Shown here: positions 1 through 64,000 of the stretch, one piece after another
Layout of the letters: each line of letters opens with the position of its first letter
Position numbering within the stretch: the first letter of the stretch is position 1
Assembly (NCBI RefSeq): GCF_009749525.1
Contig: NZ_WOAC01000019.1
Span: 1 to 64,000, forward strand
Direction: 5' to 3'
DNA length: 64,000 bases
Source of the DNA: Mesorhizobium xinjiangense
GTDB taxonomy: Bacteria; Pseudomonadota; Alphaproteobacteria; Rhizobiales; Rhizobiaceae
The notes under the pieces: generated by a model
Database searches by the model: none
Told to the model about the DNA's origin: nothing
What the model saw: only the letters and a program-made list of their open reading frames with translations
Made by a program: the position numbers and the translations under genes

Positions 1-37
1 CCAAGGCACCTTTGCTCTCCTCGCAAAGGCCAAGAAG

Positions 38-80
38 TGTTACCCATGTCTCCGGAATGAACTGTCACCCTTCTCTCGGG
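38..80. mobile_element. Possible degenerate insertion-sequence end
   Basis: Two imperfect direct repeats, TGTTACCCATGTCTCCGG at 38-55 and TGTCACCCTTCTCTCGGG at 63-80, lie 25 bases apart. This phrase (tgt-ac-c-atgtctccgg) resembles the multiple transposase-binding repeats at the ends of IS21/IS481-type elements. No transposase is present in the window, so at best this is the outer edge of an element lying to the left, or a remnant. The match is from memory of the family pattern only. Confidence 0.3.
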
Positions 81-200
81 AAGGACAGTGTTGTCTATTG
101 GTATGCTAATTTGCAATCCTGGGTGAGACGCTCTTTCAGGAGCGGCCATCCTTGCCGGTGGCTCGTCGCAGCTGCCGCAAACGCGATCACCTAGCGCACG

Positions 201-230
201 TTCGCTTCAAACGGAAAGGTTTGAAGCGAA
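201..230. repeat. Perfect hairpin upstream of the channel gene
   Basis: TTCGCTTCAAAC at 201-212 is the exact reverse complement of GTTTGAAGCGAA at 219-230, giving a 12-bp stem with a 6-base loop. It sits just before a second hairpin repeat at 257-304. It could be part of the same mosaic intergenic repeat. There is no run of T after it, so it is not a classical terminator. Confidence 0.7.
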
Positions 231-235
231 GATAT

Positions 236-304
236 GCGCGCCAGGTCAATATGCTGGAGCATGTGCCTTTCGCTCAAACGATTCCGTTTGAGCGGGACAT
301 GCTC
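236..304 (+). repeat. Interspersed hairpin repeat, copy A
   Basis: This block of about 70 bp recurs at 29393-29462 in the same orientation. Its core is a two-step hairpin: outer arms GAGCATGT (257-264) and ACATGCTC (297-304), inner arms CGCTCAAACG (271-280) and CGTTTGAGCG (285-294), loop ATTC. The inner hairpin alone recurs at 18024-18047. It resembles the mosaic intergenic palindromes of Rhizobiales. The copy runs almost into the downstream gene, whose true start is therefore placed after it. Confidence 0.75.
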
Positions 305-316
305 AAGAGAGTGAGA

Positions 317-1480
317 ATGCGGCACTTTCATTCTGTAGCTTTCGTCTTTCCGGCTCCGGCAGCGTTGCGGCGATTGGGCGCGCCCTGCGCGGCGCTGATG
401 CCCGGCGCGGCAGCGCTGGCCCTGATGATCTTGCTGCTCGTGCCGCAGGCCGCGATCGCGCAATCCGAAACCGAGCCGGCGCCCGGCGCCGTCAATGTCG
501 GCGTCTATGTCAGTCCGCCCTTCGTCGTTGCGCAGAACGGCACGTATGACGGTATGGCGATCGAGTTGTGGGAGGCTATTGCAGGCAAGCTGAACCTGGC
601 CACGCGCTACGTCGCCTATCCAACCATCCGCGATCTCGTCAACGCCACCCGCGACGGGGAAATCGATGCCGCCGTCACCAATCTGACGATCACGCGCAAC
701 CGGGCCGAGCGGATCGCCTTCACGCAGCCCTGGTACGATGCCGGGCTGCGGATCATGGTGCCGCAGGAGGGGACGGGCGGGTTCTGGAGCGTGGTCTCCG
801 GGCTTGGCAATGCGGGCCATCTGCGGGCCTATGCGTGGCTGTTGCTCGTCATCGTGGCCGGAACGATCGGGCTGACCCTGTTCGACCGGAAGTTCGATCC
901 GGCTTTTCCCAAGCGCTGGCGCGATGGCGTTGCCGAGAGCTTCTACCATGTCGTCTCGGTGGCGACCGCCGGCCGCGCCGCGCGCAAGAACCTGTTCGGC
1001 TGGCTTGGCCGCTTCTGGCAGGCCGCCTGGCTGGTCGTCGGGGTCGGCGTGGTCGCCTACATCACCTCATCGGTGACGAGCGTCATGACGACGGTATCGC
1101 TGGAAAGCGGCATCCACTCGCTTGCGGATCTGCCGGGCAAGACCGTCGGCGTGTTCACCGGGAGCGTTGCCGAGGACTATGTTACGGAGCTCGGCATCGC
1201 ATCGCGGTCCTATTCGGATATCGATGCGGCGGCCGCGGCGATGAATGCGGGGACCGTCGAGGCGATCGTCGGCGATGCGCCCATCCTGGAACATTTCGCC
1301 CATGAGAACGTCGGGGACGATGTCGCCGTGGTGGGCAACATCTTCCATCCGGACAAGTATGGCTTCGCCTTCTTGCACGACAGCGACCTGACGCATCCCG
1401 TCACCTTGCGGCTATTGGAATTCATCGAAGACGGGACTGTCGAAAGATTGCGCAGCCGGTATTTCGGAAGCACTCCATGA
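317..1480 (+). CDS. Glutamate-receptor-like channel/substrate-binding protein
   Basis: A 387-residue inner-membrane protein with the architecture of prokaryotic ionotropic glutamate receptors (GluR0 type): signal peptide (about residues 1-45), first half of a periplasmic solute-binding domain, a membrane segment, a pore-loop-like stretch, a second membrane segment ending in AYITSSVTS, then the second half of the binding domain (from SLADLPGKTVGV). In GluR0 the pore loop carries TVGYGD; here the matching place reads SVATAGRAARKN, so the K+ filter is absent. ATG at 317 was chosen because upstream in-frame ATGs fall inside the hairpin repeat; ATG at 299 is also possible. Ligand unknown. It could act as a sensor rather than a channel. 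Confidence 0.75.
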   Translation: MRHFHSVAFVFPAPAALRRLGAPCAALMPGAAALALMILLLVPQAAIAQSETEPAPGAVNVGVYVSPPFVVAQNGTYDGMAIELWEAIAGKLNLATRYVAYPTIRDLVNATRDGEIDAAVTNLTITRNRAERIAFTQPWYDAGLRIMVPQEGTGGFWSVVSGLGNAGHLRAYAWLLLVIVAGTIGLTLFDRKFDPAFPKRWRDGVAESFYHVVSVATAGRAARKNLFGWLGRFWQAAWLVVGVGVVAYITSSVTSVMTTVSLESGIHSLADLPGKTVGVFTGSVAEDYVTELGIASRSYSDIDAAAAAMNAGTVEAIVGDAPILEHFAHENVGDDVAVVGNIFHPDKYGFAFLHDSDLTHPVTLRLLEFIEDGTVERLRSRYFGSTP

Positions 1481-1575
1481 CCGGAAGAGACGGGAACCAG
1501 GCTCGAGCGAATGGCGGTTGCCGCCTGCGTGCCGTCGTCCCGGCCGGGTTTTCAGGGCAGAGGCAGAGAGAGACA

Positions 1576-2589
1576 ATGATGATGGACGCAAAACTGACGG
1601 GCCTCAAGACACTGGCGATCCCCTTTATTCTCGCGGCGGCCTCCTGGCCCGTTCACGCCAACGACACCAGCGCCGTGCTGGGCGCCGGCGGGCTCGAGCT
1701 CACCACGTCGGAGGATATCGTGATGGCCAGCGAGGACCTCTATGTGTCGCCGAGCGAGGTCCGCGTGCGATACAGCTTTCGCAACGAGGCCGATCACGAC
1801 ATCACGACGAGGGTCGCCTTTCCGCTGCCCGACGTCGATCAGAGCGCATATGCAATCGTGTTTCTGCCGGCGCCCGATCAGGAAAACTTCGTCGATTTCC
1901 ATGTCGCGGTCGATGGAGAGCGGGTTCGGCCGCAGCTGGAGCAAAAGGCGATCGCCGATGACGGCAGCGACGTCACTGCCGAGCTCCAGAAGGCCGGCCT
2001 GCCGGTCAATTCGCACCTGCCCGATTGGGACGAAAAGGCCCGCGCCCTGCCGGACAATGTCTGGCAACATCTCGTCAAGGAAGGGCTTTTCGACGTCGAA
2101 GCGGACGATCCCAACGACCGTTCGGCCGATTTCAGCCCCAGCTGGAGCCTCAGCGCAGCCTTCCATTGGGAGCAGACCTTCCCCGCCGGCAAGACCATCA
2201 CCGTCGATCACCGCTACAAGCCGATCGTCGGCGGCGTGTCGAGTTTCGAGGACGAGCAGCAGTTCGATGACTACGAGGCCTACTGCCTGGACGATCAAGG
2301 CAAGGGCGGTGTCCGCCGGCTCCTCAAGCAGGCCCGGGCGGCGGCGCACAAGGATCCCGACCTGGCCCCGGGTCTTGCGCCCATCGAGGTGAGCTACGTT
2401 CTCACCACCGGCGCCAACTGGAAGGGGCCGATCGAGAAGTTCCACCTGACGATCGACAAGGAGAAGCCGCACGCCGTCCTGTCCCTGTGCATGCACGGGC
2501 TCAAGAAGACGGGGCCGACGACCTTCGAACTGAAGCAGGAGGATTTTACGCCGAAGGACGATATCCGTTTCGTCGTCTTTGAGGGGTAG
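1576..2589 (+). CDS. DUF4424 family secreted protein
   Basis: A 337-residue exported protein. The start at 1576 gives a signal peptide (hydrophobic LKTLAIPFILAAASW, cleavage near PVHA-ND) and has GAGAGAGA just upstream; an in-frame ATG at 1477 would add a 33-residue non-signal leader and is rejected. The mature part, with LYVSPSEVRVRYSF and RVAFPLPDV near the N-terminus and beta-rich repeats, matches my memory of the DUF4424 family, whose function is unknown. It follows the receptor-like gene on the same strand by about 95 bases, so the two may be co-transcribed; a functional link is only inference. Confidence 0.7.
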   Translation: MMMDAKLTGLKTLAIPFILAAASWPVHANDTSAVLGAGGLELTTSEDIVMASEDLYVSPSEVRVRYSFRNEADHDITTRVAFPLPDVDQSAYAIVFLPAPDQENFVDFHVAVDGERVRPQLEQKAIADDGSDVTAELQKAGLPVNSHLPDWDEKARALPDNVWQHLVKEGLFDVEADDPNDRSADFSPSWSLSAAFHWEQTFPAGKTITVDHRYKPIVGGVSSFEDEQQFDDYEAYCLDDQGKGGVRRLLKQARAAAHKDPDLAPGLAPIEVSYVLTTGANWKGPIEKFHLTIDKEKPHAVLSLCMHGLKKTGPTTFELKQEDFTPKDDIRFVVFEG

Positions 2590-2622
2590 CAGCGACGGCG
2601 CAGGCTCGGTTGCCCCGTCCGC

Positions 2623-2925
2623 CTACCAGCGTGTCTTTTCGCCGGGCGCGGCGGGCTCGATGGCGAGGGCATGAAGCCCGGCCTCGAGTTCCGGCGCAAG
2701 CAGCGCATTGACGGCGCGGTGACGCTCCACCCGGCTCATGGCACTGAATTCCGACGCCACGATGCGCACGCGAAAATGCGTCTCGCCGGTGCCGTCGAAG
2801 ACCTCTTCATGGCCTGCGGCGACGTGATGGTGGCCGGCATGCAGATGGCTTTCGTTGATGACCTCGAGCCTTTCGGGCGCAAAGCGCGCCTTCAGCTTGG
2901 CCTCGATCTCGGAATGGATGGACAT
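2623..2925 (-). CDS. BolA family protein
   Basis: A 100-residue protein beginning MSIHSEIEAKLKARF. BolA-type features are visible: E-x-I-x-x-K-L near the N-terminus, the NESHLHAGH segment (conserved E/H-x-x-H of BolA) and the FRVRIVASEF strand followed by VERHRAVNALL. BolA proteins bind monothiol glutaredoxins and Fe-S clusters and influence iron handling and envelope stress. The start at 2925 gives the usual family length; the longer reading to 3048 adds a non-homologous leader. It is divergent from the J-domain gene starting at 3048, a pairing common in Rhizobiales. Confidence 0.85.
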   Translation of the reverse strand: MSIHSEIEAKLKARFAPERLEVINESHLHAGHHHVAAGHEEVFDGTGETHFRVRIVASEFSAMSRVERHRAVNALLAPELEAGLHALAIEPAAPGEKTRW

Positions 2926-3047
2926 TGGCGCTTGCTCCCACCATATAAGGACTTCTTCGCCCGCAGCGTTCAAATCAGGGGTTAGGGCGAACCTTCCCGA
3001 AATGTCAATTCTTGTTTCCCAGTGCGAAGCATCCATAATCGTCGTCA

Positions 3048-3668
3048 ATGAAACTCGACTCGAAAATATTCGACAGGATCCGCATCCGCGGCGAAAAGGA
3101 TGCAGAGGTGAAGTCGCACGCGCCGCGCTGCCAGTGGGACGGGTGTTCCGAACCCGGCCTGCACAAGGCGCCGGTGGGGCGGATGAAGGAGGGCGAGTAT
3201 TTCCGCTTCTGCCTAGATCACGTTCGCCAGTACAACAAGGGCTACAACTATTTCTCCGGTCTCGCCGACGGAGATGTCGCGCGTTTCCAGAAGGAGGCGA
3301 TGACCGGCCATCGTCCCACCTGGGCGATGGGCGTCAACGGCAAGGCGCGCACGAGCCCCGACATTGCCCACAAGCGCTCGGGCCGGGCCGGCTATTACAG
3401 CCGGGTGCGCGATCCCTTCAACCTTTTCGGCGAAACGGACCATGAGGCGCCAAAGCGCCCCGCCCGCCGGCCCAAGGCGCTTGAGGCCAAGGCGCTGGAA
3501 ACGCTTGGCCTGGATGCGAATGCGACTGGCGCCGACATAAAGGGACGCTATAAGGAACTGGTAAAACGCCACCATCCCGATGCGAATGGCGGCGACCGGG
3601 GTTCGGAAGACCGGTTTCGCGATGTGATCCAGGCCTACCGTGTGCTCAAACAATCCGGTTTCTGTTGA
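3048..3668 (+). CDS. J-domain (DnaJ-like) protein
   Basis: A 206-residue protein with a C-terminal J domain (about residues 145-203, starting ALETLGLDANATGADIKG) that contains the HPD tripeptide in KRHHPDANGGD, the motif that stimulates DnaK ATPase. It is not a full DnaJ: there is no G/F region or zinc finger. The N-terminal 140 residues hold cysteines at CQWDGC and FCLDHV that could form a small zinc site. It is probably a co-chaperone with an unknown client. The next gene is cobS, 82 bases downstream, an arrangement I recall from other Rhizobiales. Confidence 0.85.
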   Translation: MKLDSKIFDRIRIRGEKDAEVKSHAPRCQWDGCSEPGLHKAPVGRMKEGEYFRFCLDHVRQYNKGYNYFSGLADGDVARFQKEAMTGHRPTWAMGVNGKARTSPDIAHKRSGRAGYYSRVRDPFNLFGETDHEAPKRPARRPKALEAKALETLGLDANATGADIKGRYKELVKRHHPDANGGDRGSEDRFRDVIQAYRVLKQSGFC

Positions 3669-3750
3669 GCGCGTCCTCTGATAAGGACACCCCCCGAAAC
3701 TCGAAAACGAAAACGGCGACGGCCGAAAACGGGTTCGGCGCGCTGGAGGC

Positions 3751-4740
3751 ATGATGAACAAGATCGATCGCGAAATCGCAAATCTTCCCGATACGACGGC
3801 CTCGGTGAAGGAGATATTCGGCTTTGAATCGGACATGGTCGTGCCGGCCTACACGGTGGCCGACGCGCATGTGCCGGACGTCGACCCCGACTATCTGTTC
3901 GACAAGGAGACGACGCTCGCCATCCTGGCCGGCTTCGCCTACAACCGCCGCGTCATGATCTCGGGCTATCACGGCACCGGCAAGTCGACCCATATCGAGC
4001 AGGTCGCGGCACGCCTCAACTGGCCCTGCGTGCGTGTCAATCTGGACAGCCATGTCAGCCGTATCGACCTCGTCGGCAAGGACGCCATCGTGGTCAAGGA
4101 AGGCAAGCAGATCACCGAATTCCGCGACGGCATTCTGCCCTGGGCCTATCAGCATAATGTGGCGCTGGTCTTCGACGAGTACGACGCCGGCCGTCCGGAC
4201 GTCATGTTCGTCATCCAGCGGGTGCTGGAATCGTCGGGCCGGCTGACGCTGCTCGACCAGAGCCGGGTCATTCGCCCGCACCCCGCCTTTCGTCTGTTCG
4301 CCACGGCCAACACGGTGGGCCTTGGCGACACGACCGGGCTCTATCACGGCACCCAGCAGATCAACCAGGCGCAGATGGACCGCTGGTCGATCGTCACCAC
4401 GCTCAACTATCTGCCGCACGACAACGAGGTGGAGATCGTGCTGGCCAAGGCCAAGCACTATCGCAACGAGGAAGGCCGCGACATCGTCAACAAGATGGTG
4501 CGGGTGGCCGACATGACGCGTTCGGCCTTCATGAACGGCGATCTCGCCACGGTGATGAGCCCGCGCACCGTCATCACCTGGGCCGAAAATGCCGAGATAT
4601 TCGGCGATGTCGGCCATGCCTTCCGGCTTACCTTCCTCAATAAATGCGACGAACTGGAGCGTACGGTGGTGGCAGAGTTCTATCAGCGTGCATTTGGCGA
4701 GGAACTCAGGGAATCGGCGGCCAACGTGGTGCTGGCCTGA
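3751..4740 (+). CDS. cobS: Cobaltochelatase subunit CobS
   Basis: A 329-residue AAA+ ATPase subunit of the aerobic cobaltochelatase (CobN-CobS-CobT), which inserts Co2+ into hydrogenobyrinic acid a,c-diamide in cobalamin synthesis. Walker [10 protein letters not shown] is at residues 72-80, and the Walker B-like VALVFDEYD at about 135-145. Length matches CobS of Pseudomonas denitrificans and rhizobia. CTGGAGGC precedes the ATG. cobT follows after one intervening GFA-family gene; cobN is not in the window. No cobalamin riboswitch was seen upstream. Confidence 0.95.
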
Positions 4741-4757
4741 TAAAAGAGGTGTCGACC

Positions 4758-5105
4758 ATGCGCTATGAAGGGAGTTGCCACTGCGGACGTGTCCGGTTCG
4801 ACGTCGAGGTCGATCTGTCGAGCCCGATCACCTGCAACTGCTCTTATTGCGCGCAGCGCGGCAGCATTCTCGCATTCACGCCGCGCGGCAACTTCAACTT
4901 GCAGTCGGGCGAGGCGGAGTTGACGTCCTACCGATTCAATACGAACAAGATCGAGCATCTGTTTTGCCGCAACTGCGGCATGGAGGCGTTCGCCTATGGC
5001 GCGATGCCCGACGGAACCGAAATGGCGGCGATCAATCTGAGATGCGTCGACGGCATCGACCTGGACGCCTTGCAGCCGACAATGTTCGACGGGCGCTCGC
5101 GGTAG
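4758..5105 (+). CDS. GFA family (CENP-V/GFA domain) protein
   Basis: A 115-residue protein beginning MRYEGSCHCGRVRF. It has the GFA zinc-site pattern: CHCG near residue 8, CNCSYC near 29-34, and FCRNCGM near 65-71. Family members include glutathione-dependent formaldehyde-activating enzyme, but most are uncharacterised small Zn proteins. ATG at 4758 is preceded by AAAGAGGTG and yields the canonical N-terminus. It sits 17 bases after cobS and 3 bases before cobT, so it is co-transcribed and perhaps translationally coupled within the cobaltochelatase genes. Whether it contributes to cobalt or cobalamin handling is unknown. Confidence 0.85.
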   Translation: MRYEGSCHCGRVRFDVEVDLSSPITCNCSYCAQRGSILAFTPRGNFNLQSGEAELTSYRFNTNKIEHLFCRNCGMEAFAYGAMPDGTEMAAINLRCVDGIDLDALQPTMFDGRSR

Positions 5106-5108
5106 GAT

Positions 5109-7001
5109 ATGGCGGGACCCGGCGACAATATTCGCGGCAGCAAGCCGAACAAGGCCAGCGACAATGAAAGCTTCAAGCGGGCGCTGACGGCCTGCACGCG
5201 CGCCATTTCCGGCGATCACGAGCTGGAGGTCGCGTTCTCCAAGGACAAGCCGGCGCTTGCCGGCAGCCATGCCCGACTGCCGGATCTGCCCCGCCGGCCG
5301 AGCGAGACCGATGTCGGGGTGACGCGCGGGCTGGCCGATTCCATGGCGCTGCGCCGCGCCTGCCACGACAACGCCGTCCACAGCCGCCTGGCACCGGACG
5401 GCAAGCAGGCGCGGGCCATATTCGATGCGGTGGAACAGGCGCGCGTGGAGGCGATCGGCGCCAAGCGCATGAAGGGCGTCGGCGACAACATTTCCGTCAT
5501 GCTGGAAGACAAGTACGCCAAGGCCAATCTCGCCGGCGTCACCGAGCAGGCCGACGCGCCGGTCGAGGAAGCGGTGGCGATGATGGTGCGCGAGCGCCTG
5601 ACCGGGCGCCCGGTGCCCAAGAGCGCGCAGAGCGTGGTCGATCTGTGGCGCGGCTGGATCGAGGAGAAGGCCGGCAGAGACCTCGACGGGCTGGCCGGCA
5701 GCATCGACGATCAGAACGCCTTTGCCCGCGTCGTGCGCGACATGCTGGCTGCGATGGAAATGGCCGACGAGCTCGGCGAGGACGAGCAGTCGGATGAAAG
5801 CGAGGAGAACGACGACCAGCCTGAGGGCGAGGATCAGTCGGAGGACGAGGGCGAGGACGACGAAGGCTCCGACCGGTCCCAGGGCGAGGACCAGGATGCA
5901 ACGAGCGAGGAGCAGGAAAGCGGCGAGACCGACGCCGACGATGCCTCGGCCGACGACATCATGGAAGACGACGACGCCGACGCCGAGACGCCCGGCGAGA
6001 CGAAACGTCCCGATCTTCCCTACACGCAGTTGCCGCCGGATTTCGACTACAAGATCTACACCACCCGGTTCGACGAGACCGTGGGTGCGGAGGAATTGTG
6101 CGACGAAGAGGAACTGGAGCGTCTGCGCGCCTTCCTCGACAAGCAGCTTGCAAGCCTGCAGGGCGTGGTCGGACGGCTGGCCAACCGTCTGCAGCGGCGG
6201 CTGATGGCGCAGCAGAACCGCTCCTGGGATTTCGACCTCGAAGAGGGCTATCTCGACTCGGCGCGGCTTGTGCGCATCGTCATCGACCCGATGCAGCCGC
6301 TGTCGTTCAAGCAGGAGCGCGACACCAATTTCCGCGACACGGTCGTCACGCTGCTCATTGACAATTCGGGCTCCATGCGCGGCCGTCCGATCTCGGTTGC
6401 GGCGACCTGCGCCGACATTCTGGCGCGGACGCTGGAACGCTGCGGCGTTTCGGTGGAGATCCTCGGCTTCACGACGCGTGCATGGAAGGGCGGCCAGGCG
6501 CGCGAGACATGGCTGAAGGAAGGCAAGCCGGCCAATCCGGGGCGCCTCAACGATCTGCGCCACATCGTCTACAAGAGCGCCGACGCGCCCTGGCGGCGCG
6601 CCCGGCGCAATCTCGGCCTGATGATGCGCGAAGGGCTGTTGAAGGAGAACATCGACGGCGAAGCGCTGTTGTGGGCCCATCAGCGGCTGGTGCATCGGCG
6701 CGAGCAGCGCAAGATCCTGATGATGATCTCCGACGGCGCGCCGGTCGACGACTCAACCCTTTCGGTCAATCCCGGCAATTATCTCGAGCGCCATCTGCGC
6801 GCCGTCATCGATTTGGTCGAGACACGTTCGCCGGTGGAACTGCTGGCCATCGGCATCGGCCATGACGTGACGCGCTATTATCGCCGCGCGGTGACGATCG
6901 TCGACGCGGAGGAACTGGCCGGCGCGATGACCGAGCAGCTTGCCGCCCTGTTCGGCGAAGAGTCGACGCGTGAGCACCGGCGAACGCTGAGGACCGGGTG
7001 A
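5109..7001 (+). CDS. cobT: Cobaltochelatase subunit CobT
   Basis: A 630-residue partner of CobS in the ATP-dependent cobaltochelatase. A very acidic linker (about residues 215-300, rich in Glu/Asp/Gln/Ser) separates the N-terminal domain from a C-terminal von Willebrand factor A domain. The VWA domain shows a MIDAS motif DNSGSM at residues 418-423, the metal-binding DxSxS expected in CobT/ChlD-type subunits. Length and architecture agree with rhizobial CobT. It starts 3 bases after the GFA gene and overlaps the next gene by 4 bases (GTGA). Confidence 0.95.
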
Positions 7002-8059
7002 AAAGGGTCGTTTGCTTTTTCGGACCCCGTTCTGACCCAGGTCAAAAGGGGGTGTCCACTCCCATACTGCACATCGTCTTGGCCGCCCTCGCAATCGGCG
7101 TACTTGCATCGCCTGCATCGGCCGAAAATCCTCCGGAGGCGATGGAGATACGCAGCCGCCCGATCCGCGCTTTCCGTATCGGATCCGACGAGACGCGCTT
7201 CGGTCCGCTGCAGTTCGTCGGCGGGCTGGAAATGACCTCCTATGCCCGCGACTTCGGCTCGCTCTCCGGCTTCAGCTTCACCGAACCGGGAACGAGCTTC
7301 GCCGGCGTGTCGGACAACGGGTTCTGGTATTTCGGACGGGTCGTGCACGACGCGCAAGGACGACCCCTGGGATTGGCTGACTTCTCGATGCAGCCGATGC
7401 TCGACAAATCGGGCGACGTCATCGGCGAGAAATGGTTCACCGACGCCGAGGGCATCGCGGTCAGAGGCGACGTGGCGACGGTGAGTTTCGAGCGCGAGCA
7501 CAAACTGGCCGAATTCCGGTTGGCGCGCGAGGGCATGGGGGCGGAGCTACGCAGCCTGCCCTTTCTCATTCCGGCCGAAGAGCTCAGGCGCAACAAGGGC
7601 ATCGAGACGATCGCTATCGCGCCGGATGACGGGCCGCTTGCCGGGGCGCGAGTGGTGATTTCGGAGCGCAGCATCGACACGCAAGGCAATGTCTTCGCGA
7701 CCATCATCGAAGGGCCGCAGAAAGGCATCTTCAAGGTCGCGCGCAAAGACGCCTTCGACATCACCGACGGCGCCTTCCTGCCGGATGGAGACCTTCTTGT
7801 TCTCGAGCGCAGCTTCTCGGTGGCCAGCGGCGTGGCGATGCGCCTGCGCCGGCTGAAGGGCGAGAGCGTTCGACCCGGCATGCTTGCCGACGGGCCGGTC
7901 CTGCTGACCGCCGACATGAGCTACCAGATCGACAATATGGAAGGGCTCGACGTGTGGCGGCGCGCCGACGGCGCCACCATGGTGTCGATCGTTTCCGACG
8001 ACAACCACTCGATCCTGCAGCGCAATCTCTATCTGGAGTTCCGGCTGGACGGCGAGTGA
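6998..8059 (+). CDS. Secreted esterase-like phytase-family protein
   Basis: A 353-residue exported protein of the esterase-like-activity-of-phytase family (Pfam PF13449 type). Recognisable parts are the N-terminal [11 protein letters not shown], a GLSGFSF-like region, [19 protein letters not shown] and [11 protein letters not shown] at 6998 overlaps the cobT stop and gives a basic n-region before the hydrophobic stretch ending ASPASA, a plausible signal peptide. A GTG at 7052 is an alternative but would remove the basic residues. The substrate is unknown; the phytase link is by family only. Confidence 0.75.
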
Positions 8060-8063
8060 CCGG

Positions 8064-8681
8064 TCAGCTCTGCGGCGCAGGCTTGAGAACCGACAGAAGC
8101 GCGCCGTAGGGCGCCAGCATTGCGAGCCCGACCAGGATCTTTACGCAGAGGTCGCCGAGCGCCAGAGACACCCACAGCGGCGCCTCGCCGCCCAGGAAGG
8201 GCACGGCGAAGCCGAGCGAGCCGTCTTCCAGCCCGAATCCCGTGTCGAGGACGCTGAAGACGGACGCAAAGGCGAGCGAGAAGAACAGGACGGTGTCGAG
8301 CAGCGAGCCGACGATCGTCGAGATGAAGGGCGCGTGCCACCACGCATTGCCGCGCAGCCGGTCGAAGATGGTGACGTCCAGAAGCTGGGCGGCGATGAAG
8401 GCCGATCCGGAGGCGATGGCGATCCGCGGCGAGGCGAGCCAGACCGACAGGACGACGGCAATGGCAAAGCCGACAAAGACGACCTTGCGCGCCGCAGCCG
8501 GGCCGAAACGCCGGTTGGTCAGGTCGTTGACCAGAAAGGCGACCGGATAGGTGAAGGCGCCCCAGGTCAGGAGATCCTGCAGGCCAAGATGGCGGAAAGG
8601 AAACTGGACGAGATAATTGGAGGCGACGACGATGGCCGCCATGGCCGCGATGAACGGCAGAATATTCTGTGTACGGGACAT
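8064..8681 (-). CDS. Queuosine precursor transporter (YhhQ/VUT family)
   Basis: A 205-residue integral membrane protein with about six hydrophobic helices. YhhQ-type signatures are visible: FTYPVAFLVNDLTNRRFGPAAARKVV near residues 43-68, and SSFIAAQ- and FISTIVGSLLDTVLFF-like segments. The E. coli homologue YhhQ imports preQ0/preQ1 for queuosine tRNA modification. It converges with the phytase-like gene, 4 bases between stops, and lies downstream of rpmB on the same strand. No preQ1 riboswitch was recognised in its short leader. Confidence 0.85.
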   Translation of the reverse strand: MSRTQNILPFIAAMAAIVVASNYLVQFPFRHLGLQDLLTWGAFTYPVAFLVNDLTNRRFGPAAARKVVFVGFAIAVVLSVWLASPRIAIASGSAFIAAQLLDVTIFDRLRGNAWWHAPFISTIVGSLLDTVLFFSLAFASVFSVLDTGFGLEDGSLGFAVPFLGGEAPLWVSLALGDLCVKILVGLAMLAPYGALLSVLKPAPQS

Positions 8682-8753
8682 TTTTTTATCCTGGGTGATG
8701 GAACCAGTCGAGCGGGCCCGGAAGCCCGCCGCGCGACGAAATGGCCGGTCGAA

Positions 8754-9050
8754 TCAGGCTGCGGCGTCTTCCGCCAGCTTCTTGGCGATCTGCTTTTTCA
8801 GCAGGCGCGCACGCTGCGACAATTCCTTCGCATCAGCCTTGGTCAGGAAGGCATCGAGACCGCCGCGATGCTCCACCGAACGCAGAGCGCTGGCCGAGAC
8901 GCGCAGACGCACGTTCTGGCCAAGGGCTTCCGACATCAGCGTCACATTGACGAGATTGGGCAGGAAACGGCGACGCGACTTGTTGTTCGCGTGGCTTACA
9001 TTGTTGCCGTACAGAACGGCCTTGGATGTCAGTTCGCAAGCGCGGGACAT
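8754..9050 (-). CDS. rpmB: 50S ribosomal protein L28
   Basis: A 98-residue protein beginning [24 protein letters not shown], the hallmark N-terminus of bacterial L28, followed by [15 protein letters not shown]. The C-terminal extension rich in Lys/Ala/Leu is typical of alphaproteobacterial L28. The start is set by that conserved N-terminus rather than by a longer in-frame reading to 9164. A strong promoter is visible at 9152-9180. Confidence 0.97.
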
Positions 9051-9151
9051 GATCGTTACCTTCGGTTTGACGCCGGGCCAATTGACAAAGCCACACCAGA
9101 TTGATGTGGCGCGCGCGCAATGACAGGCGGCCTTTCGGAAAAAGTCGGCGT

Positions 9152-9180
9152 TCCATAGTGGCAAATTGCGCCAGCGTCAA
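9152..9180 (-). promoter_or_regulatory. Housekeeping-sigma promoter of rpmB
   Basis: Read on the minus strand: -35 TTGACG (9175-9180), 17-base spacer, -10 TATGGA (9152-9157). This places transcription start near 9145, about 95 bases before the rpmB ATG. It matches the alphaproteobacterial RpoD consensus (strong TTGAC, looser -10). Confidence 0.65.
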
Positions 9181-9313
9181 GCATTTGCGGGCAAGACGCG
9201 TGCATGTTGGCGCCCAAATCCACCCCTATATCCATATATTCGCCGGATTTGGCAACGATAGGGCGAAAAGGACTTTACGTCGCAGGTTCGCGGCGCGCAT
9301 CGGGACGTGGCGT

Positions 9314-10108
9314 ATGACACGCAGCCTTTCCTGCCTTGCAGGGCTCACTGCCCTGGCGCTCGCCGTTTCCGGCCTGCCCGCCCGTGCCGCGTCCGCCGAG
9401 GCCATTCGTTCCGAATATGTCGTGTCGATCTACGGGCTGGTGATCGCGCGCTCGCAATTCATCTCGACGATCACGCCGGATCGTTTCGACATCAAGGGGT
9501 CGCTGTCGAGCGCCGGCATTGCCCGGATATTCGACGACACGCGCGGCACGACGGTCGTCTCGGGCCGGTTCAACAAGGGTCGCGTCTATCCTGCCGCTTA
9601 TGACGTGTCCTATGTCTCGGGCGACAAGAAGAAGCGCACGACGATCAACTTTTCCGGCGGCCGGGTGGCCAGGGCGGTCAACAGGCCGCCCGTCAACACC
9701 AAGCGCGACGGCTGGGTTCCTGTTTCAAGGAGCCAGCTCGCCGCCGTTGCCGATCCGCTTTCTGCCACGCTGGTGCCGGCTGCCCGCCCGGCCGATGTCT
9801 GCCGGCGCACGGTGCGGTTTTTCGACGGGGCGCTCAGGGCCGACATCCATCTTGCCCCGGCCGGCCCGGGCAGCATCGACGTACCCGGCTATTCCGGCGG
9901 GACCGTCACCTGCAGCGCCCGTTTCGTGCCGGTCGCCGGCTATCGCAAGGGCCACAGCTCGATCGAGTATCTGAGGAACTCGAGGCGCATCCTGATCGCC
10001 TTTGCGCCGGTCGGCTCGACCGGTATATATGCGCCGGTGGAAGCATCGGTGGCGACGAAGATCGGCACCGTGCATGTGAAGGCGCGGCGCTTCGAGCCGG
10101 TCAGATAA
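9314..10108 (+). CDS. DUF3108 domain secreted protein
   Basis: A 264-residue exported protein with a signal peptide (TRSLSCLAGLTALALAVSGLPARA, cleavage about residue 25). The mature part starts with EYVVSIYGLVIARSQF, resembling the DUF3108 outer-membrane/periplasmic family that sits beside rpmB in many Rhizobiales. ATG at 9314 is preferred over in-frame starts back to 9101 because it creates the signal peptide. Function unknown. Confidence 0.75.
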   Translation: MTRSLSCLAGLTALALAVSGLPARAASAEAIRSEYVVSIYGLVIARSQFISTITPDRFDIKGSLSSAGIARIFDDTRGTTVVSGRFNKGRVYPAAYDVSYVSGDKKKRTTINFSGGRVARAVNRPPVNTKRDGWVPVSRSQLAAVADPLSATLVPAARPADVCRRTVRFFDGALRADIHLAPAGPGSIDVPGYSGGTVTCSARFVPVAGYRKGHSSIEYLRNSRRILIAFAPVGSTGIYAPVEASVATKIGTVHVKARRFEPVR

Positions 10109-10139
10109 GGGCCATTGCGCGAGCGGCCCCGGAGGAAGT

Positions 10140-11030
10140 ATGGGGCAGGCGACGCTCGTCGGTTTTACAGCGGTGGTCATGTGGGCGCTTCTGGCGCTGT
10201 TCACCGACGCGTCCGGCGAGGTGCCCCCGTTCCAGCTGTCGGCCATGAGCTTTTTCGTCGGCACGCTGGTCGGGCTTTTGGCACGCATTGTCTCGCGCCA
10301 GCCACGCGAGCGCGGCGCGTCGATCCCGCCCGCCGTCTGGCTCGTCGGGATAGGCGGACTGTTCGGCTACCACTTTCTCTACTTCACCGCCTTGCGCAAC
10401 GCGCCGGCCGTCGAGGCCAGCCTGATCGCCTATCTGTGGCCATTGCTGATCGTTCTGGGATCGGCGCTGATGCCGGGCGAGCGGCTCGGCTGGCACCATG
10501 TCGCCGGCGCCCTGCTCGGGCTTGCCGGCACCTTCCTGATCGTCACCCGGGGCGGCGGATTGGCCTTCGACAGCCGCTATGCCTTCGGCTATGCGATGGC
10601 TGGCGGGTGTGCCATCTTCTGGTCGTCCTATTCGCTTCTGTCGCGCCGCTTCGCCTCGGTTCCGACGAGCATCGTCACCTGGTTTTGCGCGGCCAGCGCC
10701 ATCCTCTCGCTGGCCTGTCATCTGATGCTGGAGAAAACCGTCTGGCCGCAGGATGCCGGCCAGTGGCTCGCCGTGCTCGGTCTCGGCCTGATGCCGGTGG
10801 GCGCGGCGTTTTATACCTGGGACTACGGCGTCAAGCGCGGCAACATCCAGGTGCTCGGTGCATCGAGCTATGCCGCGCCGCTCCTGTCGACCCTGGTGCT
10901 GATCGCCTTCGGCTTCGCCGAGCCGACGGTGCATATCCTGGCAGCCTGCCTGCTTATCACACTCGGTGCCGCGCTGGCGGCCAAGAACATGCTGTTTTCC
11001 GCGCGCAAGCGGCGCCGGGCCAACGCCTGA
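10140..11030 (+). CDS. YddG-like DMT-superfamily exporter
   Basis: A 296-residue protein with ten predicted membrane helices in two EamA-like halves. The spacing and phrases such as FGYHFLYFTALRNAPAVEASLIAYLWPLLIV and GMPVGAAFYTWDYGVKRGNIQ-like text match the YddG (aromatic amino-acid exporter) branch of the DMT superfamily. GGAGGAAG precedes the ATG. Substrate is inferred from the family only. Confidence 0.8.
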   Translation: MGQATLVGFTAVVMWALLALFTDASGEVPPFQLSAMSFFVGTLVGLLARIVSRQPRERGASIPPAVWLVGIGGLFGYHFLYFTALRNAPAVEASLIAYLWPLLIVLGSALMPGERLGWHHVAGALLGLAGTFLIVTRGGGLAFDSRYAFGYAMAGGCAIFWSSYSLLSRRFASVPTSIVTWFCAASAILSLACHLMLEKTVWPQDAGQWLAVLGLGLMPVGAAFYTWDYGVKRGNIQVLGASSYAAPLLSTLVLIAFGFAEPTVHILAACLLITLGAALAAKNMLFSARKRRRANA

Positions 11031-11066
11031 TGCCGGCTCCCGTCGGCGAAGCGATGGGCGGTTGGA

Positions 11067-11486
11067 TTATCCTGGCCGCCAGTCCGGCGGCGCCATCTCG
11101 AAACTGGAGAAGACGAAGCCCGGCGCTACGGTGCAGCCGACCAGGCTCCAGTCGCCAAGGCTTCGGGCAGACTGCCAGGCGTTGGCCGGCACGACGATCT
11201 GCGGGCGCGCGCCTGCCGCCAGATCGGGACCGAGGACAAGGTCGCGTTGCTGCACGCCGTCTTCGCTGATGGCGAGTTCGAGCGGCGCGCCGGCATGGTA
11301 GTGCCAGACCTCGACGGCGTCGCGAACGCGGTGCCAGGCCGAGACGTCTCCCGCTTCGAGCAGGAAATAGATCGCCGTGGAATGGCCGCGCTCGCCGCCG
11401 GCCGGGTCGCGAAATGTTTCCGTGTACCAGCCGCCCTCGGGATGGCGCTGCATGCCGAGGGCCGCGATGATGTCACGAGCGTCCAT
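11067..11486 (-). CDS. Cupin family protein (DUF985)
   Basis: A 139-residue protein with the DUF985 cupin pattern: HPEGGWYTETFR near residue 15, STAIYFLLEAGDVSAWHRV, EVWHYHAGAPLEL, and PGFVFSSFEMA at the end. Family structures show a small RmlC-like barrel; the reaction is not established. It starts 5 bases after the gloB stop on the same strand, so the two form an operon. Confidence 0.85.
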   Translation of the reverse strand: MDARDIIAALGMQRHPEGGWYTETFRDPAGGERGHSTAIYFLLEAGDVSAWHRVRDAVEVWHYHAGAPLELAISEDGVQQRDLVLGPDLAAGARPQIVVPANAWQSARSLGDWSLVGCTVAPGFVFSSFEMAPPDWRPG

Positions 11487-11491
11487 GAGGC

Positions 11492-12262
11492 TCAAAAGAT
11501 GTCCTTGCGCTTGCGGATTTCGGCGAATACTTCGACGTCGCTGGCGCTTTCCATGCCGAGATTGCGCCGGATGACGGGATCGTGCCAGCGCAGGAAGGGA
11601 TTGGTCGCCATCTCCAGCGCCATGGTCGTCGGCAGGGTCGGCCTGTTGTCGGCGCGCAGCGCGTCGATCTCCTCGGCACGTGTCTTCAGGGCCGAATTGG
11701 TCGGATCGACCGTCAGCGCGAAGCGGGCATTGGCCTGGGTGTATTCGTGGCCGCAATGGATCGACGTGTCGAGCGGCAGTGCGGCGGTGAGCTTTTCGAG
11801 CGAGGCGAACATGTCCGGCGCCTTGCGCTCGAACAACCGGCCGCAGCCGAGAGCGAACAGCGTGTCGCCGGTAAAGGCGATCTTGTCGTCGGGGAAATGG
11901 TAGCAGACATGGCCGGCGGTGTGGCCGGGCGTCTCGATCACGTCGACCCTGTGGCCGGCAAAGTCGAAGCTGCCGCCGTCATCGACCTGCTCGTCGATGC
12001 CGGGGATCTTGGCGGCTTCGGAACGCGGGCCGATGATCTTCAGGCCGTAACGTTCCTTCAGCGCCAGATTGGCCTCGACGTGATCGCCGTGATGGTGCGT
12101 GGTCAGGATCACCGTCGGCTGCCAGCCGGTCCGCGCGACCGCTTCCAGGATCGCCCGTTCCTCCGGCGCGTCGACGAGCGCCGTCTCGCCGCTTTCGGTG
12201 TCGTGCAGCAGGACGCCGAAATTGTCGCTGCGGCACATGAATTGCTCGATCTCTATGGGCAT
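11492..12262 (-). CDS. gloB: Hydroxyacylglutathione hydrolase (glyoxalase II)
   Basis: A 256-residue metallo-beta-lactamase-fold enzyme that hydrolyses S-D-lactoylglutathione, the second step of methylglyoxal detoxification. The metal motif THHHGDH is at about residues 55-61, with HTAGH, FTGDTLF and HCGHEYT following in the right order. The C-terminal half has the glyoxalase II extension (NPFLRW). The start at 12262 is the conserved [10 protein letters not shown]; the longer reading to 12346 lacks homology. It heads an operon with the cupin gene. Confidence 0.92.
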
Positions 12263-12369
12263 TGGCTCGCACCTCCTGTCGGGCTGACGATAGGGCGGCG
12301 GCGAGGTCCTGTCACCCGCCAACGAGCAGTTCCTTGCAGTCCACATGCTTCGCGGATACCGTCCGCGCC

Positions 12370-13218
12370 ATGTATGCCGATATCGTCGATCTGCGCGCCT
12401 TCTACGCCTCGCTGCTGGGCCGGCTGGCCGAGCGGTCCATCACCATGGCGTTGTCGAAGATCTGGGTCCAGCTTCCCAACGAGCGGCTGATCGGTCTCGG
12501 CTACACGCTGCCCTGGCTGGAGCGGTTCGGGGCGGACGCCGAACGCGTCTTCGCCTTCATGCCGGCGACGCAGGGCGCGGTCCGCTGGCCCCAGGCGGGG
12601 CCCTCGGCCGCCGCGCTGGTCTTCGACGAGGAAATGCCGCTGTTCGATTCCTCGATCGACCGCATTCTCATGGTGCACGCGCTCGAACACGCCGAAAATC
12701 CGCGCGAGACGCTGATGGAGGCCTGGCGCGTGCTGGCGCCGGGCGGCCGGCTGGTCGTCGTCGTGCCCAACCGGCGCGGCATGTGGGCGAGGTTCGAGCA
12801 CACTCCCTTCGGCACCGGGCGTCCGTGGTCGCGCGGCCAGATCACCGCGCTTCTGCGGGAAGCCAATTTCACGCCGGCCGCATCGAGCGAGGCCTTGCTG
12901 TTCCCCCCGTCGAACCGGCGCTGGATGATGCGCCTGCATCAGATATTCGAGCGCGCCGGGCGCCGCTTGTGGCCGATCTTTGCCGGCGTCATCGTGATCG
13001 AGGCGCAGAAGCGGCTCTATCAGGGCCTGCCGGTGGCGCAGCGCGCCTCGCGCCGCGTTTTCGTGCCGGTGCTTTCGCCGCATGGGGCAGCCGGCGCGGC
13101 GCGCGGACGTCTGCTGCGGGCAGGGGCAAGCTGGAGCGAGGCGGCGCCGGTGCGCCGCCCGAACTTTTACGGCACCCGCCCGCCGATCTCGTCCAGCTCG
13201 AAGGACGTGGTCTGGTAG
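12370..13218 (+). CDS. Class I SAM-dependent methyltransferase
   Basis: A 282-residue protein of the Methyltransf_11 type. The post-I and motif II/III region [35 protein letters not shown] is clear, while the N-terminal glycine-rich motif I is weak ([13 protein letters not shown]). It is divergent from gloB, a common arrangement in alphaproteobacteria, but the substrate is unknown. ATG at 12370 gives the family-like [17 protein letters not shown] start. Its last 52 bases overlap the convergent metA gene. Confidence 0.8.
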
Positions 13219-14093
13219 ACCTGATTGATCCAGTTGCCGAACAGGAGATGGGCGTGCGAGCGCCAGCGGTTGAGCGGCCGGCTGCGTGGATCATCCTGCG
13301 GGTAGTAGTTGTGCGGCACTGCCATCGGCACGCCGGCGGCGACGTCGCGGTCGTACTCTTCCTTCAGCGAGGTGGAATCGTATTCGATATGGTTGAACAT
13401 GTAGAGCCGGTTGCCCGCCGCCTCGGTCAAGAGGCAGGGGCCGGTCTCGTCGGATTCCATCAGCACCTCCAGCCCTTCGTCGGGGGGAATGTCGGCAGAG
13501 CGGATCTCGGTCCAGCGCGAGACGGGAATGGCGAAATCGTCCGAGAAGCCGGCGAGATAGGGCGAAGCCGGCGCGTTGTTGCGGTGACGGAAGACGCCGA
13601 AGGCCTTTTTCTCCAAGGCATATTTGGGAATGCGGTGGAAGTGCCAGGCGGCAGCCATCGCACCCCAGCAGATGAAGAAGGAGGAATGGACGTTTGATGT
13701 CGTCCAATCGAAGATGCGCCTGAGCTCTTCCCAATAGGTGACGTCCTCGAACGGCAGAAGCTCGACCGGCGCGCCGGTGACGATGAAGCCGTCGAACTTG
13801 CGCTCCGCCACTTCCTCCCACGTCTGGTAGAAAGAGATCAGATGATCCTCCGGCGTGTTCTTCGGCGTGTGGTTGCCGATGCGTATCAAGGTGAGTTCCA
13901 CCTGCAGCGGGGTAACGCCGATCAGCCGGGCGATCTGCGTCTCCGTGCGGATCTTGTTTGGCATGAGGTTCAAGAGCCCGATCTGCAGCGGACGGACGTC
14001 CTGGCGCAGCGCCGTCTGCTCGCCCATGACCGACACGCCCTCGCGCACCAGTATGTCGCGGGCAGGAAGCTGGTCGGGAATCTTGATCGGCAT
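13167..14093 (-). CDS. metA: Homoserine O-acyltransferase MetA (predicted acetyl-CoA type)
   Basis: A 308-residue enzyme activating the homoserine hydroxyl in methionine synthesis. It aligns end to end with E. coli Met[12 protein letters not shown] near 41, catalytic Cys142 in FFICWGAM, and HRNN and FNHIEYD later. Residue 111, in [12 protein letters not shown], is Glu. In the family Gly111 (E. coli) goes with succinyl-CoA and Glu111 (B. cereus type) with acetyl-CoA, so O-acetylhomoserine is the likely product although databases will often say succinyltransferase. It is controlled by the SAM-II riboswitch and terminator just upstream, and is divergent from hisC-tyrC. Confidence 0.93.
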
Positions 14094-14105
14094 CGAAGAA
14101 GCTCC

Positions 14106-14141
14106 AAATAAAAAACCGGCGGCGAAACTCGCAGCCGGCTT
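14106..14141 (-). terminator. Intrinsic terminator of the metA riboswitch
   Basis: On the minus strand a stem of GCCGG/CCGGC closed inside by GCGA/TCGC (arms 14116-14125 and 14129-14138) is followed at once by TTTTTTATTT (14106-14115). It lies between the SAM-II aptamer and the metA ribosome-binding site, so it serves as the expression platform: termination would stop transcription before the gene. Confidence 0.8.
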
Positions 14142-14160
14142 CAGCAGATTTGCTTCTCGC

Positions 14161-14218
14161 GGCCTTTTAGCGAGTTGTTTAACGTGGCTGCAAGCCGACC
14201 GGCCAAATCACCACGGAG
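14161..14218 (-). promoter_or_regulatory. SAM-II riboswitch (metA element)
   Basis: On the minus strand the leader reads CGTGGTGATTTG, then a variable stretch, GCTTGCAGCCACGTTAAA, ACAACTC and GCTAAAAGG. These are the conserved blocks of the SAM-II pseudoknot: GTGGTGATTTG pairs with GCAGCCAC to form P1, and the GCTAAA tail forms the pseudoknot and ligand pocket. SAM-II is typical of metA leaders in alphaproteobacteria. It begins right after the promoter and is followed by an intrinsic terminator, so high SAM should lower metA transcription. Confidence 0.93.
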
Positions 14219-14226
14219 TTCAACAG

Positions 14227-14255
14227 TATTTATCGGCGGGCAGGCTTTGCGTCAA
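14227..14255 (-). promoter_or_regulatory. metA promoter
   Basis: Minus strand: -35 TTGACG (14250-14255), 17-base spacer, -10 TAAATA (14227-14232). The predicted start near 14220 places the SAM-II aptamer at the very 5' end of the transcript, as expected. Confidence 0.7.
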
Positions 14256-14304
14256 TGGCAAAGCTTTGCTAGAGGAAGCCGCCCCTTTCAAAGGATTTTC
14301 TGAG

Positions 14305-15408
14305 ATGACCAAGCCGCTGCGTCCCGAGCCGAAACCCGGTGTGATGGATATCGCCGCCTATGTGCCCGGCAAGAGCGCGGCGCCGGACGGCGTGGCCAAG
14401 GTGCACAAGCTTTCCTCCAACGAAAACCCGCTGGGCGCCTCGCCGCGGGCGGTTGAGGCGGTGCACGAGGCAGCCGGCATGCTCGAATTCTATCCCGATG
14501 GCGCGGCGACCAGCCTGCGCCAGGCGATCGGCGAGGTCCATGGGCTGAACCCGGCCAACATCGTGTGCTCAAACGGGTCCGACGAGGTCATCCAGCTTCT
14601 GGCGCAGACCTATCTGCAGCCGGGCGACGAGGGCCTTTTCACCGAGCACGGCTTTCTCGTCTACCGCATCTATATCCAGGCGGCCGGCGGCGTGCCGGTC
14701 GTGGCTCCGGAGATGGACGAGACGGCCGATGTCGACGCGATCCTGGCCGCGGTGACGGAGAAGACGAGGATTGTCTTCCTCGCCAATCCGAACAATCCGA
14801 CTGGCACCTATATCCCGTTCGAGGAGGTGCGCCGCCTGCACGCGGGCCTGCCGAAAGACGTGCTTCTGGTGCTCGACGCGGCCTATGCCGAATATGTCCG
14901 GCGCAACGATTACGAGGCCGGCATCGAGCTCGTCTCCTCGTCGCACAACGTCGTCATGACGCGCACCTTCTCCAAGGTGCACGGGCTCGGCGGCGCGCGC
15001 ATCGGCTGGCTCTACGGCCCGGCGCATGTCATCGACGCGCTCAACCGCGTGCGCAGCCCGTTCAATGTCAACGCCATGGCGATTGCGGCAGGCACGGCGG
15101 CGATCCGCGATCAGGCGCATGTCCAGACCTCGGTGGAGCACAACGAGCGCTGGCTGTCCTGGGTGAGCGAGGAATTGCGCACGCTCGGCCTGCGCGTCAC
15201 GCCGAGCGTCGGCAATTTCATCCTGATCCATTTCCCGGATGACGAGACGCACTCGGCCGCCATGGCGGACGACTATCTGGCCGGGCGCGGCTATGTCCTG
15301 CGCCGGGTGGGCGCCTACGGGTTCCCGAATGCGCTGCGCATGACGATCGGCACGGAAGAGGCCAATCGCGGCGTGGTGGCGGCGCTTGCCGAATTCCTGA
15401 AAGCCTGA
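14305..15408 (+). CDS. hisC: Histidinol-phosphate aminotransferase family
   Basis: A 367-residue PLP aminotransferase of fold type I, HisC family: [16 protein letters not shown] near residue 35, NPNNPTGT at 161-168, DAAYAEY at 191-197, and the Schiff-base lysine K224 in [15 protein letters not shown] at 14305 gives the normal length; longer in-frame readings overlap metA. The next gene, 3 bases away, is prephenate/arogenate dehydrogenase, so this copy may transaminate aromatic keto acids as well as, or instead of, imidazole-acetol phosphate. No other his genes are in the window. Confidence 0.9.
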
Positions 15409-15411
15409 ACC

Positions 15412-16347
15412 ATGAGCCAACCCATGTTCGAACGGGTCGCCCTGGTGGGTATCGGTCTCATCGGTTCCTCGCTCGCGCGCGTCATGCGCGAGCAGGGGCT
15501 GGCCGGGCACATCGCGATTGCAACACGCAGCGAGCCGACGCTGGCGCGGGCCCTCGAACTCGGCCTCGGCGACAGTTACACGACCGACGCCGCCGAAGCG
15601 GTGCGCGATGCCGATCTCGTCATCGTCGCCGTGCCCGTCGGCGCCTCGGGCGCGATTGCCGAGCAGATCGCTCCGGCGCTTAAACCCGGGGCAATCGTCA
15701 CCGATGTCGGCTCGACCAAGCGTTCGGTGGTCTCGCAGATGGCGCCGCATATTCCGGCAGGCGTCCACTTCATCCCCGGCCATCCGATTGCCGGCACCGA
15801 GCATTCCGGCCCGGACGCCGGTTTCGCCGATCTGTTCGAGGGCCGCTGGTGCATTCTCACCCCGGTGCCGGGCACGGACGAGGCCGCGATCGGCAGGCTT
15901 GCACGGTTCTGGGAAGCGTGCGGCTCGAAGGTCGACACGATGGATCCGGAGCATCACGACATGGTGCTGGCGATCGTGTCGCATCTGCCGCACATCATCG
16001 CCTACAACATCGTCGGCACGGCCGACGACCTGGAGACGGTGACGAAATCCGAGGTGATCAAATATTCGGCCTCGGGCTTTCGCGACTTTACGCGGCTTGC
16101 CGCCTCCGACCCGACCATGTGGCGCGACGTGTGCCTGCACAACAAGGACGCGATCCTGGAGATGCTGGCGCGGTTTTCCGAAGACCTTACCGCGCTCAGG
16201 CGGGCCATCCGCTGGGGCGACGGCGATGCTCTCTTCGACCTGTTCACGCGCACGCGCGCCGTTCGCCGCTCGATCATCGAGGCCGGCCAGGAGGTCGACC
16301 TGCCCGACTTCGGGCGCCACGTGGCAACGCATCCCGAGCAGGAGTGA
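15412..16347 (+). CDS. tyrC: Prephenate/arogenate dehydrogenase family protein
   Basis: A 311-residue NAD(P)-dependent enzyme of tyrosine synthesis. The N-terminal dinucleotide fold is shown by VALVGIGLIGSSLAR; catalytic-region features are DVGSTK, PGHPIAGTEHSGP and VSHLPHIIAY. It starts 3 bases after hisC, so the two are one operon. Choice between prephenate and arogenate cannot be made by eye; tyrC is the name used for this type in many rhizobial annotations. Confidence 0.9.
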   Translation: MSQPMFERVALVGIGLIGSSLARVMREQGLAGHIAIATRSEPTLARALELGLGDSYTTDAAEAVRDADLVIVAVPVGASGAIAEQIAPALKPGAIVTDVGSTKRSVVSQMAPHIPAGVHFIPGHPIAGTEHSGPDAGFADLFEGRWCILTPVPGTDEAAIGRLARFWEACGSKVDTMDPEHHDMVLAIVSHLPHIIAYNIVGTADDLETVTKSEVIKYSASGFRDFTRLAASDPTMWRDVCLHNKDAILEMLARFSEDLTALRRAIRWGDGDALFDLFTRTRAVRRSIIEAGQEVDLPDFGRHVATHPEQE

Positions 16348-16359
16348 GCGCGCCGCGGA

Positions 16360-17346
16360 TCAATCGACGGGCGGCAATGTCCCCAGCCTGACAAAGGCGA
16401 TCTGCGCCTTTCCCTTCGTGATGTTGAGCGGAAGGCTGGGCGAATCGCCGAGCAGCGTCAGGCCGGCCATGGCCTGTGCGATCTGCCGGTTGTTTTCCGG
16501 AAAGATCCCGCCAAGGAACCGGCCGACCTCTTCGGGGTTGGTTACCGCAATGCGCAGTTCGGCGTCGATCAGCCCGTCCTCGTCGACCGAAATGGGCCCC
16601 GATACCGCGAGACCGGACTGCTCTCCGGTCGAGATCTCCAGCCCCCGGACGATGCCGCTCTGCCCGCGCAGACTGTGCGGCGTCTGCCGTGCGGTCAACG
16701 CCATTCCGTCGGTCAGCGTGAACACCCCGTTTCCTTCCGGCAGGGTGACGCTGCGGCCTTCCAGCAGGGCTGGCAGCAGATCGAGGCCGGTGAAGCGGAA
16801 GGCCAGATCGAGATCGGAACCGTTCTGGCGCATGTGCAACTGTGCGGAGCGGGCCTTGGCGATATCGACGCCGTTGGCAAATGACAGGTTGCTGCCCTCG
16901 AGCGAGGCGCGCTCGGGAAACGAACTGTCGAGACGGGCGCTGAAGCGCACGTCCTCGGAGTGCATGTCGACGACGCCGGCTGCGGGATTGGCGGCAAAGG
17001 TGGCTTCCACGATGCCGAGTTCGCCGACGATCTGGCGGGGATCGTAGATCTGCGCGGCCGAGCGCAGGACGCTGGCCTTGACCGCCAGCCTGCCGTCGCC
17101 GTCGCGATAGTTGGCGCTGTCGCAGAACAGGCCGAGGCGGAAGGGATAGCCGCGCGCCGCCGGCTTTTCGCATTCGGCTGTGGCGCCGCTGCCGGCCAGG
17201 GAGGCCAATGTCGCGACGGTTCTGGCTTCGAGCTGGCGCGCCATATGGAACCAGATGCCGGTATAGGCGGCGATGACGGCGGCAATTGCGAGCGCCAGCC
17301 AGAGGAGGCGGCGCGCGTGGTTTGTCTGGCCCTTGCTTGACGGCAT
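16360..17346 (-). CDS. DUF2125 domain protein
   Basis: A 328-residue protein with one N-terminal membrane anchor (LLWLALAIAAVIAAYTGIWF) and a large periplasmic part. The CEKPAARGYPFRLGLFCD segment near residue 60 is the DUF2125 hallmark. It converges with tyrC (12 bases between stops) and is divergent from ChaC, a neighbourhood shared by many Rhizobiales. Function unknown. The start at 17346 was chosen because it places basic residues before the anchor. Confidence 0.82.
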   Translation of the reverse strand: MPSSKGQTNHARRLLWLALAIAAVIAAYTGIWFHMARQLEARTVATLASLAGSGATAECEKPAARGYPFRLGLFCDSANYRDGDGRLAVKASVLRSAAQIYDPRQIVGELGIVEATFAANPAAGVVDMHSEDVRFSARLDSSFPERASLEGSNLSFANGVDIAKARSAQLHMRQNGSDLDLAFRFTGLDLLPALLEGRSVTLPEGNGVFTLTDGMALTARQTPHSLRGQSGIVRGLEISTGEQSGLAVSGPISVDEDGLIDAELRIAVTNPEEVGRFLGGIFPENNRQIAQAMAGLTLLGDSPSLPLNITKGKAQIAFVRLGTLPPVD

Positions 17347-17416
17347 GCTCACTCCCTCGCTACGCCACGGTCGGCCGGCCATGCCGGCGGGACAATGCAG
17401 ATGGTGGTGCATCGAT

Positions 17417-17959
17417 ATGGGCGATTTTTGGGTCTTTGGCTATGGTTCGTTGATGTGGCGGCCCGGATTCGCTCACACGGAGACGCGGCGTGCCCGGCTT
17501 CATGGCTATCGGCGCGCGCTTTGCGTGCGCTCCTTCGTCCATCGCGGCACACCGGACCGGCCGGGCCTGGTGCTTGGGCTGGACTATGGCGGCTCGTGCG
17601 TCGGCATGGCCTTTCGCGTGCCCGGCGAGTTGCAGGGCGAGGTGCTGGCCTATCTGCGCGAGCGCGAGCTGGTGACCAACGTCTATCTGGAACGGCTGTT
17701 GTCGGTGCGCCTGGAAGGCGGAGAAAAGATCGACGCGGTGTCCTATGTGGTCGACCGGCGGCATGAGCAATATGCCGGCCATCTCGACGCCGTCCATGCG
17801 GCCGCCATGGTGAGCGGGTCGATCGGCCAGTCCGGCGCCAACGAGGAATATGTCTGCAACACGGTCGATCATCTCCAGGCGCTGGGCATACGCGATCACT
17901 GGCTGGAAGATGTGGCAAAGCGTCTTCCTCCCGCGATGAAAACTGCGCGGGCGACTTAG
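17417..17959 (+). CDS. ChaC-type gamma-glutamylcyclotransferase
   Basis: A 180-residue protein beginning MGDFWVFGYGSLMWRPGF. The FGYGSLMW motif is the substrate loop of gamma-glutamylcyclotransferases; the ChaC/GCG branch degrades glutathione to 5-oxoproline and Cys-Gly. The catalytic Glu is likely in the GELQGEVLAYLRERE region. It is divergent from the DUF2125 gene and followed by a mosaic repeat. Confidence 0.88.
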   Translation: MGDFWVFGYGSLMWRPGFAHTETRRARLHGYRRALCVRSFVHRGTPDRPGLVLGLDYGGSCVGMAFRVPGELQGEVLAYLRERELVTNVYLERLLSVRLEGGEKIDAVSYVVDRRHEQYAGHLDAVHAAAMVSGSIGQSGANEEYVCNTVDHLQALGIRDHWLEDVAKRLPPAMKTARAT

Positions 17960-17966
17960 ATTTGAC

Positions 17967-18057
17967 GCAATTCCGGACGGAGAACCGGCTTCCACTTCTC
18001 CTGGAATTGCTCAAGCGCGCGTTCGCTCAAACGATTCCGTTTGGGCGGGACATGCCT
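17967..18057 (+). repeat. Rhizobial mosaic intergenic repeat with partial copy C of the hairpin
   Basis: First module: GCAATTCC (17967-17974) pairs with GGAATTGC (18003-18010), with inner GGAGAA (17979-17984) pairing with TTCTCC (17996-18001); this is the very common GGAATTGCTC-type rhizobial palindrome. Second module: CGCTCAAACG (18024-18033), loop ATTC, CGTTTGGGCG (18038-18047), then GGACATGC. This matches the inner hairpin of the repeats at 236-304 and 29393-29462, with one G-U pair. It occupies nearly all of the gap between two convergent genes. Confidence 0.7.
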
Positions 18058-18065
18058 GTCGGCGA

Positions 18066-18776
18066 TCAGGCGAGCGCGGCGATGAGGTCGGGCAGTTGGC
18101 CGAGATGGTCGATGCGCCGGAAGCGCGCAGCCTTCCGTGGCGCTTCGGCCTGTTCGAGCGCCCAGGTGAGGTCGTGCGGCACGTGGACGCCCCAGCTCCC
18201 TGCATCGATGGCCGGCAGGACGTCCGATTTCAGCGAGTTGCCGACCATCATCGCGCATTGCGCCCCGTCGCCGTGGCGCACGAAGACGCGCTCATAGGTC
18301 GCGGTGGTCTTGTTGGAGACGATCTCCACGGCATCGAAGAAGTCGCCGAGCCCGGACTGGGCGAGCTTGCGTTCCTGGTCGAACAGGTCGCCCTTGGTGA
18401 CGAGCACGATGCGATAGGAGCGCGCCAGTCGCTCGAGCGTCTCGGCCGCATGCGGCAGGGTCTCCACGGGATGGGAAAGCATATCGCGTCCGGCCGTCAG
18501 GATATCGTTGATGACCCTGGCCGGGACCTTGCCGTCGGTAACCTCGATGGCTGTCTCGATCATCGACAGGGTAAAACCCTTGATGCCGAATCCGTAGCTG
18601 CCGATATTGCGTTTTTCGGCGGCGAGCAGCCGCTCCGACAGATGGTCCGCCTCGGCATAGCCTGCGAGCAATTCGGAGAAATGCGCCTCCGTCATGCGGA
18701 AGAAGCGCTCGTTCTGCCACAGCGTGTCGTCGGCGTCGAAACCGATCGTAGAAAGTGCTGGCGGTCTGCCGGACAT
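18066..18776 (-). CDS. HAD-family hydrolase
   Basis: A 236-residue haloacid-dehalogenase-like phosphatase. Motif I is FDADDTLW (Asp14/Asp16); motif II is VLVTKGD; motif III lysine is around VSNKTT; motif IV is MMVGNSLKSDVLPA. The large insert between motifs I and II suggests a C1-cap. Substrate unknown. The acyltransferase gene lies 33 bases upstream on the same strand, so the two may be one transcript. Confidence 0.85.
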   Translation of the reverse strand: MSGRPPALSTIGFDADDTLWQNERFFRMTEAHFSELLAGYAEADHLSERLLAAEKRNIGSYGFGIKGFTLSMIETAIEVTDGKVPARVINDILTAGRDMLSHPVETLPHAAETLERLARSYRIVLVTKGDLFDQERKLAQSGLGDFFDAVEIVSNKTTATYERVFVRHGDGAQCAMMVGNSLKSDVLPAIDAGSWGVHVPHDLTWALEQAEAPRKAARFRRIDHLGQLPDLIAALA

Positions 18777-18809
18777 GTCGGCTCCTCCTTGCCGGATTTC
18801 GAGGGCTCC

Positions 18810-19622
18810 TCACGCCCCGGCGGTCTGCCGGTCGTCGAGGGTGACGCCGAGTTCGGTCAGCCGCGCCCTGGCCGTCTCCGGCAGGGGCGGCGCGTCGGGC
18901 CGGCGGGCGGCATCGACAAGCAGCGCATCGACGGCCGCTTCCGTTTCCTCGATCAGCCGTTCCATGAATGCTTCCTTGTCGAGACCGGGGGGTATGGGTT
19001 TCAGGAAGCGTGCCTTGATGGTGCCGGGAAACCGCAGGAACTTGCGCCGCGGCCAATAGAGCCCGGCCACATGGGCAACGGGAACCACGGGCACGCCGAG
19101 CTCGGAATAGAGTTCCACGATACCCCATTTGTAGTTCGGCCTGTCGCCCGGCGCGCGGCGCGTCCCCTCGGGATAGATGATCAGCTGGCGCGGATTGCGT
19201 GCAAACTCTTCCCGCGTTGCCCGCACGACCTGCCTGAGCGCCTTGGAGCGATTTCCGCGATTGACCGGGATCATGCGCATTTTCATGACGTACCAGCCGA
19301 AGAAGGGGATCCAGGTCAGCTCGCGCTTGAGGATGTAAAGCGGATCGTTGAGAAACGGAAAGAAGGCGATCGCGTCCCAGAAGGACTGGTGCTTCGGCGC
19401 CAGGATGAAGGACCCCTCCGGAAGGTTTTCGACACCCGTGATCTCGGCCTTCGTTCCGGCAATGACCCGGTGCAGCCAGAGGCTGCTGCGCGACCAGAAT
19501 TTCGGCACGAACCAGGCAATGCGGCGCGGCGAGAGGAAGTAGAAGGGCGTCCAGACAATCATCTGGACGACCAGGTTCGAATAGAAGGCTATGTTGAACG
19601 CCAGCGACCGTACGAGGATCAT
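18810..19622 (-). CDS. 1-acyl-sn-glycerol-3-phosphate acyltransferase (PlsC family)
   Basis: A 270-residue membrane-associated acyltransferase. The catalytic HX4D motif reads KHQSFWDA, and the substrate motif IIYPEGTRR follows at the expected distance; an N-terminal hydrophobic helix (NIAFYSNLVVQMIVWTPFY) anchors it. It would convert lysophosphatidic acid to phosphatidic acid in phospholipid synthesis. The start MILVRSLAFNIAF at 19622 gives the membrane segment directly; the longer in-frame reading to 19694 is not supported. Confidence 0.88.
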   Translation of the reverse strand: MILVRSLAFNIAFYSNLVVQMIVWTPFYFLSPRRIAWFVPKFWSRSSLWLHRVIAGTKAEITGVENLPEGSFILAPKHQSFWDAIAFFPFLNDPLYILKRELTWIPFFGWYVMKMRMIPVNRGNRSKALRQVVRATREEFARNPRQLIIYPEGTRRAPGDRPNYKWGIVELYSELGVPVVPVAHVAGLYWPRRKFLRFPGTIKARFLKPIPPGLDKEAFMERLIEETEAAVDALLVDAARRPDAPPLPETARARLTELGVTLDDRQTAGA

Positions 19623-19800
19623 GTTTAGTTGCCCGCCGGCAGCGCCATGTATCCGGGACGTACAAGGGCGCTGCATTTTATTGAAACAGCACATTGCGGC
19701 GCCCCAACACCGATTTCGGATTGCGGGCCGATGCGCCAGTAGACGCGTTCGTTGGTATCACCGCGATGGCAAAAGGAAAACCGGTGAAAAGCAGACGGCT

Positions 19801-20532
19801 TCAGCCGCTTGCCGCGCGCGCATCGACGATGGTGATCCCCTTCGGCGGAGCTTCGACGTCGGGAACGAAGGCACGGCGCATGATGGCGGCGAGGAATTTG
19901 GTGTATTCGGTGAACAGCACGCGCACGGCGTCGGGCTTGCGCAGCCAGCTACCGTCATCGATCGGGCTGTTGACGACCGGATAGGGCTGCAGGGCGGCGT
20001 CCTTGAGATAGCGCCGCATCTCGAGCAGGCTGCGCGGCATATGGTAGTTGTTGGTCACGAGTATGAGGCTCTTATAGGCGTGCTCGTGCATCCATTTGGC
20101 GCTTTCGGCCGCGTTGCCCACCGTGTCCAGCGCCAAGCGGTCTATGTCGACGCAGCACGAAAACAGCGCTTCCTCGGCACCCGTGACAAGCTGCAGATCG
20201 CCCGCCCGGGTGATCGGGCTGACGCCGCTGATGAGAAGCCTCTCACCCTTGCCCGATTTCAGAAGGTCGAGGGCCGCGCCGAGGCGCGACTGGCCGCCCG
20301 TGAGAACGATGATGGCGTCGGCCTGCACCGGCTCGCTCGGGGGTTTCAGCAGGCTCACCTCATTGGTGAACCAGGCAAAACCGGCGACGAAGGCAATGAG
20401 AGGCAAGGAAACGGCCGCTAGCGCTACACGGATCGCATTGCGCGTGCGTGGGCGCCTGGACGCGTGCGCATCATCTTGCGCTGCGATCCCAGCCGAATCA
20501 GCACTGTCGCGCAGCCGTTCGCTCATGGCCAT
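19801..20532 (-). CDS. YdcF/SanA family protein (DUF218)
   Basis: A 243-residue protein with one membrane anchor near residues 33-55 and a periplasmic DUF218 domain: ADAIIVLTGGQSRLGAAL, LLISGV, NAAESAKW, and LILVTNNYHMPRSLLEM. Family members (YdcF, SanA, ElyC) affect envelope integrity and lipid-carrier use; the exact reaction here is unknown. ftsEX lies upstream on the same strand (91-base gap), a conserved order in Rhizobiales. ATG at 20526 is an alternative start. Confidence 0.85.
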   Translation of the reverse strand: MAMSERLRDSADSAGIAAQDDAHASRRPRTRNAIRVALAAVSLPLIAFVAGFAWFTNEVSLLKPPSEPVQADAIIVLTGGQSRLGAALDLLKSGKGERLLISGVSPITRAGDLQLVTGAEEALFSCCVDIDRLALDTVGNAAESAKWMHEHAYKSLILVTNNYHMPRSLLEMRRYLKDAALQPYPVVNSPIDDGSWLRKPDAVRVLFTEYTKFLAAIMRRAFVPDVEAPPKGITIVDARAASG

Positions 20533-20623
20533 GACTCATTGATACCCGTCAATTGCGGCGCGGGATAGATATGTGCGGCCGAACCGTACAAAATTGGTTA
20601 CGCCCGGTCGCGCTTTGCGAGAA

Positions 20624-21601
20624 TCAGCCATGATCGGCGCCGCCGATGTCGATCTTGTCGATATGCATGACCACGGTGAAATGCGACGTGGCCGCCGTCA
20701 GCGCCGAGATGAGGCCGACGATGAGGACGACGCCGGCATAGCCGCTCGCGCCGATGGCGAAATTTCCGAAAAGCGCCGTTGCCTGGGCGGCTTCGGGCGT
20801 GGCCATGTTGCGCGACGACCACCATCCGAAAAGGATGAAGACGACGATGGCCGCCAGGCCGCCTGCAGCCGCGCCCTTGATGCCCGTCAACAGGAAATGG
20901 CGGCGAAACTCGCGCGCGATGAAACGCGCCTCGGCGCCAACGAAATGCAGCACCTCGATGATATGGCCGTTGCCCGACATGGCGCCGCGCGTGGCAAACA
21001 CGACGGTGAGCACGGTGGCCGACAGCATCAGCACGAGAATGCCCAGTCCGATCGTTACCGTCGTCCTGGCCATGGAGACGAGCCGGTCGACCCAGTTGCG
21101 GTGATCGTCCAGGCTGGCGCTCGGCACCTCGGCGGCGAGCGCTTCGCGCATGGCGGCGAAGTCCGGCGGCGCGCTCTCGTCGATGGTGACGATGACGAGG
21201 CGCGGCACCGGAAGCTCGTCGATGTCGAGCCCCGAGCCGAGCCAGGGTTCGAGAAGCCGCGCCGTCGCCTCCCGGTCGACGATCGAGATCTCGCTCACTC
21301 CGTCGAAGCGCTCGGCAACGCCGGCGGCGCCGGCCAGCGCCGCTTCCATGTCGACGCCCTCGTCGGGGCGGATCTGGATGGTCGCCTCGCGTGCGATCTG
21401 GGTCTGCCAGACATTGGCCGAGTCGCGCACGAGCGTGACCGCGCCGAGTGTCAGACAGGACAGGAAGGTCATGATGGCGATAACGATGACGAGCGCCTGG
21501 CCGGCGATATTCTGCGCCGGCACGATCGGCGCTTGACGGCGGCGCGTGTGCTGTTGCCTGGCTTGCTTCAGCCGGGTCAGGGTGGACTCAATCGTGGACA
21601 T
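20624..21601 (-). CDS. ftsX: Cell division protein FtsX
   Basis: A 325-residue membrane protein with four predicted helices and a large periplasmic loop after the first (residues 60-175). It is the permease-like partner of FtsE and couples divisome state to peptidoglycan hydrolase activation. The start overlaps the end of ftsE by 14 bases, typical for the pair. The MSTIE start at 21601 was chosen; ATG at 21613 is also in frame. Confidence 0.9.
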   Translation of the reverse strand: MSTIESTLTRLKQARQQHTRRRQAPIVPAQNIAGQALVIVIAIMTFLSCLTLGAVTLVRDSANVWQTQIAREATIQIRPDEGVDMEAALAGAAGVAERFDGVSEISIVDREATARLLEPWLGSGLDIDELPVPRLVIVTIDESAPPDFAAMREALAAEVPSASLDDHRNWVDRLVSMARTTVTIGLGILVLMLSATVLTVVFATRGAMSGNGHIIEVLHFVGAEARFIAREFRRHFLLTGIKGAAAGGLAAIVVFILFGWWSSRNMATPEAAQATALFGNFAIGASGYAGVVLIVGLISALTAATSHFTVVMHIDKIDIGGADHG

Positions 21602-22247
21602 CGAGCCTCCCATTGGCCAGCACCATGCGCCGCGCGTCGACCTGGTCCATCAGGTTGAGGTCGTGGGTGGCGATGACGACCGCCGTGCCGGCCCGGTTGA
21701 GTTCGATGAACAGGCGCAGGAGACGGCGCGCCAGCGGCGGGTCGACATTGCCCGTCGGCTCGTCGGCGAGCAGGATCTGCGGCTGCTCGATGAGCGAGCG
21801 GGCGATCGCCGCGCGCTGCTTCTCGCCGCCCGAGAGCACCGGCGGCAGAACATGAATGCGTTCGCCGAGCCCGACCCATTTCAAAAGCTCCACCACGTCG
21901 CTGCGATAGTTTGCCTCCTCGCGCCCGCGCACCCGCAACGGCAAGGCCACGTTCTCATAGGTCGTCATATGGTCGAGAAGACGGAAATCCTGGAACACCA
22001 CGCCGATCTTGCGACGAATGAGCGGCAGTTCGCGCTGCGTGATCAGCGAACGGTCCTTGCCGAAAACGGTGATCAGCCCGCGTGTCGGCTGCAGGGCCAT
22101 GAACAGCAGGCGCAGGAGCGTCGTCTTGCCGGCGCCAGAAGGGCCGGTGAGAAACTGGAACGACTTCTTTGGGATGTGGAACGAAATGTCCCGGAGGATT
22201 TCCGGTCCCATTCCGTATCTCAACCCGACATTTTCGAAACGGATCAC
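21588..22247 (-). CDS. ftsE: Cell division ATP-binding protein FtsE
   Basis: A 219-residue ABC ATPase. Walker A GPSGAGKTT is at about residues 35-43, ABC signature LSGGEKQR, Walker B ILLADEPTGNVD, and the switch His in ATHD. Together with FtsX it acts at the septum. The leader region contains a TTAA-N7-TTAA box at 22309-22323, suggesting CtrA control. Confidence 0.93.
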   Translation of the reverse strand: MIRFENVGLRYGMGPEILRDISFHIPKKSFQFLTGPSGAGKTTLLRLLFMALQPTRGLITVFGKDRSLITQRELPLIRRKIGVVFQDFRLLDHMTTYENVALPLRVRGREEANYRSDVVELLKWVGLGERIHVLPPVLSGGEKQRAAIARSLIEQPQILLADEPTGNVDPPLARRLLRLFIELNRAGTAVVIATHDLNLMDQVDARRMVLANGRLDVHD

Positions 22248-22308
22248 GACGTCTGCGGCCCTGGCTTGTGGGTTCTGGCCTGTTCGTCAGACCATGATTT
22301 TCGTGTGG

Positions 22309-22323
22309 TTAACGCTCGGTTAA
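22309..22323. promoter_or_regulatory. Candidate CtrA binding site
   Basis: TTAA (22309-22312), seven bases, TTAA (22320-22323) is the exact CtrA consensus TTAA-N7-TTAA. An extended half-site TTAACCAT lies at 22367-22374. Both fall in the 174-base divergent gap between ftsE and the gene at 22422. CtrA controls cell-division genes in alphaproteobacteria. Confidence 0.55.
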
Positions 22324-22421
22324 CTTTTTGCCGATCGTTCGGGATTCGCACAATGGCAGCGAAGCATTAACCATTTCCATTTACTTCTTCCAAGGGGTAC
22401 GCGAAAGGATTGCCGCGCCGC

Positions 22422-23099
22422 ATGGCTGAAGATCATGGTTTGCGCCCCGTCTCGGGCGAAATCGTGTCCCGCGCCGCGCGCGGGGTTAGGCCCGCGGCGG
22501 CGTCGCGCATCGTCGATGCCGATATCGTCGATGCCGAATTCGAGACCTTGGGGCCGCAAAACGGTGCGGGCAACACGCGTGCCGGCAATAGGCCTCATCG
22601 TCCGCAGGCCGCCAAGCCCGATACGCCGCAGGGCGGCATGACCGTGCTTCTTCGAGCCGGTGCCGACAGGGCGGCAGGCGGCGCCGCGAGGCTGCGCCCT
22701 TCTTTCTGGATGTTCGGCGTCATCGTCGTCCTGGCGGCGTTCTGGGCTTCGGGAGGACATGCCTTGTTCGGCCGGGCCCACGCCGTCCTGCCGCGCGAAA
22801 CGCCCGCTCCCGCCTTGCGGGTGGACGATCTGACAACACGCCTGCAGAACGCCCAGGGCAGGCACTGGCTTGTCGTGGAAGGTCAGGTGGTCAACACGGA
22901 TGGTGCCGTCTCTCGCGACGCTCCGGTCCTTTTGTTCACGATCAACGGCAAGGATGGCAAGACAAGGCGCCATCTTCTTGATACAGGCATGGCACGCATA
23001 GCGCCGGGTGAGGCACTGGCGTTTGCGAGCCGGCTGGCGGCGCCCCTTTCGGGCGTGGCGAGCCTGTCTGTGACGATCGAACAAGGGAAGGCCGAGTGA
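22422..23099 (+). CDS. Membrane protein with C-terminal DUF3426-like domain
   Basis: A 225-residue protein: low-complexity Ala/Arg/Pro-rich cytoplasmic N-terminus (1-95), a single membrane helix (SFWMFGVIVVLAAFWASGG), then a beta-rich domain with VDDLTTRLQNAQGRHWLVVEGQVVN that resembles the DUF3426 (FxLYD-like) tail. Its partner in Rhizobiales is usually hpt, as here, where its TGA overlaps the hpt ATG. ATG at 22422 is used; a TTG at 22410 is closer to AAAGGA but less likely. Function unknown. Confidence 0.75.
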   Translation: MAEDHGLRPVSGEIVSRAARGVRPAAASRIVDADIVDAEFETLGPQNGAGNTRAGNRPHRPQAAKPDTPQGGMTVLLRAGADRAAGGAARLRPSFWMFGVIVVLAAFWASGGHALFGRAHAVLPRETPAPALRVDDLTTRLQNAQGRHWLVVEGQVVNTDGAVSRDAPVLLFTINGKDGKTRRHLLDTGMARIAPGEALAFASRLAAPLSGVASLSVTIEQGKAE

Positions 23100-23641
23100 T
23101 GCCTGTCGTGCGGGGAAAAGATATCGAGATGCTGTTCAGCGCATCCGCCATTGCCAGGCGCAATCTCGAATTGGCCAAGGACATCGCGGCGCGCGATTAC
23201 GACAACCTGCTGGTCATCTCCATTCTCAAGGGCTCCTTCATCTTTGCCGCCGATCTCATCCGCGCCATGCATGATGCTGGCGTCGAGCCGGAGGTCGAGT
23301 TCATCTTCATCTCTTCCTACGGGTCCGGTACGACCAGCGGCGAGGTCAAGGTGCTGCGCGACATCGACAACGACGTGCGCGGGCGCGACGTTCTCCTGAT
23401 CGACGACATTCTGGAGTCGGGCAAGACATTGAAGTTCACGCGCGAACTCATGGTGTCGCGCGGCGCCAAGAGCGTCTCGATCGCGGTGCTGCTCGACAAG
23501 CGCACGCGGCGCCAGACCGAGATCGACGCCGATTATGTCGGCTTCGAATGCCCCGATTATTTCGTCGTCGGATACGGAATGGATGTCGCCCACGCGTTCC
23601 GCGAACTGCCCTTCGTCGGCGTGGTGAGGGGCGAGGCCTGA
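23099..23641 (+). CDS. hpt: Hypoxanthine phosphoribosyltransferase
   Basis: A 180-residue purine-salvage enzyme converting hypoxanthine/guanine plus PRPP to IMP/GMP. The PRPP-binding motif VLLIDDILESGKTLKF is unmistakable; the earlier LLVISILKGSFIFAADLIR and later GFECPDYFVVGYGMD also match. The ATG overlaps the preceding stop (TGATG), so it is translationally coupled. Confidence 0.93.
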   Translation: MPVVRGKDIEMLFSASAIARRNLELAKDIAARDYDNLLVISILKGSFIFAADLIRAMHDAGVEPEVEFIFISSYGSGTTSGEVKVLRDIDNDVRGRDVLLIDDILESGKTLKFTRELMVSRGAKSVSIAVLLDKRTRRQTEIDADYVGFECPDYFVVGYGMDVAHAFRELPFVGVVRGEA

Positions 23642-23705
23642 TTCTTTGTGCGCAGATCGCGGCGGCGTTCAGGGAACCGAAAGATTTCCACCGCATTCTG
23701 CGTTC

Positions 23706-24068
23706 ATGGCCAATATACTGATAGTCGAAGACGACGAACCCGTCCGTACCCTTGCCGCCCGCGCCCTGGCGCGCGACGGCCATGTCGTCGAAACCGCCGA
23801 TGACGGCGAGGCCGGCCTGGCGCGGATCGTCGACAGATCCGGCAGATACGACCTGGTCGTGTCCGACATTCGCATGCCGGCCATGGACGGCATTGCCATG
23901 GCGAAGGCCGCGGCCCGGACCTATCCCGATCTGAAGATCATGCTCGTGACCGGCTATGCCGAGCAGCGCGAGCGTGCCGCCGAGCTCGACGGGATCATCG
24001 TCGATGTGGTGCAGAAACCATTCACACTGGCGCAGATACGCAGCAAGGTGTCTGAATACGCCAATTGA
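23706..24068 (+). CDS. cpdR: Single-domain response regulator CpdR
   Basis: A 120-residue receiver-only protein. Phospho-acceptor Asp54 lies in DLVVSDIRMPAMDG; the acidic pair is in ILIVEDDEP, Thr in LVTGYAE, and Lys in QKPFT. Length and the VQKPFTLAQIRSKV ending match CpdR, which in unphosphorylated form takes substrates to ClpXP at the pole and so links the CckA phosphorelay to CtrA turnover. ATG at 23706 gives MANILIVEDDEPVR, the canonical start. Confidence 0.88.
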   Translation: MANILIVEDDEPVRTLAARALARDGHVVETADDGEAGLARIVDRSGRYDLVVSDIRMPAMDGIAMAKAAARTYPDLKIMLVTGYAEQRERAAELDGIIVDVVQKPFTLAQIRSKVSEYAN

Positions 24069-24197
24069 CGCAACGGGCGTCCATGACGTCCGTGCGTTGG
24101 TGACGCTCGAAAATCGGTTTTCGATTTACGCAGCGATGTTGTAGACCCATGAGCCGCTCCAAGAAGAACGGAGCGAAGGCTCGCAGGAAGGGTTCGG

Positions 24198-25508
24198 ATG
24201 TCGACAACCACCACCGATATTGCGCGTCGAGTCCATAACCACGCCTGGAAGCTCGATCCGATCATCCGCAGCCTGCTCGATACGGATTTCTACAAGCTGT
24301 TGATGCTGCAGATGATATGGCGTCTCTATCCGGACGTGGATGCCACTTTCTCGCTGATCAACCGCACGACCTCGGTACGCCTTGCCGACGAGATCGACGA
24401 GGGCGAGCTGCGCGACCAGCTCGACCATGCGCGCTCGATCAGCCTGTCGAAGAAGGAAATGATCTGGCTCGCCGGCAACACCTTTTACGGCCGCAAGCAG
24501 ATATTCGATCCGGAGTTCCTTGCCTGGCTGGAGAATTTCCGTCTCCCCGAATACGAGCTGTCGAAGCGTGATGGACAGTACGAGCTGAAGTTCCACGGCC
24601 GCTGGACCGACACCACAATGTGGGAGATCCCGGCGCTGGCGATCGTCAACGAATTGCGCTCGCGCGCCGCCATGAAGGGGCTCGGGCCGTTCTCGCTCGA
24701 CGTTCTTTATGCGCGCGCCAAGGCCAAGGTCTGGTCGAAGGTTGAGCGCCTGCGCACCGTTCCCGACATACGCATCTCGGATTTCGGCACGCGGCGCCGT
24801 CATTCGCATCTGTGGCAGCGCTGGTGCGTGGAGGCGCTGAAGGAGGGTATCGGCCAGTCCTTCACCGGCACCTCCAACGTCAAGATCGCCATGGACACCG
24901 ATCTCGAGGCCCTGGGCACGAACGCTCATGAACTGCCCATGGTGGTCGCTGCGCTGGCCGAGAGCGACGAGGAATTGCGCCGCGCGCCCTACAAGGTGCT
25001 GCGGGACTGGAACACGCTCTATGGCGGCAATCTGCTCATCGTGCTGCCCGATTCCTTCGGGACGGCGGCCTTCCTGCGCGACGCGCCCGAATGGGTTGCC
25101 GACTGGACGGGGTTCCGCCCCGACAGCGCGCCGGTAATCGAAGGCGGCGAGAAGATCATCGAGTGGTGGAAGAGCAAGGGCCGCGACCCGCGCGAAAAGC
25201 TCATCATTTTCTCCGACGGCCTCGACGTCGAGACCATCATCAACACGTTTCACCACTTTGAAGGCCGGGTGCGCATGGCCTTCGGCTGGGGCACCAATCT
25301 GACCAACGATTTTCAGGGCTGTGCACCCGATCACATAGACGGGCTCGGTGCCATATCGCTCGTCTGCAAGGTGGCATCAGCCAATGGGCGGCCGGCCGTG
25401 AAGCTGTCCGACAACCCTGAAAAGGCGACCGGCGATCCGGCCGAGCTCAAGCGCTATCTGCGGATCTTCGGCCAGGAGGACCGCGTCCGCCAGCCGGTCA
25501 AGGTGTGA
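24198..25508 (+). CDS. pncB: Nicotinate phosphoribosyltransferase
   Basis: A 436-residue NAD-salvage enzyme making nicotinate mononucleotide from nicotinate and PRPP with ATP. Family landmarks: [16 protein letters not shown] near residue 30, the phosphorylatable His region [30 protein letters not shown], and [18 protein letters not shown] precedes the ATG. Monocistronic by position. Confidence 0.95.
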
Positions 25509-25599
25509 TCCGGTTGGAGACAATTTGAGCGGTTTTCATAACAGCATGTTCAAACCGCCGGCCTAGCATCGTCTCAGAATCCATGAGGGGTTTCTGAAT

Positions 25600-26391
25600 A
25601 TGCCTGGGTATAAAGGCTTGGCCAGGATCGACTGGCCATTCGTGCTGCGCTGGACGATGCTGGGTCTGGCGTGGTGCTTTGTGACAACGCTGGCGCTGAA
25701 CGAATTCTTCCTGCGCGGAGCGGGCAGTGCGAGCTTTGCCGACCGCATCACGCAGTCGGCCCTGTTTCCGCTGGTCGTCGCGGGACCCGTTCTCCTCTTC
25801 CTCGCCTTGCGCCTGCACGAGCTGTCCGTGGCCAATCGCCGGCTCGGCGTCGTGGCGGCGACCGACAGTCTGACGGCCTGTCTCAATCGCGGTGCGTTTT
25901 CCGAGCAAGTGGGGCTGCGGCTCTCGCACGCCAATGGCGATCGTCGGCGGGTCAAGGGCGCGCTGTTGGTCATCGATGCCGACCATTTCAAATCGATCAA
26001 CGACATGTATGGTCACGACCAGGGCGACGAGGCGCTGCGGGTGATCGCATCGGCCATTCGCGGATCTGTGCGCCAGGGCGATCTCGTCGGACGCCTGGGT
26101 GGCGAGGAGTTCGGCGTCTTCCTGCCCGGCGCCAGCGGGGACAACGCCACGGGGATTGCCGAGCGCATCCGCAAATCGATCGCCACAGCGGCGTTCCGTC
26201 CGCAAGGCAAGGAGCATCGGCTCACCGTCAGTGTCGGCGGCGTCAGCTTCGAGGACCAGCTGAGCTTCGTGGAGTTGTTCCGGATCGCCGACAAGCGGCT
26301 CTATTGCGCCAAGAATGCGGGGCGCAACCGGATCGAGTTCGTCCATCTCGATGCGCAGCGGGGCGGCGGACAGACGGCGGCATTGCACTGA
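25600..26391 (+). CDS. Membrane diguanylate cyclase (GGDEF)
   Basis: A 263-residue protein: two membrane helices (about 15-36 and 52-72), then a GGDEF domain from about residue 85 (TDSLTACLNRGAF). The active-site loop is GGEEF (167-171), a functional variant. An inhibitory I-site R158-x-x-D161 sits five residues upstream, so c-di-GMP feedback is expected. KSINDMYGHDQGDEAL is the metal-binding region. The short periplasmic loop leaves little room for a sensor domain. Confidence 0.92.
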   Translation: MPGYKGLARIDWPFVLRWTMLGLAWCFVTTLALNEFFLRGAGSASFADRITQSALFPLVVAGPVLLFLALRLHELSVANRRLGVVAATDSLTACLNRGAFSEQVGLRLSHANGDRRRVKGALLVIDADHFKSINDMYGHDQGDEALRVIASAIRGSVRQGDLVGRLGGEEFGVFLPGASGDNATGIAERIRKSIATAAFRPQGKEHRLTVSVGGVSFEDQLSFVELFRIADKRLYCAKNAGRNRIEFVHLDAQRGGGQTAALH

Positions 26392-26504
26392 AGCCGGAGA
26401 TCTCGCCACACGCATCGGGCGGCACATTCACAGAACGGATTCCGGACAATCTTCGCCACGCTCCGATTTCCGCAATGAAACGGTCTGCTTCTCCCGAAAT
26501 CGCA

Positions 26505-27380
26505 CTACCGCGTGGGAACGGGATGCTCGCCGCGATAGTCGTAGAAGCCGCGCCCGGCCTTGCGACCCAGCCAGCCCGCCTCGACATATTTCACCAGGAG
26601 CGGGCAGGGGCGGTACTTGGAATCGGCCAGGCCCTCATAGAGCACCTGCATGATCGAAAGGCAGGTGTCGAGGCCGATGAAGTCGGCAAGCTGCAGCGGA
26701 CCCATGGGATGGTTCGCGCCGAGCCGCATGGCCGTGTCGATCGCATCGACCGTGCCGACGCCTTCATAAAGCGTATAGATGGCCTCGTTGATCATCGGCA
26801 ACAGGATGCGGTTGACGATGAAGGCGGGAAAATCCTCCGCCACGGTGATCGTCTTGTCGAGATCGGTGACAAACGCGCGCGCCGTTTCGAAAGTGGAGTC
26901 CTCGGTGGCGATTCCGCGCACCAGCTCGACCAGCTTGATCACCGGCACCGGGTTCATGAAATGAATGCCGATGAAGCGCTCCGGCCGGTCGGTCTGGGCG
27001 GCCATGCGCGTGATCGAGATGGAGGACGTGTTGGTCGCCAGCACCGCTTCAGGGTTCAAGACCGGGCAGAGCTGGGCGAAAATCTTGCGCTTGACCGTCT
27101 CGTCCTCCGTCGCCGCCTCGATGGCGAGGTCGACGCTGGCCAGATCCTCGATCGACGGGGCCGGGGTGATGCGCGACAGCGCATCCGTGCGCGCCTTCTC
27201 GTCGAGCTTTCCCGAGGCCACCTGGCGCGCCATGTTGCCGTTGATGGTGGCGATGCCGTGCTCGATGTTCTCTTCGGAGATGTCGTGCAGGAGAACCTTG
27301 TAGCCGGCCAGCGCGGCGACATGCGCGATGCCGCTGCCCATCTGTCCGGCGCCGATGATGCCGACCGTTTCGATTGCCAT
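26505..27380 (-). CDS. 3-hydroxybutyryl-CoA dehydrogenase
   Basis: A 291-residue NAD(P)-dependent 3-hydroxyacyl-CoA dehydrogenase: dinucleotide motif VGIIGAGQMGSGIA, catalytic His in GIHFMNPVP, FPAFIVNRILLP, and NHPMGPLQLADFIGLD. The standalone size fits the hbdA/Hbd form (poly-hydroxybutyrate and fatty-acid metabolism) rather than the fused FadB. etfA and etfB lie just upstream on the same strand, 111 bases away, consistent with an acyl-CoA oxidation cluster. The MAIETVGIIG start at 27380 fits the family. Confidence 0.93.
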   Translation of the reverse strand: MAIETVGIIGAGQMGSGIAHVAALAGYKVLLHDISEENIEHGIATINGNMARQVASGKLDEKARTDALSRITPAPSIEDLASVDLAIEAATEDETVKRKIFAQLCPVLNPEAVLATNTSSISITRMAAQTDRPERFIGIHFMNPVPVIKLVELVRGIATEDSTFETARAFVTDLDKTITVAEDFPAFIVNRILLPMINEAIYTLYEGVGTVDAIDTAMRLGANHPMGPLQLADFIGLDTCLSIMQVLYEGLADSKYRPCPLLVKYVEAGWLGRKAGRGFYDYRGEHPVPTR

Positions 27381-27491
27381 TGCAACAGCCCCTGAATTAA
27401 TGCGCCGGATTGTGCCGCGATGCAAAGTAGGGGCCGGGGCAGCTTTCGTCTACCCCGGCTCCTGCTATTTGATCTGCCTCGAAGGCGCCCC

Positions 27492-28421
27492 TCAAAGCGC
27501 CTTTTCGAGTTCCGGCAGGACGTCGAACAGGTCGGCGACGAGGCCGTAATCGGCGACCTGGAAGATCGGTGCTTCCTCGTCCTTGTTGATGGCCACGATG
27601 ACCTTGGAATCCTTCATGCCGGCCAGGTGCTGGATGGCGCCGGAAATGCCGCAGGCGATATAGAGCTCGGGCGCCACCACCTTGCCGGTCTGGCCGACCT
27701 GCCAGTCGTTGGGCGCGTAGCCGGCATCGACCGCCGCGCGGCTGGCGCCGACCGCCGCGCCGAGCTTGTCGGCGACCGGCAGGATGACCTCCTGGAACTT
27801 CTCCGCCGAGCCGAGCGCTCGGCCGCCGGAAATGATGATCTTGGCCGAGGTCAGCTCCGGCCGGTCGCTTTCCGACAGCTTGTTCTCGACGAAGCTCGAC
27901 AGGCCCGGATCGTCCGCCGCCTTGACGGTCTCGACCGTTGCCTTGCCGCCTTCGCCGGCCGCCTGGAAGGAAGCGGTGCGAACGGTGATCACCTTCTTGG
28001 CGTCGTTCGTTTCCACGGTCTGGATGGCATTGCCGGCATAGATCGGCCGTTTGAAGGTCTTGGCGTCGATCACCTCGATGATGTCGGAGAGCTGCATGAC
28101 GTCGAGCAGGGCTGCGACGCGCGGCATGACGTTCTTGCCCATCGTGGTGGCGGGCGCCACAAACGTGTCGTAGCCGTCGGCCAGCGAGACGATCAGTGCC
28201 GCCGTCGGCTCGGCCAGGCGATGCTCCAGCTCGTCGGCTTCAGCCAGCAGAACCTTGCCGACGCCGGCGAGCTTCGCCGCCGCCTCGGCGGCGGGTTTCG
28301 CGTCCTTGCCGGCAACCAGGATGTCGACGTCGCCGCCGATCTTGGCCGCGGCCGACAGCGCCTTGGCGGTCTGGTCGGAAAGGGAAGCGTTGTCGTGTTC
28401 TGCAACCAGTAGAATGGCCAT
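27492..28421 (-). CDS. etfA: Electron transfer flavoprotein alpha subunit
   Basis: A 309-residue subunit of ETF, which passes electrons from acyl-CoA dehydrogenases to ETF-ubiquinone oxidoreductase. The FAD-binding C-terminal domain is clear: [55 protein letters not shown]. It begins with [14 protein letters not shown]. It follows etfB after 77 bases. Confidence 0.96.
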
Positions 28422-28498
28422 GTTTTTCCTCACTTCGTTTGCCGCATCGCGCGCCTGAATTCCGGTCCGGCCGTTGCAGGCCGGCCTCAGCGGAATTG

Positions 28499-29248
28499 CT
28501 AGAGCACGCCGGCTTCGTTCTTCAGCTTGTCGACCAGTTCAGCCACGTCCTTGACCTTGACGCCGGCCTTGCGGCCGCCCGGCTCCTCGGTCTTCAGCAC
28601 TTTCAGCCGCGGCGCGGTGTCGACGCCGAAATCGGCCGGCGCCTTCTCGTCGAGCGGCTTCTTCTTGGCCTTCATGATGTTGGGCAGCGAGGCGTAGCGC
28701 GGCTGGTTCAGGCGCAGGTCGGTGGTGACGATCGCCGGCAGCTTGAGCTCGACCGTCTGCAGACCGCCATCGACCTCACGGGTGACGGTTGCCTTGCCGT
28801 CGGCAAGCTCGACCTTGGAGGCGAAGGTGCCCTGGCTCCAGCCGAGCAGCGCGGCCAGCATCTGGCCGGTCTGATTGGAATCGTCGTCGATCGCCTGCTT
28901 GCCGAGAATGACGAGCTCGGGCTTTTCCTCCTCGACCACGCCCTTGAGGATCTTGGCCACGGCCAGCGGCTCGACCGCATCGTCCGTCTTGATGAGGATG
29001 CCGCGGTCGGCGCCCATGGCGAGCGCGGTGCGGATCGTCTCGGCCGCCTGCGCCGGGCCGATGGACACGGCGACGATCTCGCTCACCGTGCCGGCTTCCT
29101 TCAACCGGATGGCCTCCTCGACGGAGATTTCGTCGAACGGGTTCATCGACATCTTCACATTCGCCAGCTCGACACCCGAGCCGTCCGGCTTGACCCGGAT
29201 CTTGACGTTGAAATCGACGACCCGCTTGACCGGTACGAGGACTTTCAT
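28499..29248 (-). CDS. etfB: Electron transfer flavoprotein beta subunit
   Basis: A 249-residue ETF subunit carrying the structural AMP. Markers: [14 protein letters not shown] start, [44 protein letters not shown], and the recognition-loop region [23 protein letters not shown]. The start at 29248 is the conserved N-terminus. The transcript probably runs etfB-etfA-3-hydroxybutyryl-CoA dehydrogenase. Confidence 0.96.
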
Positions 29249-29392
29249 GCGCTTCAACCTCTCTAGATGGAACAATTGTGCCGCGTTTAGCATCGGCTGG
29301 GGCGCCGGGGCTAGTCCGAAGCCGACATTGAGGGCCGGAAATTCGGTCGCCGTGCAGTCTTGCGCCAGCCTGCAGGGACCTCCCGAAACGCG

Positions 29393-29462
29393 GCGCGCCA
29401 GATCAATATGCTGGAACATGTACCTTTCGCTCAAACGTCACCGTTTGAGCGGGACATGTTCT
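29393..29462 (+). repeat. Interspersed hairpin repeat, copy B
   Basis: Second full copy of the repeat at 236-304, same orientation. Outer arms GAACATGT (29414-29421) and ACATGTTC (29454-29461); inner arms CGCTCAAACG (29428-29437) and CGTTTGAGCG (29442-29451); loop TCAC. Relative to copy A one outer base pair has changed on both sides (G-C to A-T), so the stem is preserved by compensation. It lies in the 269-base gap between etfB and the rhomboid gene. Confidence 0.78.
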
Positions 29463-29517
29463 AGTGGCGATTGACGTGCACGTCAATAACGCCTTGTGCA
29501 GCGGGAACCGGTCCGCC

Positions 29518-30252
29518 TCAGCGCGAGGCCGGGATGCGCGGGACGGTCATCACGGCCCTGGGTGTAACGACCGCCCGGTCGAACAGCGGCACGCCGCGCC
29601 GGCGGAAAAACAGCACCAGAACAGCACCGGCCAATATCCCGCCGACATGCGTCGACCAGGAAACCTCATCCTCGCCGCCGACGGCCAGCATGACGAGCTG
29701 GAAGGCGATCCATAACGCCAGCGGAATGAAGGCGGGGATGCGCAGCGGGATGCGGCCGAAGGCAAGCACCCAGACCTTCACCCGCGGATGCAGCATCAGA
29801 TAGGCGGCGACGATGCCGGCGACCGCGCCGGACGCGCCGATCAGCGGAATTTCGGAGGACGGTGCGAGCAGGCCGTGAAACCAGGCCCCGGCCGCGGCGC
29901 ACAGCAGATAGAAGATCAGATAGCGGACATGCCCCATGGCATCTTCGACATTGTCGCCGAACACCCAAAGAAACAGCATGTTGCCGCCAAGGTGGAACAG
30001 GTCGGCATGCAGGAAGGAATAGGTGATGTAGGTGAAGTCTTCCGGGAGGAAGACGAGGTTGGGCGGCAGTTCGGCGACGTCGTTGACGACGGCCGGCACG
30101 TAGCCGAGCCCGTAGACCGTGGCCATCACCGTCGCTTCGGAACCGAACGCCGTCAGCGCATAGACCAGCACATTGGCGGCGATCAGGCCGATGGTGACAT
30201 ATTGCAGCTTGATATGCTTCAGCGTGTTCGCGTCGTGCAGCGGAATGAACAT
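29518..30252 (-). CDS. Rhomboid-family intramembrane serine protease
   Basis: A 244-residue membrane protein with six or more helices. The catalytic pair is Ser141 in IGASGAVAG and His202 in STHVGG; the HLGGN motif (His87, Asn91) lines the oxyanion site. It is therefore predicted active. Substrates unknown. The start MFIPLHDANTLKHI at 30252 is typical of the alphaproteobacterial branch. The adenosyltransferase gene ends 19 bases upstream on the same strand, so co-transcription is likely. Confidence 0.92.
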   Translation of the reverse strand: MFIPLHDANTLKHIKLQYVTIGLIAANVLVYALTAFGSEATVMATVYGLGYVPAVVNDVAELPPNLVFLPEDFTYITYSFLHADLFHLGGNMLFLWVFGDNVEDAMGHVRYLIFYLLCAAAGAWFHGLLAPSSEIPLIGASGAVAGIVAAYLMLHPRVKVWVLAFGRIPLRIPAFIPLALWIAFQLVMLAVGGEDEVSWSTHVGGILAGAVLVLFFRRRGVPLFDRAVVTPRAVMTVPRIPASR

Positions 30253-30271
30253 GCCTGAAGCTTTCCCGAAA

Positions 30272-30853
30272 TCAGCGATTCTGACCGGGAACCCATAGCA
30301 CGTCGGCTTTTCCGTTGTCATTGACCACGCGCGCGGCAACGAAGAGCAGGTCGGACACGCGGTTGATGTATTTCAGCGCCTCGGCGCCGACCTGCTCGCC
30401 CGGTCGCGTGGCGAGCTCGCTGATGAGCCGTTCGGCGCGCCGCGCCACGGTGCGCGCCAGATGCAGGGCCGCCGCCGCCGGCGAGCCGCCCGGCAGGACG
30501 AAGGAGCGCAGCGGATCGAGGCTTGCGTTCAGGCTGTCTATGTCGGTCTCGAGGCGCTCGACCTGCGAGACCACCACGCGCAACGGCTCGTATTTCAGCG
30601 TCCGTCCGTCATCGGGCGTGGCGAGATCGGCACCGAGATCGAACAGATCGTTCTGGATCCGGGCCAGGATCGCGTCGAGGCCGGGATGGTCGCGTCCCGT
30701 GTGCAGCCTCGCCATGCCGATGCAGGCATTGGCCTCGTCGACCGTGCCGAAGGCGGCAACGCGCAGATCGGACTTCGCCACGCGCGCGCCGGTGCCGAGC
30801 CCGGTCGTGCCGTCGTCGCCGGTGCGCGTGTAGATCTTGTTGAGCTTGACCAT
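30272..30853 (-). CDS. Cob(I)alamin adenosyltransferase, PduO type
   Basis: A 193-residue enzyme that attaches the adenosyl group of ATP to cob(I)alamin. The N-terminal KIYTRTGDDGTTGLG is the ATP-binding signature of PduO-type transferases, and the C-terminal INRVSDLLFVAAR with conserved Arg/Asp is also present. It complements cobS/cobT in the same window. The twin-transmembrane gene precedes it by 26 bases and a rhomboid gene follows. Confidence 0.94.
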   Translation of the reverse strand: MVKLNKIYTRTGDDGTTGLGTGARVAKSDLRVAAFGTVDEANACIGMARLHTGRDHPGLDAILARIQNDLFDLGADLATPDDGRTLKYEPLRVVVSQVERLETDIDSLNASLDPLRSFVLPGGSPAAAALHLARTVARRAERLISELATRPGEQVGAEALKYINRVSDLLFVAARVVNDNGKADVLWVPGQNR

Positions 30854-30879
30854 GGACTTGCCCTCCTCCCGATCCGCGA

Positions 30880-31083
30880 TCAGCCGGGCGTGCCGCCACG
30901 GCTGAAGTAGAGCGCCAGCAGGATGAATATCAGGGCGATGAACTGGAGAACCACCCGCGCCTGCATCAGCTTGTTGGACGTGCTGCCTGAGCCGCCGCGC
31001 ATCAGGTTCACCAGTCCGCGTCCGAGAACGAACACCACGGCGGCCATGAATATGATGGCGATGAAATTGAAGATGGTGGACAT
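30880..31083 (-). CDS. Twin transmembrane protein
   Basis: A 67-residue protein with two hydrophobic helices (about 4-26 and 42-61) joined by a short basic/glycine loop (RGGSGSTSNKLMQARV). The N-K-L-M-Q-x-R-V-x-x-Q pattern resembles the HIG1-like twin-helix family common next to cobalamin adenosyltransferase in Rhizobiales. Function unknown; a respiratory-complex role is known for HIG1 relatives only. Confidence 0.8.
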   Translation of the reverse strand: MSTIFNFIAIIFMAAVVFVLGRGLVNLMRGGSGSTSNKLMQARVVLQFIALIFILLALYFSRGGTPG

Positions 31084-31137
31084 GGGGTCTCCGAGGATGG
31101 GCAGGGGCCGGTCGGCGCCATCGGCCCGGTTTGGGCA

Positions 31138-31974
31138 TTACGCCTGGCTGGCCAGGATGCGGTAGAGCCAGGAGGCCGGCAGCAGCCGTTTCAAAAGCAC
31201 GCCCGTGCGGGCCGGCGTTGTCACCACATAGTGGGGCCGCGGGCGCGGCGAGTCCAGCGCGTGGCGCAGTTCGCTCCACACTGCGTCGGGCTTGAGCTTG
31301 AAGCGCGATTTCGTGCCGCCGGCACGCAGGCGCTCGAGCTGGCGTTGATAGGCCTCGCGATGCGGCGAGTTGTCGACGTCGATATATTTCTCGAACCATT
31401 GAAGCCCGTTGGCCGCCATCTTCGATTCGATGGGGCCGGGCTCGATCAGGCTGACATGGGTGCCTGTTCCCTCCAGCTCGGCGCGCAGGCACAGCATCAG
31501 CCCTTCCAGCGCATGTTTGGACGCCGCATAGGCGCCGCGCCACTTGACCGGGACGAGGCCGAGGATCGACGAGCAGTGGACGATGCGGCCGTGGCCCTGG
31601 CGGCGCATGACCGGCACGATGCGCCGCGTCAGGTCGTGCCAGCCGAAGAAATTGACCTCGAACTGGTCGCGCAGCGCCTGCATTGGCAGATCCTCGACCG
31701 CGCCGGCCTGGGCATGGGCGCCGTTGTTGAACAGAGCGTCGAGCGTGCCGCCGGTGCGCTCGAGCATCGTCTCGACGAGCGCCGCGATGGAGGCCGCATC
31801 GCAATAATCGAGATAGAACGCCTCGATGCCGTCGGCTTCGAGGCGCGCCAGGTCTTCCGGCTTGCGGGCCGTGGCGAAGACGCGCCAGCCGTTCGCTTTC
31901 AAGGCCCGGGTGCAATAGGCGCCGATGCCCGACGAGGCGCCGGTGACGATGATCGTTCTGTTGTGCTTGTCCAC
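31138..31974 (-). CDS. SDR-family oxidoreductase
   Basis: A 278-residue classical short-chain dehydrogenase: cofactor motif TGASSGIG at residues 12-19, NNGAHAQAG (NNAG variant) near 83, catalytic Ser in HCSSILG and Tyr/Lys in YAASKHALEG, then EPGPIESKM. Substrate unknown. It is divergent from the BrkB-like gene. Ribosome-binding site is weak. Confidence 0.88.
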   Translation of the reverse strand: MDKHNRTIIVTGASSGIGAYCTRALKANGWRVFATARKPEDLARLEADGIEAFYLDYCDAASIAALVETMLERTGGTLDALFNNGAHAQAGAVEDLPMQALRDQFEVNFFGWHDLTRRIVPVMRRQGHGRIVHCSSILGLVPVKWRGAYAASKHALEGLMLCLRAELEGTGTHVSLIEPGPIESKMAANGLQWFEKYIDVDNSPHREAYQRQLERLRAGGTKSRFKLKPDAVWSELRHALDSPRPRPHYVVTTPARTGVLLKRLLPASWLYRILASQA

Positions 31975-32037
31975 GCGTTCCTGTCGCCCGGTTGCTATTG
32001 GCCCCTGTCCCGTTCACATATTCGGATCGGGTAAACA

Positions 32038-32907
32038 ATGGGAGGAAAGGCCGCATTGCGCAGTTATGTCGCTGTCAAACGCGTGCTCGGCGATGCGCTG
32101 GGCCATTTCAACGTCGACGACGGCTGGGCGATGGCCAGCCATCTCGCACTGTCGGCGCTGATGGCCCTGTTTCCCTTCCTCATCTTCGCCACGACGCTTG
32201 CCAGCTATCTCGGCGCCCAGGCCTTCGCCGACACGGCCGTGCATCTCGTCTTCGACACCTGGCCGGAACAGATCGCCGAGCCGATCGCGCGCGAGGTGGT
32301 CAATGTGCTGACCGTGCAGCGCGGCGATGTCCTGACCTTCGGCGTCGTCCTGGCCGCCATTTTCGCCTCCAACGGCATCGAGGCGCTGCGCGTGTCGCTC
32401 AACCGTGCCTACCGCGTCATCGAGGACAGGTCGATCCTTTTCCGGCGGCTGCAAAGCCTGGCCTTCGTGCTGATCGCAACGGCGGGGTTCCTGGCCATGA
32501 GCCTGCTCTTGGTGCTCGCGCCGCTGGCCGCCGGTATCGCCCGGCAGCATTTCGAATGGATCGATCCCGACGCCGGCAGCAGCTCGCTGTGGCGCTATGC
32601 CGTCGCGTCAATGGTCATCGTGGTCGGCCTGGTGGCGGTGCATTTCTGGCTGCCGGCGGGAAAGAGACGGTTTGTCGACGTGCTGCCGGGCATTCTGTTC
32701 ACGCTTGTCGCCTGGGTGGCCGGGGCGGCACTGTTTGCCTCCTATCTCGCCCAGTTCTCCACCTATGTGACGACCTATGCGGGGCTCGCCTCGATCATGA
32801 TCGCGCTGGTCTTCCTCTACATCATTTCGGTCATCTTCATCATGGGCGGCGAACTCAACGCGGCCATCCGGCGCTACCGCGACGCGCGGGCGCGCGTCGG
32901 GCGCTGA
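32038..32907 (+). CDS. YihY/BrkB family membrane protein
   Basis: A 289-residue integral membrane protein with about six helices. YihY/BrkB signatures: DDGWAMASHLALSALMALFPFLIF near residue 23, GIEALRVSLNRAYRVIEDRS, WLPAGKRRFVDVLPGILFT, and IFIMGGELNAAIRRYRDAR at the C-terminus. The molecular role is not settled. Its last 34 bases overlap the convergent EamA gene. Confidence 0.87.
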   Translation: MGGKAALRSYVAVKRVLGDALGHFNVDDGWAMASHLALSALMALFPFLIFATTLASYLGAQAFADTAVHLVFDTWPEQIAEPIAREVVNVLTVQRGDVLTFGVVLAAIFASNGIEALRVSLNRAYRVIEDRSILFRRLQSLAFVLIATAGFLAMSLLLVLAPLAAGIARQHFEWIDPDAGSSSLWRYAVASMVIVVGLVAVHFWLPAGKRRFVDVLPGILFTLVAWVAGAALFASYLAQFSTYVTTYAGLASIMIALVFLYIISVIFIMGGELNAAIRRYRDARARVGR

Positions 32908-33764
32908 CGGGTCGCCAGGGCGACGCCGAGTGTGGCGGCCGCCATGCCGGCGATCTGGATCGGGCCGAGCCGTTCGCCGAACAGCAGCCAGGCCATGACC
33001 GCCGTCGTGCCGGGCACGAGATAGAAGAGGGAGGCGACCCTTGAGACCTCGCCCTCACGGATGAGGTACATGAGCAGGAAGACGGCGCCGAGCGAAAGCA
33101 CCACCACCAGCCAGACAAGGGCGAAGACGAGTTCGCCGGTCAAGGTGTACTGTCGCGTCTCGAAGGCGAGGGAGCCGAGCGCCATCAGCACCGCCGCGCC
33201 CAGATATTGATAGAGAGTCCCGTGGACCAGGCCGATCCCGGAAACGAAGCGCTTTTGCCAGATTGTGCCGGCGCTCATGGCGAGCACGGCGACAAGGCCG
33301 GCGGCCAGTGTCGCGGCCGTGACGCCGCTGCCGATCGTGCCCAGCGCAGGCGACAATACGGCCGCCACGCCCGCAAGGCCGACGGCCAGCCCCGCCCATT
33401 GGCGTGCGGAGACCTGTTCGCCGAGCGCCGCGCCGGCCATGAGCGCGGTGATCATCGGCTGCAGCCCGACTATCAGTGCCGAAAAGCCCGCCGGCAGCCC
33501 GTTGTCGATGGCCCAGAAGACCCCGCCGAGATAGACCCCGTGCATCAGCATGCCGGCAATCGCGGCATGGAGCGCGGCACGGACATTGACGGGATCGCGC
33601 CGGACGAACCGGACGATGACGGCAAGCAGCAGGAAGGCCAGGGCGAAGCGCACGGCCAGGAAGCTGAACGGCTCCGACCACGGCATGGCATAGCGCGCAC
33701 CGATGAAGCCGGTGGCCCACAGCAGGACAAAGACGGCTGGAACCGCGCGCGTGAGGGAAGACAT
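32874..33764 (-). CDS. EamA/DMT-family transporter
   Basis: A 296-residue protein with ten predicted helices in two EamA repeats. Typical text: LLWATGFIGARYAMPW at the N-terminus, GVYLGGVFWAIDNGLPAG, LVPGTTAVMAWLLFGERL near the end. Substrate unknown; members export metabolites or amino acids. Not closely similar to the YddG-like gene at 10140. Confidence 0.85.
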   Translation of the reverse strand: MSSLTRAVPAVFVLLWATGFIGARYAMPWSEPFSFLAVRFALAFLLLAVIVRFVRRDPVNVRAALHAAIAGMLMHGVYLGGVFWAIDNGLPAGFSALIVGLQPMITALMAGAALGEQVSARQWAGLAVGLAGVAAVLSPALGTIGSGVTAATLAAGLVAVLAMSAGTIWQKRFVSGIGLVHGTLYQYLGAAVLMALGSLAFETRQYTLTGELVFALVWLVVVLSLGAVFLLMYLIREGEVSRVASLFYLVPGTTAVMAWLLFGERLGPIQIAGMAAATLGVALATRQRPTRARASR

Positions 33765-33895
33765 GGTTTAGAAATCCTGAATCTGGCAGCGAGCATATGA
33801 CGGAACGCCATAAGCAGGGGGAAAGACGTTTTCGATAGGGTCCACAACGAGATTTTGTGCCGTCCAACGGCAACCATCAGGAGGCAGCCCGCGAC

Positions 33896-34183
33896 ATGAT
33901 CGCAAATCTGGGAGTGTTCTGGCTCATCATGGCCATGGGGACCGTGGCCATCCTGTCGTTCATCCTGTCGCTCGCGCTTGACGCCATCATCGGACAGGAT
34001 GGCGTCGGCGGCGTGGGCGGCATGATCCTCATGACGGGCGGCTTTTTTGGCGGGCTCTATGGCCTCAACCATTTCGGCATGCGTTTTCGCGATATCCAGG
34101 ACGGTGCGGTGGCGGGCATGGCGTGTGCCCTTGCGGCGTTCGCCGTCATCCTTCTCGGCAAGGCGGTGGTGCGGCGGATTTGA
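33896..34183 (+). CDS. Small membrane protein of unknown function
   Basis: A 95-residue protein with three hydrophobic stretches (about 5-27, 40-60, 73-92) and a glycine-rich GQDGVGGVGGMILMTGGFFGG region. ATG at 33896 has GGAGG nine bases upstream, which decides the start over the in-frame start at 33857. I do not recognise the family. It lies between divergent/convergent neighbours and is probably monocistronic. Confidence 0.7.
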   Translation: MIANLGVFWLIMAMGTVAILSFILSLALDAIIGQDGVGGVGGMILMTGGFFGGLYGLNHFGMRFRDIQDGAVAGMACALAAFAVILLGKAVVRRI

Positions 34184-34208
34184 CGCTGTGCCTTGAATCT
34201 GCATGCCG

Positions 34209-34231
34209 CCTCCCCCGCTTCGCAGGGGAGG
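34209..34231. repeat. GC hairpin between convergent genes
   Basis: CCTCCCC (34209-34215) pairs with GGGGAGG (34225-34231). No T-run follows on either strand. It may be a small intergenic palindrome that helps end the two converging transcripts. Confidence 0.45.
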
Positions 34232-34276
34232 AACCGGCGTTGCCGCAGAAGGGGAGGGGCAAATGCGAACGCGAAC

Positions 34277-35158
34277 CTAACCCAGCCCCACCATGCGGCG
34301 GATGTCGCGCGGCGTCATGCCGGCCGCGCGCAGGGCGGCGAGGGCGGTGTCGCCGGCGCTCTTGGATAGCTTGCGCCCGTCCGGCCCGACGATCAGATCG
34401 TGATGGGTATAGACCGGCGCGGGCAGGCCGATGAGTTCCTGCAGCAGGCGCTGGACCGAGGTGGCGTGAAACAGGTCGCGGCCGCGCACGACATGGGTGA
34501 CGCCCTGGATGGCATCGTCCACCGTGACGCAAAGCGCGTAGCTCGCCGGCGTGTCCTTGCGCGCCAGCACGATGTCGCCCCATCGTGCCGGGTCGGCCTC
34601 GATGCACCCGGTCTCGCCGTCCGGTCCGCTGCCCAGTTCCTGCCAATCGAGGGCGCGGCCGGAAACGGCCGCCAGCGCGGCCTGCATGTCGAGCCGCCAG
34701 GAAAAGGGCTCGCCGGCCTCCATGCGCGCCTTGCGCTGCAAGGCCGGCAGATTGCGGTCGATGTCGGGATAGAGCGGCGCGCCGTCGGGGTCGCGCGGCC
34801 AGGGCATGCCGGCCGATTCGCTCTCGGCGACATGGGCGCGCATCTCGCTGCGGCTCATGAAGGCGGGGTAGATGATGTCTTCCGCAATCAGACGCTCCAA
34901 TGCGGCGCGGTAGTCGTCGAAATGATCGGATTGCCGGCGCACCGGCTCTTCCCAGGCGAGCCCGAGCCAGGCGAGGTCCTCCATGAGGCCGCGCTCGAAT
35001 TCGGGCAGGCAGCGCGCCGTGTCGATATCCTCGATGCGCAGCAGCATGCGGCCATCGACGGCTTCCGCCAAATCCTGATTGACGAGCGCCGAATAGGCGT
35101 GCCCCAGATGCAGCCGGCCGTTCGGGCTGGGCGCGAATCGGAATATGGGACGTGTCAT
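34277..35158 (-). CDS. gluQ: Glutamyl-Q tRNA(Asp) synthetase
   Basis: A 293-residue class I synthetase paralogue that loads Glu onto queuosine of tRNA-Asp. HIGH-type motif is PNGRLHLGHAYSAL (residues about 10-23); KMSKS-type motif is GRKLSKSAGD. The anticodon-binding half of GluRS is missing, as expected for GluQRS. Together with the YhhQ transporter at 8064 it hints at queuosine metabolism in this organism. Confidence 0.93.
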   Translation of the reverse strand: MTRPIFRFAPSPNGRLHLGHAYSALVNQDLAEAVDGRMLLRIEDIDTARCLPEFERGLMEDLAWLGLAWEEPVRRQSDHFDDYRAALERLIAEDIIYPAFMSRSEMRAHVAESESAGMPWPRDPDGAPLYPDIDRNLPALQRKARMEAGEPFSWRLDMQAALAAVSGRALDWQELGSGPDGETGCIEADPARWGDIVLARKDTPASYALCVTVDDAIQGVTHVVRGRDLFHATSVQRLLQELIGLPAPVYTHHDLIVGPDGRKLSKSAGDTALAALRAAGMTPRDIRRMVGLG

Positions 35159-35230
35159 GAATGTGCGCTGCCGCTGGTTGAAGAACTCATGGTCCGATTG
35201 CTACTTTGCGCCGCTCACGAGGAAAAGCCC

Positions 35231-35875
35231 ATGCAGCGCATAGAGACGATCGCGGATGTCATTGCCGGCCTCGATGCGCTGTGCGCAGACGATCCGCGGC
35301 TTGTGCCCGTGCGCGCGGCCGCCGGCGATGTGCCGCTGAGGCGCACCGAGCCCGGATTTGCCAGCCTGGTTTCCATTATCGTCTCGCAACAGGTCTCGCG
35401 GGCCAGCGCCGACGCCATCCTGGCGCGGCTGGTGAAACTGGCCGATCCGCTGACGCCCGAGACGATTCACGCGGCCGACGACGCGCTTTTTCGGCTGGCC
35501 GGGCTGTCGCGTCCCAAGCAGCGCACCCTGCGTGCGCTGGCCGCAGCGATCACGGAGGAGGGACTGGATCTCGAGGCCCTGTGCCATCGCGACGCGACGG
35601 AAGCCATGATCGCCCTGACGGCCGTTCACGGCATCGGCCGCTGGACGGCGGAGATCTATCTGATGTTTGCCGCCGGCCATCCGGACATCTTTCCCGCGCG
35701 CGACATCGCGCTACAGGCTGCCGTCGCCCATGCGTTCAGCTTGGCTGGCCGTCCGGACGAGGACCAGCTCATCGAAATCGCCGAATCATGGGCGCCGAAT
35801 CGCGGTGTCGCGGCACGGCTGTTCTGGGCCTATTATCGCGAAATGAAGGGTCGTGAAGCAGCGCCGGCCGCCTGA
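35231..35875 (+). CDS. DNA-3-methyladenine glycosylase II family (AlkA-like)
   Basis: A 214-residue HhH-GPD base-excision glycosylase: SLVSIIVSQQVSRASADAI, helix-hairpin-helix AVHGIGRWTAEIYLMF, and catalytic Asp158 in FPARDIAL. It removes alkylated purines. ATG at 35231 has GAGGAAA upstream; an ATG at 35189 would add a short leader. It is divergent from gluQ. Confidence 0.9.
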   Translation: MQRIETIADVIAGLDALCADDPRLVPVRAAAGDVPLRRTEPGFASLVSIIVSQQVSRASADAILARLVKLADPLTPETIHAADDALFRLAGLSRPKQRTLRALAAAITEEGLDLEALCHRDATEAMIALTAVHGIGRWTAEIYLMFAAGHPDIFPARDIALQAAVAHAFSLAGRPDEDQLIEIAESWAPNRGVAARLFWAYYREMKGREAAPAA

Positions 35876-36010
35876 TCTGGTGCGAAAAGCGCACAATTCT
35901 TCGCGAGAGACGGTGTTTGGCCATCATTTGCACCCTATTGGCAGCTTCACATTCCTGACATCTGTCGCTTACACTATCCGCGCCGTTCGGATCTCTCGCA
36001 AAAGGAGTCG

Positions 36011-36574
36011 ATGGAAGTGACGCTCGCCGTCTCGCCGGATAGTCTGCCAGCCTTGGTGCTGAACGCCGATTACAGGCCGCTCAGCTACTATCCGTTGTCG
36101 CTCTGGTCCTGGCAGGACGCCATCAAGGCGGTGTTTCTGGAGCGGGTCAACATCGTCGCCGAGTACGAGCACGCCGTCTCCTCGCCCTCCTTTTCCATGC
36201 GCGTTCCCAGCGTCGTTTGCCTGAAGGCCTATGTGAAACCGTCGCGTCACCCGGCGTTCACGCGCTTCAACGTCTTCCTGCGCGACCGGTTCCAGTGCCA
36301 GTATTGCGGCACGCATGAAGACCTGACCTTCGACCACGTGGTTCCGCGCCGCTGCGGCGGCGCCACGACCTGGGAGAATGTCGTGGCGGCCTGCTCGCCG
36401 TGCAATCTGAAGAAGGGCGGCATGATGCCGGCCAAGGCCAGGATGTGGCCGCATCAAAAGCCCTACCAGCCGAGCGTGCACGACCTGCACAACAATGGCC
36501 GCCTGTTCCCGCCGAACTATCTGCACGATAGCTGGATGGACTTTCTCTATTGGGACGTCGAGCTGGAGCCGTAA
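36011..36574 (+). CDS. HNH endonuclease
   Basis: A 187-residue protein with an HNH nuclease core at about residues 96-137: zinc pair CQYC, then TFDHVVPRRCGGATTWENVVAACSPCNLKKGG (His of DHV, Asn, second Cys pair CSPC). The N-terminal part (LVLNADYRPLSYYPLSLWSWQDAI) is typical of the widespread stand-alone HNH family of alphaproteobacteria. DNA target and role are unknown; it is a chromosomal housekeeping-type copy, not linked to a mobile element here. Confidence 0.9.
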   Translation: MEVTLAVSPDSLPALVLNADYRPLSYYPLSLWSWQDAIKAVFLERVNIVAEYEHAVSSPSFSMRVPSVVCLKAYVKPSRHPAFTRFNVFLRDRFQCQYCGTHEDLTFDHVVPRRCGGATTWENVVAACSPCNLKKGGMMPAKARMWPHQKPYQPSVHDLHNNGRLFPPNYLHDSWMDFLYWDVELEP

Positions 36575-36587
36575 GGCCAAGCAATCC

Positions 36588-37112
36588 TTATCGCTTCGCG
36601 GGGGCGAAGGCGGCGCGATAGGCGATCGCGGCCAGGATCAGGCTCGCCACCACATTCCAGCCGGCAAAGGACAGGCCGAGGAAGCGCCCGGCCGCCTCGT
36701 CGCAGGCCGGCGGGATGACCGTGTTGAGCGAATCGAGCACGCCGCCGGCCCCGCCGCCTTGCGGCGCGGCGACGACACCGCAATCGGTCGGGCCCGGCCA
36801 CCAGCCCCATTCGACGCCCGAATGATAGGCGCCGAGATAAAGCCCCCAGGTCATCAAAAGGCCGCCGGCAAGAAGCAGGCCGCGCGTCACGACGCCGGGC
36901 AGGCGCAGACTAGAGGAGAAGAAGGCCAAGGCCATCAGCGGCACGCCGATATAATAGGGCAGGCGCTGTTCGAGGCACAGCTTGCAGGGAATGTAGCCGC
37001 CAATGTGCTGAAAGCCGAGCGCGATGCCGACCGTCGCCGCCATGCCGAGCGCCAGAATGCCTGCGCCGATCGTCTGGATGGGTCCGGTGGCTTTGGCAAG
37101 CGTCATTGGCAT
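36588..37112 (-). CDS. Disulfide bond formation protein DsbB family
   Basis: A 174-residue four-helix membrane protein. Redox pair one is CKLC (Cys43, Cys46); pair two is Cys111 (TDCGV) and Cys137 (PACDEA). This is the DsbB layout that reoxidises DsbA with quinone. Gene order with the YqaA protein 3 bases upstream suggests an operon. Either of the two first Met codons may be used. Confidence 0.88.
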   Translation of the reverse strand: MPMTLAKATGPIQTIGAGILALGMAATVGIALGFQHIGGYIPCKLCLEQRLPYYIGVPLMALAFFSSSLRLPGVVTRGLLLAGGLLMTWGLYLGAYHSGVEWGWWPGPTDCGVVAAPQGGGAGGVLDSLNTVIPPACDEAAGRFLGLSFAGWNVVASLILAAIAYRAAFAPAKR

Positions 37113-37115
37113 TCC

Positions 37116-37697
37116 TCAAAACACATATCGGACGGCGACGAAACCGCCGATGAGCAGCACCATGAATAGGGTGAAAAGAAGGCCCAGATTCTTTTCGATG
37201 AAGTGGCGGATGGGTTCCCCGAAGCGATAGAGCAGCCAGGCGACGAGGAAGAAACGCAAACCCCGCCCGATGACCGAAACCAGCACGAAGACGCCGAGAT
37301 TGAGCCCCGTGGCGCCGGAAAAGATGGTCAGCACCTTGTAGGGAAAGGGCGTGACGGCGGCAAACAGGACGCCCCAGCCGCCCCAGCGGTTGTACCATTC
37401 GGCGATCTGCTCGAAGGCGTGCTCCTTGCCATAGAAGGCGAGGATCGGTCGGCCGACGGTTTCGTATAGATATGCGCCGATGACATAGCCGAGGAGCGCG
37501 CCGAGAATGGAGGCCAGGGTGCAGATGAAGGCATAGCGCATCCAGCGCTTGGGCTCGGCCAGCACCATGGGAATGAGCAGCACGTCGGGCGGGATCGGAA
37601 AGACCGAGCTTTCGACGAAGGATACGCCGGCAAGCCCCTTTTCAGCGTGGCGTGTCGCCGCAAGCGACATTGTCCAGTCGTAGAGCCGTCGAAGCAT
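37116..37697 (-). CDS. YqaA/DedA-like membrane protein
   Basis: A 193-residue membrane protein of the SNARE-associated/VTT branch: FVESSVFPIPPDVLLIPMVLAEP near residue 28, AFICTLASILGALLGYVIG, and FAAVTPFPYKVLTIFSGATGLN with the conserved Pro-Phe-x-Lys. DedA relatives act in lipid (undecaprenyl-phosphate or phospholipid) flipping. MLRRLYDWT at 37697 is the family start; the in-frame start at 37844 is not supported. Confidence 0.87.
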   Translation of the reverse strand: MLRRLYDWTMSLAATRHAEKGLAGVSFVESSVFPIPPDVLLIPMVLAEPKRWMRYAFICTLASILGALLGYVIGAYLYETVGRPILAFYGKEHAFEQIAEWYNRWGGWGVLFAAVTPFPYKVLTIFSGATGLNLGVFVLVSVIGRGLRFFLVAWLLYRFGEPIRHFIEKNLGLLFTLFMVLLIGGFVAVRYVF

Positions 37698-37798
37698 GAG
37701 AGATGGTTCCGGGATAGAACGAGCGACAGGTTCTCGTCTAATCCGGAACGCGGCCCAAGCACAATCCCGATCGTCGCATGAAATCGCCGCGCCGACAG

Positions 37799-37826
37799 TT
37801 GACGCGATGCCGCTTCGCCGTATAGT
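37799..37826 (+). promoter_or_regulatory. tRNA-Leu promoter
   Basis: -35 TTGACG (37799-37804), 16-base spacer, -10 TATAGT (37821-37826). The predicted start is about 25 bases before the tRNA. Confidence 0.7.
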
Positions 37827-37856
37827 CCCGACCCGCTCGGGCAATCGTGCCCGCGA

Positions 37857-37941
37857 GCCCCTGTGGCGGAATTGGTAGACGCGCTCGACTCAAAATCGAG
37901 TTCCGCAAGGAGTGCTGGTTCGATCCCGGCCAGGGGCACCA
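37857..37941 (+). tRNA. tRNA-Leu (anticodon CAA)
   Basis: An 85-base class II tRNA with encoded CCA. Acceptor GCCCCTG pairs with CAGGGGC (37931-37937); D-loop is AATTGGTAGA; the anticodon stem CTCGA/TCGAG closes loop CTCAAAA, giving anticodon CAA (reads UUG); a long variable arm follows; T-loop is TTCGATC. A 79-bp direct repeat begins 4 bases downstream. Confidence 0.97.
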
Positions 37942-37945
37942 TTTC

Positions 37946-38133
37946 TTCGCTCACGACGAATTCGCTGCGCTCACCGTCTCCGCGGGGGCGGGCCATAGCC
38001 CGGGCCGCGGTCGCGGCCTTGATGCGGTTTGCGGTCTCGCCGCGCACCCTGGCCTTCGCTCACGACGAATTCGGTGTGCTCACCGTCTCCGCGGGGGCGG
38101 GTCATAGCCCGGGCCGCGGTCGCGGCCTTGATG
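37946..38133 (+). repeat. Two 79-bp direct repeats next to tRNA-Leu
   Basis: Unit 1 is 37946-38024, unit 2 is 38055-38133; both start TTCGCTCACGACGAATTC and end GCGGCCTTGATG. I count three mismatches in 79 positions. A 30-base spacer separates them. A third fragment, TTCGCTCAAGA, follows at 38145. No protein is supported here. The GC-rich interior (GCCCGGGCCGCGG) is self-complementary. Confidence 0.85.
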
Positions 38134-38183
38134 AACCTAGCCTTCGCTCAAGAAGAGCGCCTTGCATGCATCGCCGGCGATCC

Positions 38184-39077
38184 TCAGGTCGCGACATATT
38201 TGCGCCAGTCGTGCTCCTCCTTGAAGCCAAGGACTTCGCGCGCCTTGCGGTTGGAAAGCGGCGCCTCGTATTCGCCCATAGGCCGGGTGATCGGCGTGTT
38301 CGGGCACCAGCGCTTCAGGAACGTCTCGGTCGGCTCATTGGCGGTGATCGTGTCGTTGACGGCATTGAAGACCTGGAAGCCGAGACCGTCCTTTTCAAGG
38401 CACAGATGCACGATCTGGGCGAGATCGCGCGCATCGACATAGCTCCAGGCATTGCGCTTGCGCGACATCGGATCGGCCAGGAAGGCGGGAAACAGGTCAT
38501 ATTCGTGCGGCTCGATCACATTGCCGATGCGCAGCGCATAGATGTCGGCGCCGGTGCGTGCGGCAAAGGCACGGGCGGTCTTCTCGTTGACCACCTTGGA
38601 AAGTCCGTAGCTGTCCATCGGGTCGACATCGTAATCCTCTTCCAGCGGGAACTGGTGGTAATCCTTGTCGCCCTCGGCAAAGCACACGCCATAGGTCGTC
38701 TCGCTGGAGGCGATGACGACCTTGTTGATGCCGAGCTTGGTCGCCGCCTCGATGACGTTGTAGGTGCTCAGCGCATTGACGCGAAAGGTCTCGTTGTCGG
38801 GATGGATCAGGATGCGTGGCACGGCGGCGAAATGGACCACCGCGTCGACGGCGGCCGGGCCTTTGCCGGTCTCCAGCCCCTCGAAGCCGAAATGCATCGA
38901 CAGGGCGTTGAACACCTGGCCGCTGTCGGTGAGATCGGTGACCAGCGTGTTGACGCCGGGGCAGTCGAGCGGCTTCAGGTCGAGGTTGAGGATCGTGTGG
39001 CCCTTGTCCTTCAGCCACGGCACGACATGGCGGCCGGCCTTGCCGGAACCGCCGGTGAACACGATGCGCTTGGACAT
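38184..39077 (-). CDS. NAD-dependent epimerase/dehydratase family protein
   Basis: A 297-residue extended SDR: FTGGSGKAGRHVV at residues 7-19 binds the cofactor, HFAAVPRI near 90, SSETTYG near 122, and the YGLSK catalytic Tyr/Lys near 158. The substrate is a nucleotide sugar or sugar acid; uronate dehydrogenase relatives look similar but I cannot assign it. Start at 39077 follows GGAGAGGAGC. Confidence 0.85.
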   Translation of the reverse strand: MSKRIVFTGGSGKAGRHVVPWLKDKGHTILNLDLKPLDCPGVNTLVTDLTDSGQVFNALSMHFGFEGLETGKGPAAVDAVVHFAAVPRILIHPDNETFRVNALSTYNVIEAATKLGINKVVIASSETTYGVCFAEGDKDYHQFPLEEDYDVDPMDSYGLSKVVNEKTARAFAARTGADIYALRIGNVIEPHEYDLFPAFLADPMSRKRNAWSYVDARDLAQIVHLCLEKDGLGFQVFNAVNDTITANEPTETFLKRWCPNTPITRPMGEYEAPLSNRKAREVLGFKEEHDWRKYVAT

Positions 39078-39187
39078 GGGCTCCTCTCCGTATTTTTTTT
39101 TGGCGGGCGGGTGCCCGCCGCGAATCCGCGCGGAATGAACCACATCGCCCGCTGCTTCGCCAGTCGACACGCCTGAAATGTGAACCC

Positions 39188-39961
39188 TCAGCCCTCCAGC
39201 TCGATCCAGACCGGCGCGTGATCGCTGGCGCCCGGACGGCCCCGCACCGGGCGGTCGACGCCGGCCGCCGTGAGCCGGCGGGCGGCCTTGCGGCTCACCA
39301 ACAGATGGTCGAGCCTCAGGCCGGCGTTGCGGGACCAGCGATTGCGCATGTAGTCCCAGAAGGTGAAGACGGTCTCGTCGGGGAAGGCGGTGCTGATGGC
39401 GTCGGTCCATCCCTGGTCGAGCAGCCGGCGGTAGGCGGCGCGGCTTTGCGGCTGCACGAGCGCGTTGCGATCGTAGGAGCGAGTTTCGTAGATATCGCGC
39501 GGCTCGGGAACGACGTTGTAGTCGCCCGCCAGCACGACCGGCACATCGGCGGCGACAAGCTCGGCGGCATGCGCGATCAGCCGCTCCATCCAGGCAAGCT
39601 TGAAGTCGAATTTCGGTCCCGGCTGCGGATTGCCGTTGGGCGCGTAAAGCGAGGCGATCAGCACCCCGCCAATGGCCGCCTCGATATAGCGCGCGTCGCG
39701 GTCGGCCGGATCGCCCGGCAGTTCGTCGCGGGTCAGGACGGGCTCGGCGCCGCGCGCCAGGATCGCCACGCCGTTCCATGCCGGTTGGCCGCGCCAGACC
39801 GCGCCATAGCCAGCTTCTTCGAGCGCCGTACGGGGAAATTTGCGCTGGTCGGCTTTCAGTTCCTGCAGGCAGACGACGTCCGGCTCGGCCTCGGCCAGCC
39901 AGTCGAGCAGGTTGTCCAGACGCCAGTTGATGCCGTTGATGTTGAAGGTGGCGACCTTCAC
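39188..39961 (-). CDS. xthA: Exodeoxyribonuclease III
   Basis: A 257-residue AP endonuclease/3'-exonuclease: MKVATFNINGINWRL, metal Glu34 in CLQELKADQ, VLAGDYNVVPEP, LDHLLVS, and terminal ASDHAPVWIEL. It repairs abasic sites and 3'-blocked ends. It is the last gene of the ligD-ku run, 13 bases after the alpha/beta hydrolase gene, so it is probably part of the end-joining operon and could clean ends before ligation. Confidence 0.95.
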   Translation of the reverse strand: MKVATFNINGINWRLDNLLDWLAEAEPDVVCLQELKADQRKFPRTALEEAGYGAVWRGQPAWNGVAILARGAEPVLTRDELPGDPADRDARYIEAAIGGVLIASLYAPNGNPQPGPKFDFKLAWMERLIAHAAELVAADVPVVLAGDYNVVPEPRDIYETRSYDRNALVQPQSRAAYRRLLDQGWTDAISTAFPDETVFTFWDYMRNRWSRNAGLRLDHLLVSRKAARRLTAAGVDRPVRGRPGASDHAPVWIELEG

Positions 39962-39974
39962 CGAACCGTCCGTT

Positions 39975-40616
39975 TCACGGCGCGATCCTCTCGGCGAAGG
40001 CCGCCACGGCCTGCGCCACCGTCTTCAGATGGTCGGCGGCAGAAAAGCCCGAGATCCGCTTGCGTGGCTTGAGGTCGTGATCGCCGTCCTCCAGCCACAG
40101 GAGCTCGATCCGCTCGGAAAGCGCGTAGCCCGCAACCTCCTCGCGCGTGCCGAATTCGTCGCGCGTGCCCTGGCAGATCAGCGTCGGCGTCTTCAGATTT
40201 TCGAGATGGGCGGTGCGCAACTGTGTCGGCTTGCCGGGCGGATGGAACGGATAGCCGAGACAGACGAGACCGGCGATGCGGCCCTGGTCATAGAGCTGGT
40301 CGGCGACCATGCTCGCCACGCGCCCGCCCATCGACTTGCCGCCGATCATCAGCGGGCCGGTCGCCGCCAGCGCCTCGACGGCGTCGAGATATTCATCCTT
40401 CAACCTTTCGGCGCGCGGCGGCGGCTTGCGGCCCTCGCCGTTGCGCCGGGCGGCCATGTAGGCGAATTCGAAACGGGCGGTTCGCAGGCCGGCCTCGGCC
40501 AATGCTGCAGAAGCCGCGTTCATGGAAATCGAATCCATCGGCGCGCCGGCCCCGTGCGCCAGCAGGATCGTGATGCGCGCATTGCCGGGCCCGTCGAAAA
40601 GGAAGCGGTCGTTCAT
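39975..40616 (-). CDS. Alpha/beta hydrolase (Tex30/KANL3 type)
   Basis: A 213-residue hydrolase: TILLAHGAGAPMDS oxyanion region, nucleophile Ser in IGGKSMGGR, FHPPGKP, LICQGTRDEFG (acid), DGDHDLKPRK (His). The layout matches the Tex30/KANL3-like dienelactone-hydrolase fold family. The ATG overlaps the stop of the BRCT/TPR gene (ATGA), so translation is coupled. A link to end joining is only contextual. Confidence 0.85.
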   Translation of the reverse strand: MNDRFLFDGPGNARITILLAHGAGAPMDSISMNAASAALAEAGLRTARFEFAYMAARRNGEGRKPPPRAERLKDEYLDAVEALAATGPLMIGGKSMGGRVASMVADQLYDQGRIAGLVCLGYPFHPPGKPTQLRTAHLENLKTPTLICQGTRDEFGTREEVAGYALSERIELLWLEDGDHDLKPRKRISGFSAADHLKTVAQAVAAFAERIAP

Positions 40617-41707
40617 CAGCCCGCATTCCTTCGGGCAAGCTGCAGGTCGGCATACTGGACGCCCCTGGCGGCATTGCGCGCCCAGGCCGAATTCGGGTCC
40701 AACTCGAGATAGCGCACCCACCAGCGCCGCGCTTCGGCGAGTTTGCCGGCATCGAACTCCAGCGTCGCCAGATTGTAGACGGCGTCGGCATAATCGGGAT
40801 CGAGTGTGACCGCCTTGCTGAGATAGCTGCGCGCCGCCTGTGTGTGGCCGCTCTGCCGGACGAGATCGGCCAGGTTGAACCAGGCCTCGACGAAGGCGGG
40901 ATCGAGCTTGAGCGTGATCAGGAAGCTGCGCCGCGCCTCGGCCATGTGGCCCATGGCGGCCAGGCAATTGGCGCGATTATAGGCGGCCACCGAATCCTTC
41001 GGATCGAGTGCCAGACATTTTTCGTAAAGGTCGGCCGCTTCCTCGAAACGCCCTTCGCTCTCCGCTTCTTCCGCCTCGTCGAACAGCGCGTCGGGCTCCC
41101 GCTCGTCGGGACGCTCGATCGGCAGCAGCATCTGTCCGTCGAGCTCGCTCAAGGCGTCGCCGCGCCGGGCATAGATCGCGTCGCGGCCCTCGGTCTCCAG
41201 CGCCAGGGCGGTGAGCGCGGTGACGGGTGCGGGCGCGCGATGGACGGAGCGCGCAATCGCGCCCCAACTCGCTCCGCCGGCGATCAGCCCGGCATATTTC
41301 TTGGCCAGGATCACGTCCCTGAACGAATAGGGCTCGCCGTCGTTCTCGAAGGCGTCGAAGAGCGACAGCAATTCGACGTCGCGCTCGGCAAGCCCCGACT
41401 GCTCGATCAGTGAGGCGCGCGTCAGGGCCGGTGCGGCCGGCGGGCGGCGCAGACCGAGCAGGCGCAGAAAACCGTTCTCGCTGAGGAGGCGCTTGCCGGC
41501 GCCGCGCTCCCGCTCGACGCGCTCTTCGATGGCCGTATCGCCGTCGCGCGCCAGAAGCCCGCGCCCGAGCACCACATGGGTGGTCTGGCGGGTGACGCCA
41601 TGCCTGAGATGGGCGCCGCGGTCTTCCACCTCGCGCGCGGCCAGACGCCGCGGGAAGGCGGTCAGCGCGCCGATCATGCCGAACGTTATGCCTGTGAGCT
41701 CTGTCAC
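40616..41707 (-). CDS. BRCT - HTH - TPR protein coupled to Ku
   Basis: A 363-residue three-part protein. Residues 1-86 look like a BRCT domain: GALTAFPRR, AREVEDRGAHLRHGV, TTHVVLGRGLL (the Tt-h-V-v strand) and KRLLSENGFLRLLGL (end helix). Residues 95-160 resemble a MerR-type helix-turn-helix (SFRDVILAKKYAGLIAGGAS). Residues 205-345 hold TPR repeats (AAYNRANCLAAMGHMAEARRSF, AWFNLADLVRQ, AVYNLATLEF). GTG at 41707 overlaps the ku stop as GTGA; no other start covers the BRCT. Translation is coupled to ku and to the next gene. BRCT and TPR are protein-binding modules, so a scaffold or regulator for end joining is a reasonable inference. Confidence 0.75.
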   Translation of the reverse strand: MTELTGITFGMIGALTAFPRRLAAREVEDRGAHLRHGVTRQTTHVVLGRGLLARDGDTAIEERVERERGAGKRLLSENGFLRLLGLRRPPAAPALTRASLIEQSGLAERDVELLSLFDAFENDGEPYSFRDVILAKKYAGLIAGGASWGAIARSVHRAPAPVTALTALALETEGRDAIYARRGDALSELDGQMLLPIERPDEREPDALFDEAEEAESEGRFEEAADLYEKCLALDPKDSVAAYNRANCLAAMGHMAEARRSFLITLKLDPAFVEAWFNLADLVRQSGHTQAARSYLSKAVTLDPDYADAVYNLATLEFDAGKLAEARRWWVRYLELDPNSAWARNAARGVQYADLQLARRNAG

Positions 41708-42594
41708 GCCTTTTTCCGGGCGGGCCTTTTCGCAGCGGATTTCGCCGATCCGCCGGCGCCGGCGGCCTTGGTCGCCGATTTGGCGGCCGGCTTTTCCCTG
41801 GCCTTGCTCTTTGCCGGCGGCTTCGATTGCGAGAGGCTCGCCTTCAGCGCATCCATGAGATTGATGACGTTGCCACGCTCCGGTGCCGCCGCAACAACCG
41901 GCTTGTGTCCCTTCAGCTTCTCCTTGATCATCTCCATCAGGGCGACCTCGTAGCGATCCTCGTAGGTGTTGGGATCGAACTGGGTCGTCTTCTGCTCGAT
42001 CAGCTTCTCGGCCAGTTCCAGCATTTCGGGATCGGGCTCGCCGACGGGAATATTGTCGAAATATTCGGCCGTGTTGCGCACCTCCCTGGGATTTCTCAAT
42101 GTGCACACGAACATGCCGGTTTCGCGCGGGGCGATGGTGATGACCCGCTCGCGGCTCGACAGAACCAGCCTGGCAATGGCGAGCTTGCCGGATTTGTGCA
42201 GGGCCTCGCGCAGGACGATGAAGGTTTCCTCCGCCATTGCGCCGTCGGGCGCCAGATAATACGGGGCGTCCTGGTAGATAACGTCCACCGAGCCCGCCTC
42301 GACGAAGGCCTCTATGTTCATCGTGTGGTTGGATTCGATCCTGACGCTGTCGAGATCAGGCTGATCGATGATGACGTATTGCTTGTCCTCGTATTCGTAG
42401 CCCTTGACGAGTTCGGAGCGCTCGACCAGCCCGAGTTCGGGGTCGACCGGCTTCATGTTGATCCGGTTGTGCGTGTCCTTGTGCAACTGGTTGAAGGTGA
42501 TGCGGTCACGGGTGCTGGTGGCGGGATAAAGCCGCACCGGACAACTCACCAGGCTCAGTTTCAGATAGCCTTTCCAACTCGCTCTTGGCGCCAT
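41704..42594 (-). CDS. ku: Ku DNA-end-binding protein
   Basis: A 296-residue bacterial Ku: MAPRASWKGYLKLSLVSCPVRLYPA start, VKGYEYEDKQYVII, beta-barrel core to about residue 215, then a tail of Lys/Ala/Pro repeats (AKSKAREKPAAKSATK) as in rhizobial Ku proteins. It homodimerises on double-strand ends and recruits LigD. It lies 22 bases after ligD and overlaps the BRCT/TPR gene by 4 bases. Confidence 0.96.
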   Translation of the reverse strand: MAPRASWKGYLKLSLVSCPVRLYPATSTRDRITFNQLHKDTHNRINMKPVDPELGLVERSELVKGYEYEDKQYVIIDQPDLDSVRIESNHTMNIEAFVEAGSVDVIYQDAPYYLAPDGAMAEETFIVLREALHKSGKLAIARLVLSSRERVITIAPRETGMFVCTLRNPREVRNTAEYFDNIPVGEPDPEMLELAEKLIEQKTTQFDPNTYEDRYEVALMEMIKEKLKGHKPVVAAAPERGNVINLMDALKASLSQSKPPAKSKAREKPAAKSATKAAGAGGSAKSAAKRPARKKA

Positions 42595-42616
42595 GCCTGC
42601 CTCCTACGCAACGCAG

Positions 42617-45070
42617 CTACTTCTCCACAGTCGGCAAGTCCCGGGCGGCCTCTGCGATCTCGGCCCATGGATCACCAGACGTCGATATCAGCCCCGGAAG
42701 CGAAGAATAGTTCAAATCCTCCGGGGCGTCGATGGCCTCCAGATCCGCCCAGCCGAGCGGTGTCGAGGCCGGCAGGTTGGGCCGGGCGCGCAGCGAATAG
42801 GGCGCGACGGCGGTGGCACCGCGCACGTTGCGGTGGAAATCGATGAAGATGCGACCCTTGCGGTTTTGCTCGCCCATGGTGGTGGTGAAAGTGTCAGGCG
42901 CCGTCCTGGCGATCGCCGCGGCGATCTCTCCGGTGCGTGCGTGCACCTTTTTCCAGTCGAGCTTCGGGCGGACCGGCACAGTGAGGTGCAAACCCTTGCC
43001 GCCGGAGGTCTTGACGAAGGGCACGAGCTTCATCGCCTCCAATTCGCCGCGAATATGCTGCGCGGCCTCGACGATATCGCGCCATTCGATGCCTTCGCCG
43101 GGATCGAGGTCGAAGACGATGCGATCAGGCCTTTCGAGCCGTTTGGCGGTCGTGCCCCAGGCATGGAATTCCACCACCCCGAACTGGGCCAGCGCCAGAT
43201 AGCCCTTGACGTCTTCGACGACGAGATAGGTCGTCGTCTCGCCCTCCGAATCGGTCCTTTCGAAGGTCGCAATCGAATCCGGCATGCCGGAAAAGGCATG
43301 GCGCTGGAAGAAGCAGTCCTGCCGCTTGCCCGTCGGACAGCGCAGGAAAGAGACCGGCCGGCCCAGGATATGCGGCAGCATGAAGTCGCCCATGCTTGCA
43401 TAATAGACCGCGACGTCGAGCTTGGTCGGGCCGGATTTGGTGAACAGGCGGCGGGTCGGATTGGTGACCCAGACCGAGGCAAGGTCGGTGTCGGAGACGA
43501 GACGCTTGCGCTCGGGCGCGTCGGAGGCCGATAGCGCGGCGTCCCTCAGTTCCTTGAAGACGGCGTGACGCAGCATGTTGTCGGCCGTGCGGTTGGCGAA
43601 ATGGATGTGGGCGGAAAGGACGGGCCGCACCCAATGAATGTCCTTGGGCGCGCCGTCGAGCCTGGCCGCGTCGTCCTTGAGCGGTTCCAGGCGTTCCAGC
43701 AGTCCTTTCAGCGTCGGCGCGTCGAAGCCGGTGCCCACCTTGCCGCGATAGTGCAGTTCTGCGTCGTGCCATTCGGCCAGTGCCAGCGCCGCCAGGCCTT
43801 CGGCGGCTTCGGACGTCGTATAGCCGGCGATGACGAAATCGCCCGCCTGCAGCGCCTTGGACTTGAGCCACGACTTGGATCGCCCCTCGTCATAGGGCGC
43901 CGACAGCTTCTTGGAGACGACGCCTTCGAGGCCGAGCTCGGTGGCGCGCTCGTAGAAAGCGGCGCCGTCGCCGACGACATGACCGCTCACCTGGATCGCG
44001 GATCGTGGATCGGCATGGCCGGCAAGCAGCCTTTCCAGCATCTCCTTGCGTTTGGACAGGGCAACCTTGCGCAGGTCCCAGCCATTCAGATGGACGAGAT
44101 CGAAGGCATAGAAGACGAGCTGGTTGCCGGGTCCATCGGCAAGAGCTTCCTGAAGGGCCGAGAAGCGGCTGACGCCGTCGCCATCGAGAACGACGATCTC
44201 GCCGTCGATCACCGCCTGCTCGCAGGGCAATTGCCTGAAGGCGTGGGAAAGATCGCCGTAGCGCTTCGTCCAGTCGAGGCCGCTGCGGGTGATCAGCCTG
44301 GCCTCGCCGTCTTCGACGAAGGCCAATGTGCGATAGCCGTCGAACTTGATCTCGTGCAGCCAGTCCTTGCCTTTCGGCGGCTTGTCCGCTGCGGTGGCGA
44401 GCTGCGGCTTGAGGCGGTGCGGCATCGCGGATTTCCCGGCGCCTTTCAACCGGCCCGGCGCGAGCCTTCTTGGTCGAGGCGCCGGCTGCCCGACGTGCCC
44501 ATCGTTGTCCGCCATGTCCTCGATCGTGCGTCGACTCTTCACGCTTTCGGGGCGCTCGGCGAGAATGTCCAGGTCGGGATCGGCCGCCTGATCGCGCTCC
44601 TTAATGAGCAGCCAGTTGCGCTTGGTCTCGCCCTCCCTGGGCTTCAGCCGTGTCAGCATCCAGCCGCCATTGAGCTTCTCGCTCGCCAGGCGGAATTTCA
44701 GCGCGCCGGCTTTGAGGCCCTTCGTCGCGTCGTCCATCGGCGCCCAGACACCGCTGTCCCAGACGATCATCGGCCCGCCGCCATATTCGCCATCGGGGAT
44801 CACGCCCTCGAAGTCGATATAGTCGAGCGGATGGTCCTCGGTCTCGACCGCCAGCCGCCTGGTCTCGGGATCGAGCGACGGGCCTTTCGGAACCGCCCAG
44901 CTCTTCAGCAGGCCGCCGACCTGCAGCCGCAGATCGTAATGATCGGCCGTGGCGGCGTGCTTGTGCACGACGAAGCGGTTTCCGGAATCGCCGCTGGCAT
45001 GGCCGTGCGGCTCCGTGGTGCGGGAAAAGTCCCGCTTTTTGTGGTAGTCCTTGAGCTTCGGACCGTTCAT
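42617..45070 (-). CDS. ligD: ATP-dependent DNA ligase LigD
   Basis: An 817-residue three-domain end-joining enzyme in the order phosphoesterase (about 33-140, FVVHKHAATADHYDLRL), ligase (about 215-520; nucleotidyl Lys242 in EIKFDGYR), polymerase (about 535-805; metal Asp654/Asp656 in FDLDPGEG). The order PE-LIG-POL matches the Pseudomonas/rhizobial type. It heads the run ligD-ku-BRCT/TPR-hydrolase-xthA. GGAC-rich leader; no dedicated regulator is visible. Confidence 0.96.
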   Translation of the reverse strand: MNGPKLKDYHKKRDFSRTTEPHGHASGDSGNRFVVHKHAATADHYDLRLQVGGLLKSWAVPKGPSLDPETRRLAVETEDHPLDYIDFEGVIPDGEYGGGPMIVWDSGVWAPMDDATKGLKAGALKFRLASEKLNGGWMLTRLKPREGETKRNWLLIKERDQAADPDLDILAERPESVKSRRTIEDMADNDGHVGQPAPRPRRLAPGRLKGAGKSAMPHRLKPQLATAADKPPKGKDWLHEIKFDGYRTLAFVEDGEARLITRSGLDWTKRYGDLSHAFRQLPCEQAVIDGEIVVLDGDGVSRFSALQEALADGPGNQLVFYAFDLVHLNGWDLRKVALSKRKEMLERLLAGHADPRSAIQVSGHVVGDGAAFYERATELGLEGVVSKKLSAPYDEGRSKSWLKSKALQAGDFVIAGYTTSEAAEGLAALALAEWHDAELHYRGKVGTGFDAPTLKGLLERLEPLKDDAARLDGAPKDIHWVRPVLSAHIHFANRTADNMLRHAVFKELRDAALSASDAPERKRLVSDTDLASVWVTNPTRRLFTKSGPTKLDVAVYYASMGDFMLPHILGRPVSFLRCPTGKRQDCFFQRHAFSGMPDSIATFERTDSEGETTTYLVVEDVKGYLALAQFGVVEFHAWGTTAKRLERPDRIVFDLDPGEGIEWRDIVEAAQHIRGELEAMKLVPFVKTSGGKGLHLTVPVRPKLDWKKVHARTGEIAAAIARTAPDTFTTTMGEQNRKGRIFIDFHRNVRGATAVAPYSLRARPNLPASTPLGWADLEAIDAPEDLNYSSLPGLISTSGDPWAEIAEAARDLPTVEK

Positions 45071-45273
45071 GACAAACGACTATGGATGAGGCATCGCGAC
45101 TTTCAACCGAAATACTGCAAAAATCCGCATGACCATCTTGGTGAATGAGGAATTGATCACGTTCGCGCTGGGGAAAATCTGATACTGCACGCCTCCGCCA
45201 CGGGATCGGAATGCCAATTCAGTGAGCCGGCATCGTGATCTGGCAGGGTGGTGTTTTTGCGCAGGAAGTATCC

Positions 45274-45810
45274 ATGAAGCGGATTATCGGGACCATTATC
45301 GCCGCCGCCGCGGCGCTTGTCATACAGAGCGTTTCGGCCGAGCAGGTGCAGGCGCAGGCAAGCAGCGGCGGCTGCACATTGGAGCAGATCGGAGGAACCG
45401 CGCGCCATCTCGTGCGCTGCCGGGGCGGCCTGTCGATCACTACAGAGCAAGGGGCGCAGTACACCTTGCTCGACCGCACGGCCACGGGCAGCGTCGACGC
45501 CGTGCGCCTGACCGGCAAGGCGCTGCTCATCGATCTGCCGGAAAATGTACCCTCCTCCGGACTTGAGGTGGTGACGCCGCAGGCGATCGCCGCCGTAAGA
45601 GGTACGCAGTGGGCCGTCGATGTCGAACAGGATGCGACGTCGGTCTTTGTCGTCCGGGGCGCGGTGGCGGTCAGCCGGCGCGCCGGCGGCGCCGGTGTCG
45701 TGCTGGGGCCCGGCGAGGGCGTCGATGTTGACGAGAGCGGCGCTGCGCTGGAGGTGCGCCGCTGGCCGGCGGCCCGCGTCAACGCATTGATGGCCCGCTT
45801 CGGCCGGTGA
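45274..45810 (+). CDS. FecR-domain protein
   Basis: A 178-residue exported protein: signal peptide (KRIIGTIIAAAAALVIQSVSA), then a FecR-like domain with GLSITTEQGAQYTLLDR, GLEVVTPQAIAAVRGTQWAVDVE and SVFVVRGAVAVSRR. In alphaproteobacteria FecR-domain proteins pair with CHASE2 adenylate/guanylate cyclases, as here (stop to start 7 bases). It probably acts as a periplasmic sensor module for the cyclase. Start at 45274 follows GCAGGAAG. Confidence 0.85.
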   Translation: MKRIIGTIIAAAAALVIQSVSAEQVQAQASSGGCTLEQIGGTARHLVRCRGGLSITTEQGAQYTLLDRTATGSVDAVRLTGKALLIDLPENVPSSGLEVVTPQAIAAVRGTQWAVDVEQDATSVFVVRGAVAVSRRAGGAGVVLGPGEGVDVDESGAALEVRRWPAARVNALMARFGR

Positions 45811-45817
45811 AGCCGTC

Positions 45818-47686
45818 TTGAAGCCGCGCGCTGTCCAGACGCTTGTCGCCCTCGTGCTGGCGGCCGTTTGGGGTGCCGGTCTGGGATGGGCGCACTGGCG
45901 CGGCGGCATGCCTCTTCTCGAGCGGGTCGAGGCGCCGCTGACCGACATGCGCACACTTGTGCGCGGCGAAAGTACGGCGCCCGACGATGTGACGATCGTT
46001 GCCATCGACGACGAGGCGGTGGATCGTGTGGGAGAATTTCCCCTTCGGCGCGCCAGCCTGGCGCAGATCGTCGACGCGATCTCCCGCCATCGTCCAAGAG
46101 CGATCGCCATCGACATGCTGCTGGTCGATCGCGGGCTGCCCCAGGAGGACCAGCGGCTTGCCAGCGCGCTTGCCCGTGCGCCAAGCGTTGTGGCCGGCGC
46201 GGCCGTCTTTGCCGAGGGACGGCAACGCCTTGCGGCGGGCAATACCGATGCCCCGCTTGCGGAGGTTCCGGTCGCTGAGCGGTTCTTGCTGCCGCAGCAG
46301 GTCTTTGCCGAGGCTGCGGCGCTCGGCATCGTCAACGTGGCGACCGACCCGACGGGCACGCCGCGCTTCGCGCCGCTCCTGTTCAGGACCCGCGATCGCA
46401 TCGAGACGTCCCTTGCCCTGAGGACCGCCGCCATTGCAGCCGGCGCGGTGCCGGCCATCGAGCCCGGCGGCCTCGTCCTGGGCGACAGGCGCATCCGCAC
46501 GGACATCGGCCAGACCCTGCCTTTGTCGTTCTACGGCCCGAGCGGCACGATCCGCACGGTGAGCGCGGCCGCCGCGCTCAGGGGAGAACTGACGGACGAG
46601 GCGATCAATGGGCGCATCGTGGTTGTTGGCGCGACCGTGACCGGCGGCGGCGATGTCTTTCCCACCCCGTTCGATCCCGTTCTGCCTGGCGTCGAGGTCG
46701 TGGCCACGGCCATTGCGCATCTCGTGGCGGGAGACGGGCTCCTGCGCGACCGCTCCGTCAGGCTGGCGGATGCCGGCCTGGCCGTTGCGCTGCCCGTCGT
46801 CCTGATCGGGTTGCTCGCATGGAGACGCAACGTCATCGGCCTGGCCTCGATCGTCGCCGTCATGTGCGTCTGGCTGGTGCTCAACCAGGTGGCGTTCGGC
46901 CACGGCATCTGGTTGAGCCTTGCCGTGCCGATGGCCGCGGCCGCACCACCGCTGGTCCTGTTCGGTGCGCTGCAATTGTGGATGGATCGCCGCCGGGCGC
47001 AGTTCTTCGCCGCGCAAAGCGCGCTGCTGCAGCACATCCAGGCGCCGGGCTTGACGAAATGGCTGGCGCGCCATCCCGATTTCCTGACCGAGCCGGTACG
47101 GTTCGAGGCCGGCATCATCTTCATCGACCTGTCGGGCTATACGGGATTGAGCGAGAGCCTCGGACCGAACGAGACGCGCGGTCTGCTCAACGAGTTCTAC
47201 GAATTCGTCAACGAAGAGGTAACAGTCAATGGTGGCGCCATCACCAGCTTCATGGGCGACGGGCTGATGATCCTGTTCGGCCTGCCGCGACCAGCCCCCG
47301 AGGATGCCGCCAATGCGCTGCGCTGCGCAGTCGGGCTGTGCGAGCGCACCGAGCGATGGCTCGCCGGCCTGCCGGATACGGTCGCGGGGCGCCTCGGCTA
47401 CAAGATCGGCCTGCATTACGGCGCCGTGGTCGCCTCGCGGCTCGGCAGCGGCTCGGGCCAGCAGATCGCGACGACCGGCGACAGCGTGAACGTGGCAAGC
47501 CGCCTGATGGAGGTCGCGGCAAGGCAAGGGGCCGATCTTGCCTTGAGCGACGACGTGGTGCGGGCCGCCGGACCGGAGCGCACGCCGCTGGCGAATGGGC
47601 TTTGCGACGGGCCATTGGAGGTGGAACTGCGCGGCAGGACGAACCCGCTCAAGGTCTGGCTCTACAGCCGGCCGGAACGACCGTGA
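45818..47686 (+). CDS. CHASE2-domain class III nucleotide cyclase
   Basis: A 622-residue membrane protein: N-terminal helix, periplasmic CHASE2 domain (about 35-310), three helices (315-390), then a class III cyclase domain (430-615). Metal Asp437 (FIDLSGYTG) and Asp481 (MGDGLM) are present, as are Asn558 and Arg562 in TGDSVNVASRL. The purine-selecting residues are unusual: Ser477 where Lys is usual and Ala551 where Asp/Thr is usual. The start is TTG at 45818. Coupled to the FecR gene. Confidence 0.88.
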   Translation: MKPRAVQTLVALVLAAVWGAGLGWAHWRGGMPLLERVEAPLTDMRTLVRGESTAPDDVTIVAIDDEAVDRVGEFPLRRASLAQIVDAISRHRPRAIAIDMLLVDRGLPQEDQRLASALARAPSVVAGAAVFAEGRQRLAAGNTDAPLAEVPVAERFLLPQQVFAEAAALGIVNVATDPTGTPRFAPLLFRTRDRIETSLALRTAAIAAGAVPAIEPGGLVLGDRRIRTDIGQTLPLSFYGPSGTIRTVSAAAALRGELTDEAINGRIVVVGATVTGGGDVFPTPFDPVLPGVEVVATAIAHLVAGDGLLRDRSVRLADAGLAVALPVVLIGLLAWRRNVIGLASIVAVMCVWLVLNQVAFGHGIWLSLAVPMAAAAPPLVLFGALQLWMDRRRAQFFAAQSALLQHIQAPGLTKWLARHPDFLTEPVRFEAGIIFIDLSGYTGLSESLGPNETRGLLNEFYEFVNEEVTVNGGAITSFMGDGLMILFGLPRPAPEDAANALRCAVGLCERTERWLAGLPDTVAGRLGYKIGLHYGAVVASRLGSGSGQQIATTGDSVNVASRLMEVAARQGADLALSDDVVRAAGPERTPLANGLCDGPLEVELRGRTNPLKVWLYSRPERP

Positions 47687-47749
47687 GTTACCGCGAGACT
47701 CGCCTGACGGACAGTCGGCAACCAAACAGATCCCGCACGATGGGTTGCT

Positions 47750-47953
47750 TCAGCCGCTGCCGCCCCCACCGCCGCCGTCGTGATCCTGGTTTTCGCGATT
47801 GATCTCGTAGCTCGGCAGTTCCTCACCGAGCAACTGGGCCTTGTATTCGGCCGGGCTCATGCCGGGCGGCGGGTCGCCGCGATAGACCGGCCCCCTCGTG
47901 CCGCATCCGGCGACGAGCATCAGCACGGCGGCGGCAATGGCAAATCTCGACAT
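47750..47953 (-). CDS. Small lipoprotein
   Basis: A 67-residue protein: signal with lipobox LVAGC (Cys17), then a Pro/Gly segment (VYRGDPPPGMSPAEYKAQLLGEE) and a tail of Gly residues. Its start is placed at MSRFAIAA (47953). Unknown function; the neighbour at 48047 also looks like a lipoprotein. Confidence 0.65.
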   Translation of the reverse strand: MSRFAIAAAVLMLVAGCGTRGPVYRGDPPPGMSPAEYKAQLLGEELPSYEINRENQDHDGGGGGGSG

Positions 47954-48046
47954 TGATTGTTCCTCGCTGGATGAGCACGCGGACGGGTGCATTGGCACAT
48001 TTGTGTCTTGATCTCAACACGCCCGATAGCCCGATCGATCGCCCGT

Positions 48047-48460
48047 CTACCCCTCACGACCGACCGCAACCGCGCCCGGACAGGCGCGGCGTTGCATGGA
48101 ATAATTCATCGCCTCGATGCGGCCGCGCGCCGCGCCGCGCTCTTTGGCCGTTCGATTCCTGTAGTCGGGAATATGGGTCGCGAGACCGGTGTGGCGGCGC
48201 ACGGATGCGGCCCAGTCCTGGTCCACGCGGGCGTCGCGCGGCAGCCCGTAGGCCGCAGCTTCACGATTGCGCATGGCGGCAAGCTGCCCGCACTCCACCC
48301 GGTCATAGGGAAGCGATGACGTGTACTCCGCATCGAGGTTCTGGGCCAGCGAGCGGCAACCCTGGAGGGAGAGCGCAACAAGGATCGCAAGGAGGCATCG
48401 CGTGAGCATGCCGTAGCGCCTCGCCGAGGGTTCGATTGCAACTGCCGCCAGTTCAGTCAT
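48047..48460 (-). CDS. Predicted lipoprotein of unknown function
   Basis: A 137-residue protein with hydrophobic LLAILVALSLQGC lipobox. The start at 48460 (MTELAAVAIEPS) follows GGAAGGCACA and is chosen over MLTRCLL at 48409. The mature part holds CGQLAAMRNREAAAYGLPRDARVDQDW and a C-terminal cysteine. I do not recognise the family. Confidence 0.6.
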   Translation of the reverse strand: MTELAAVAIEPSARRYGMLTRCLLAILVALSLQGCRSLAQNLDAEYTSSLPYDRVECGQLAAMRNREAAAYGLPRDARVDQDWAASVRRHTGLATHIPDYRNRTAKERGAARGRIEAMNYSMQRRACPGAVAVGREG

Positions 48461-48635
48461 TGTGCCTTCCGTTGGACGCACGCCATTCGATGGCGAAACC
48501 ATGCAGTATAGCAAGCGATTCCTGAATTTCCTCCAGTGCGAATGCCTGTCAATTCGGTGGTGATGGGACATCTCGCCATTCCTACGGACTAGGCCAACTT
48601 GTCGATCTCTATTAGTACCGTCGTATTATTGACCC

Positions 48636-48731
48636 TCTCCAAATCCCTGTCATGATTAAATTGCCGTTGAGCTAGAAGACAGAGACGGCAAGGGCTGCCC
48701 GACGCCGCGGGGGATCGGGCAGCCTTCTTTA
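48636..48731 (+). ncRNA. Candidate small RNA with two hairpins and a terminator
   Basis: TATTAT at 48624-48629 could be a -10 box (TTGTCG at 48600-48605 as a distant -35, spacer 18). The following stretch begins CCTCTCC, then a stem TTGCCGT (48661-48667)/ACGGCAA (48685-48691), then GGCTGCCCGA (48693-48702)/TCGGGCAGCC (48715-48724) followed by TTCTTTAT, a strong intrinsic terminator on the plus strand. No plus-strand gene precedes it. It lies in the 462-base gap between a lipoprotein and an acyl-CoA synthetase; it might instead be a leader of the latter. Confidence 0.55.
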
Positions 48732-48922
48732 TGCGCGGGTGCCTTTGGCCGGAACTCGGTCACCTTGCCCAACCCTTCCATGAAATCCAATTGGCAAGCG
48801 CATCGGGCCGATGGCAGGCCATGCGCGCTTGCACAGCCTGCGAGCAGGTGGCAAGAAAGTGTGCATCGCGCGCCGCCCTTGCCGGATCGGCGGCTATTTT
48901 CAGGAAGCCTGCTCGGCCCTTC

Positions 48923-50557
48923 ATGCTCGACCGCCGTGACAATTACCGGGATCTCCGTTCCCATTTCCGCTGGCAACTGCCGGAGCGCTTCAACATCGCC
49001 GTCGCGGTCTGTGACGACTGGGCGCGGCGCGCGCCGGAACGCACGGCGCTCTATGACTTCCACGCCGAGGGCGAAGCCATTCGCATGAGCTATCGCGAAC
49101 TGGCCGAGCGCTCCAACGCGCTGGCCAATGCGCTGCGGGCGCAAGGGATAAGGCGCGGCGACCGGGTCGCGCTGCTCCTGCCGCAATCATTCGAGACCGT
49201 GATCGCCCATCTGGCGATCTACAAGCTCGGCGCGGTTGCCCTGCCGCTGGCGCTCCTGTTCGGCGTGGAGGCGCTCGAATACCGGTTGCACAGTGCCGAT
49301 GCCGCGGGCGTGGTGACCAACGAGACGGGGCTCGCCAAGCTGCGGCCGATCCTCGGCCGGCTGGCGTCGCTGACCGCGCTCATCTCGGTTGATGGGCGCG
49401 ACGGCGAGGCGCGCGGGCTCAACGAGCTCATCGCCAGCCATTCGACCAGTTTCGAGGCGGAGGACACCGGACCGGACGATCCGGCGATGATGATCTTCAC
49501 CTCCGGCACGACCGGCCCGCCCAAGGGCGCGCTGCATGGCCACCGTGTTCTCCTCGGCCACCTGCCGGGCGTGCAGATGCCGCATGAATTCCTGCCCCAA
49601 CCGGACGACCTGTTGTGGACGCCGGCCGACTGGGCCTGGGCCGGCGGCCTGCTCAACGTGCTCTTGCCGGGGCTCTATTTCGGTGTGCCGGTGGTCTCGT
49701 CGCCGGCGCAAAAATTCGATCCCGAGGCGGCGTTCGTCCTGATGGAAAAGATGCGGGTGCGCAACGCCTTCATTCCGCCGACGGCGCTCAGGATGATGAA
49801 GACGGTGACGGGCGTTCGCGACAACTTCGATCTGAACCTGCGCACGATCGGCTCCGGTGGCGAGGCGCTGGGCCGCGAGTCCTATGACTGGGCCCGCGCC
49901 GAACTGGGCCTGACCATCAACGAATTCTACGGCCAGACCGAATGCAACCTCGTGCTGTCGTCCTGCGCGGCGATCGGTGTTTCGCGCGGCGGCGCGATCG
50001 GCAGGCCGGTGCCGGGCCACGAGGTTGCCGTGGTCGATGAGGCGGGACGGCCGTTGCCGGCCGGCGAGGCGGGACAGATCGCGGTGCGTCGCCCGGACCC
50101 GGTGATGTTCCTGGAATATTGGAACAACCCGGAAGCGACGGCGAAGAAGTTCGTCGGCGACTGGATGCTGACGGGCGATCAGGCAGTTGTCGACGAAGAC
50201 GGCTATTTCCATTTTTTCGGGCGCGATGACGACGTCATCACATCGGCCGGCTATCGCATCGGCCCGGCGGAGATCGAGGACTGCCTGACGGCGCATCCGG
50301 CGATCTCGCTGGCCGCCGCCGTCGGCAAGCCGGACGCCCTGCGCACCGAAATCGTCAAGGCCTATGTCGTGTTGAAGCCGGGCTGGCAGCCGGATGCTCA
50401 CCTTGCCGAAGAGATCAAGTCATGGGTGCGCCATCGCCTTTCGGCACATGAATATCCGCGTGAGGTCGCGTTCGTCGAATCGATGCCGCTGACGACGACG
50501 GGCAAGGTGATCCGGCGCATCTTTCGCGAACGGGCACGCGAGGAGGCGGGGCTGTGA
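48923..50557 (+). CDS. Acyl-CoA synthetase (AMP-binding)
   Basis: A 544-residue ANL-family ligase: MIFTSGTTGPPKGALHGH (P-loop motif), FIPPTALRMMK, GSGGEALG, INEFYGQTECN, DWMLTGDQAVVDEDGYFHFFGRDDD, and the C-terminal lysine in TTTGKVIRR. It resembles acetyl/medium-chain acyl-CoA synthetases; the acid is unknown. The start MLDRRDNYRDLR at 48923 fits the family; the in-frame reading back to 48731 runs into the sRNA terminator region. Confidence 0.9.
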   Translation: MLDRRDNYRDLRSHFRWQLPERFNIAVAVCDDWARRAPERTALYDFHAEGEAIRMSYRELAERSNALANALRAQGIRRGDRVALLLPQSFETVIAHLAIYKLGAVALPLALLFGVEALEYRLHSADAAGVVTNETGLAKLRPILGRLASLTALISVDGRDGEARGLNELIASHSTSFEAEDTGPDDPAMMIFTSGTTGPPKGALHGHRVLLGHLPGVQMPHEFLPQPDDLLWTPADWAWAGGLLNVLLPGLYFGVPVVSSPAQKFDPEAAFVLMEKMRVRNAFIPPTALRMMKTVTGVRDNFDLNLRTIGSGGEALGRESYDWARAELGLTINEFYGQTECNLVLSSCAAIGVSRGGAIGRPVPGHEVAVVDEAGRPLPAGEAGQIAVRRPDPVMFLEYWNNPEATAKKFVGDWMLTGDQAVVDEDGYFHFFGRDDDVITSAGYRIGPAEIEDCLTAHPAISLAAAVGKPDALRTEIVKAYVVLKPGWQPDAHLAEEIKSWVRHRLSAHEYPREVAFVESMPLTTTGKVIRRIFRERAREEAGL

Positions 50558-50581
50558 GAGCCATTCCGCCGTGCCTACTTC

Positions 50582-51862
50582 TCACCGTCTCCTGACCAGC
50601 TTTTCGAACCGGCTGCGCATTTGCCGGGCAAGATTTCGCGTTTCACCGGAAAGGCGGAGCTGCCCTGCCGCCTGACGCACGGCCTTGCCGGAGTCAGGTG
50701 TCAGGCCGACGATCAGGGTTCCCATCTCGCGCCGCTCGCTCCACAAACGGCTCATGACCGGATGACCGGGCACGGCGCAGGAATCGCTCACCACGATATC
50801 GGGGTCGTCGAGATGCACCTTCGTCGCCTCGATCATCAGCAGAGTGCCCGGCGAAAAGGCGCCGTACGCTTCGTCGAAGGCCGTCTTCCAGGTGTAGGCG
50901 ACGCCCTGCTCGACAAAGACGATGAGGCTGGCGATCATGCAGCCGTCGAGGCGCAGCCTGTGGATGCGGCACATGTCGCGCCCGCTCAACCGGTCGATCG
51001 CCTCGCGGGCGAATGCCGCTTGGAATCGGTCGACGATCATTGCGCTTCCGGCGCGACCTTTCCAGCCGGAGGCTTCGAGCGACAAGAATTCTTCCGCCGC
51101 CTGGCGCACCTCTTCGGGGTGACGCACGACATCGTGGGTGAGTTCGCCCTTTTCGGCGAGCCGGCGCTTCAGGCGTCGGAACTCCCGGTAATGATGGGAG
51201 CGCAAGGCGCCCTTCAGATAGGCTTCCCCGTCAAGATCGCTGTGCAGCACGGCGCGCTCGCCATTCGATATGGCGCTCAGCGGCAGATTGCGTCCGTGCG
51301 CGGCCGTACGCAATGCGCCCGCCGCCTCGCCGTCGAGCGGCAGTTCCGGCAGCATCAGGACGCGCGGCAGCTTGAGCCTGGGCAGGGCGAGCATGGCGAA
51401 AAAATCCTCGACGACGCCGATCGGATCGTCGTGGTCGATCAGCGGCACGCCAAGGGGACTGAACGGGCTCGACCAGGCGCGGATGACGGGCGCGCCGAGG
51501 GGGATCTCCCGCTCGATCGAAAAGGGAAGAAGAAGTCGCAGCCGGCTGCGCTCTCCGGTTTCCTCGCGCATGACGGCGAGTTGGACCTGGCGGTCCTCGA
51601 GCCGCGGCATGGCGGGTGCCAGAAAGCGTGGATTGAAGAAGATATTCGGCTGAACCGAGCGGCTGCACAGATGGTCGAGCTCGTCCACCAGATCGAAGCC
51701 CGCCGAAGCCGGGTAGATGGCAAGCTCGCGCGCCGGCGGTTTGCCGTCGCCGAGCGAGACGCGCGTGGCGACCGCTTCCTCGCGTTCGAGCCCGCCCAGG
51801 CGGGCGATCATCGGAGCCGCAGGGCTGGGGTGCATGTCCTTGCGTGCGGGCAGGGTGCTCAT
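50582..51862 (-). CDS. GNAT-family (BioF2-like/FemAB-type) acyltransferase
   Basis: A 426-residue protein. The C-terminal half (YREFRRLKRRLAEKGEL, FLSLEASGWKGRAGSAM, GVAYTWKTAFDEAYGAFSPGTLLMIE) matches the BioF2-like acetyltransferase (GNAT_6) family used in capsule and lipopolysaccharide modification. Its ATG overlaps the stop of the flippase gene (ATGA), so it belongs with surface-glycan export. Substrate unknown. Confidence 0.82.
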   Translation of the reverse strand: MSTLPARKDMHPSPAAPMIARLGGLEREEAVATRVSLGDGKPPARELAIYPASAGFDLVDELDHLCSRSVQPNIFFNPRFLAPAMPRLEDRQVQLAVMREETGERSRLRLLLPFSIEREIPLGAPVIRAWSSPFSPLGVPLIDHDDPIGVVEDFFAMLALPRLKLPRVLMLPELPLDGEAAGALRTAAHGRNLPLSAISNGERAVLHSDLDGEAYLKGALRSHHYREFRRLKRRLAEKGELTHDVVRHPEEVRQAAEEFLSLEASGWKGRAGSAMIVDRFQAAFAREAIDRLSGRDMCRIHRLRLDGCMIASLIVFVEQGVAYTWKTAFDEAYGAFSPGTLLMIEATKVHLDDPDIVVSDSCAVPGHPVMSRLWSERREMGTLIVGLTPDSGKAVRQAAGQLRLSGETRNLARQMRSRFEKLVRRR

Positions 51863-53274
51863 GGTTGCTCTTTCAATCGTGCGGCGCGGTGAGGAAGAGC
51901 CGACATGGTGATGCCGAGCCTGCGCCTGACGGTAAGAAACAGGGCGGTCGCCTCGAAGGTCATGGCCGCCGCCGTGGCGATCGCGGCGCCCCACAAGGCG
52001 AACTGCGGAATGAGCAGAAAGTTGAGCGCGATGTTGACGCCGAGCGTGAGGGCATAGACGGCGGCGCAGACATTCTGGTTGCCGGTCATCGTCAGCAGGC
52101 TCTCGGCCGGGCCGATGGCGGCGCGCAGCACGACACCGGCCGAAAGCACGAATAGCAGGGGGTATCCCTGGTCAAAGCCGGGGCCGAACAGGCCCAGCAG
52201 CGGCTTGCCCAGGACGAGGACCACGAGGGCCATCGCAAGCGATGGCCAGAAGGTCCAGGCAGCGGTTTCCCGGGCGAAGACCTCGAGTGCTGCCCGGTCG
52301 TCGCCATGGCTTATCTGGGCATAGCGCTGGGCCACGCCGGCCTTGACAGCGAAGGAGGCAAAGTGAACCAGGGCCAGTGTCTTGACCGTGGCGAAATAGA
52401 CGGCCACCTCGCCGGGCGGCAGGAAACGGCCGATCATCAGCACGTCGGCATTGGTCAACAGAAAGAAGAAGCTCTCGACCAGAAAGATCGGCATCGAAAT
52501 GGCGACCCAGTGCCGGAGGAGATAGCGGCGCGGACCGGGATCGACCTGACGCTCCACGCGGCCGGTGACCAGCGTCAGTTGCGCCAGCGTGGTCAGATAG
52601 GTCGCGGCAACCGCGGCCAGCATGGCGGTCTCGGCGCTCGGCGCAAAACCGGTCGCGATCGCTGCCGCCATGAAGGCGAGGATCAGCACCGGGCGAACCA
52701 GATAGGCCGGAGAGAGCGCCGCGACGGCCCAGGAATTGGCTCGGGCCACGCCCTGCAGAAGATCGGACAGGGCGATCATCGGCAGGCAGATCAGCCCGAG
52801 GGCGAACGGCACGAGGTAATAGTCCTCGATGCGCTCGCCCAGACCCCAGATGACGGCGAGGCCGATTGCCGCCACGATCGTTGCGGTGATCAGGGCGAGA
52901 AGCCGGCCGGTCAGGTGGAACCCGCGCAGTTCGGGCCACATGGCCTTTTCGCGGTATTCGGAGATGAAGCGGATGACGGCGGTGTCAAAGCCGAGGCAGG
53001 AAATGCTGCCAACGATGATCATCGTCACCCAGACGAGGACGAAGATGCCGTATTCGAAACCGCCCATCCAGCGCGCCAGCAGCACCTGGCTGACGAAGGC
53101 GATCAGCGCGTTGGCGATGCGAATGGAAAAGGCGATAAGCGACATGCGTCCGGCACGCCCGCGCGCATCGCGTGCCAGAAGCGCCATTTCCAGCGCATCG
53201 AGCAGTGGCCGCGCCCGCAAGGCCAGTCTCGCCGGCAATAGCCGCTCGACCGTCGTCACCGCCGAAAACCGCAA
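51859..53274 (-). CDS. Lipopolysaccharide/oligosaccharide flippase (MOP family)
   Basis: A 471-residue protein with about 12-14 membrane helices, Wzx-like: FVSQVLLARWMGGFEYGIFVLVW near residue 62, FDTAVIRFISEYR, and repeated helix pairs. It would flip lipid-linked glycan across the inner membrane. A basic N-terminal stretch (VERLLPARLALRARPLLDALEMALLARDARGRAGR) precedes the first helix; a start at the inner MSLIAF is also possible. It precedes and overlaps the GNAT gene. Confidence 0.87.
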   Translation of the reverse strand: MRFSAVTTVERLLPARLALRARPLLDALEMALLARDARGRAGRMSLIAFSIRIANALIAFVSQVLLARWMGGFEYGIFVLVWVTMIIVGSISCLGFDTAVIRFISEYREKAMWPELRGFHLTGRLLALITATIVAAIGLAVIWGLGERIEDYYLVPFALGLICLPMIALSDLLQGVARANSWAVAALSPAYLVRPVLILAFMAAAIATGFAPSAETAMLAAVAATYLTTLAQLTLVTGRVERQVDPGPRRYLLRHWVAISMPIFLVESFFFLLTNADVLMIGRFLPPGEVAVYFATVKTLALVHFASFAVKAGVAQRYAQISHGDDRAALEVFARETAAWTFWPSLAMALVVLVLGKPLLGLFGPGFDQGYPLLFVLSAGVVLRAAIGPAESLLTMTGNQNVCAAVYALTLGVNIALNFLLIPQFALWGAAIATAAAMTFEATALFLTVRRRLGITMSALPHRAARLKEQP

Positions 53275-53430
53275 GCCCCTCGCTCCAGTGGCAATTGAAG
53301 ACGCGGAAGGCTTAGCGGTCAGACTTTAAGAAAGAGTTGGAGCGCGGACGCGTTCGCCGGCCCGGAGAGCGCCGAAATGCGGAATCGGCCCTGGCAGGCC
53401 GACCGGCGCCCTGGCACCCCATGAAGCGCC

Positions 53431-56157
<2,727 letters not shown>

Positions 56158-56396
56158 CAATGGTCCTTTCAATCAAAGCTTGCCAGCTGGGCCGGCCGGG
56201 CAGTGCTCATGACTGTGACTGAGGCAATTCACAATCGAAAAAGCGCCCGGGAAAAACGGTTCTGGACGCAGAGTTGAAGGACAGATAAGAGGGGGCAGAA
56301 GCGATGTCAACGTTGCGCCACGACGCGTTGCCGCCCTCAATTTGCCATTGCCGGGCGCATGCATCGTGCCCTCAACCCCAATCCCGGAGATAACAG

Positions 56397-57257
56397 ATGC
56401 GCCTGTCTTGCTTTCGACGTCTGCCCGCGACCGTTGGTCTGGCCCTCGGCCTTGCCACAGCCACAAGCTGTCTTGCCATGGCGCAAGACGACGATGTGGT
56501 TGCGACGGTCAACGGAACGCCGATCACCGCAGGCGAGATCGCCATTGCCGAGACCGATCTCGACCCGCAATTCAGCCAGCTTCCGGCCGACAAGAGACGT
56601 GGCGCTGCGCTTTCGGCGCTGATCGAGATCAAGCTGCTGGCGGCGGCCGCCGAGGAGGCCGGCCTTGCCGATGGCAAGGAGTTTGCCGAGCGTCTGGAAT
56701 TTCTGCGCATGCGCGCCCTTCACAGCGCCTATATCGATTCCGAGATTGCCTCCAAGGTGACCGACGAGGCTGTGCGCGCGCGCTATGATCAGGAGGTCGC
56801 CAACACGCCGCCGCAAAACGAGATCCGTGCGCGCCACATTCTGGTGAAGACGAAGGAAGAAGCCGGGGCCATCATCAAGCAGCTTGACGAGGGTGCCGAT
56901 TTCGAGGAACTCGCCAAGGAGAATTCGACCGACGGTTCTGCCGCGCAGGGCGGCGATCTGGGCTATTTCGGCCAGGGACAGATGGTGCCGGAATTCGAGA
57001 AGGCGGCCTTCGCGCTGGATGCCGGCGCCTATACCTCCGAGCCGGTGGAAACGCAGTTCGGCTTCCACGTCATCAAGGTCGAGGACAAGCGCACCAAGCA
57101 GCCGCCGGCATTCGAGCAGGTCAAGGAGCAGTTGCGCTCGCTCGTGTTGCGCGAGACCTATTTCAACGCCGTCAACGAGCTGCGCGAAGGCGCGACCATT
57201 GAAGTCGACGATCCGGAGCTGAAGAAGGCGCTCGAAGCGACCGAACAGGCGAAGTGA
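56397..57257 (+). CDS. Periplasmic parvulin-type peptidyl-prolyl isomerase
   Basis: A 286-residue exported foldase: signal peptide to about residue 29 (LATATSCLAMAQ), SurA/PrsA-like N-terminal helices (VNGTPITAGEIAIAETDL), parvulin domain (about 135-230: RARHILVKTKEEA, FEELAKENSTDGSAAQGGDLGYFGQGQMVPEFEKAAF, QFGFHVIKVED), and a charged tail. It would help folding of exported proteins. It is divergent from secA. Confidence 0.92.
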   Translation: MRLSCFRRLPATVGLALGLATATSCLAMAQDDDVVATVNGTPITAGEIAIAETDLDPQFSQLPADKRRGAALSALIEIKLLAAAAEEAGLADGKEFAERLEFLRMRALHSAYIDSEIASKVTDEAVRARYDQEVANTPPQNEIRARHILVKTKEEAGAIIKQLDEGADFEELAKENSTDGSAAQGGDLGYFGQGQMVPEFEKAAFALDAGAYTSEPVETQFGFHVIKVEDKRTKQPPAFEQVKEQLRSLVLRETYFNAVNELREGATIEVDDPELKKALEATEQAK

Positions 57258-57312
57258 TCCCAGCCGAGTGCTGTTCGGCCGTCGTAATCCCGACGGAACC
57301 GGCCGGCCGCGC

Positions 57313-57963
57313 TCATTCCGTGGTTTGACGGGCCATGGTTTGACGGGCAAGTGCGCCGCTCGCGATGCAGCGGGCGGCGGCACGGATGGCAGGTTCGTCG
57401 TCGAGGCGATCTATCAAGAGCTGCGTCCATGCAAAGGACGTCACGAGATCGGCCACCGTCAATGGATCGGCCCCGTCGTCCAGTTCCCCTCGCGCCTGTG
57501 CCTGCCTGGCCAGACTGGCGGTTCGTTGCCGACGTTCGGCGGCGTATGTGGCCAATGCCTGTGAAGCCTTCGCGTCCGACTGGGCTTCGGCGATGACCGA
57601 GCGAAATATGCTGCCGGCCGGCGTTTCGCGCCAATAGCGGAACAGATCGCTGAGGAGGAGGAAGATGTCCTCCTCCAGGTCGCCCGTGTCGGGATAGTGG
57701 ACATTGCGCTTCTGGCGCTGATAGGCGTCCAGCAGCAATGCCGTCTTGCTCGGCCACCAGCGATAGATCGTAGGCTTTCCCGCTCGGGCGCGCCGCGCCA
57801 CGGCCTCGATGGAAAAGCCCGACGGCCCGGCCTCGACCAGCACCGCCTCGGCGGCATCCAGGATTGCCTCGGTGCTCTCCATGTTGCGACGCGCACCGGT
57901 CGAACGGCGCGCCGACGGTCCATCCTTCAAAGCATCCACTCCTTTTGGGTCACCGCTGCTCAT
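57313..57963 (-). CDS. TetR-family transcriptional regulator
   Basis: A 216-residue regulator. The N-terminal helix-turn-helix (STEAILDAAEAVLVEAGPSGFSIEAVARRARAGKPTIYRWWPSK) is clear; the C-terminal ligand domain is TetR_C-like. It is divergent from a frameshifted small membrane gene; two palindromes in the 83-base gap (57999-58032) are likely its operators. Inducer unknown. Confidence 0.9.
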   Translation of the reverse strand: MSSGDPKGVDALKDGPSARRSTGARRNMESTEAILDAAEAVLVEAGPSGFSIEAVARRARAGKPTIYRWWPSKTALLLDAYQRQKRNVHYPDTGDLEEDIFLLLSDLFRYWRETPAGSIFRSVIAEAQSDAKASQALATYAAERRQRTASLARQAQARGELDDGADPLTVADLVTSFAWTQLLIDRLDDEPAIRAAARCIASGALARQTMARQTTE

Positions 57964-57998
57964 GGCGGTCAGATTAGCATGATCTCTTGACGAAACGA

Positions 57999-58032
57999 AA
58001 CGGATCGTTAAATTAAACGGAACGTATCGTTT
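57999..58032. promoter_or_regulatory. Paired operator palindromes for the TetR regulator
   Basis: AACG-GAT-CGTT at 57999-58009 and AAACG-GA-ACGT-AT-CGTTT at 58015-58032 (dyad about ACGT). A possible -35 TTGACG lies at 57987-57992, so binding here could block the promoters of both divergent genes. Confidence 0.6.
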
Positions 58033-58046
58033 AGATGGAGTCCATC

Positions 58047-58285
58047 ATGCCAATGACATCGTCCGCAAGCCGGTTCTCGCGCCCGCGTTTCGCGCTGTTG
58101 GTGGCGCTCGGCGTCTATCCTCTGGTCACCGGCCTGCTCTATGTCGTCCTGCCGCTCACCGAGGGCTGGATGTTGTGGCAGCGCACGCTGCTGGTCGTTC
58201 CCGTCATGGTTCCGATCATGGTGTGGGTCTCATACCGGGCGTTCAGCGTGCCTTTGGCGGTTTCCTCAATCCCAAATCCCGATGA
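58047..58285 (+). pseudogene. Small two-helix membrane protein with a frameshift
   Basis: From ATG 58047 the frame encodes [23 protein letters not shown] and a second helix ([14 protein letters not shown]), then at about 58229 it leaves the family-like sequence and would run into argJ. In the frame beginning at 58229 the text continues [18 protein letters not shown] then TGA (58283-58285), the expected end of this small family. A single missing base in the GTGTGGGTCTC stretch explains it, giving an intact product of about 79 residues. It could be a sequencing error or a true mutation. The gene is divergent from the TetR regulator and likely its target. Confidence 0.7.
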
Positions 58286-58389
58286 TCCGCTGTCCTGCCG
58301 CGGTGACCGTCGCAGATGGTACGGGCTTGCACGGCCGCAAAATCTGGGGCAGAGGGGCTCGGTCGTCCACATTCGTTCCCGGAAACGCC

Positions 58390-59631
58390 ATGTCCGCAGC
58401 GATATCGCCTCTTGCCCCCAGGAAATTTGCAAAACTGCCGGCGCTCGGCGGCGTGCGCATGGCGACGGCGCAAGCCGGCATCAAATATGAGGGGCGAACC
58501 GATCTCCTGGTCATGGTGTTCGACCAGGGCACAAAGGTCGCCGGCGTCTTCACCCGCTCGAAATGCCCCTCGGCGCCCGTCGAGTTCTGCCGGGAAAATC
58601 TTGCCGGGCAAGAGGCGCGCGTGCTCGTCGTCAATTCCGGCAACGCCAACGCCTTTACCGGCAGGAAAGGACGCGAGGCGACACGGCTGACGGCTGAGGC
58701 GGCGGCCCGGGCAGCGGGCTGTGACGTCAGCCAGGTATTCCTTGCTTCGACCGGCGTCATTGGCGAGCCGCTCGACGCCGCAGGCTTCGCGGACCGGCTC
58801 GACGGTCTCGTCGGCTCGGCGGATGCCGGCCTGTGGGGCGAGGCCGGCAAGGCCATCATGACCACAGATACCTATCCCAAATACGCCACCCGTACGGTCA
58901 GGCTGGGCGAGGCCGATGTCACCATCAACGGCATCGCCAAGGGCGCCGGCATGATCGCGCCCGACATGGCGACCATGCTTTCCTTCGTGGCGACCGATGC
59001 GCCGATTTCCGCCCCCGTCCTGAAGGCACTGCTTTCGGCCGGGGTGGGCAAGACATTCAATTCCGTGACCGTCGACAGCGACACCTCGACCAGCGATACG
59101 GTGCTTCTGTTCGCTACCGGCGCCGCCGAAGAACGCGGCGCGCCGCCGATTGCCGATGTCAGGGATCCGCGCCTGGCGCAGTTCAAGCGGGCCCTGAACC
59201 GGGTTCTCAAGGATCTGGCGCTGCAGGTGGTGCGCGACGGCGAGGGCGCGCGCAAGGAAGTGGAGATCAATGTCAGCGGCGCCAAATCGGCGCGCTCGGC
59301 CAAGCGCATCGCGCTGTCGATCGCCAATTCGCCGCTGGTCAAGACCGCGGTTGCCGGCGAGGACGCCAATTGGGGCCGCGTCGTCATGGCGGTCGGCAAG
59401 GCTGGCGAGCCGGCCGATCGCGACCTGCTGGCGATATCCTTCGGCGATATCCGCGTGGCCGTCGACGGCGAACGCGACCCGGCCTATTCCGAGGAGGAGG
59501 TATCGGCCTATATGAGGAACGACCGCATCCGCATCGGCGTCGATCTCGGCATCGGCCGTGGCAAGGCGACCGTGTGGACCTGCGATCTGACCAAGGAATA
59601 TGTCGCCATCAACGGCGACTATCGCAGCTGA
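58390..59631 (+). CDS. argJ: Bifunctional ornithine acetyltransferase/N-acetylglutamate synthase
   Basis: A 413-residue enzyme of the cyclic arginine pathway. The self-cleavage site is Ala194-Thr195 in PDMATMLSF, where Thr becomes the nucleophile; [18 protein letters not shown] and [14 protein letters not shown] are typical. ATG at 58390 gives the family N-terminus ([13 protein letters not shown]); a longer in-frame reading from 58141 overlaps the pseudogene. The GNAT gene follows 14 bases later. Confidence 0.95.
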
Positions 59632-59645
59632 CCCCGGCGGACCAA

Positions 59646-60422
59646 TTGCACAACACACCGAACAACACCCCCGGCCTCGCAGGCATCAGGCGTTTTGAAG
59701 CGGCGGGCTTTCGGGCCTGGCCGGCCTCCTCTGTCTACTATGATGGAGCCTGGCTGGTGCGGCTGACTGCCGGCCTGCCGGCCAAGCGGCTGAACTCGAT
59801 CAATCCGCTCGATCCCGGTGACATCGGGCGAATGGAAGATCGCATTGCCCGTGCGGCGCGGCGTTTCGAGGCCTACGGGCGGCCGCTGACGTTCCGCATG
59901 TCGCCGCTCGCCGGGCCGCAACTGGCGGCGTTTCTGGATGCCGGCGGATGGTCGCGCTTTCGCGAGTCGATCGTCATGCGTCGCCCGATGGACAACGGTG
60001 AACTCGATGATGTGATCGATCAGATCCCGCTCAAGGATGTGGCCCGTTTCACCGGCGCCGCGCTCAAGGTGCATGCCATGGATGTCTCGATGCGTCCGGG
60101 ATTGTCCGAAGTCATCAATTCGATCGAGCCGGAAGCCGGTCTGTTTGTCCTCGAGCATGGGGACAGGCCGGCCGCAACCGCCATTTGCGTGCATGACGGG
60201 GAGCTTGCCGGCCTGTTCGAGATCGCGACCGATCGCGCCCTGCGCGGCGCCGGTCACGGGCGCCGGGTCGTCCTGTCGGCGCTCAAATGGGCAAGGCTGA
60301 GAGGCGCGCGCGAGGCCTGGTTGCAGGTCGAGGCCGACAACGAGGCGGCTCTCGGTCTTTATCGTTCGCTCGGCTTCACCGAGTTCTATCGCTATCATTA
60401 TCGCCGGCCGCCCGAAGGATGA
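59646..60422 (+). CDS. GNAT-family N-acetyltransferase
   Basis: A 258-residue acetyltransferase. N-terminal RRFEAAGFRAWPASSVYYDGAWLVRLT and RLNSINPLDPGD match a stand-alone family next to argJ; the C-terminal GNAT core has IATDRALRGAGHGRRVVLSALKWARLRG (acetyl-CoA loop) and NEAALGLYRSLGF. TTG at 59646 is used as the start because it lies just before that conserved N-terminus with GGCGGA upstream. It overlaps mutT (ATGA). Confidence 0.8.
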   Translation: MHNTPNNTPGLAGIRRFEAAGFRAWPASSVYYDGAWLVRLTAGLPAKRLNSINPLDPGDIGRMEDRIARAARRFEAYGRPLTFRMSPLAGPQLAAFLDAGGWSRFRESIVMRRPMDNGELDDVIDQIPLKDVARFTGAALKVHAMDVSMRPGLSEVINSIEPEAGLFVLEHGDRPAATAICVHDGELAGLFEIATDRALRGAGHGRRVVLSALKWARLRGAREAWLQVEADNEAALGLYRSLGFTEFYRYHYRRPPEG

Positions 60423-60841
60423 ATGCAGCCGTGATCAACGACAAGCCGGTCGTCCTGGTCTCCGCCTGTGCGCTGGTCGACGCCGACGGCCGCGTGCTCA
60501 TCGCCCAGCGTCCGCAAGGCAAGTCGATGGCCGGGCTGTGGGAGTTTCCCGGCGGCAAGGTGGAGCCGGGTGAGACGCCGGAGGAGACGGTCATTCGCGA
60601 ACTGCGCGAGGAACTCGGCATCGAAACGCGCGCCGCCTGCCTGGCGCCGCTGACCTTCGCCAGCCATGCCTACGATGAATTTCATCTCCTGATGCCGCTC
60701 TTCGTGTGCCGCCGCTTCGAGGGAACGCCGGTGCCGCGCGAAGGTCAGCGGCTGAAATGGGTCCGCCCGCGCGATCTGCGCGACTATGCGATGCCGCCGG
60801 CCGACCTGCCCCTCATCCCCTTTCTGATCGACCTGTTGTGA
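60419..60841 (+). CDS. mutT: 8-oxo-dGTP diphosphatase MutT
   Basis: A 140-residue Nudix hydrolase. The Nudix box GGKVEPGETPEETVIRELREELGIE is complete (G-x5-E-x7-R-E-x2-E-E-x-G), preceded by RPQGKSMAGLWEFPGG. It sanitises oxidised dGTP. Its ATG overlaps the stop of the GNAT gene, so argJ-GNAT-mutT form one operon, as in other Rhizobiales. Confidence 0.93.
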   Translation: MNAAVINDKPVVLVSACALVDADGRVLIAQRPQGKSMAGLWEFPGGKVEPGETPEETVIRELREELGIETRAACLAPLTFASHAYDEFHLLMPLFVCRRFEGTPVPREGQRLKWVRPRDLRDYAMPPADLPLIPFLIDLL

Positions 60842-60942
60842 GCGCGCTGCCGGCGCTGCAACTGCGTTAATGGATCGTTTAGCCGCGCATGCAATTCTTC
60901 GCGCGGTCAAGCGCGCGATCGATCCAGGTCGGGGGACGAGGA

Positions 60943-61263
60943 ATGAGAGACGATATCGATCGGCAACGCACGGCCTTCATCAAGACGTCGGCGCTCGGCA
61001 AATTCGGTACGGGATCGATGCGCATCGCCCTCCTGTTCGGCTCGGCGGCGATTGCCCTGGCGCTGATCGCGGTGCCGCTTCTGGAGAAGAGGACCGGCGG
61101 CGGGTCGGCATTTGCGTCGCGCTTTCTCAACCTTGATTTTACCAGCACCGGTTCGATCGAACGTGGCGCGACCTACACGGTGCGCCGTTCCGTGTTGCAG
61201 CGCCGGTCCGACGCCGTGTGCATCATCCGGGCAGACGGTTCGATGAGCGGCGACTGCCCCTGA
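60943..61263 (+). CDS. Single-pass membrane protein of unknown function
   Basis: A 106-residue protein with one helix (MRIALLFGSAAIALALIAVPLL at about 25-46) and a C-terminal part with two cysteines (VCIIRADGSMSGDCP). ATG at 60943 follows GGGGACGAGG. It sits just before a Flp pilin gene, on the same strand (105-base gap), and may belong with it. No family recognised. Confidence 0.65.
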   Translation: MRDDIDRQRTAFIKTSALGKFGTGSMRIALLFGSAAIALALIAVPLLEKRTGGGSAFASRFLNLDFTSTGSIERGATYTVRRSVLQRRSDAVCIIRADGSMSGDCP

Positions 61264-61368
61264 TTGCTTCAATTCGACCGAATTGCCCAACGCGTCGCTA
61301 ACCGCGTCGCTTAACGAATTCTCGCGGAGTACCCGCTATTGTGGCCCCATTCACGGGGAGTTGGCACG

Positions 61369-61539
61369 ATGGCACGCAAGTTCTGGCACGATGAGAAAGG
61401 CGCGACGGCGATCGAATACGGGCTCATTGCCGGCTTGATCTTCATGGTTATCGTCACCGCAGCGGGCCAGATGGGTTCGGCAGTCGACCAGACCTTCCAG
61501 AATGTGGGGCAGAAGCTCGCAGAGGCGAACCAGCAATAA
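61369..61539 (+). CDS. Flp-family type IVb pilin
   Basis: A 56-residue prepilin. The prepilin peptidase site is KGATAIEYGLIAGLIF: cleavage after Gly11, Glu at +5 and Tyr at +6, then the hydrophobic stem. It would form Tad-type pili for surface attachment. The Tad export genes are not in the window. ATG at 61369 (MARKFWHDE) is used. Confidence 0.9.
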   Translation: MARKFWHDEKGATAIEYGLIAGLIFMVIVTAAGQMGSAVDQTFQNVGQKLAEANQQ

Positions 61540-61645
61540 CGTCTCGATACGATCGCATTGACGATCGACCGCAGCCGGAAATCGATGCCGCGGTCGGCAC
61601 CGAATGCAGAGTGACCGACAGGCGGCGTCTCGGTGGGGTCTTCGT

Positions 61646-62515
61646 TCACTCCTTCGGCTGATTCTTCAGCGCATCCGCCAGCCGCATGGTCGCCGATCCG
61701 GGCTTCAATGGCTTTTGCTGCGATTCATGAGGCGCCCAGCCAGACAGCCAGATGAACGAGAAGGTTGCGCGTATGCGCCCGTCCGGGTCGGAGAAGCGCT
61801 CGGCGTAGATTTCGGCTGCGCGCATGAAGAGGTGCCGCGGCGTGGGCCGCCTTATGCGCCCAACAAGCGCGTTGGCCGCGCCCATGGCGCGCAGATCCTT
61901 CATCAGAGCGAACATGGTGTCGTAGCGCACCGTCACCGTTTCCACGTCGGTCACCGGCAGGGCGAAACCCGCCCGCTGCAAGAGCGCGCCGACGTCGCGC
62001 ACGTCGGCAAGCGGGTAGACGCGGGGGCTGGCCCCGCCGACAAGCTCTACCTCCGCCGCCAGCAGGCTCTCGCGCAGTTCCGACAGGGTGCCGCTGCCGG
62101 CAAGGCAGGCCAGGAACAGCCCGTCGGGCCGCAGCGCCTGGCGGATCTGAATCAGCATCCCAGGCAGGTCGTTCACCTCGTGCAGGGTGAGAAGCGAGAC
62201 CGCGAGATTGAGCGATGCGGGCTCCAGCGGCAGGATTTCGTCCGGCGCGACGATCCCCTCGCCGTCGAGCAGCGCCCGATCGGCTTCGAGACGCACCACC
62301 CGCTGCGCCTTGCCCGATTCGCGCAATGCAAGGGCAGCCGCCGGCGTCAGGCAGTGCAGGGCGCAGGCATCGTCGAATGTGCGCTCGACCGTCGATAGCC
62401 GCTCGGCCAGGTCGTCGACGGCCCGCGCCATGAGGAAGCCGGCGCCTTCATCTCCGATCCGCAGGGCGCGCTTCTTGTGCCGGATCTGAAGCGATCGATC
62501 GAACAATTGTTCCAT
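61646..62515 (-). CDS. SAM-dependent methyltransferase (NDUFAF5/BioC-like)
   Basis: A 289-residue protein: MEQLFDRSLQIRHKKRAL start, motif region VSLLTLHEVNDLPGMLIQIRQALRPDGLFLA, then GGASPRVYPLADVRDVGALLQRAGFALPV. The C-terminal text matches the methyltransferase that usually sits beside comF in Hyphomicrobiales and is related to NDUFAF5. The start motif I glycine cluster is weak. It is divergent from comF. Substrate unknown. Confidence 0.8.
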   Translation of the reverse strand: MEQLFDRSLQIRHKKRALRIGDEGAGFLMARAVDDLAERLSTVERTFDDACALHCLTPAAALALRESGKAQRVVRLEADRALLDGEGIVAPDEILPLEPASLNLAVSLLTLHEVNDLPGMLIQIRQALRPDGLFLACLAGSGTLSELRESLLAAEVELVGGASPRVYPLADVRDVGALLQRAGFALPVTDVETVTVRYDTMFALMKDLRAMGAANALVGRIRRPTPRHLFMRAAEIYAERFSDPDGRIRATFSFIWLSGWAPHESQQKPLKPGSATMRLADALKNQPKE

Positions 62516-62609
62516 CGGTCTCTCACCCGGCCTTGGCGTGCCGGTGCGCCAGACCATATGATCCGGCCTGTGCGGCTGGTGTCGCGTTGATTTTCATGGG
62601 AGGCATCTG

Positions 62610-63428
62610 GTGGCCGATCACAGGCGCAAGATCAAGCATCTTGTGCGCATAGTGGGGACCTGGTGGGGCCGCGTGCTGTTTCCCCCGGTGTGTACCGGCT
62701 GCCGGCACATCGTCAGCCAGCCGGGCGTTCTGTGCGCGCCCTGTTGGGCGCAATTGCGTCATATCGAGCAGCCCTGGTGCGCCGTGCTCGGCACGCCTTT
62801 CGAATTCGACATGGGAGCGGCCGCGATCTCGCCCGGCGCACTTGCCGACCCGCCGCCCTTCGATCGCGCCCGCTCGGCCGTGGCCTATTCCGGCATGGCG
62901 CGCCGCCTGGTGCAAAGCCTCAAATATGGCGACCGGACCGACCTCGCGCCGTGGATGGCACGCTGGATGCTGCGTGCCGGGGCCGAGCTTCTGCCCGACG
63001 CCGACCTGATCCTGGCGGTGCCCTTGCACCGGCGGCGCTTTCTTTTCCGCCGCTTCAACCAGTCGGCCGAGCTCGCGCGCGCCCTGGCGTGGTTGACCCA
63101 AAAACCCTTCGAGGCCGCGGCGGTCCAGCGTGTGCGATCGACGCGCCAGCAGGTGGGGCTGGGCCTGGCCGAGCGCCAGCGCAATGTGCAGGGCGCATTT
63201 CGCGTGGCAGAAGCCGGCAGAAGCCGCATCAAGGGCCGCAAGGTCCTGGTGATCGACGACGTCTACACGACCGGGGCGACCGTTTCGGCGCTGGCGCGCG
63301 CGCTCAAGCGGGCCGGAGCGGCCAGGGTCGATGTGCTGACATTCGCGCGGGTGCTGCCGGGGGACTTCCGGCCCGACGATGGCGCGACTATATATGGCTC
63401 CACCAGAGATATCCCATGGTTGATGTAA
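62610..63428 (+). CDS. ComF-family phosphoribosyltransferase-like protein
   Basis: A 272-residue protein: N-terminal zinc finger CTGCRHI...CAPC, and a PRTase domain with the motif VLVIDDVYTTGATVSALARAL. It is named after the B. subtilis competence protein; in Gram-negatives it helps use extracellular DNA, with no firm biochemistry. GTG at 62610 follows GGGAGG. Its last 13 bases overlap grxC. Confidence 0.9.
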   Translation: MADHRRKIKHLVRIVGTWWGRVLFPPVCTGCRHIVSQPGVLCAPCWAQLRHIEQPWCAVLGTPFEFDMGAAAISPGALADPPPFDRARSAVAYSGMARRLVQSLKYGDRTDLAPWMARWMLRAGAELLPDADLILAVPLHRRRFLFRRFNQSAELARALAWLTQKPFEAAAVQRVRSTRQQVGLGLAERQRNVQGAFRVAEAGRSRIKGRKVLVIDDVYTTGATVSALARALKRAGAARVDVLTFARVLPGDFRPDDGATIYGSTRDIPWLM

Positions 63429-63682
63429 CGATCTATACGCGCATGATGTGCGGCTATTGCAACGCCGCCAAACGCCTTCTCGACGAGAAGGGCGTCAAAT
63501 ATACCGAGCACGATGCAAGCTTCTCCCCGGAGCTGCGCGACGAGATGGCATCGCGGTCGGGCCGTGCGACCTTTCCGCAGATCTTCGTCGGCGACGTCCA
63601 TGTCGGCGGTTGCGACGAGTTGCGCACGCTCGAAGCGAACGGCAAGCTCGACGCGTTGCTGCAGACCGGCAAATTGCAATAG
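63416..63682 (+). CDS. grxC: Glutaredoxin 3
   Basis: An 88-residue dithiol glutaredoxin: active site CGYC in MMCGYCNAAKRLL, ATFPQIFVG (cis-Pro) and GGCDEL (glutathione site). It reduces disulfides with glutathione. Start overlaps comF by 13 bases. Confidence 0.94.
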   Translation: MVDVTIYTRMMCGYCNAAKRLLDEKGVKYTEHDASFSPELRDEMASRSGRATFPQIFVGDVHVGGCDELRTLEANGKLDALLQTGKLQ

Positions 63683-63691
63683 GATGGTTCG

Positions 63692-64000
63692 ATGAGCAGA
63701 TTCGTCGCCGCCGTGGTGCAGATGCGCACCGGTATGGATCCCGAGCGCAACGCCGCCGATTTCGAGGCGGGCGTGCGCCAAGCGGCAGCCAAGGGCGCAG
63801 CCTATATCCAGACGCCCGAAATGACGGGCGCGCTGGTGCGCGACCGCAAGACCCTGATGGAAGTCCTCAGGAGCGAGGAGGACGACCCGGTCTTCGCTGC
63901 CGCGCGCCGCCTGGCGGGCGAGCTCGGCGTTACCATCCACGTCGGCTCGACGCCTGTCGCCTTGCCGGGCGGCAAGGTGGCCAACAGGGCATGCCTCGTC
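63692..64000 (+). CDS. Carbon-nitrogen hydrolase (nitrilase family), truncated by the window edge
   Basis: The first 103 residues are visible: AVVQMRTGMDPERN, TPEMTGAL (likely catalytic Glu region) and VGSTPV. This is the N-terminus of a Nit1-like amidase that in Rhizobiales follows grxC. It starts 9 bases after grxC, suggesting the operon comF-grxC-nit. The catalytic Cys and Lys lie beyond 64000. Confidence 0.82.
   Translation, partial: MSRFVAAVVQMRTGMDPERNAADFEAGVRQAAAKGAAYIQTPEMTGALVRDRKTLMEVLRSEEDDPVFAAARRLAGELGVTIHVGSTPVALPGGKVANRACLV

Follow-up and report, generated by a model that had tools for sequence, protein, structure and literature searches.

A Ku-coupled BRCT, MerR-like and TPR protein as a candidate third partner in one bacterial end-joining branch

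Bacterial non-homologous end joining is described as a system of two proteins, Ku and LigD, which one published account presents as the minimal set (PMC5124664). The window analysed here, a stretch of 64,000 nucleotides from Mesorhizobium xinjiangense (contig NZ_WOAC01000019.1), likewise has an intact ku and a three-domain ligD in one array, but differs by a third gene, here called X, that overlaps ku. What might such a protein do for Ku? With its gene overlapping ku and a BRCT domain predicted at its N-terminus, X is a testable candidate for an accessory factor. All five genes that an earlier note on this DNA had read head to tail (ligD, ku, X, hydrolase, xthA) were found as open reading frames on the minus strand, each family could be identified, and a family search of the whole genome returned a single Ku match. 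The features are as follows.

42617-45070, minus strand: ligD, with 3'-phosphoesterase, ligase and polymerase domains (Pfam and NCBIfam; NHEJ_ligase_prk 2.4e-212)
41704-42594, minus strand: ku (TIGR02772, Ku 8.6e-84)
41806-41823, minus strand: KPPAKS motif of the Ku tail, residues 258-263, candidate docking peptide (motif count)
41704-41707, minus strand: GTGA, 4-nt overlap of the ku stop (TGA) and the X start (sequence)
40616-41707, minus strand: X, 363 amino acids, GTG start, predicted BRCT, MerR-like winged helix-turn-helix and TPR
41444-41707, minus strand: predicted BRCT domain of X, residues 1-88 (AlphaFold fold order, fold matches, family profile)
41228-41425, minus strand: MerR-like winged helix-turn-helix of X, residues 95-160 (VIA-align, weak MerR_1, relatives, combined alignment)
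40670-41095, minus strand: TPR array of X, residues 205-346 (Pfam, model, conservation)
39975-40616, minus strand: Abhydrolase_11 alpha/beta hydrolase (Pfam 1.9e-73)
39188-39961, minus strand: xthA, exodeoxyribonuclease III, GTG start (XthA 1.1e-65)

The genes are closely packed, with ku starting 22 nt past the ligD stop and a gap of 13 nt between the hydrolase and xthA. The 4-nt GTGA overlap of ku and X is as the earlier note gave it; an overlap of X with the hydrolase also exists, but it is a single shared nucleotide within TGATG (40614-40618) and not the ATGA that had been read there. The supposition that X is tightly and conservedly coupled to Ku held up well, as ku lies directly upstream of X on the same strand in all 80 named homologous loci and the two genes overlap in 77 of them (by 4 nt in 55, by 1 nt in 22), so the overlap is no mere accident of a single sequence. 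Even homologues with as little as 24-37% identity to the window protein lie directly behind ku; at one contig end (L247) X was recognised by profile only.

Counted from the Ku side, X stands behind 19 of 158 distinct Ku genes, and 14 of these 19 fall in one Ku clade (SH-aLRT 100). This is the count that matters for the link between Ku and X, and it indicates that X tracks a Ku lineage and not species at large. The clade was chosen as the largest in which each Ku has X, so the absence of partnerless members follows from that choice. Over the whole tree, the partner label changes five times, compared with 18.2 times for shuffled labels, and none of 500 shuffles was as low. This tree was built by a quick method with six Ku fragments shorter than 170 residues left out, none of them with X, and all clade counts are taken from it, another Ku tree having mixed in loci found through X. 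Near-copies among rhizobia inflate the count of 14 of 19. The other neighbours of X are less faithful. Among the 19 loci, LigD is upstream in 13, downstream in two, divergent in two, and not seen in two within the available DNA around each locus, while the hydrolase is present in six and xthA in five, near relatives only, leaving Ku as the sole constant neighbour of X.

Most Ku-bearing genomes do without X. Among genomes with ku, six of 49 in the order sample have the gene, as do 14 of 55 in the class sample (41 lacked it), and five of eight Ku-bearing genomes in the other class sampled have Ku without a partner, so X is dispensable for end joining in general. A survey of ku neighbourhoods, as the earlier note had proposed, thus shows X to be absent from most ku-bearing relatives, a result that the note had named as refuting its reading. 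The concentration of X in a single Ku clade answers this objection in part. A profile search of the class, scoring at most eight candidates per genome, matched 12 genomes, with X adjoining ku in 11; the twelfth match (G418, L254) was rejected on reading the sequence, being an exonuclease-type open reading frame with a C-terminal BRCT and no Ku beside it. None of the 12 matches in this non-exhaustive search was therefore an X gene away from ku. The search missed three members, G163, G153 and G219 (contig end), that a scan beside Ku genes recovered, so members away from ku may exist. G219, in which X is cut, and G371, in which it is interrupted, were kept as members. At the phylum level, the search was limited to X residues 1-200, because unrelated TPR proteins dominated the output of the full-length profile, and gave full-length matches in at least 10 of 398 genomes, all in the family of the window; the remaining matches listed are partial. 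Homologue searches covered Pseudomonadota, and no report of X was among the matches listed by the literature searches.

Residues 1-88 of X hold as a predicted BRCT domain, close to the residues 1-90 claimed by the earlier note, on the strength of the family profile and the fold, not of the single sequence. In the AlphaFold model (pLDDT 90.8), these ~85 residues follow the BRCT order of strand-helix-strand-strand-helix-strand-helix (E8-12, H20-29, E33-36, E44-47, H51-54/H57-69, E73-75, H77-83), and a second model agrees. The best Foldseek matches of this domain in the PDB are the BRCT of RFC1 (9.3e-5 and 3.5e-4) and LigA in an integrative model (3.6e-3); VIA Z scores for BRCT matches are middling (6.5-6.0), with mostly BRCT chains among the matches listed. 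The best 50 Foldseek matches of the full model are TPR proteins and are uninformative on this domain. The X family profile A6 detects the end-domain BRCT of LigA in all 20 top non-member loci examined, and the three such loci scanned for families were all LigA. By single sequence, the signal stays below the cut-off: BRCT is absent among the best 25 of 30 family matches of full-length X, and the N-terminal 200 residues reach E 0.11 and 13.1 bits against a Pfam BRCT cut-off of 21.3 bits. Twelve further homologues of the BRCT form gave Pfam BRCT E-values of 0.0014-0.059 in five cases (0.0014-0.0063 for four distant members), all under the cut-off, and no BRCT among the matches listed in seven. 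Pfam DUF3851 was matched by two of six N-terminal sequences (best E 0.017) and was not among the matches listed in later scans.

The X domain is thus similar in fold to the RFC1 (p140) BRCT and the C-terminal BRCT of LigA, the latter with detectable sequence homology, but is N-terminal and sits on a MerR-TPR protein. Compared with LigA, X lacks the GSK..KA segment, including the Gly-Ser-Lys stretch, and has an insert there. Phosphate-binding pockets, present in some BRCTs only, carry Ser or Thr where strand 1 ends; in the X family this position is Ile, Val or Leu in 17 of 18 members and Thr in one. With both features missing, binding of DNA ends by this domain is not assured. The BRCTs that serve end joining in eukaryotes (XRCC1, DNA ligase III, ligase IV) share the fold, yet XRCC1 and ligase III chains stand lower than RFC1 and LigA among the structure matches listed, as do chains of end-joining complexes that, judged by their residue numbering, are probably ligase IV. 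X also has one BRCT and not a tandem, and its model shows nothing like the XRCC4 coiled coil. XRCC4/Lig4, the analogy first drawn, is thus not the closest one, because the X domain most resembles the single RFC1/LigA kind.

The helix-turn-helix proposed for residues 95-160 appears to be a MerR-like winged helix. VIA-align superposes residues 91-200 on CbpM (Z 5.2, 79 residues at 4.2 A) and residues 92-195 on TnrA (Z 5.1, 74 residues at 4.0 A); neither MerR_1 nor HTH_17 is among the matches listed for the window protein, and MerR_1 on the homologue L126 is under the cut-off (E 0.01). What sets X apart from MerR proteins and CbpM is an acidic recognition segment (residues 106-120, net charge -1 to -3 in all 18 BRCT-bearing members), followed by TPRs; over residues 95-160, the net charge of these members ranges from -4 to +2.

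A version of the protein without BRCT occurs in Burkholderiales. It has an equal place behind ku and an equal MerR-hairpin-TPR core, and directly follows Ku in all 12 plasmid loci inspected out of 33, with two G746 loci arranged likewise. The Ku genes of these loci form one clade (SH-aLRT 99) in the tree that also took in loci found through X. For that tree, L292 was placed with the BRCT-less group, as its ~300-residue protein begins near the MerR core. Unlike in X, the winged helix has a basic charge and can be recognised as MerR, exceeding the MerR_1 cut-off in three of four proteins scanned; one protein carries a MerR-family regulator annotation, and most are annotated as tetratricopeptide repeat protein. 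This difference in charge, basic without BRCT and acidic with it, suggests that the BRCT domain took over DNA contact from the winged helix.

These features raise the possibility, a rather unlikely one, that X controls transcription of the end-joining operon as a MerR-type regulator with BRCT and TPR as sensor parts. Regulators often lie in the operon they control, and the position of X would fit that habit, as would its MerR-like segment and the MerR_1 scores and annotation of the Burkholderiales version. Short inverted repeats (arms of 7, no mismatches) number 18 in 22 regions upstream of ligD, compared with a shuffled mean of 7.2 and a highest shuffle of 21, and eight in 15 regions upstream of Burkholderiales-type ku, compared with 3.0 and 9. 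However, no arm is common to more than two of the 22 ligD regions or more than one of the 15 ku regions (a weak test), the recognition segment of the BRCT-bearing family is acidic throughout, and the position of X is kept relative to ku and not to the operon start.

The C-terminal part of X carries a TPR array, as anticipated for residues 205-345, with tandem 34-residue motifs in four stretches (Pfam TPR_2 1.6e-24) and helical pairs at residues 205-336 of the AlphaFold model. Asn244, Asn278 and Asn312 are invariant in 25 of 25 sequences, an Asn ladder that presumably resembles those of peptide-binding TPRs. PADLOC matched just the TPR or HTH parts, and weakly. A candidate docking site for such an array is found on the Ku tail, where KPPAKS lies directly behind the NVINLMDALK segment. 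The motif KPPA[KRP][SG], chosen after inspecting Ku tails, occurs in 12 of 14 Ku proteins of the partner clade, in none of 139 partnerless Ku proteins and in none of the five partner-bearing Ku proteins outside the clade; KPPA alone occurs in two of the 139, and shuffled tails contain the full motif 0.02 times on average, at most once. Confined as it is to one Ku clade, the motif could also be explained by shared descent.

The same array would suit a role devoted to Ku outside the repair complex, as chaperone, stabiliser or brake; in the brake variant, X would bind the free Ku tail and keep Ku off intact DNA. The start-stop overlap with ku, the TPR array with its Asn ladder, and the MerR-like fold, seen also in CbpM in complex with the J-domain of CbpA, are all consistent with such a role, but it is inferred from fold alone and leaves the fused BRCT of DNA-repair type unexplained, and is judged unlikely. 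It is very improbable that X merely accompanies ku through whole-operon inheritance with its function elsewhere, as the hydrolase and xthA do in near relatives, since over equal distances these two vanish and LigD moves while X stays directly behind ku, and none of the 12 class matches (from a search that was not exhaustive) was an X gene away from it.

X is therefore considered, with reasonable though not high confidence, a third protein dedicated to one bacterial end-joining branch, which would act on Ku at DNA ends. Its domain predictions would suit an adaptor for Ku already on DNA. In this view the basic BRCT may touch the DNA end or a ligase sitting on it, while the three invariant asparagines of the TPR groove may help to grip a peptide in extended form. 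The likeliest such peptide is the basic tail of Ku, in which this Ku clade has KPPA[KRP][SG] close to the segment taken as LigD-recruiting. X could in this way tune end bridging, hand-over to LigD, or the entry of processing enzymes such as XthA.

A more specific scenario, tentative and somewhat doubtful in full, is a Ku-LigD-X branch descended from a Ku-coupled MerR-TPR ancestor common to Beta- and Alphaproteobacteria. A ligase-type BRCT gained in Alphaproteobacteria would have taken over DNA contact while the winged helix turned acidic, and the TPR groove would read the clade-specific Ku motif next to the LigD-recruiting segment. X would then give bacteria an analogue of eukaryotic end-joining scaffolds. 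A partner of this kind could explain functional differences among the several Ku proteins of rhizobia. The much-used organism Sinorhizobium meliloti carries an X homologue on pSymB, annotated as a tetratricopeptide repeat protein in the annotated strains examined.

The end-joining operon runs through five genes on the minus strand, and its ku gene is the only Ku match in the whole M. xinjiangense genome:

42617-45070, minus strand: ligD, first of five genes in series
41704-42594, minus strand: ku, second in series
41806-41823, minus strand: Ku tail motif KPPAKS, within ku
40616-41707, minus strand: X, 363 residues, GTG start
39975-40616, minus strand: Abhydrolase_11 gene, fourth in series
39188-39961, minus strand: xthA, last in series

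The earlier note placed the GTG start of X within the ku stop, and GTGA is indeed present there. Its ATGA overlap between X and the hydrolase gene is replaced by TGATG, a junction in which the X end and hydrolase start have one base in common.

A profile scan of named genomes returned 153 relatives of X, the best 80 of which (from Mesorhizobium, Sinorhizobium/Ensifer, Chelativorans, Aminobacter, Devosia, and others) were used. In all 80 loci ku lies immediately upstream on the same strand, and in 77 the ku stop and the start of X overlap, by four bases in 55 and by one base in 22. LigD (75/80), the hydrolase (77/80), and xthA (76/80) are also neighbors, with the available sequence stopping nearby in every miss; unlike the ku/X overlap, the gap from X to the hydrolase start is 100-200 bases or more in many of these loci. 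S. meliloti RCAM1115 carries X, annotated 'tetratricopeptide repeat protein', immediately after Ku, and a plasmid search found X in 87 records (Sinorhizobium 78, Ensifer 8, Pararhizobium 1), including pSymB of S. meliloti 1021.

Surveys starting from Ku gave a complementary count. Among 150 sampled Rhizobiales genomes, 49 have Ku and 6 have X, always adjoining a Ku. Ku is present in 55 of 385 sampled Alphaproteobacteria genomes, where the X profile matched 12 genomes (11 adjoining ku); after the DNA beside Ku genes was scanned, X adjoined ku in 14 of the 55, a count that takes in two incomplete copies, one interrupted (genome G371) and one at a contig end (genome G219). In G371 (loci L253/L334), the N-terminal ORF is 228 aa long and the TPR part matches separately, reflecting either real decay or an assembly error. 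Pooled, X stands behind 19 of 158 distinct Ku genes; tblastn places it downstream of ku in 18, and a profile match at a contig end accounts for the 19th. Among these loci, LigD lies upstream in 13, downstream in 2 and divergently in 2, and is absent from the available DNA in the last 2, with the hydrolase in 6/19 and xthA in 5/19; the constant element across the 19 is ku followed by X.

A quick Ku tree (n=152, omitting six fragments, all without X) places 14 of the 19 partner-bearing Ku in one clade (SH-aLRT 100), chosen as the largest in which all Ku have X, and the remaining five outside it. The presence of X requires 5 changes on this tree compared with 18.2 for shuffled labels, a value as low occurring in 0 of 500 shuffles. 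In genomes with several Ku genes (e.g., G153, G069, and G136), the other copies examined lack X.

The N-terminal BRCT domain, read by eye in the earlier note, is borne out by fold order, structure matches, and a family profile that leads to the BRCT of LigA. Pfam gives faint signals: BRCT is absent among the 25 matches listed of 30 for full-length X, and residues 1-200 reach E 0.11, under the cut-off, the window protein being the only one of six N-terminal sequences scanned with a BRCT match (DUF3851 appears in two, E 0.017 or weaker). Five of 12 further BRCT-form homologs match at E 0.0014, 0.0023, 0.005, 0.0063, and 0.059, all under the cut-off, and the other seven have no BRCT among the matches listed. 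In an AlphaFold model from 25 homologs (mean pLDDT 90.8, pTM 0.54), residues 8-83 follow the BRCT succession of strands and helices, which recurs in a second model of residues 1-200 (26 sequences, mean pLDDT 83.3). Foldseek searches of the PDB with the latter rank RFC1 BRCT domains top (9.3e-5, 3.5e-4, and 4.4e-4), above, among others, Dbf4, LigA (9a6z, an integrative model), and PARP1 BRCT; VIA-align ranks RFC1 and LigA top, at Z 6.5 to 6.0, middling by the tool's own note, over 77-80 residues at 2.7-3.5 Å. A profile of residues 1-200 from 18 X members had matches of E 0.001 or better in 368 of 398 Pseudomonadota genomes, 10 of which contain X members. At all 20 best non-member loci the BRCT part of the profile matches where a long ORF ends; four of these loci have short additional matching stretches elsewhere. 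The three scanned are LigA. The X profile thus finds the LigA BRCT by sequence, providing homology evidence separate from the fold match. Genome G418 has an ORF, exonuclease-type as judged by eye, with a C-terminal BRCT domain (L254, 3057-3944, minus strand), beside which no Ku was found.

Residues 91-200 superpose on MerR-like folds (CbpM, Z 5.2; TnrA, Z 5.1; VIA-align), and residues 205-346 are TPRs by Pfam and the AlphaFold model. Asn244, Asn278, and Asn312 of the TPR array are invariant in 25/25 sequences and occur in 18/18, 17/18, and 16/18, respectively, of a wider set; such an asparagine ladder is a feature of the peptide-binding TPRs of O-GlcNAc transferase. The overlap of the genes, the inheritance of X together with one Ku lineage, and its combination of BRCT and TPR domains point to an adaptor acting with Ku at DNA ends, in which the BRCT (net charge +4 to +12 in BRCT-bearing X) would contact the DNA end or ligase and the TPRs would contact the Ku tail. 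The MerR-like fold could alternatively make X a regulator of the end-joining operon. The recognition segment of BRCT-bearing X is acidic in 18/18, which weakens the regulator reading. In the upstream regions scanned, no inverted-repeat arm is widely shared, though inverted repeats are, on average, commoner than in shuffled sequence.

The Ku tail offers a candidate docking site for the proposed adaptor. In the accessible parts of the sources, a minimal C-terminal Ku segment recruits LigD (PMC5124664, PMC12658125) and is followed by a basic tail (PMC5124664); we infer that NLMDALK is part of this segment. Directly after NLMDALK, KPPA[KRP][SG], a pattern picked after inspection of the tails, occurs in 12 of 14 Ku of the X clade, 0/139 partnerless Ku, and 0/5 partner-bearing Ku outside the clade, against 0.02 on average in shuffled tails; KPPA alone occurs in 2/139 partnerless Ku. 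PPAKS is present in 71 of the 80 Ku of named X loci and KPPA in 8 more. The motif could reflect simple inheritance within the clade, and it is therefore a lead, not proof.

MerR-TPR proteins without BRCT also follow Ku in Burkholderiales-type loci. Genome G746 has two such genes immediately behind Ku and a third Ku (L291) without a partner, the three Ku genes lying on contigs C91, C144, and C114. A plasmid search with its MerR segment returned 33 records (Cupriavidus, Paraburkholderia, Caballeronia, Variovorax, and Burkholderia); in all 12 picked for spread, two from one strain, an annotated Ku is immediately upstream on the same strand. Among 56 sampled genomes of its class, Ku is present in 8 and a MerR-TPR gene stands behind a Ku in 3. 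The Ku of these loci form one clade (SH-aLRT 99). Of four such MerR-TPR proteins scanned, three exceed the MerR_1 cut-off, and in 14 of the proteins residues 1-75 are basic, with charges from +6 to +13. On Variovorax sp. WDL1 plasmid 2, a convergent endonuclease/exonuclease/phosphatase family gene (L281, 3346-4305, minus strand) adjoins the Ku/MerR-TPR pair, recalling the xthA neighbor in the window.

Full-text literature searches returned, judged by title and abstract, no paper on a Ku-linked BRCT/MerR/TPR protein, and an earlier remark in the 2008 S. meliloti Ku paper is possible. BRCT, TPR, and tetratricopeptide do not occur in the accessible main text of an NHEJ survey (PMC7719229). PolX, placed near LigD in Alphaproteobacteria by the accessible part of PMC9226535, is a different neighbor from X. 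Upstream of ligD in eight loci, mostly Sinorhizobium/Ensifer (L041, L042, L044, L047, L048, L052, L057, and L086), a common ATATTGC(A/G)G box and C(A/T)TAGC box were seen by eye, the latter ending some 5-12 bases 5′ of the ligD ATG; together they look like a putative promoter of a nearly leaderless ligD message.
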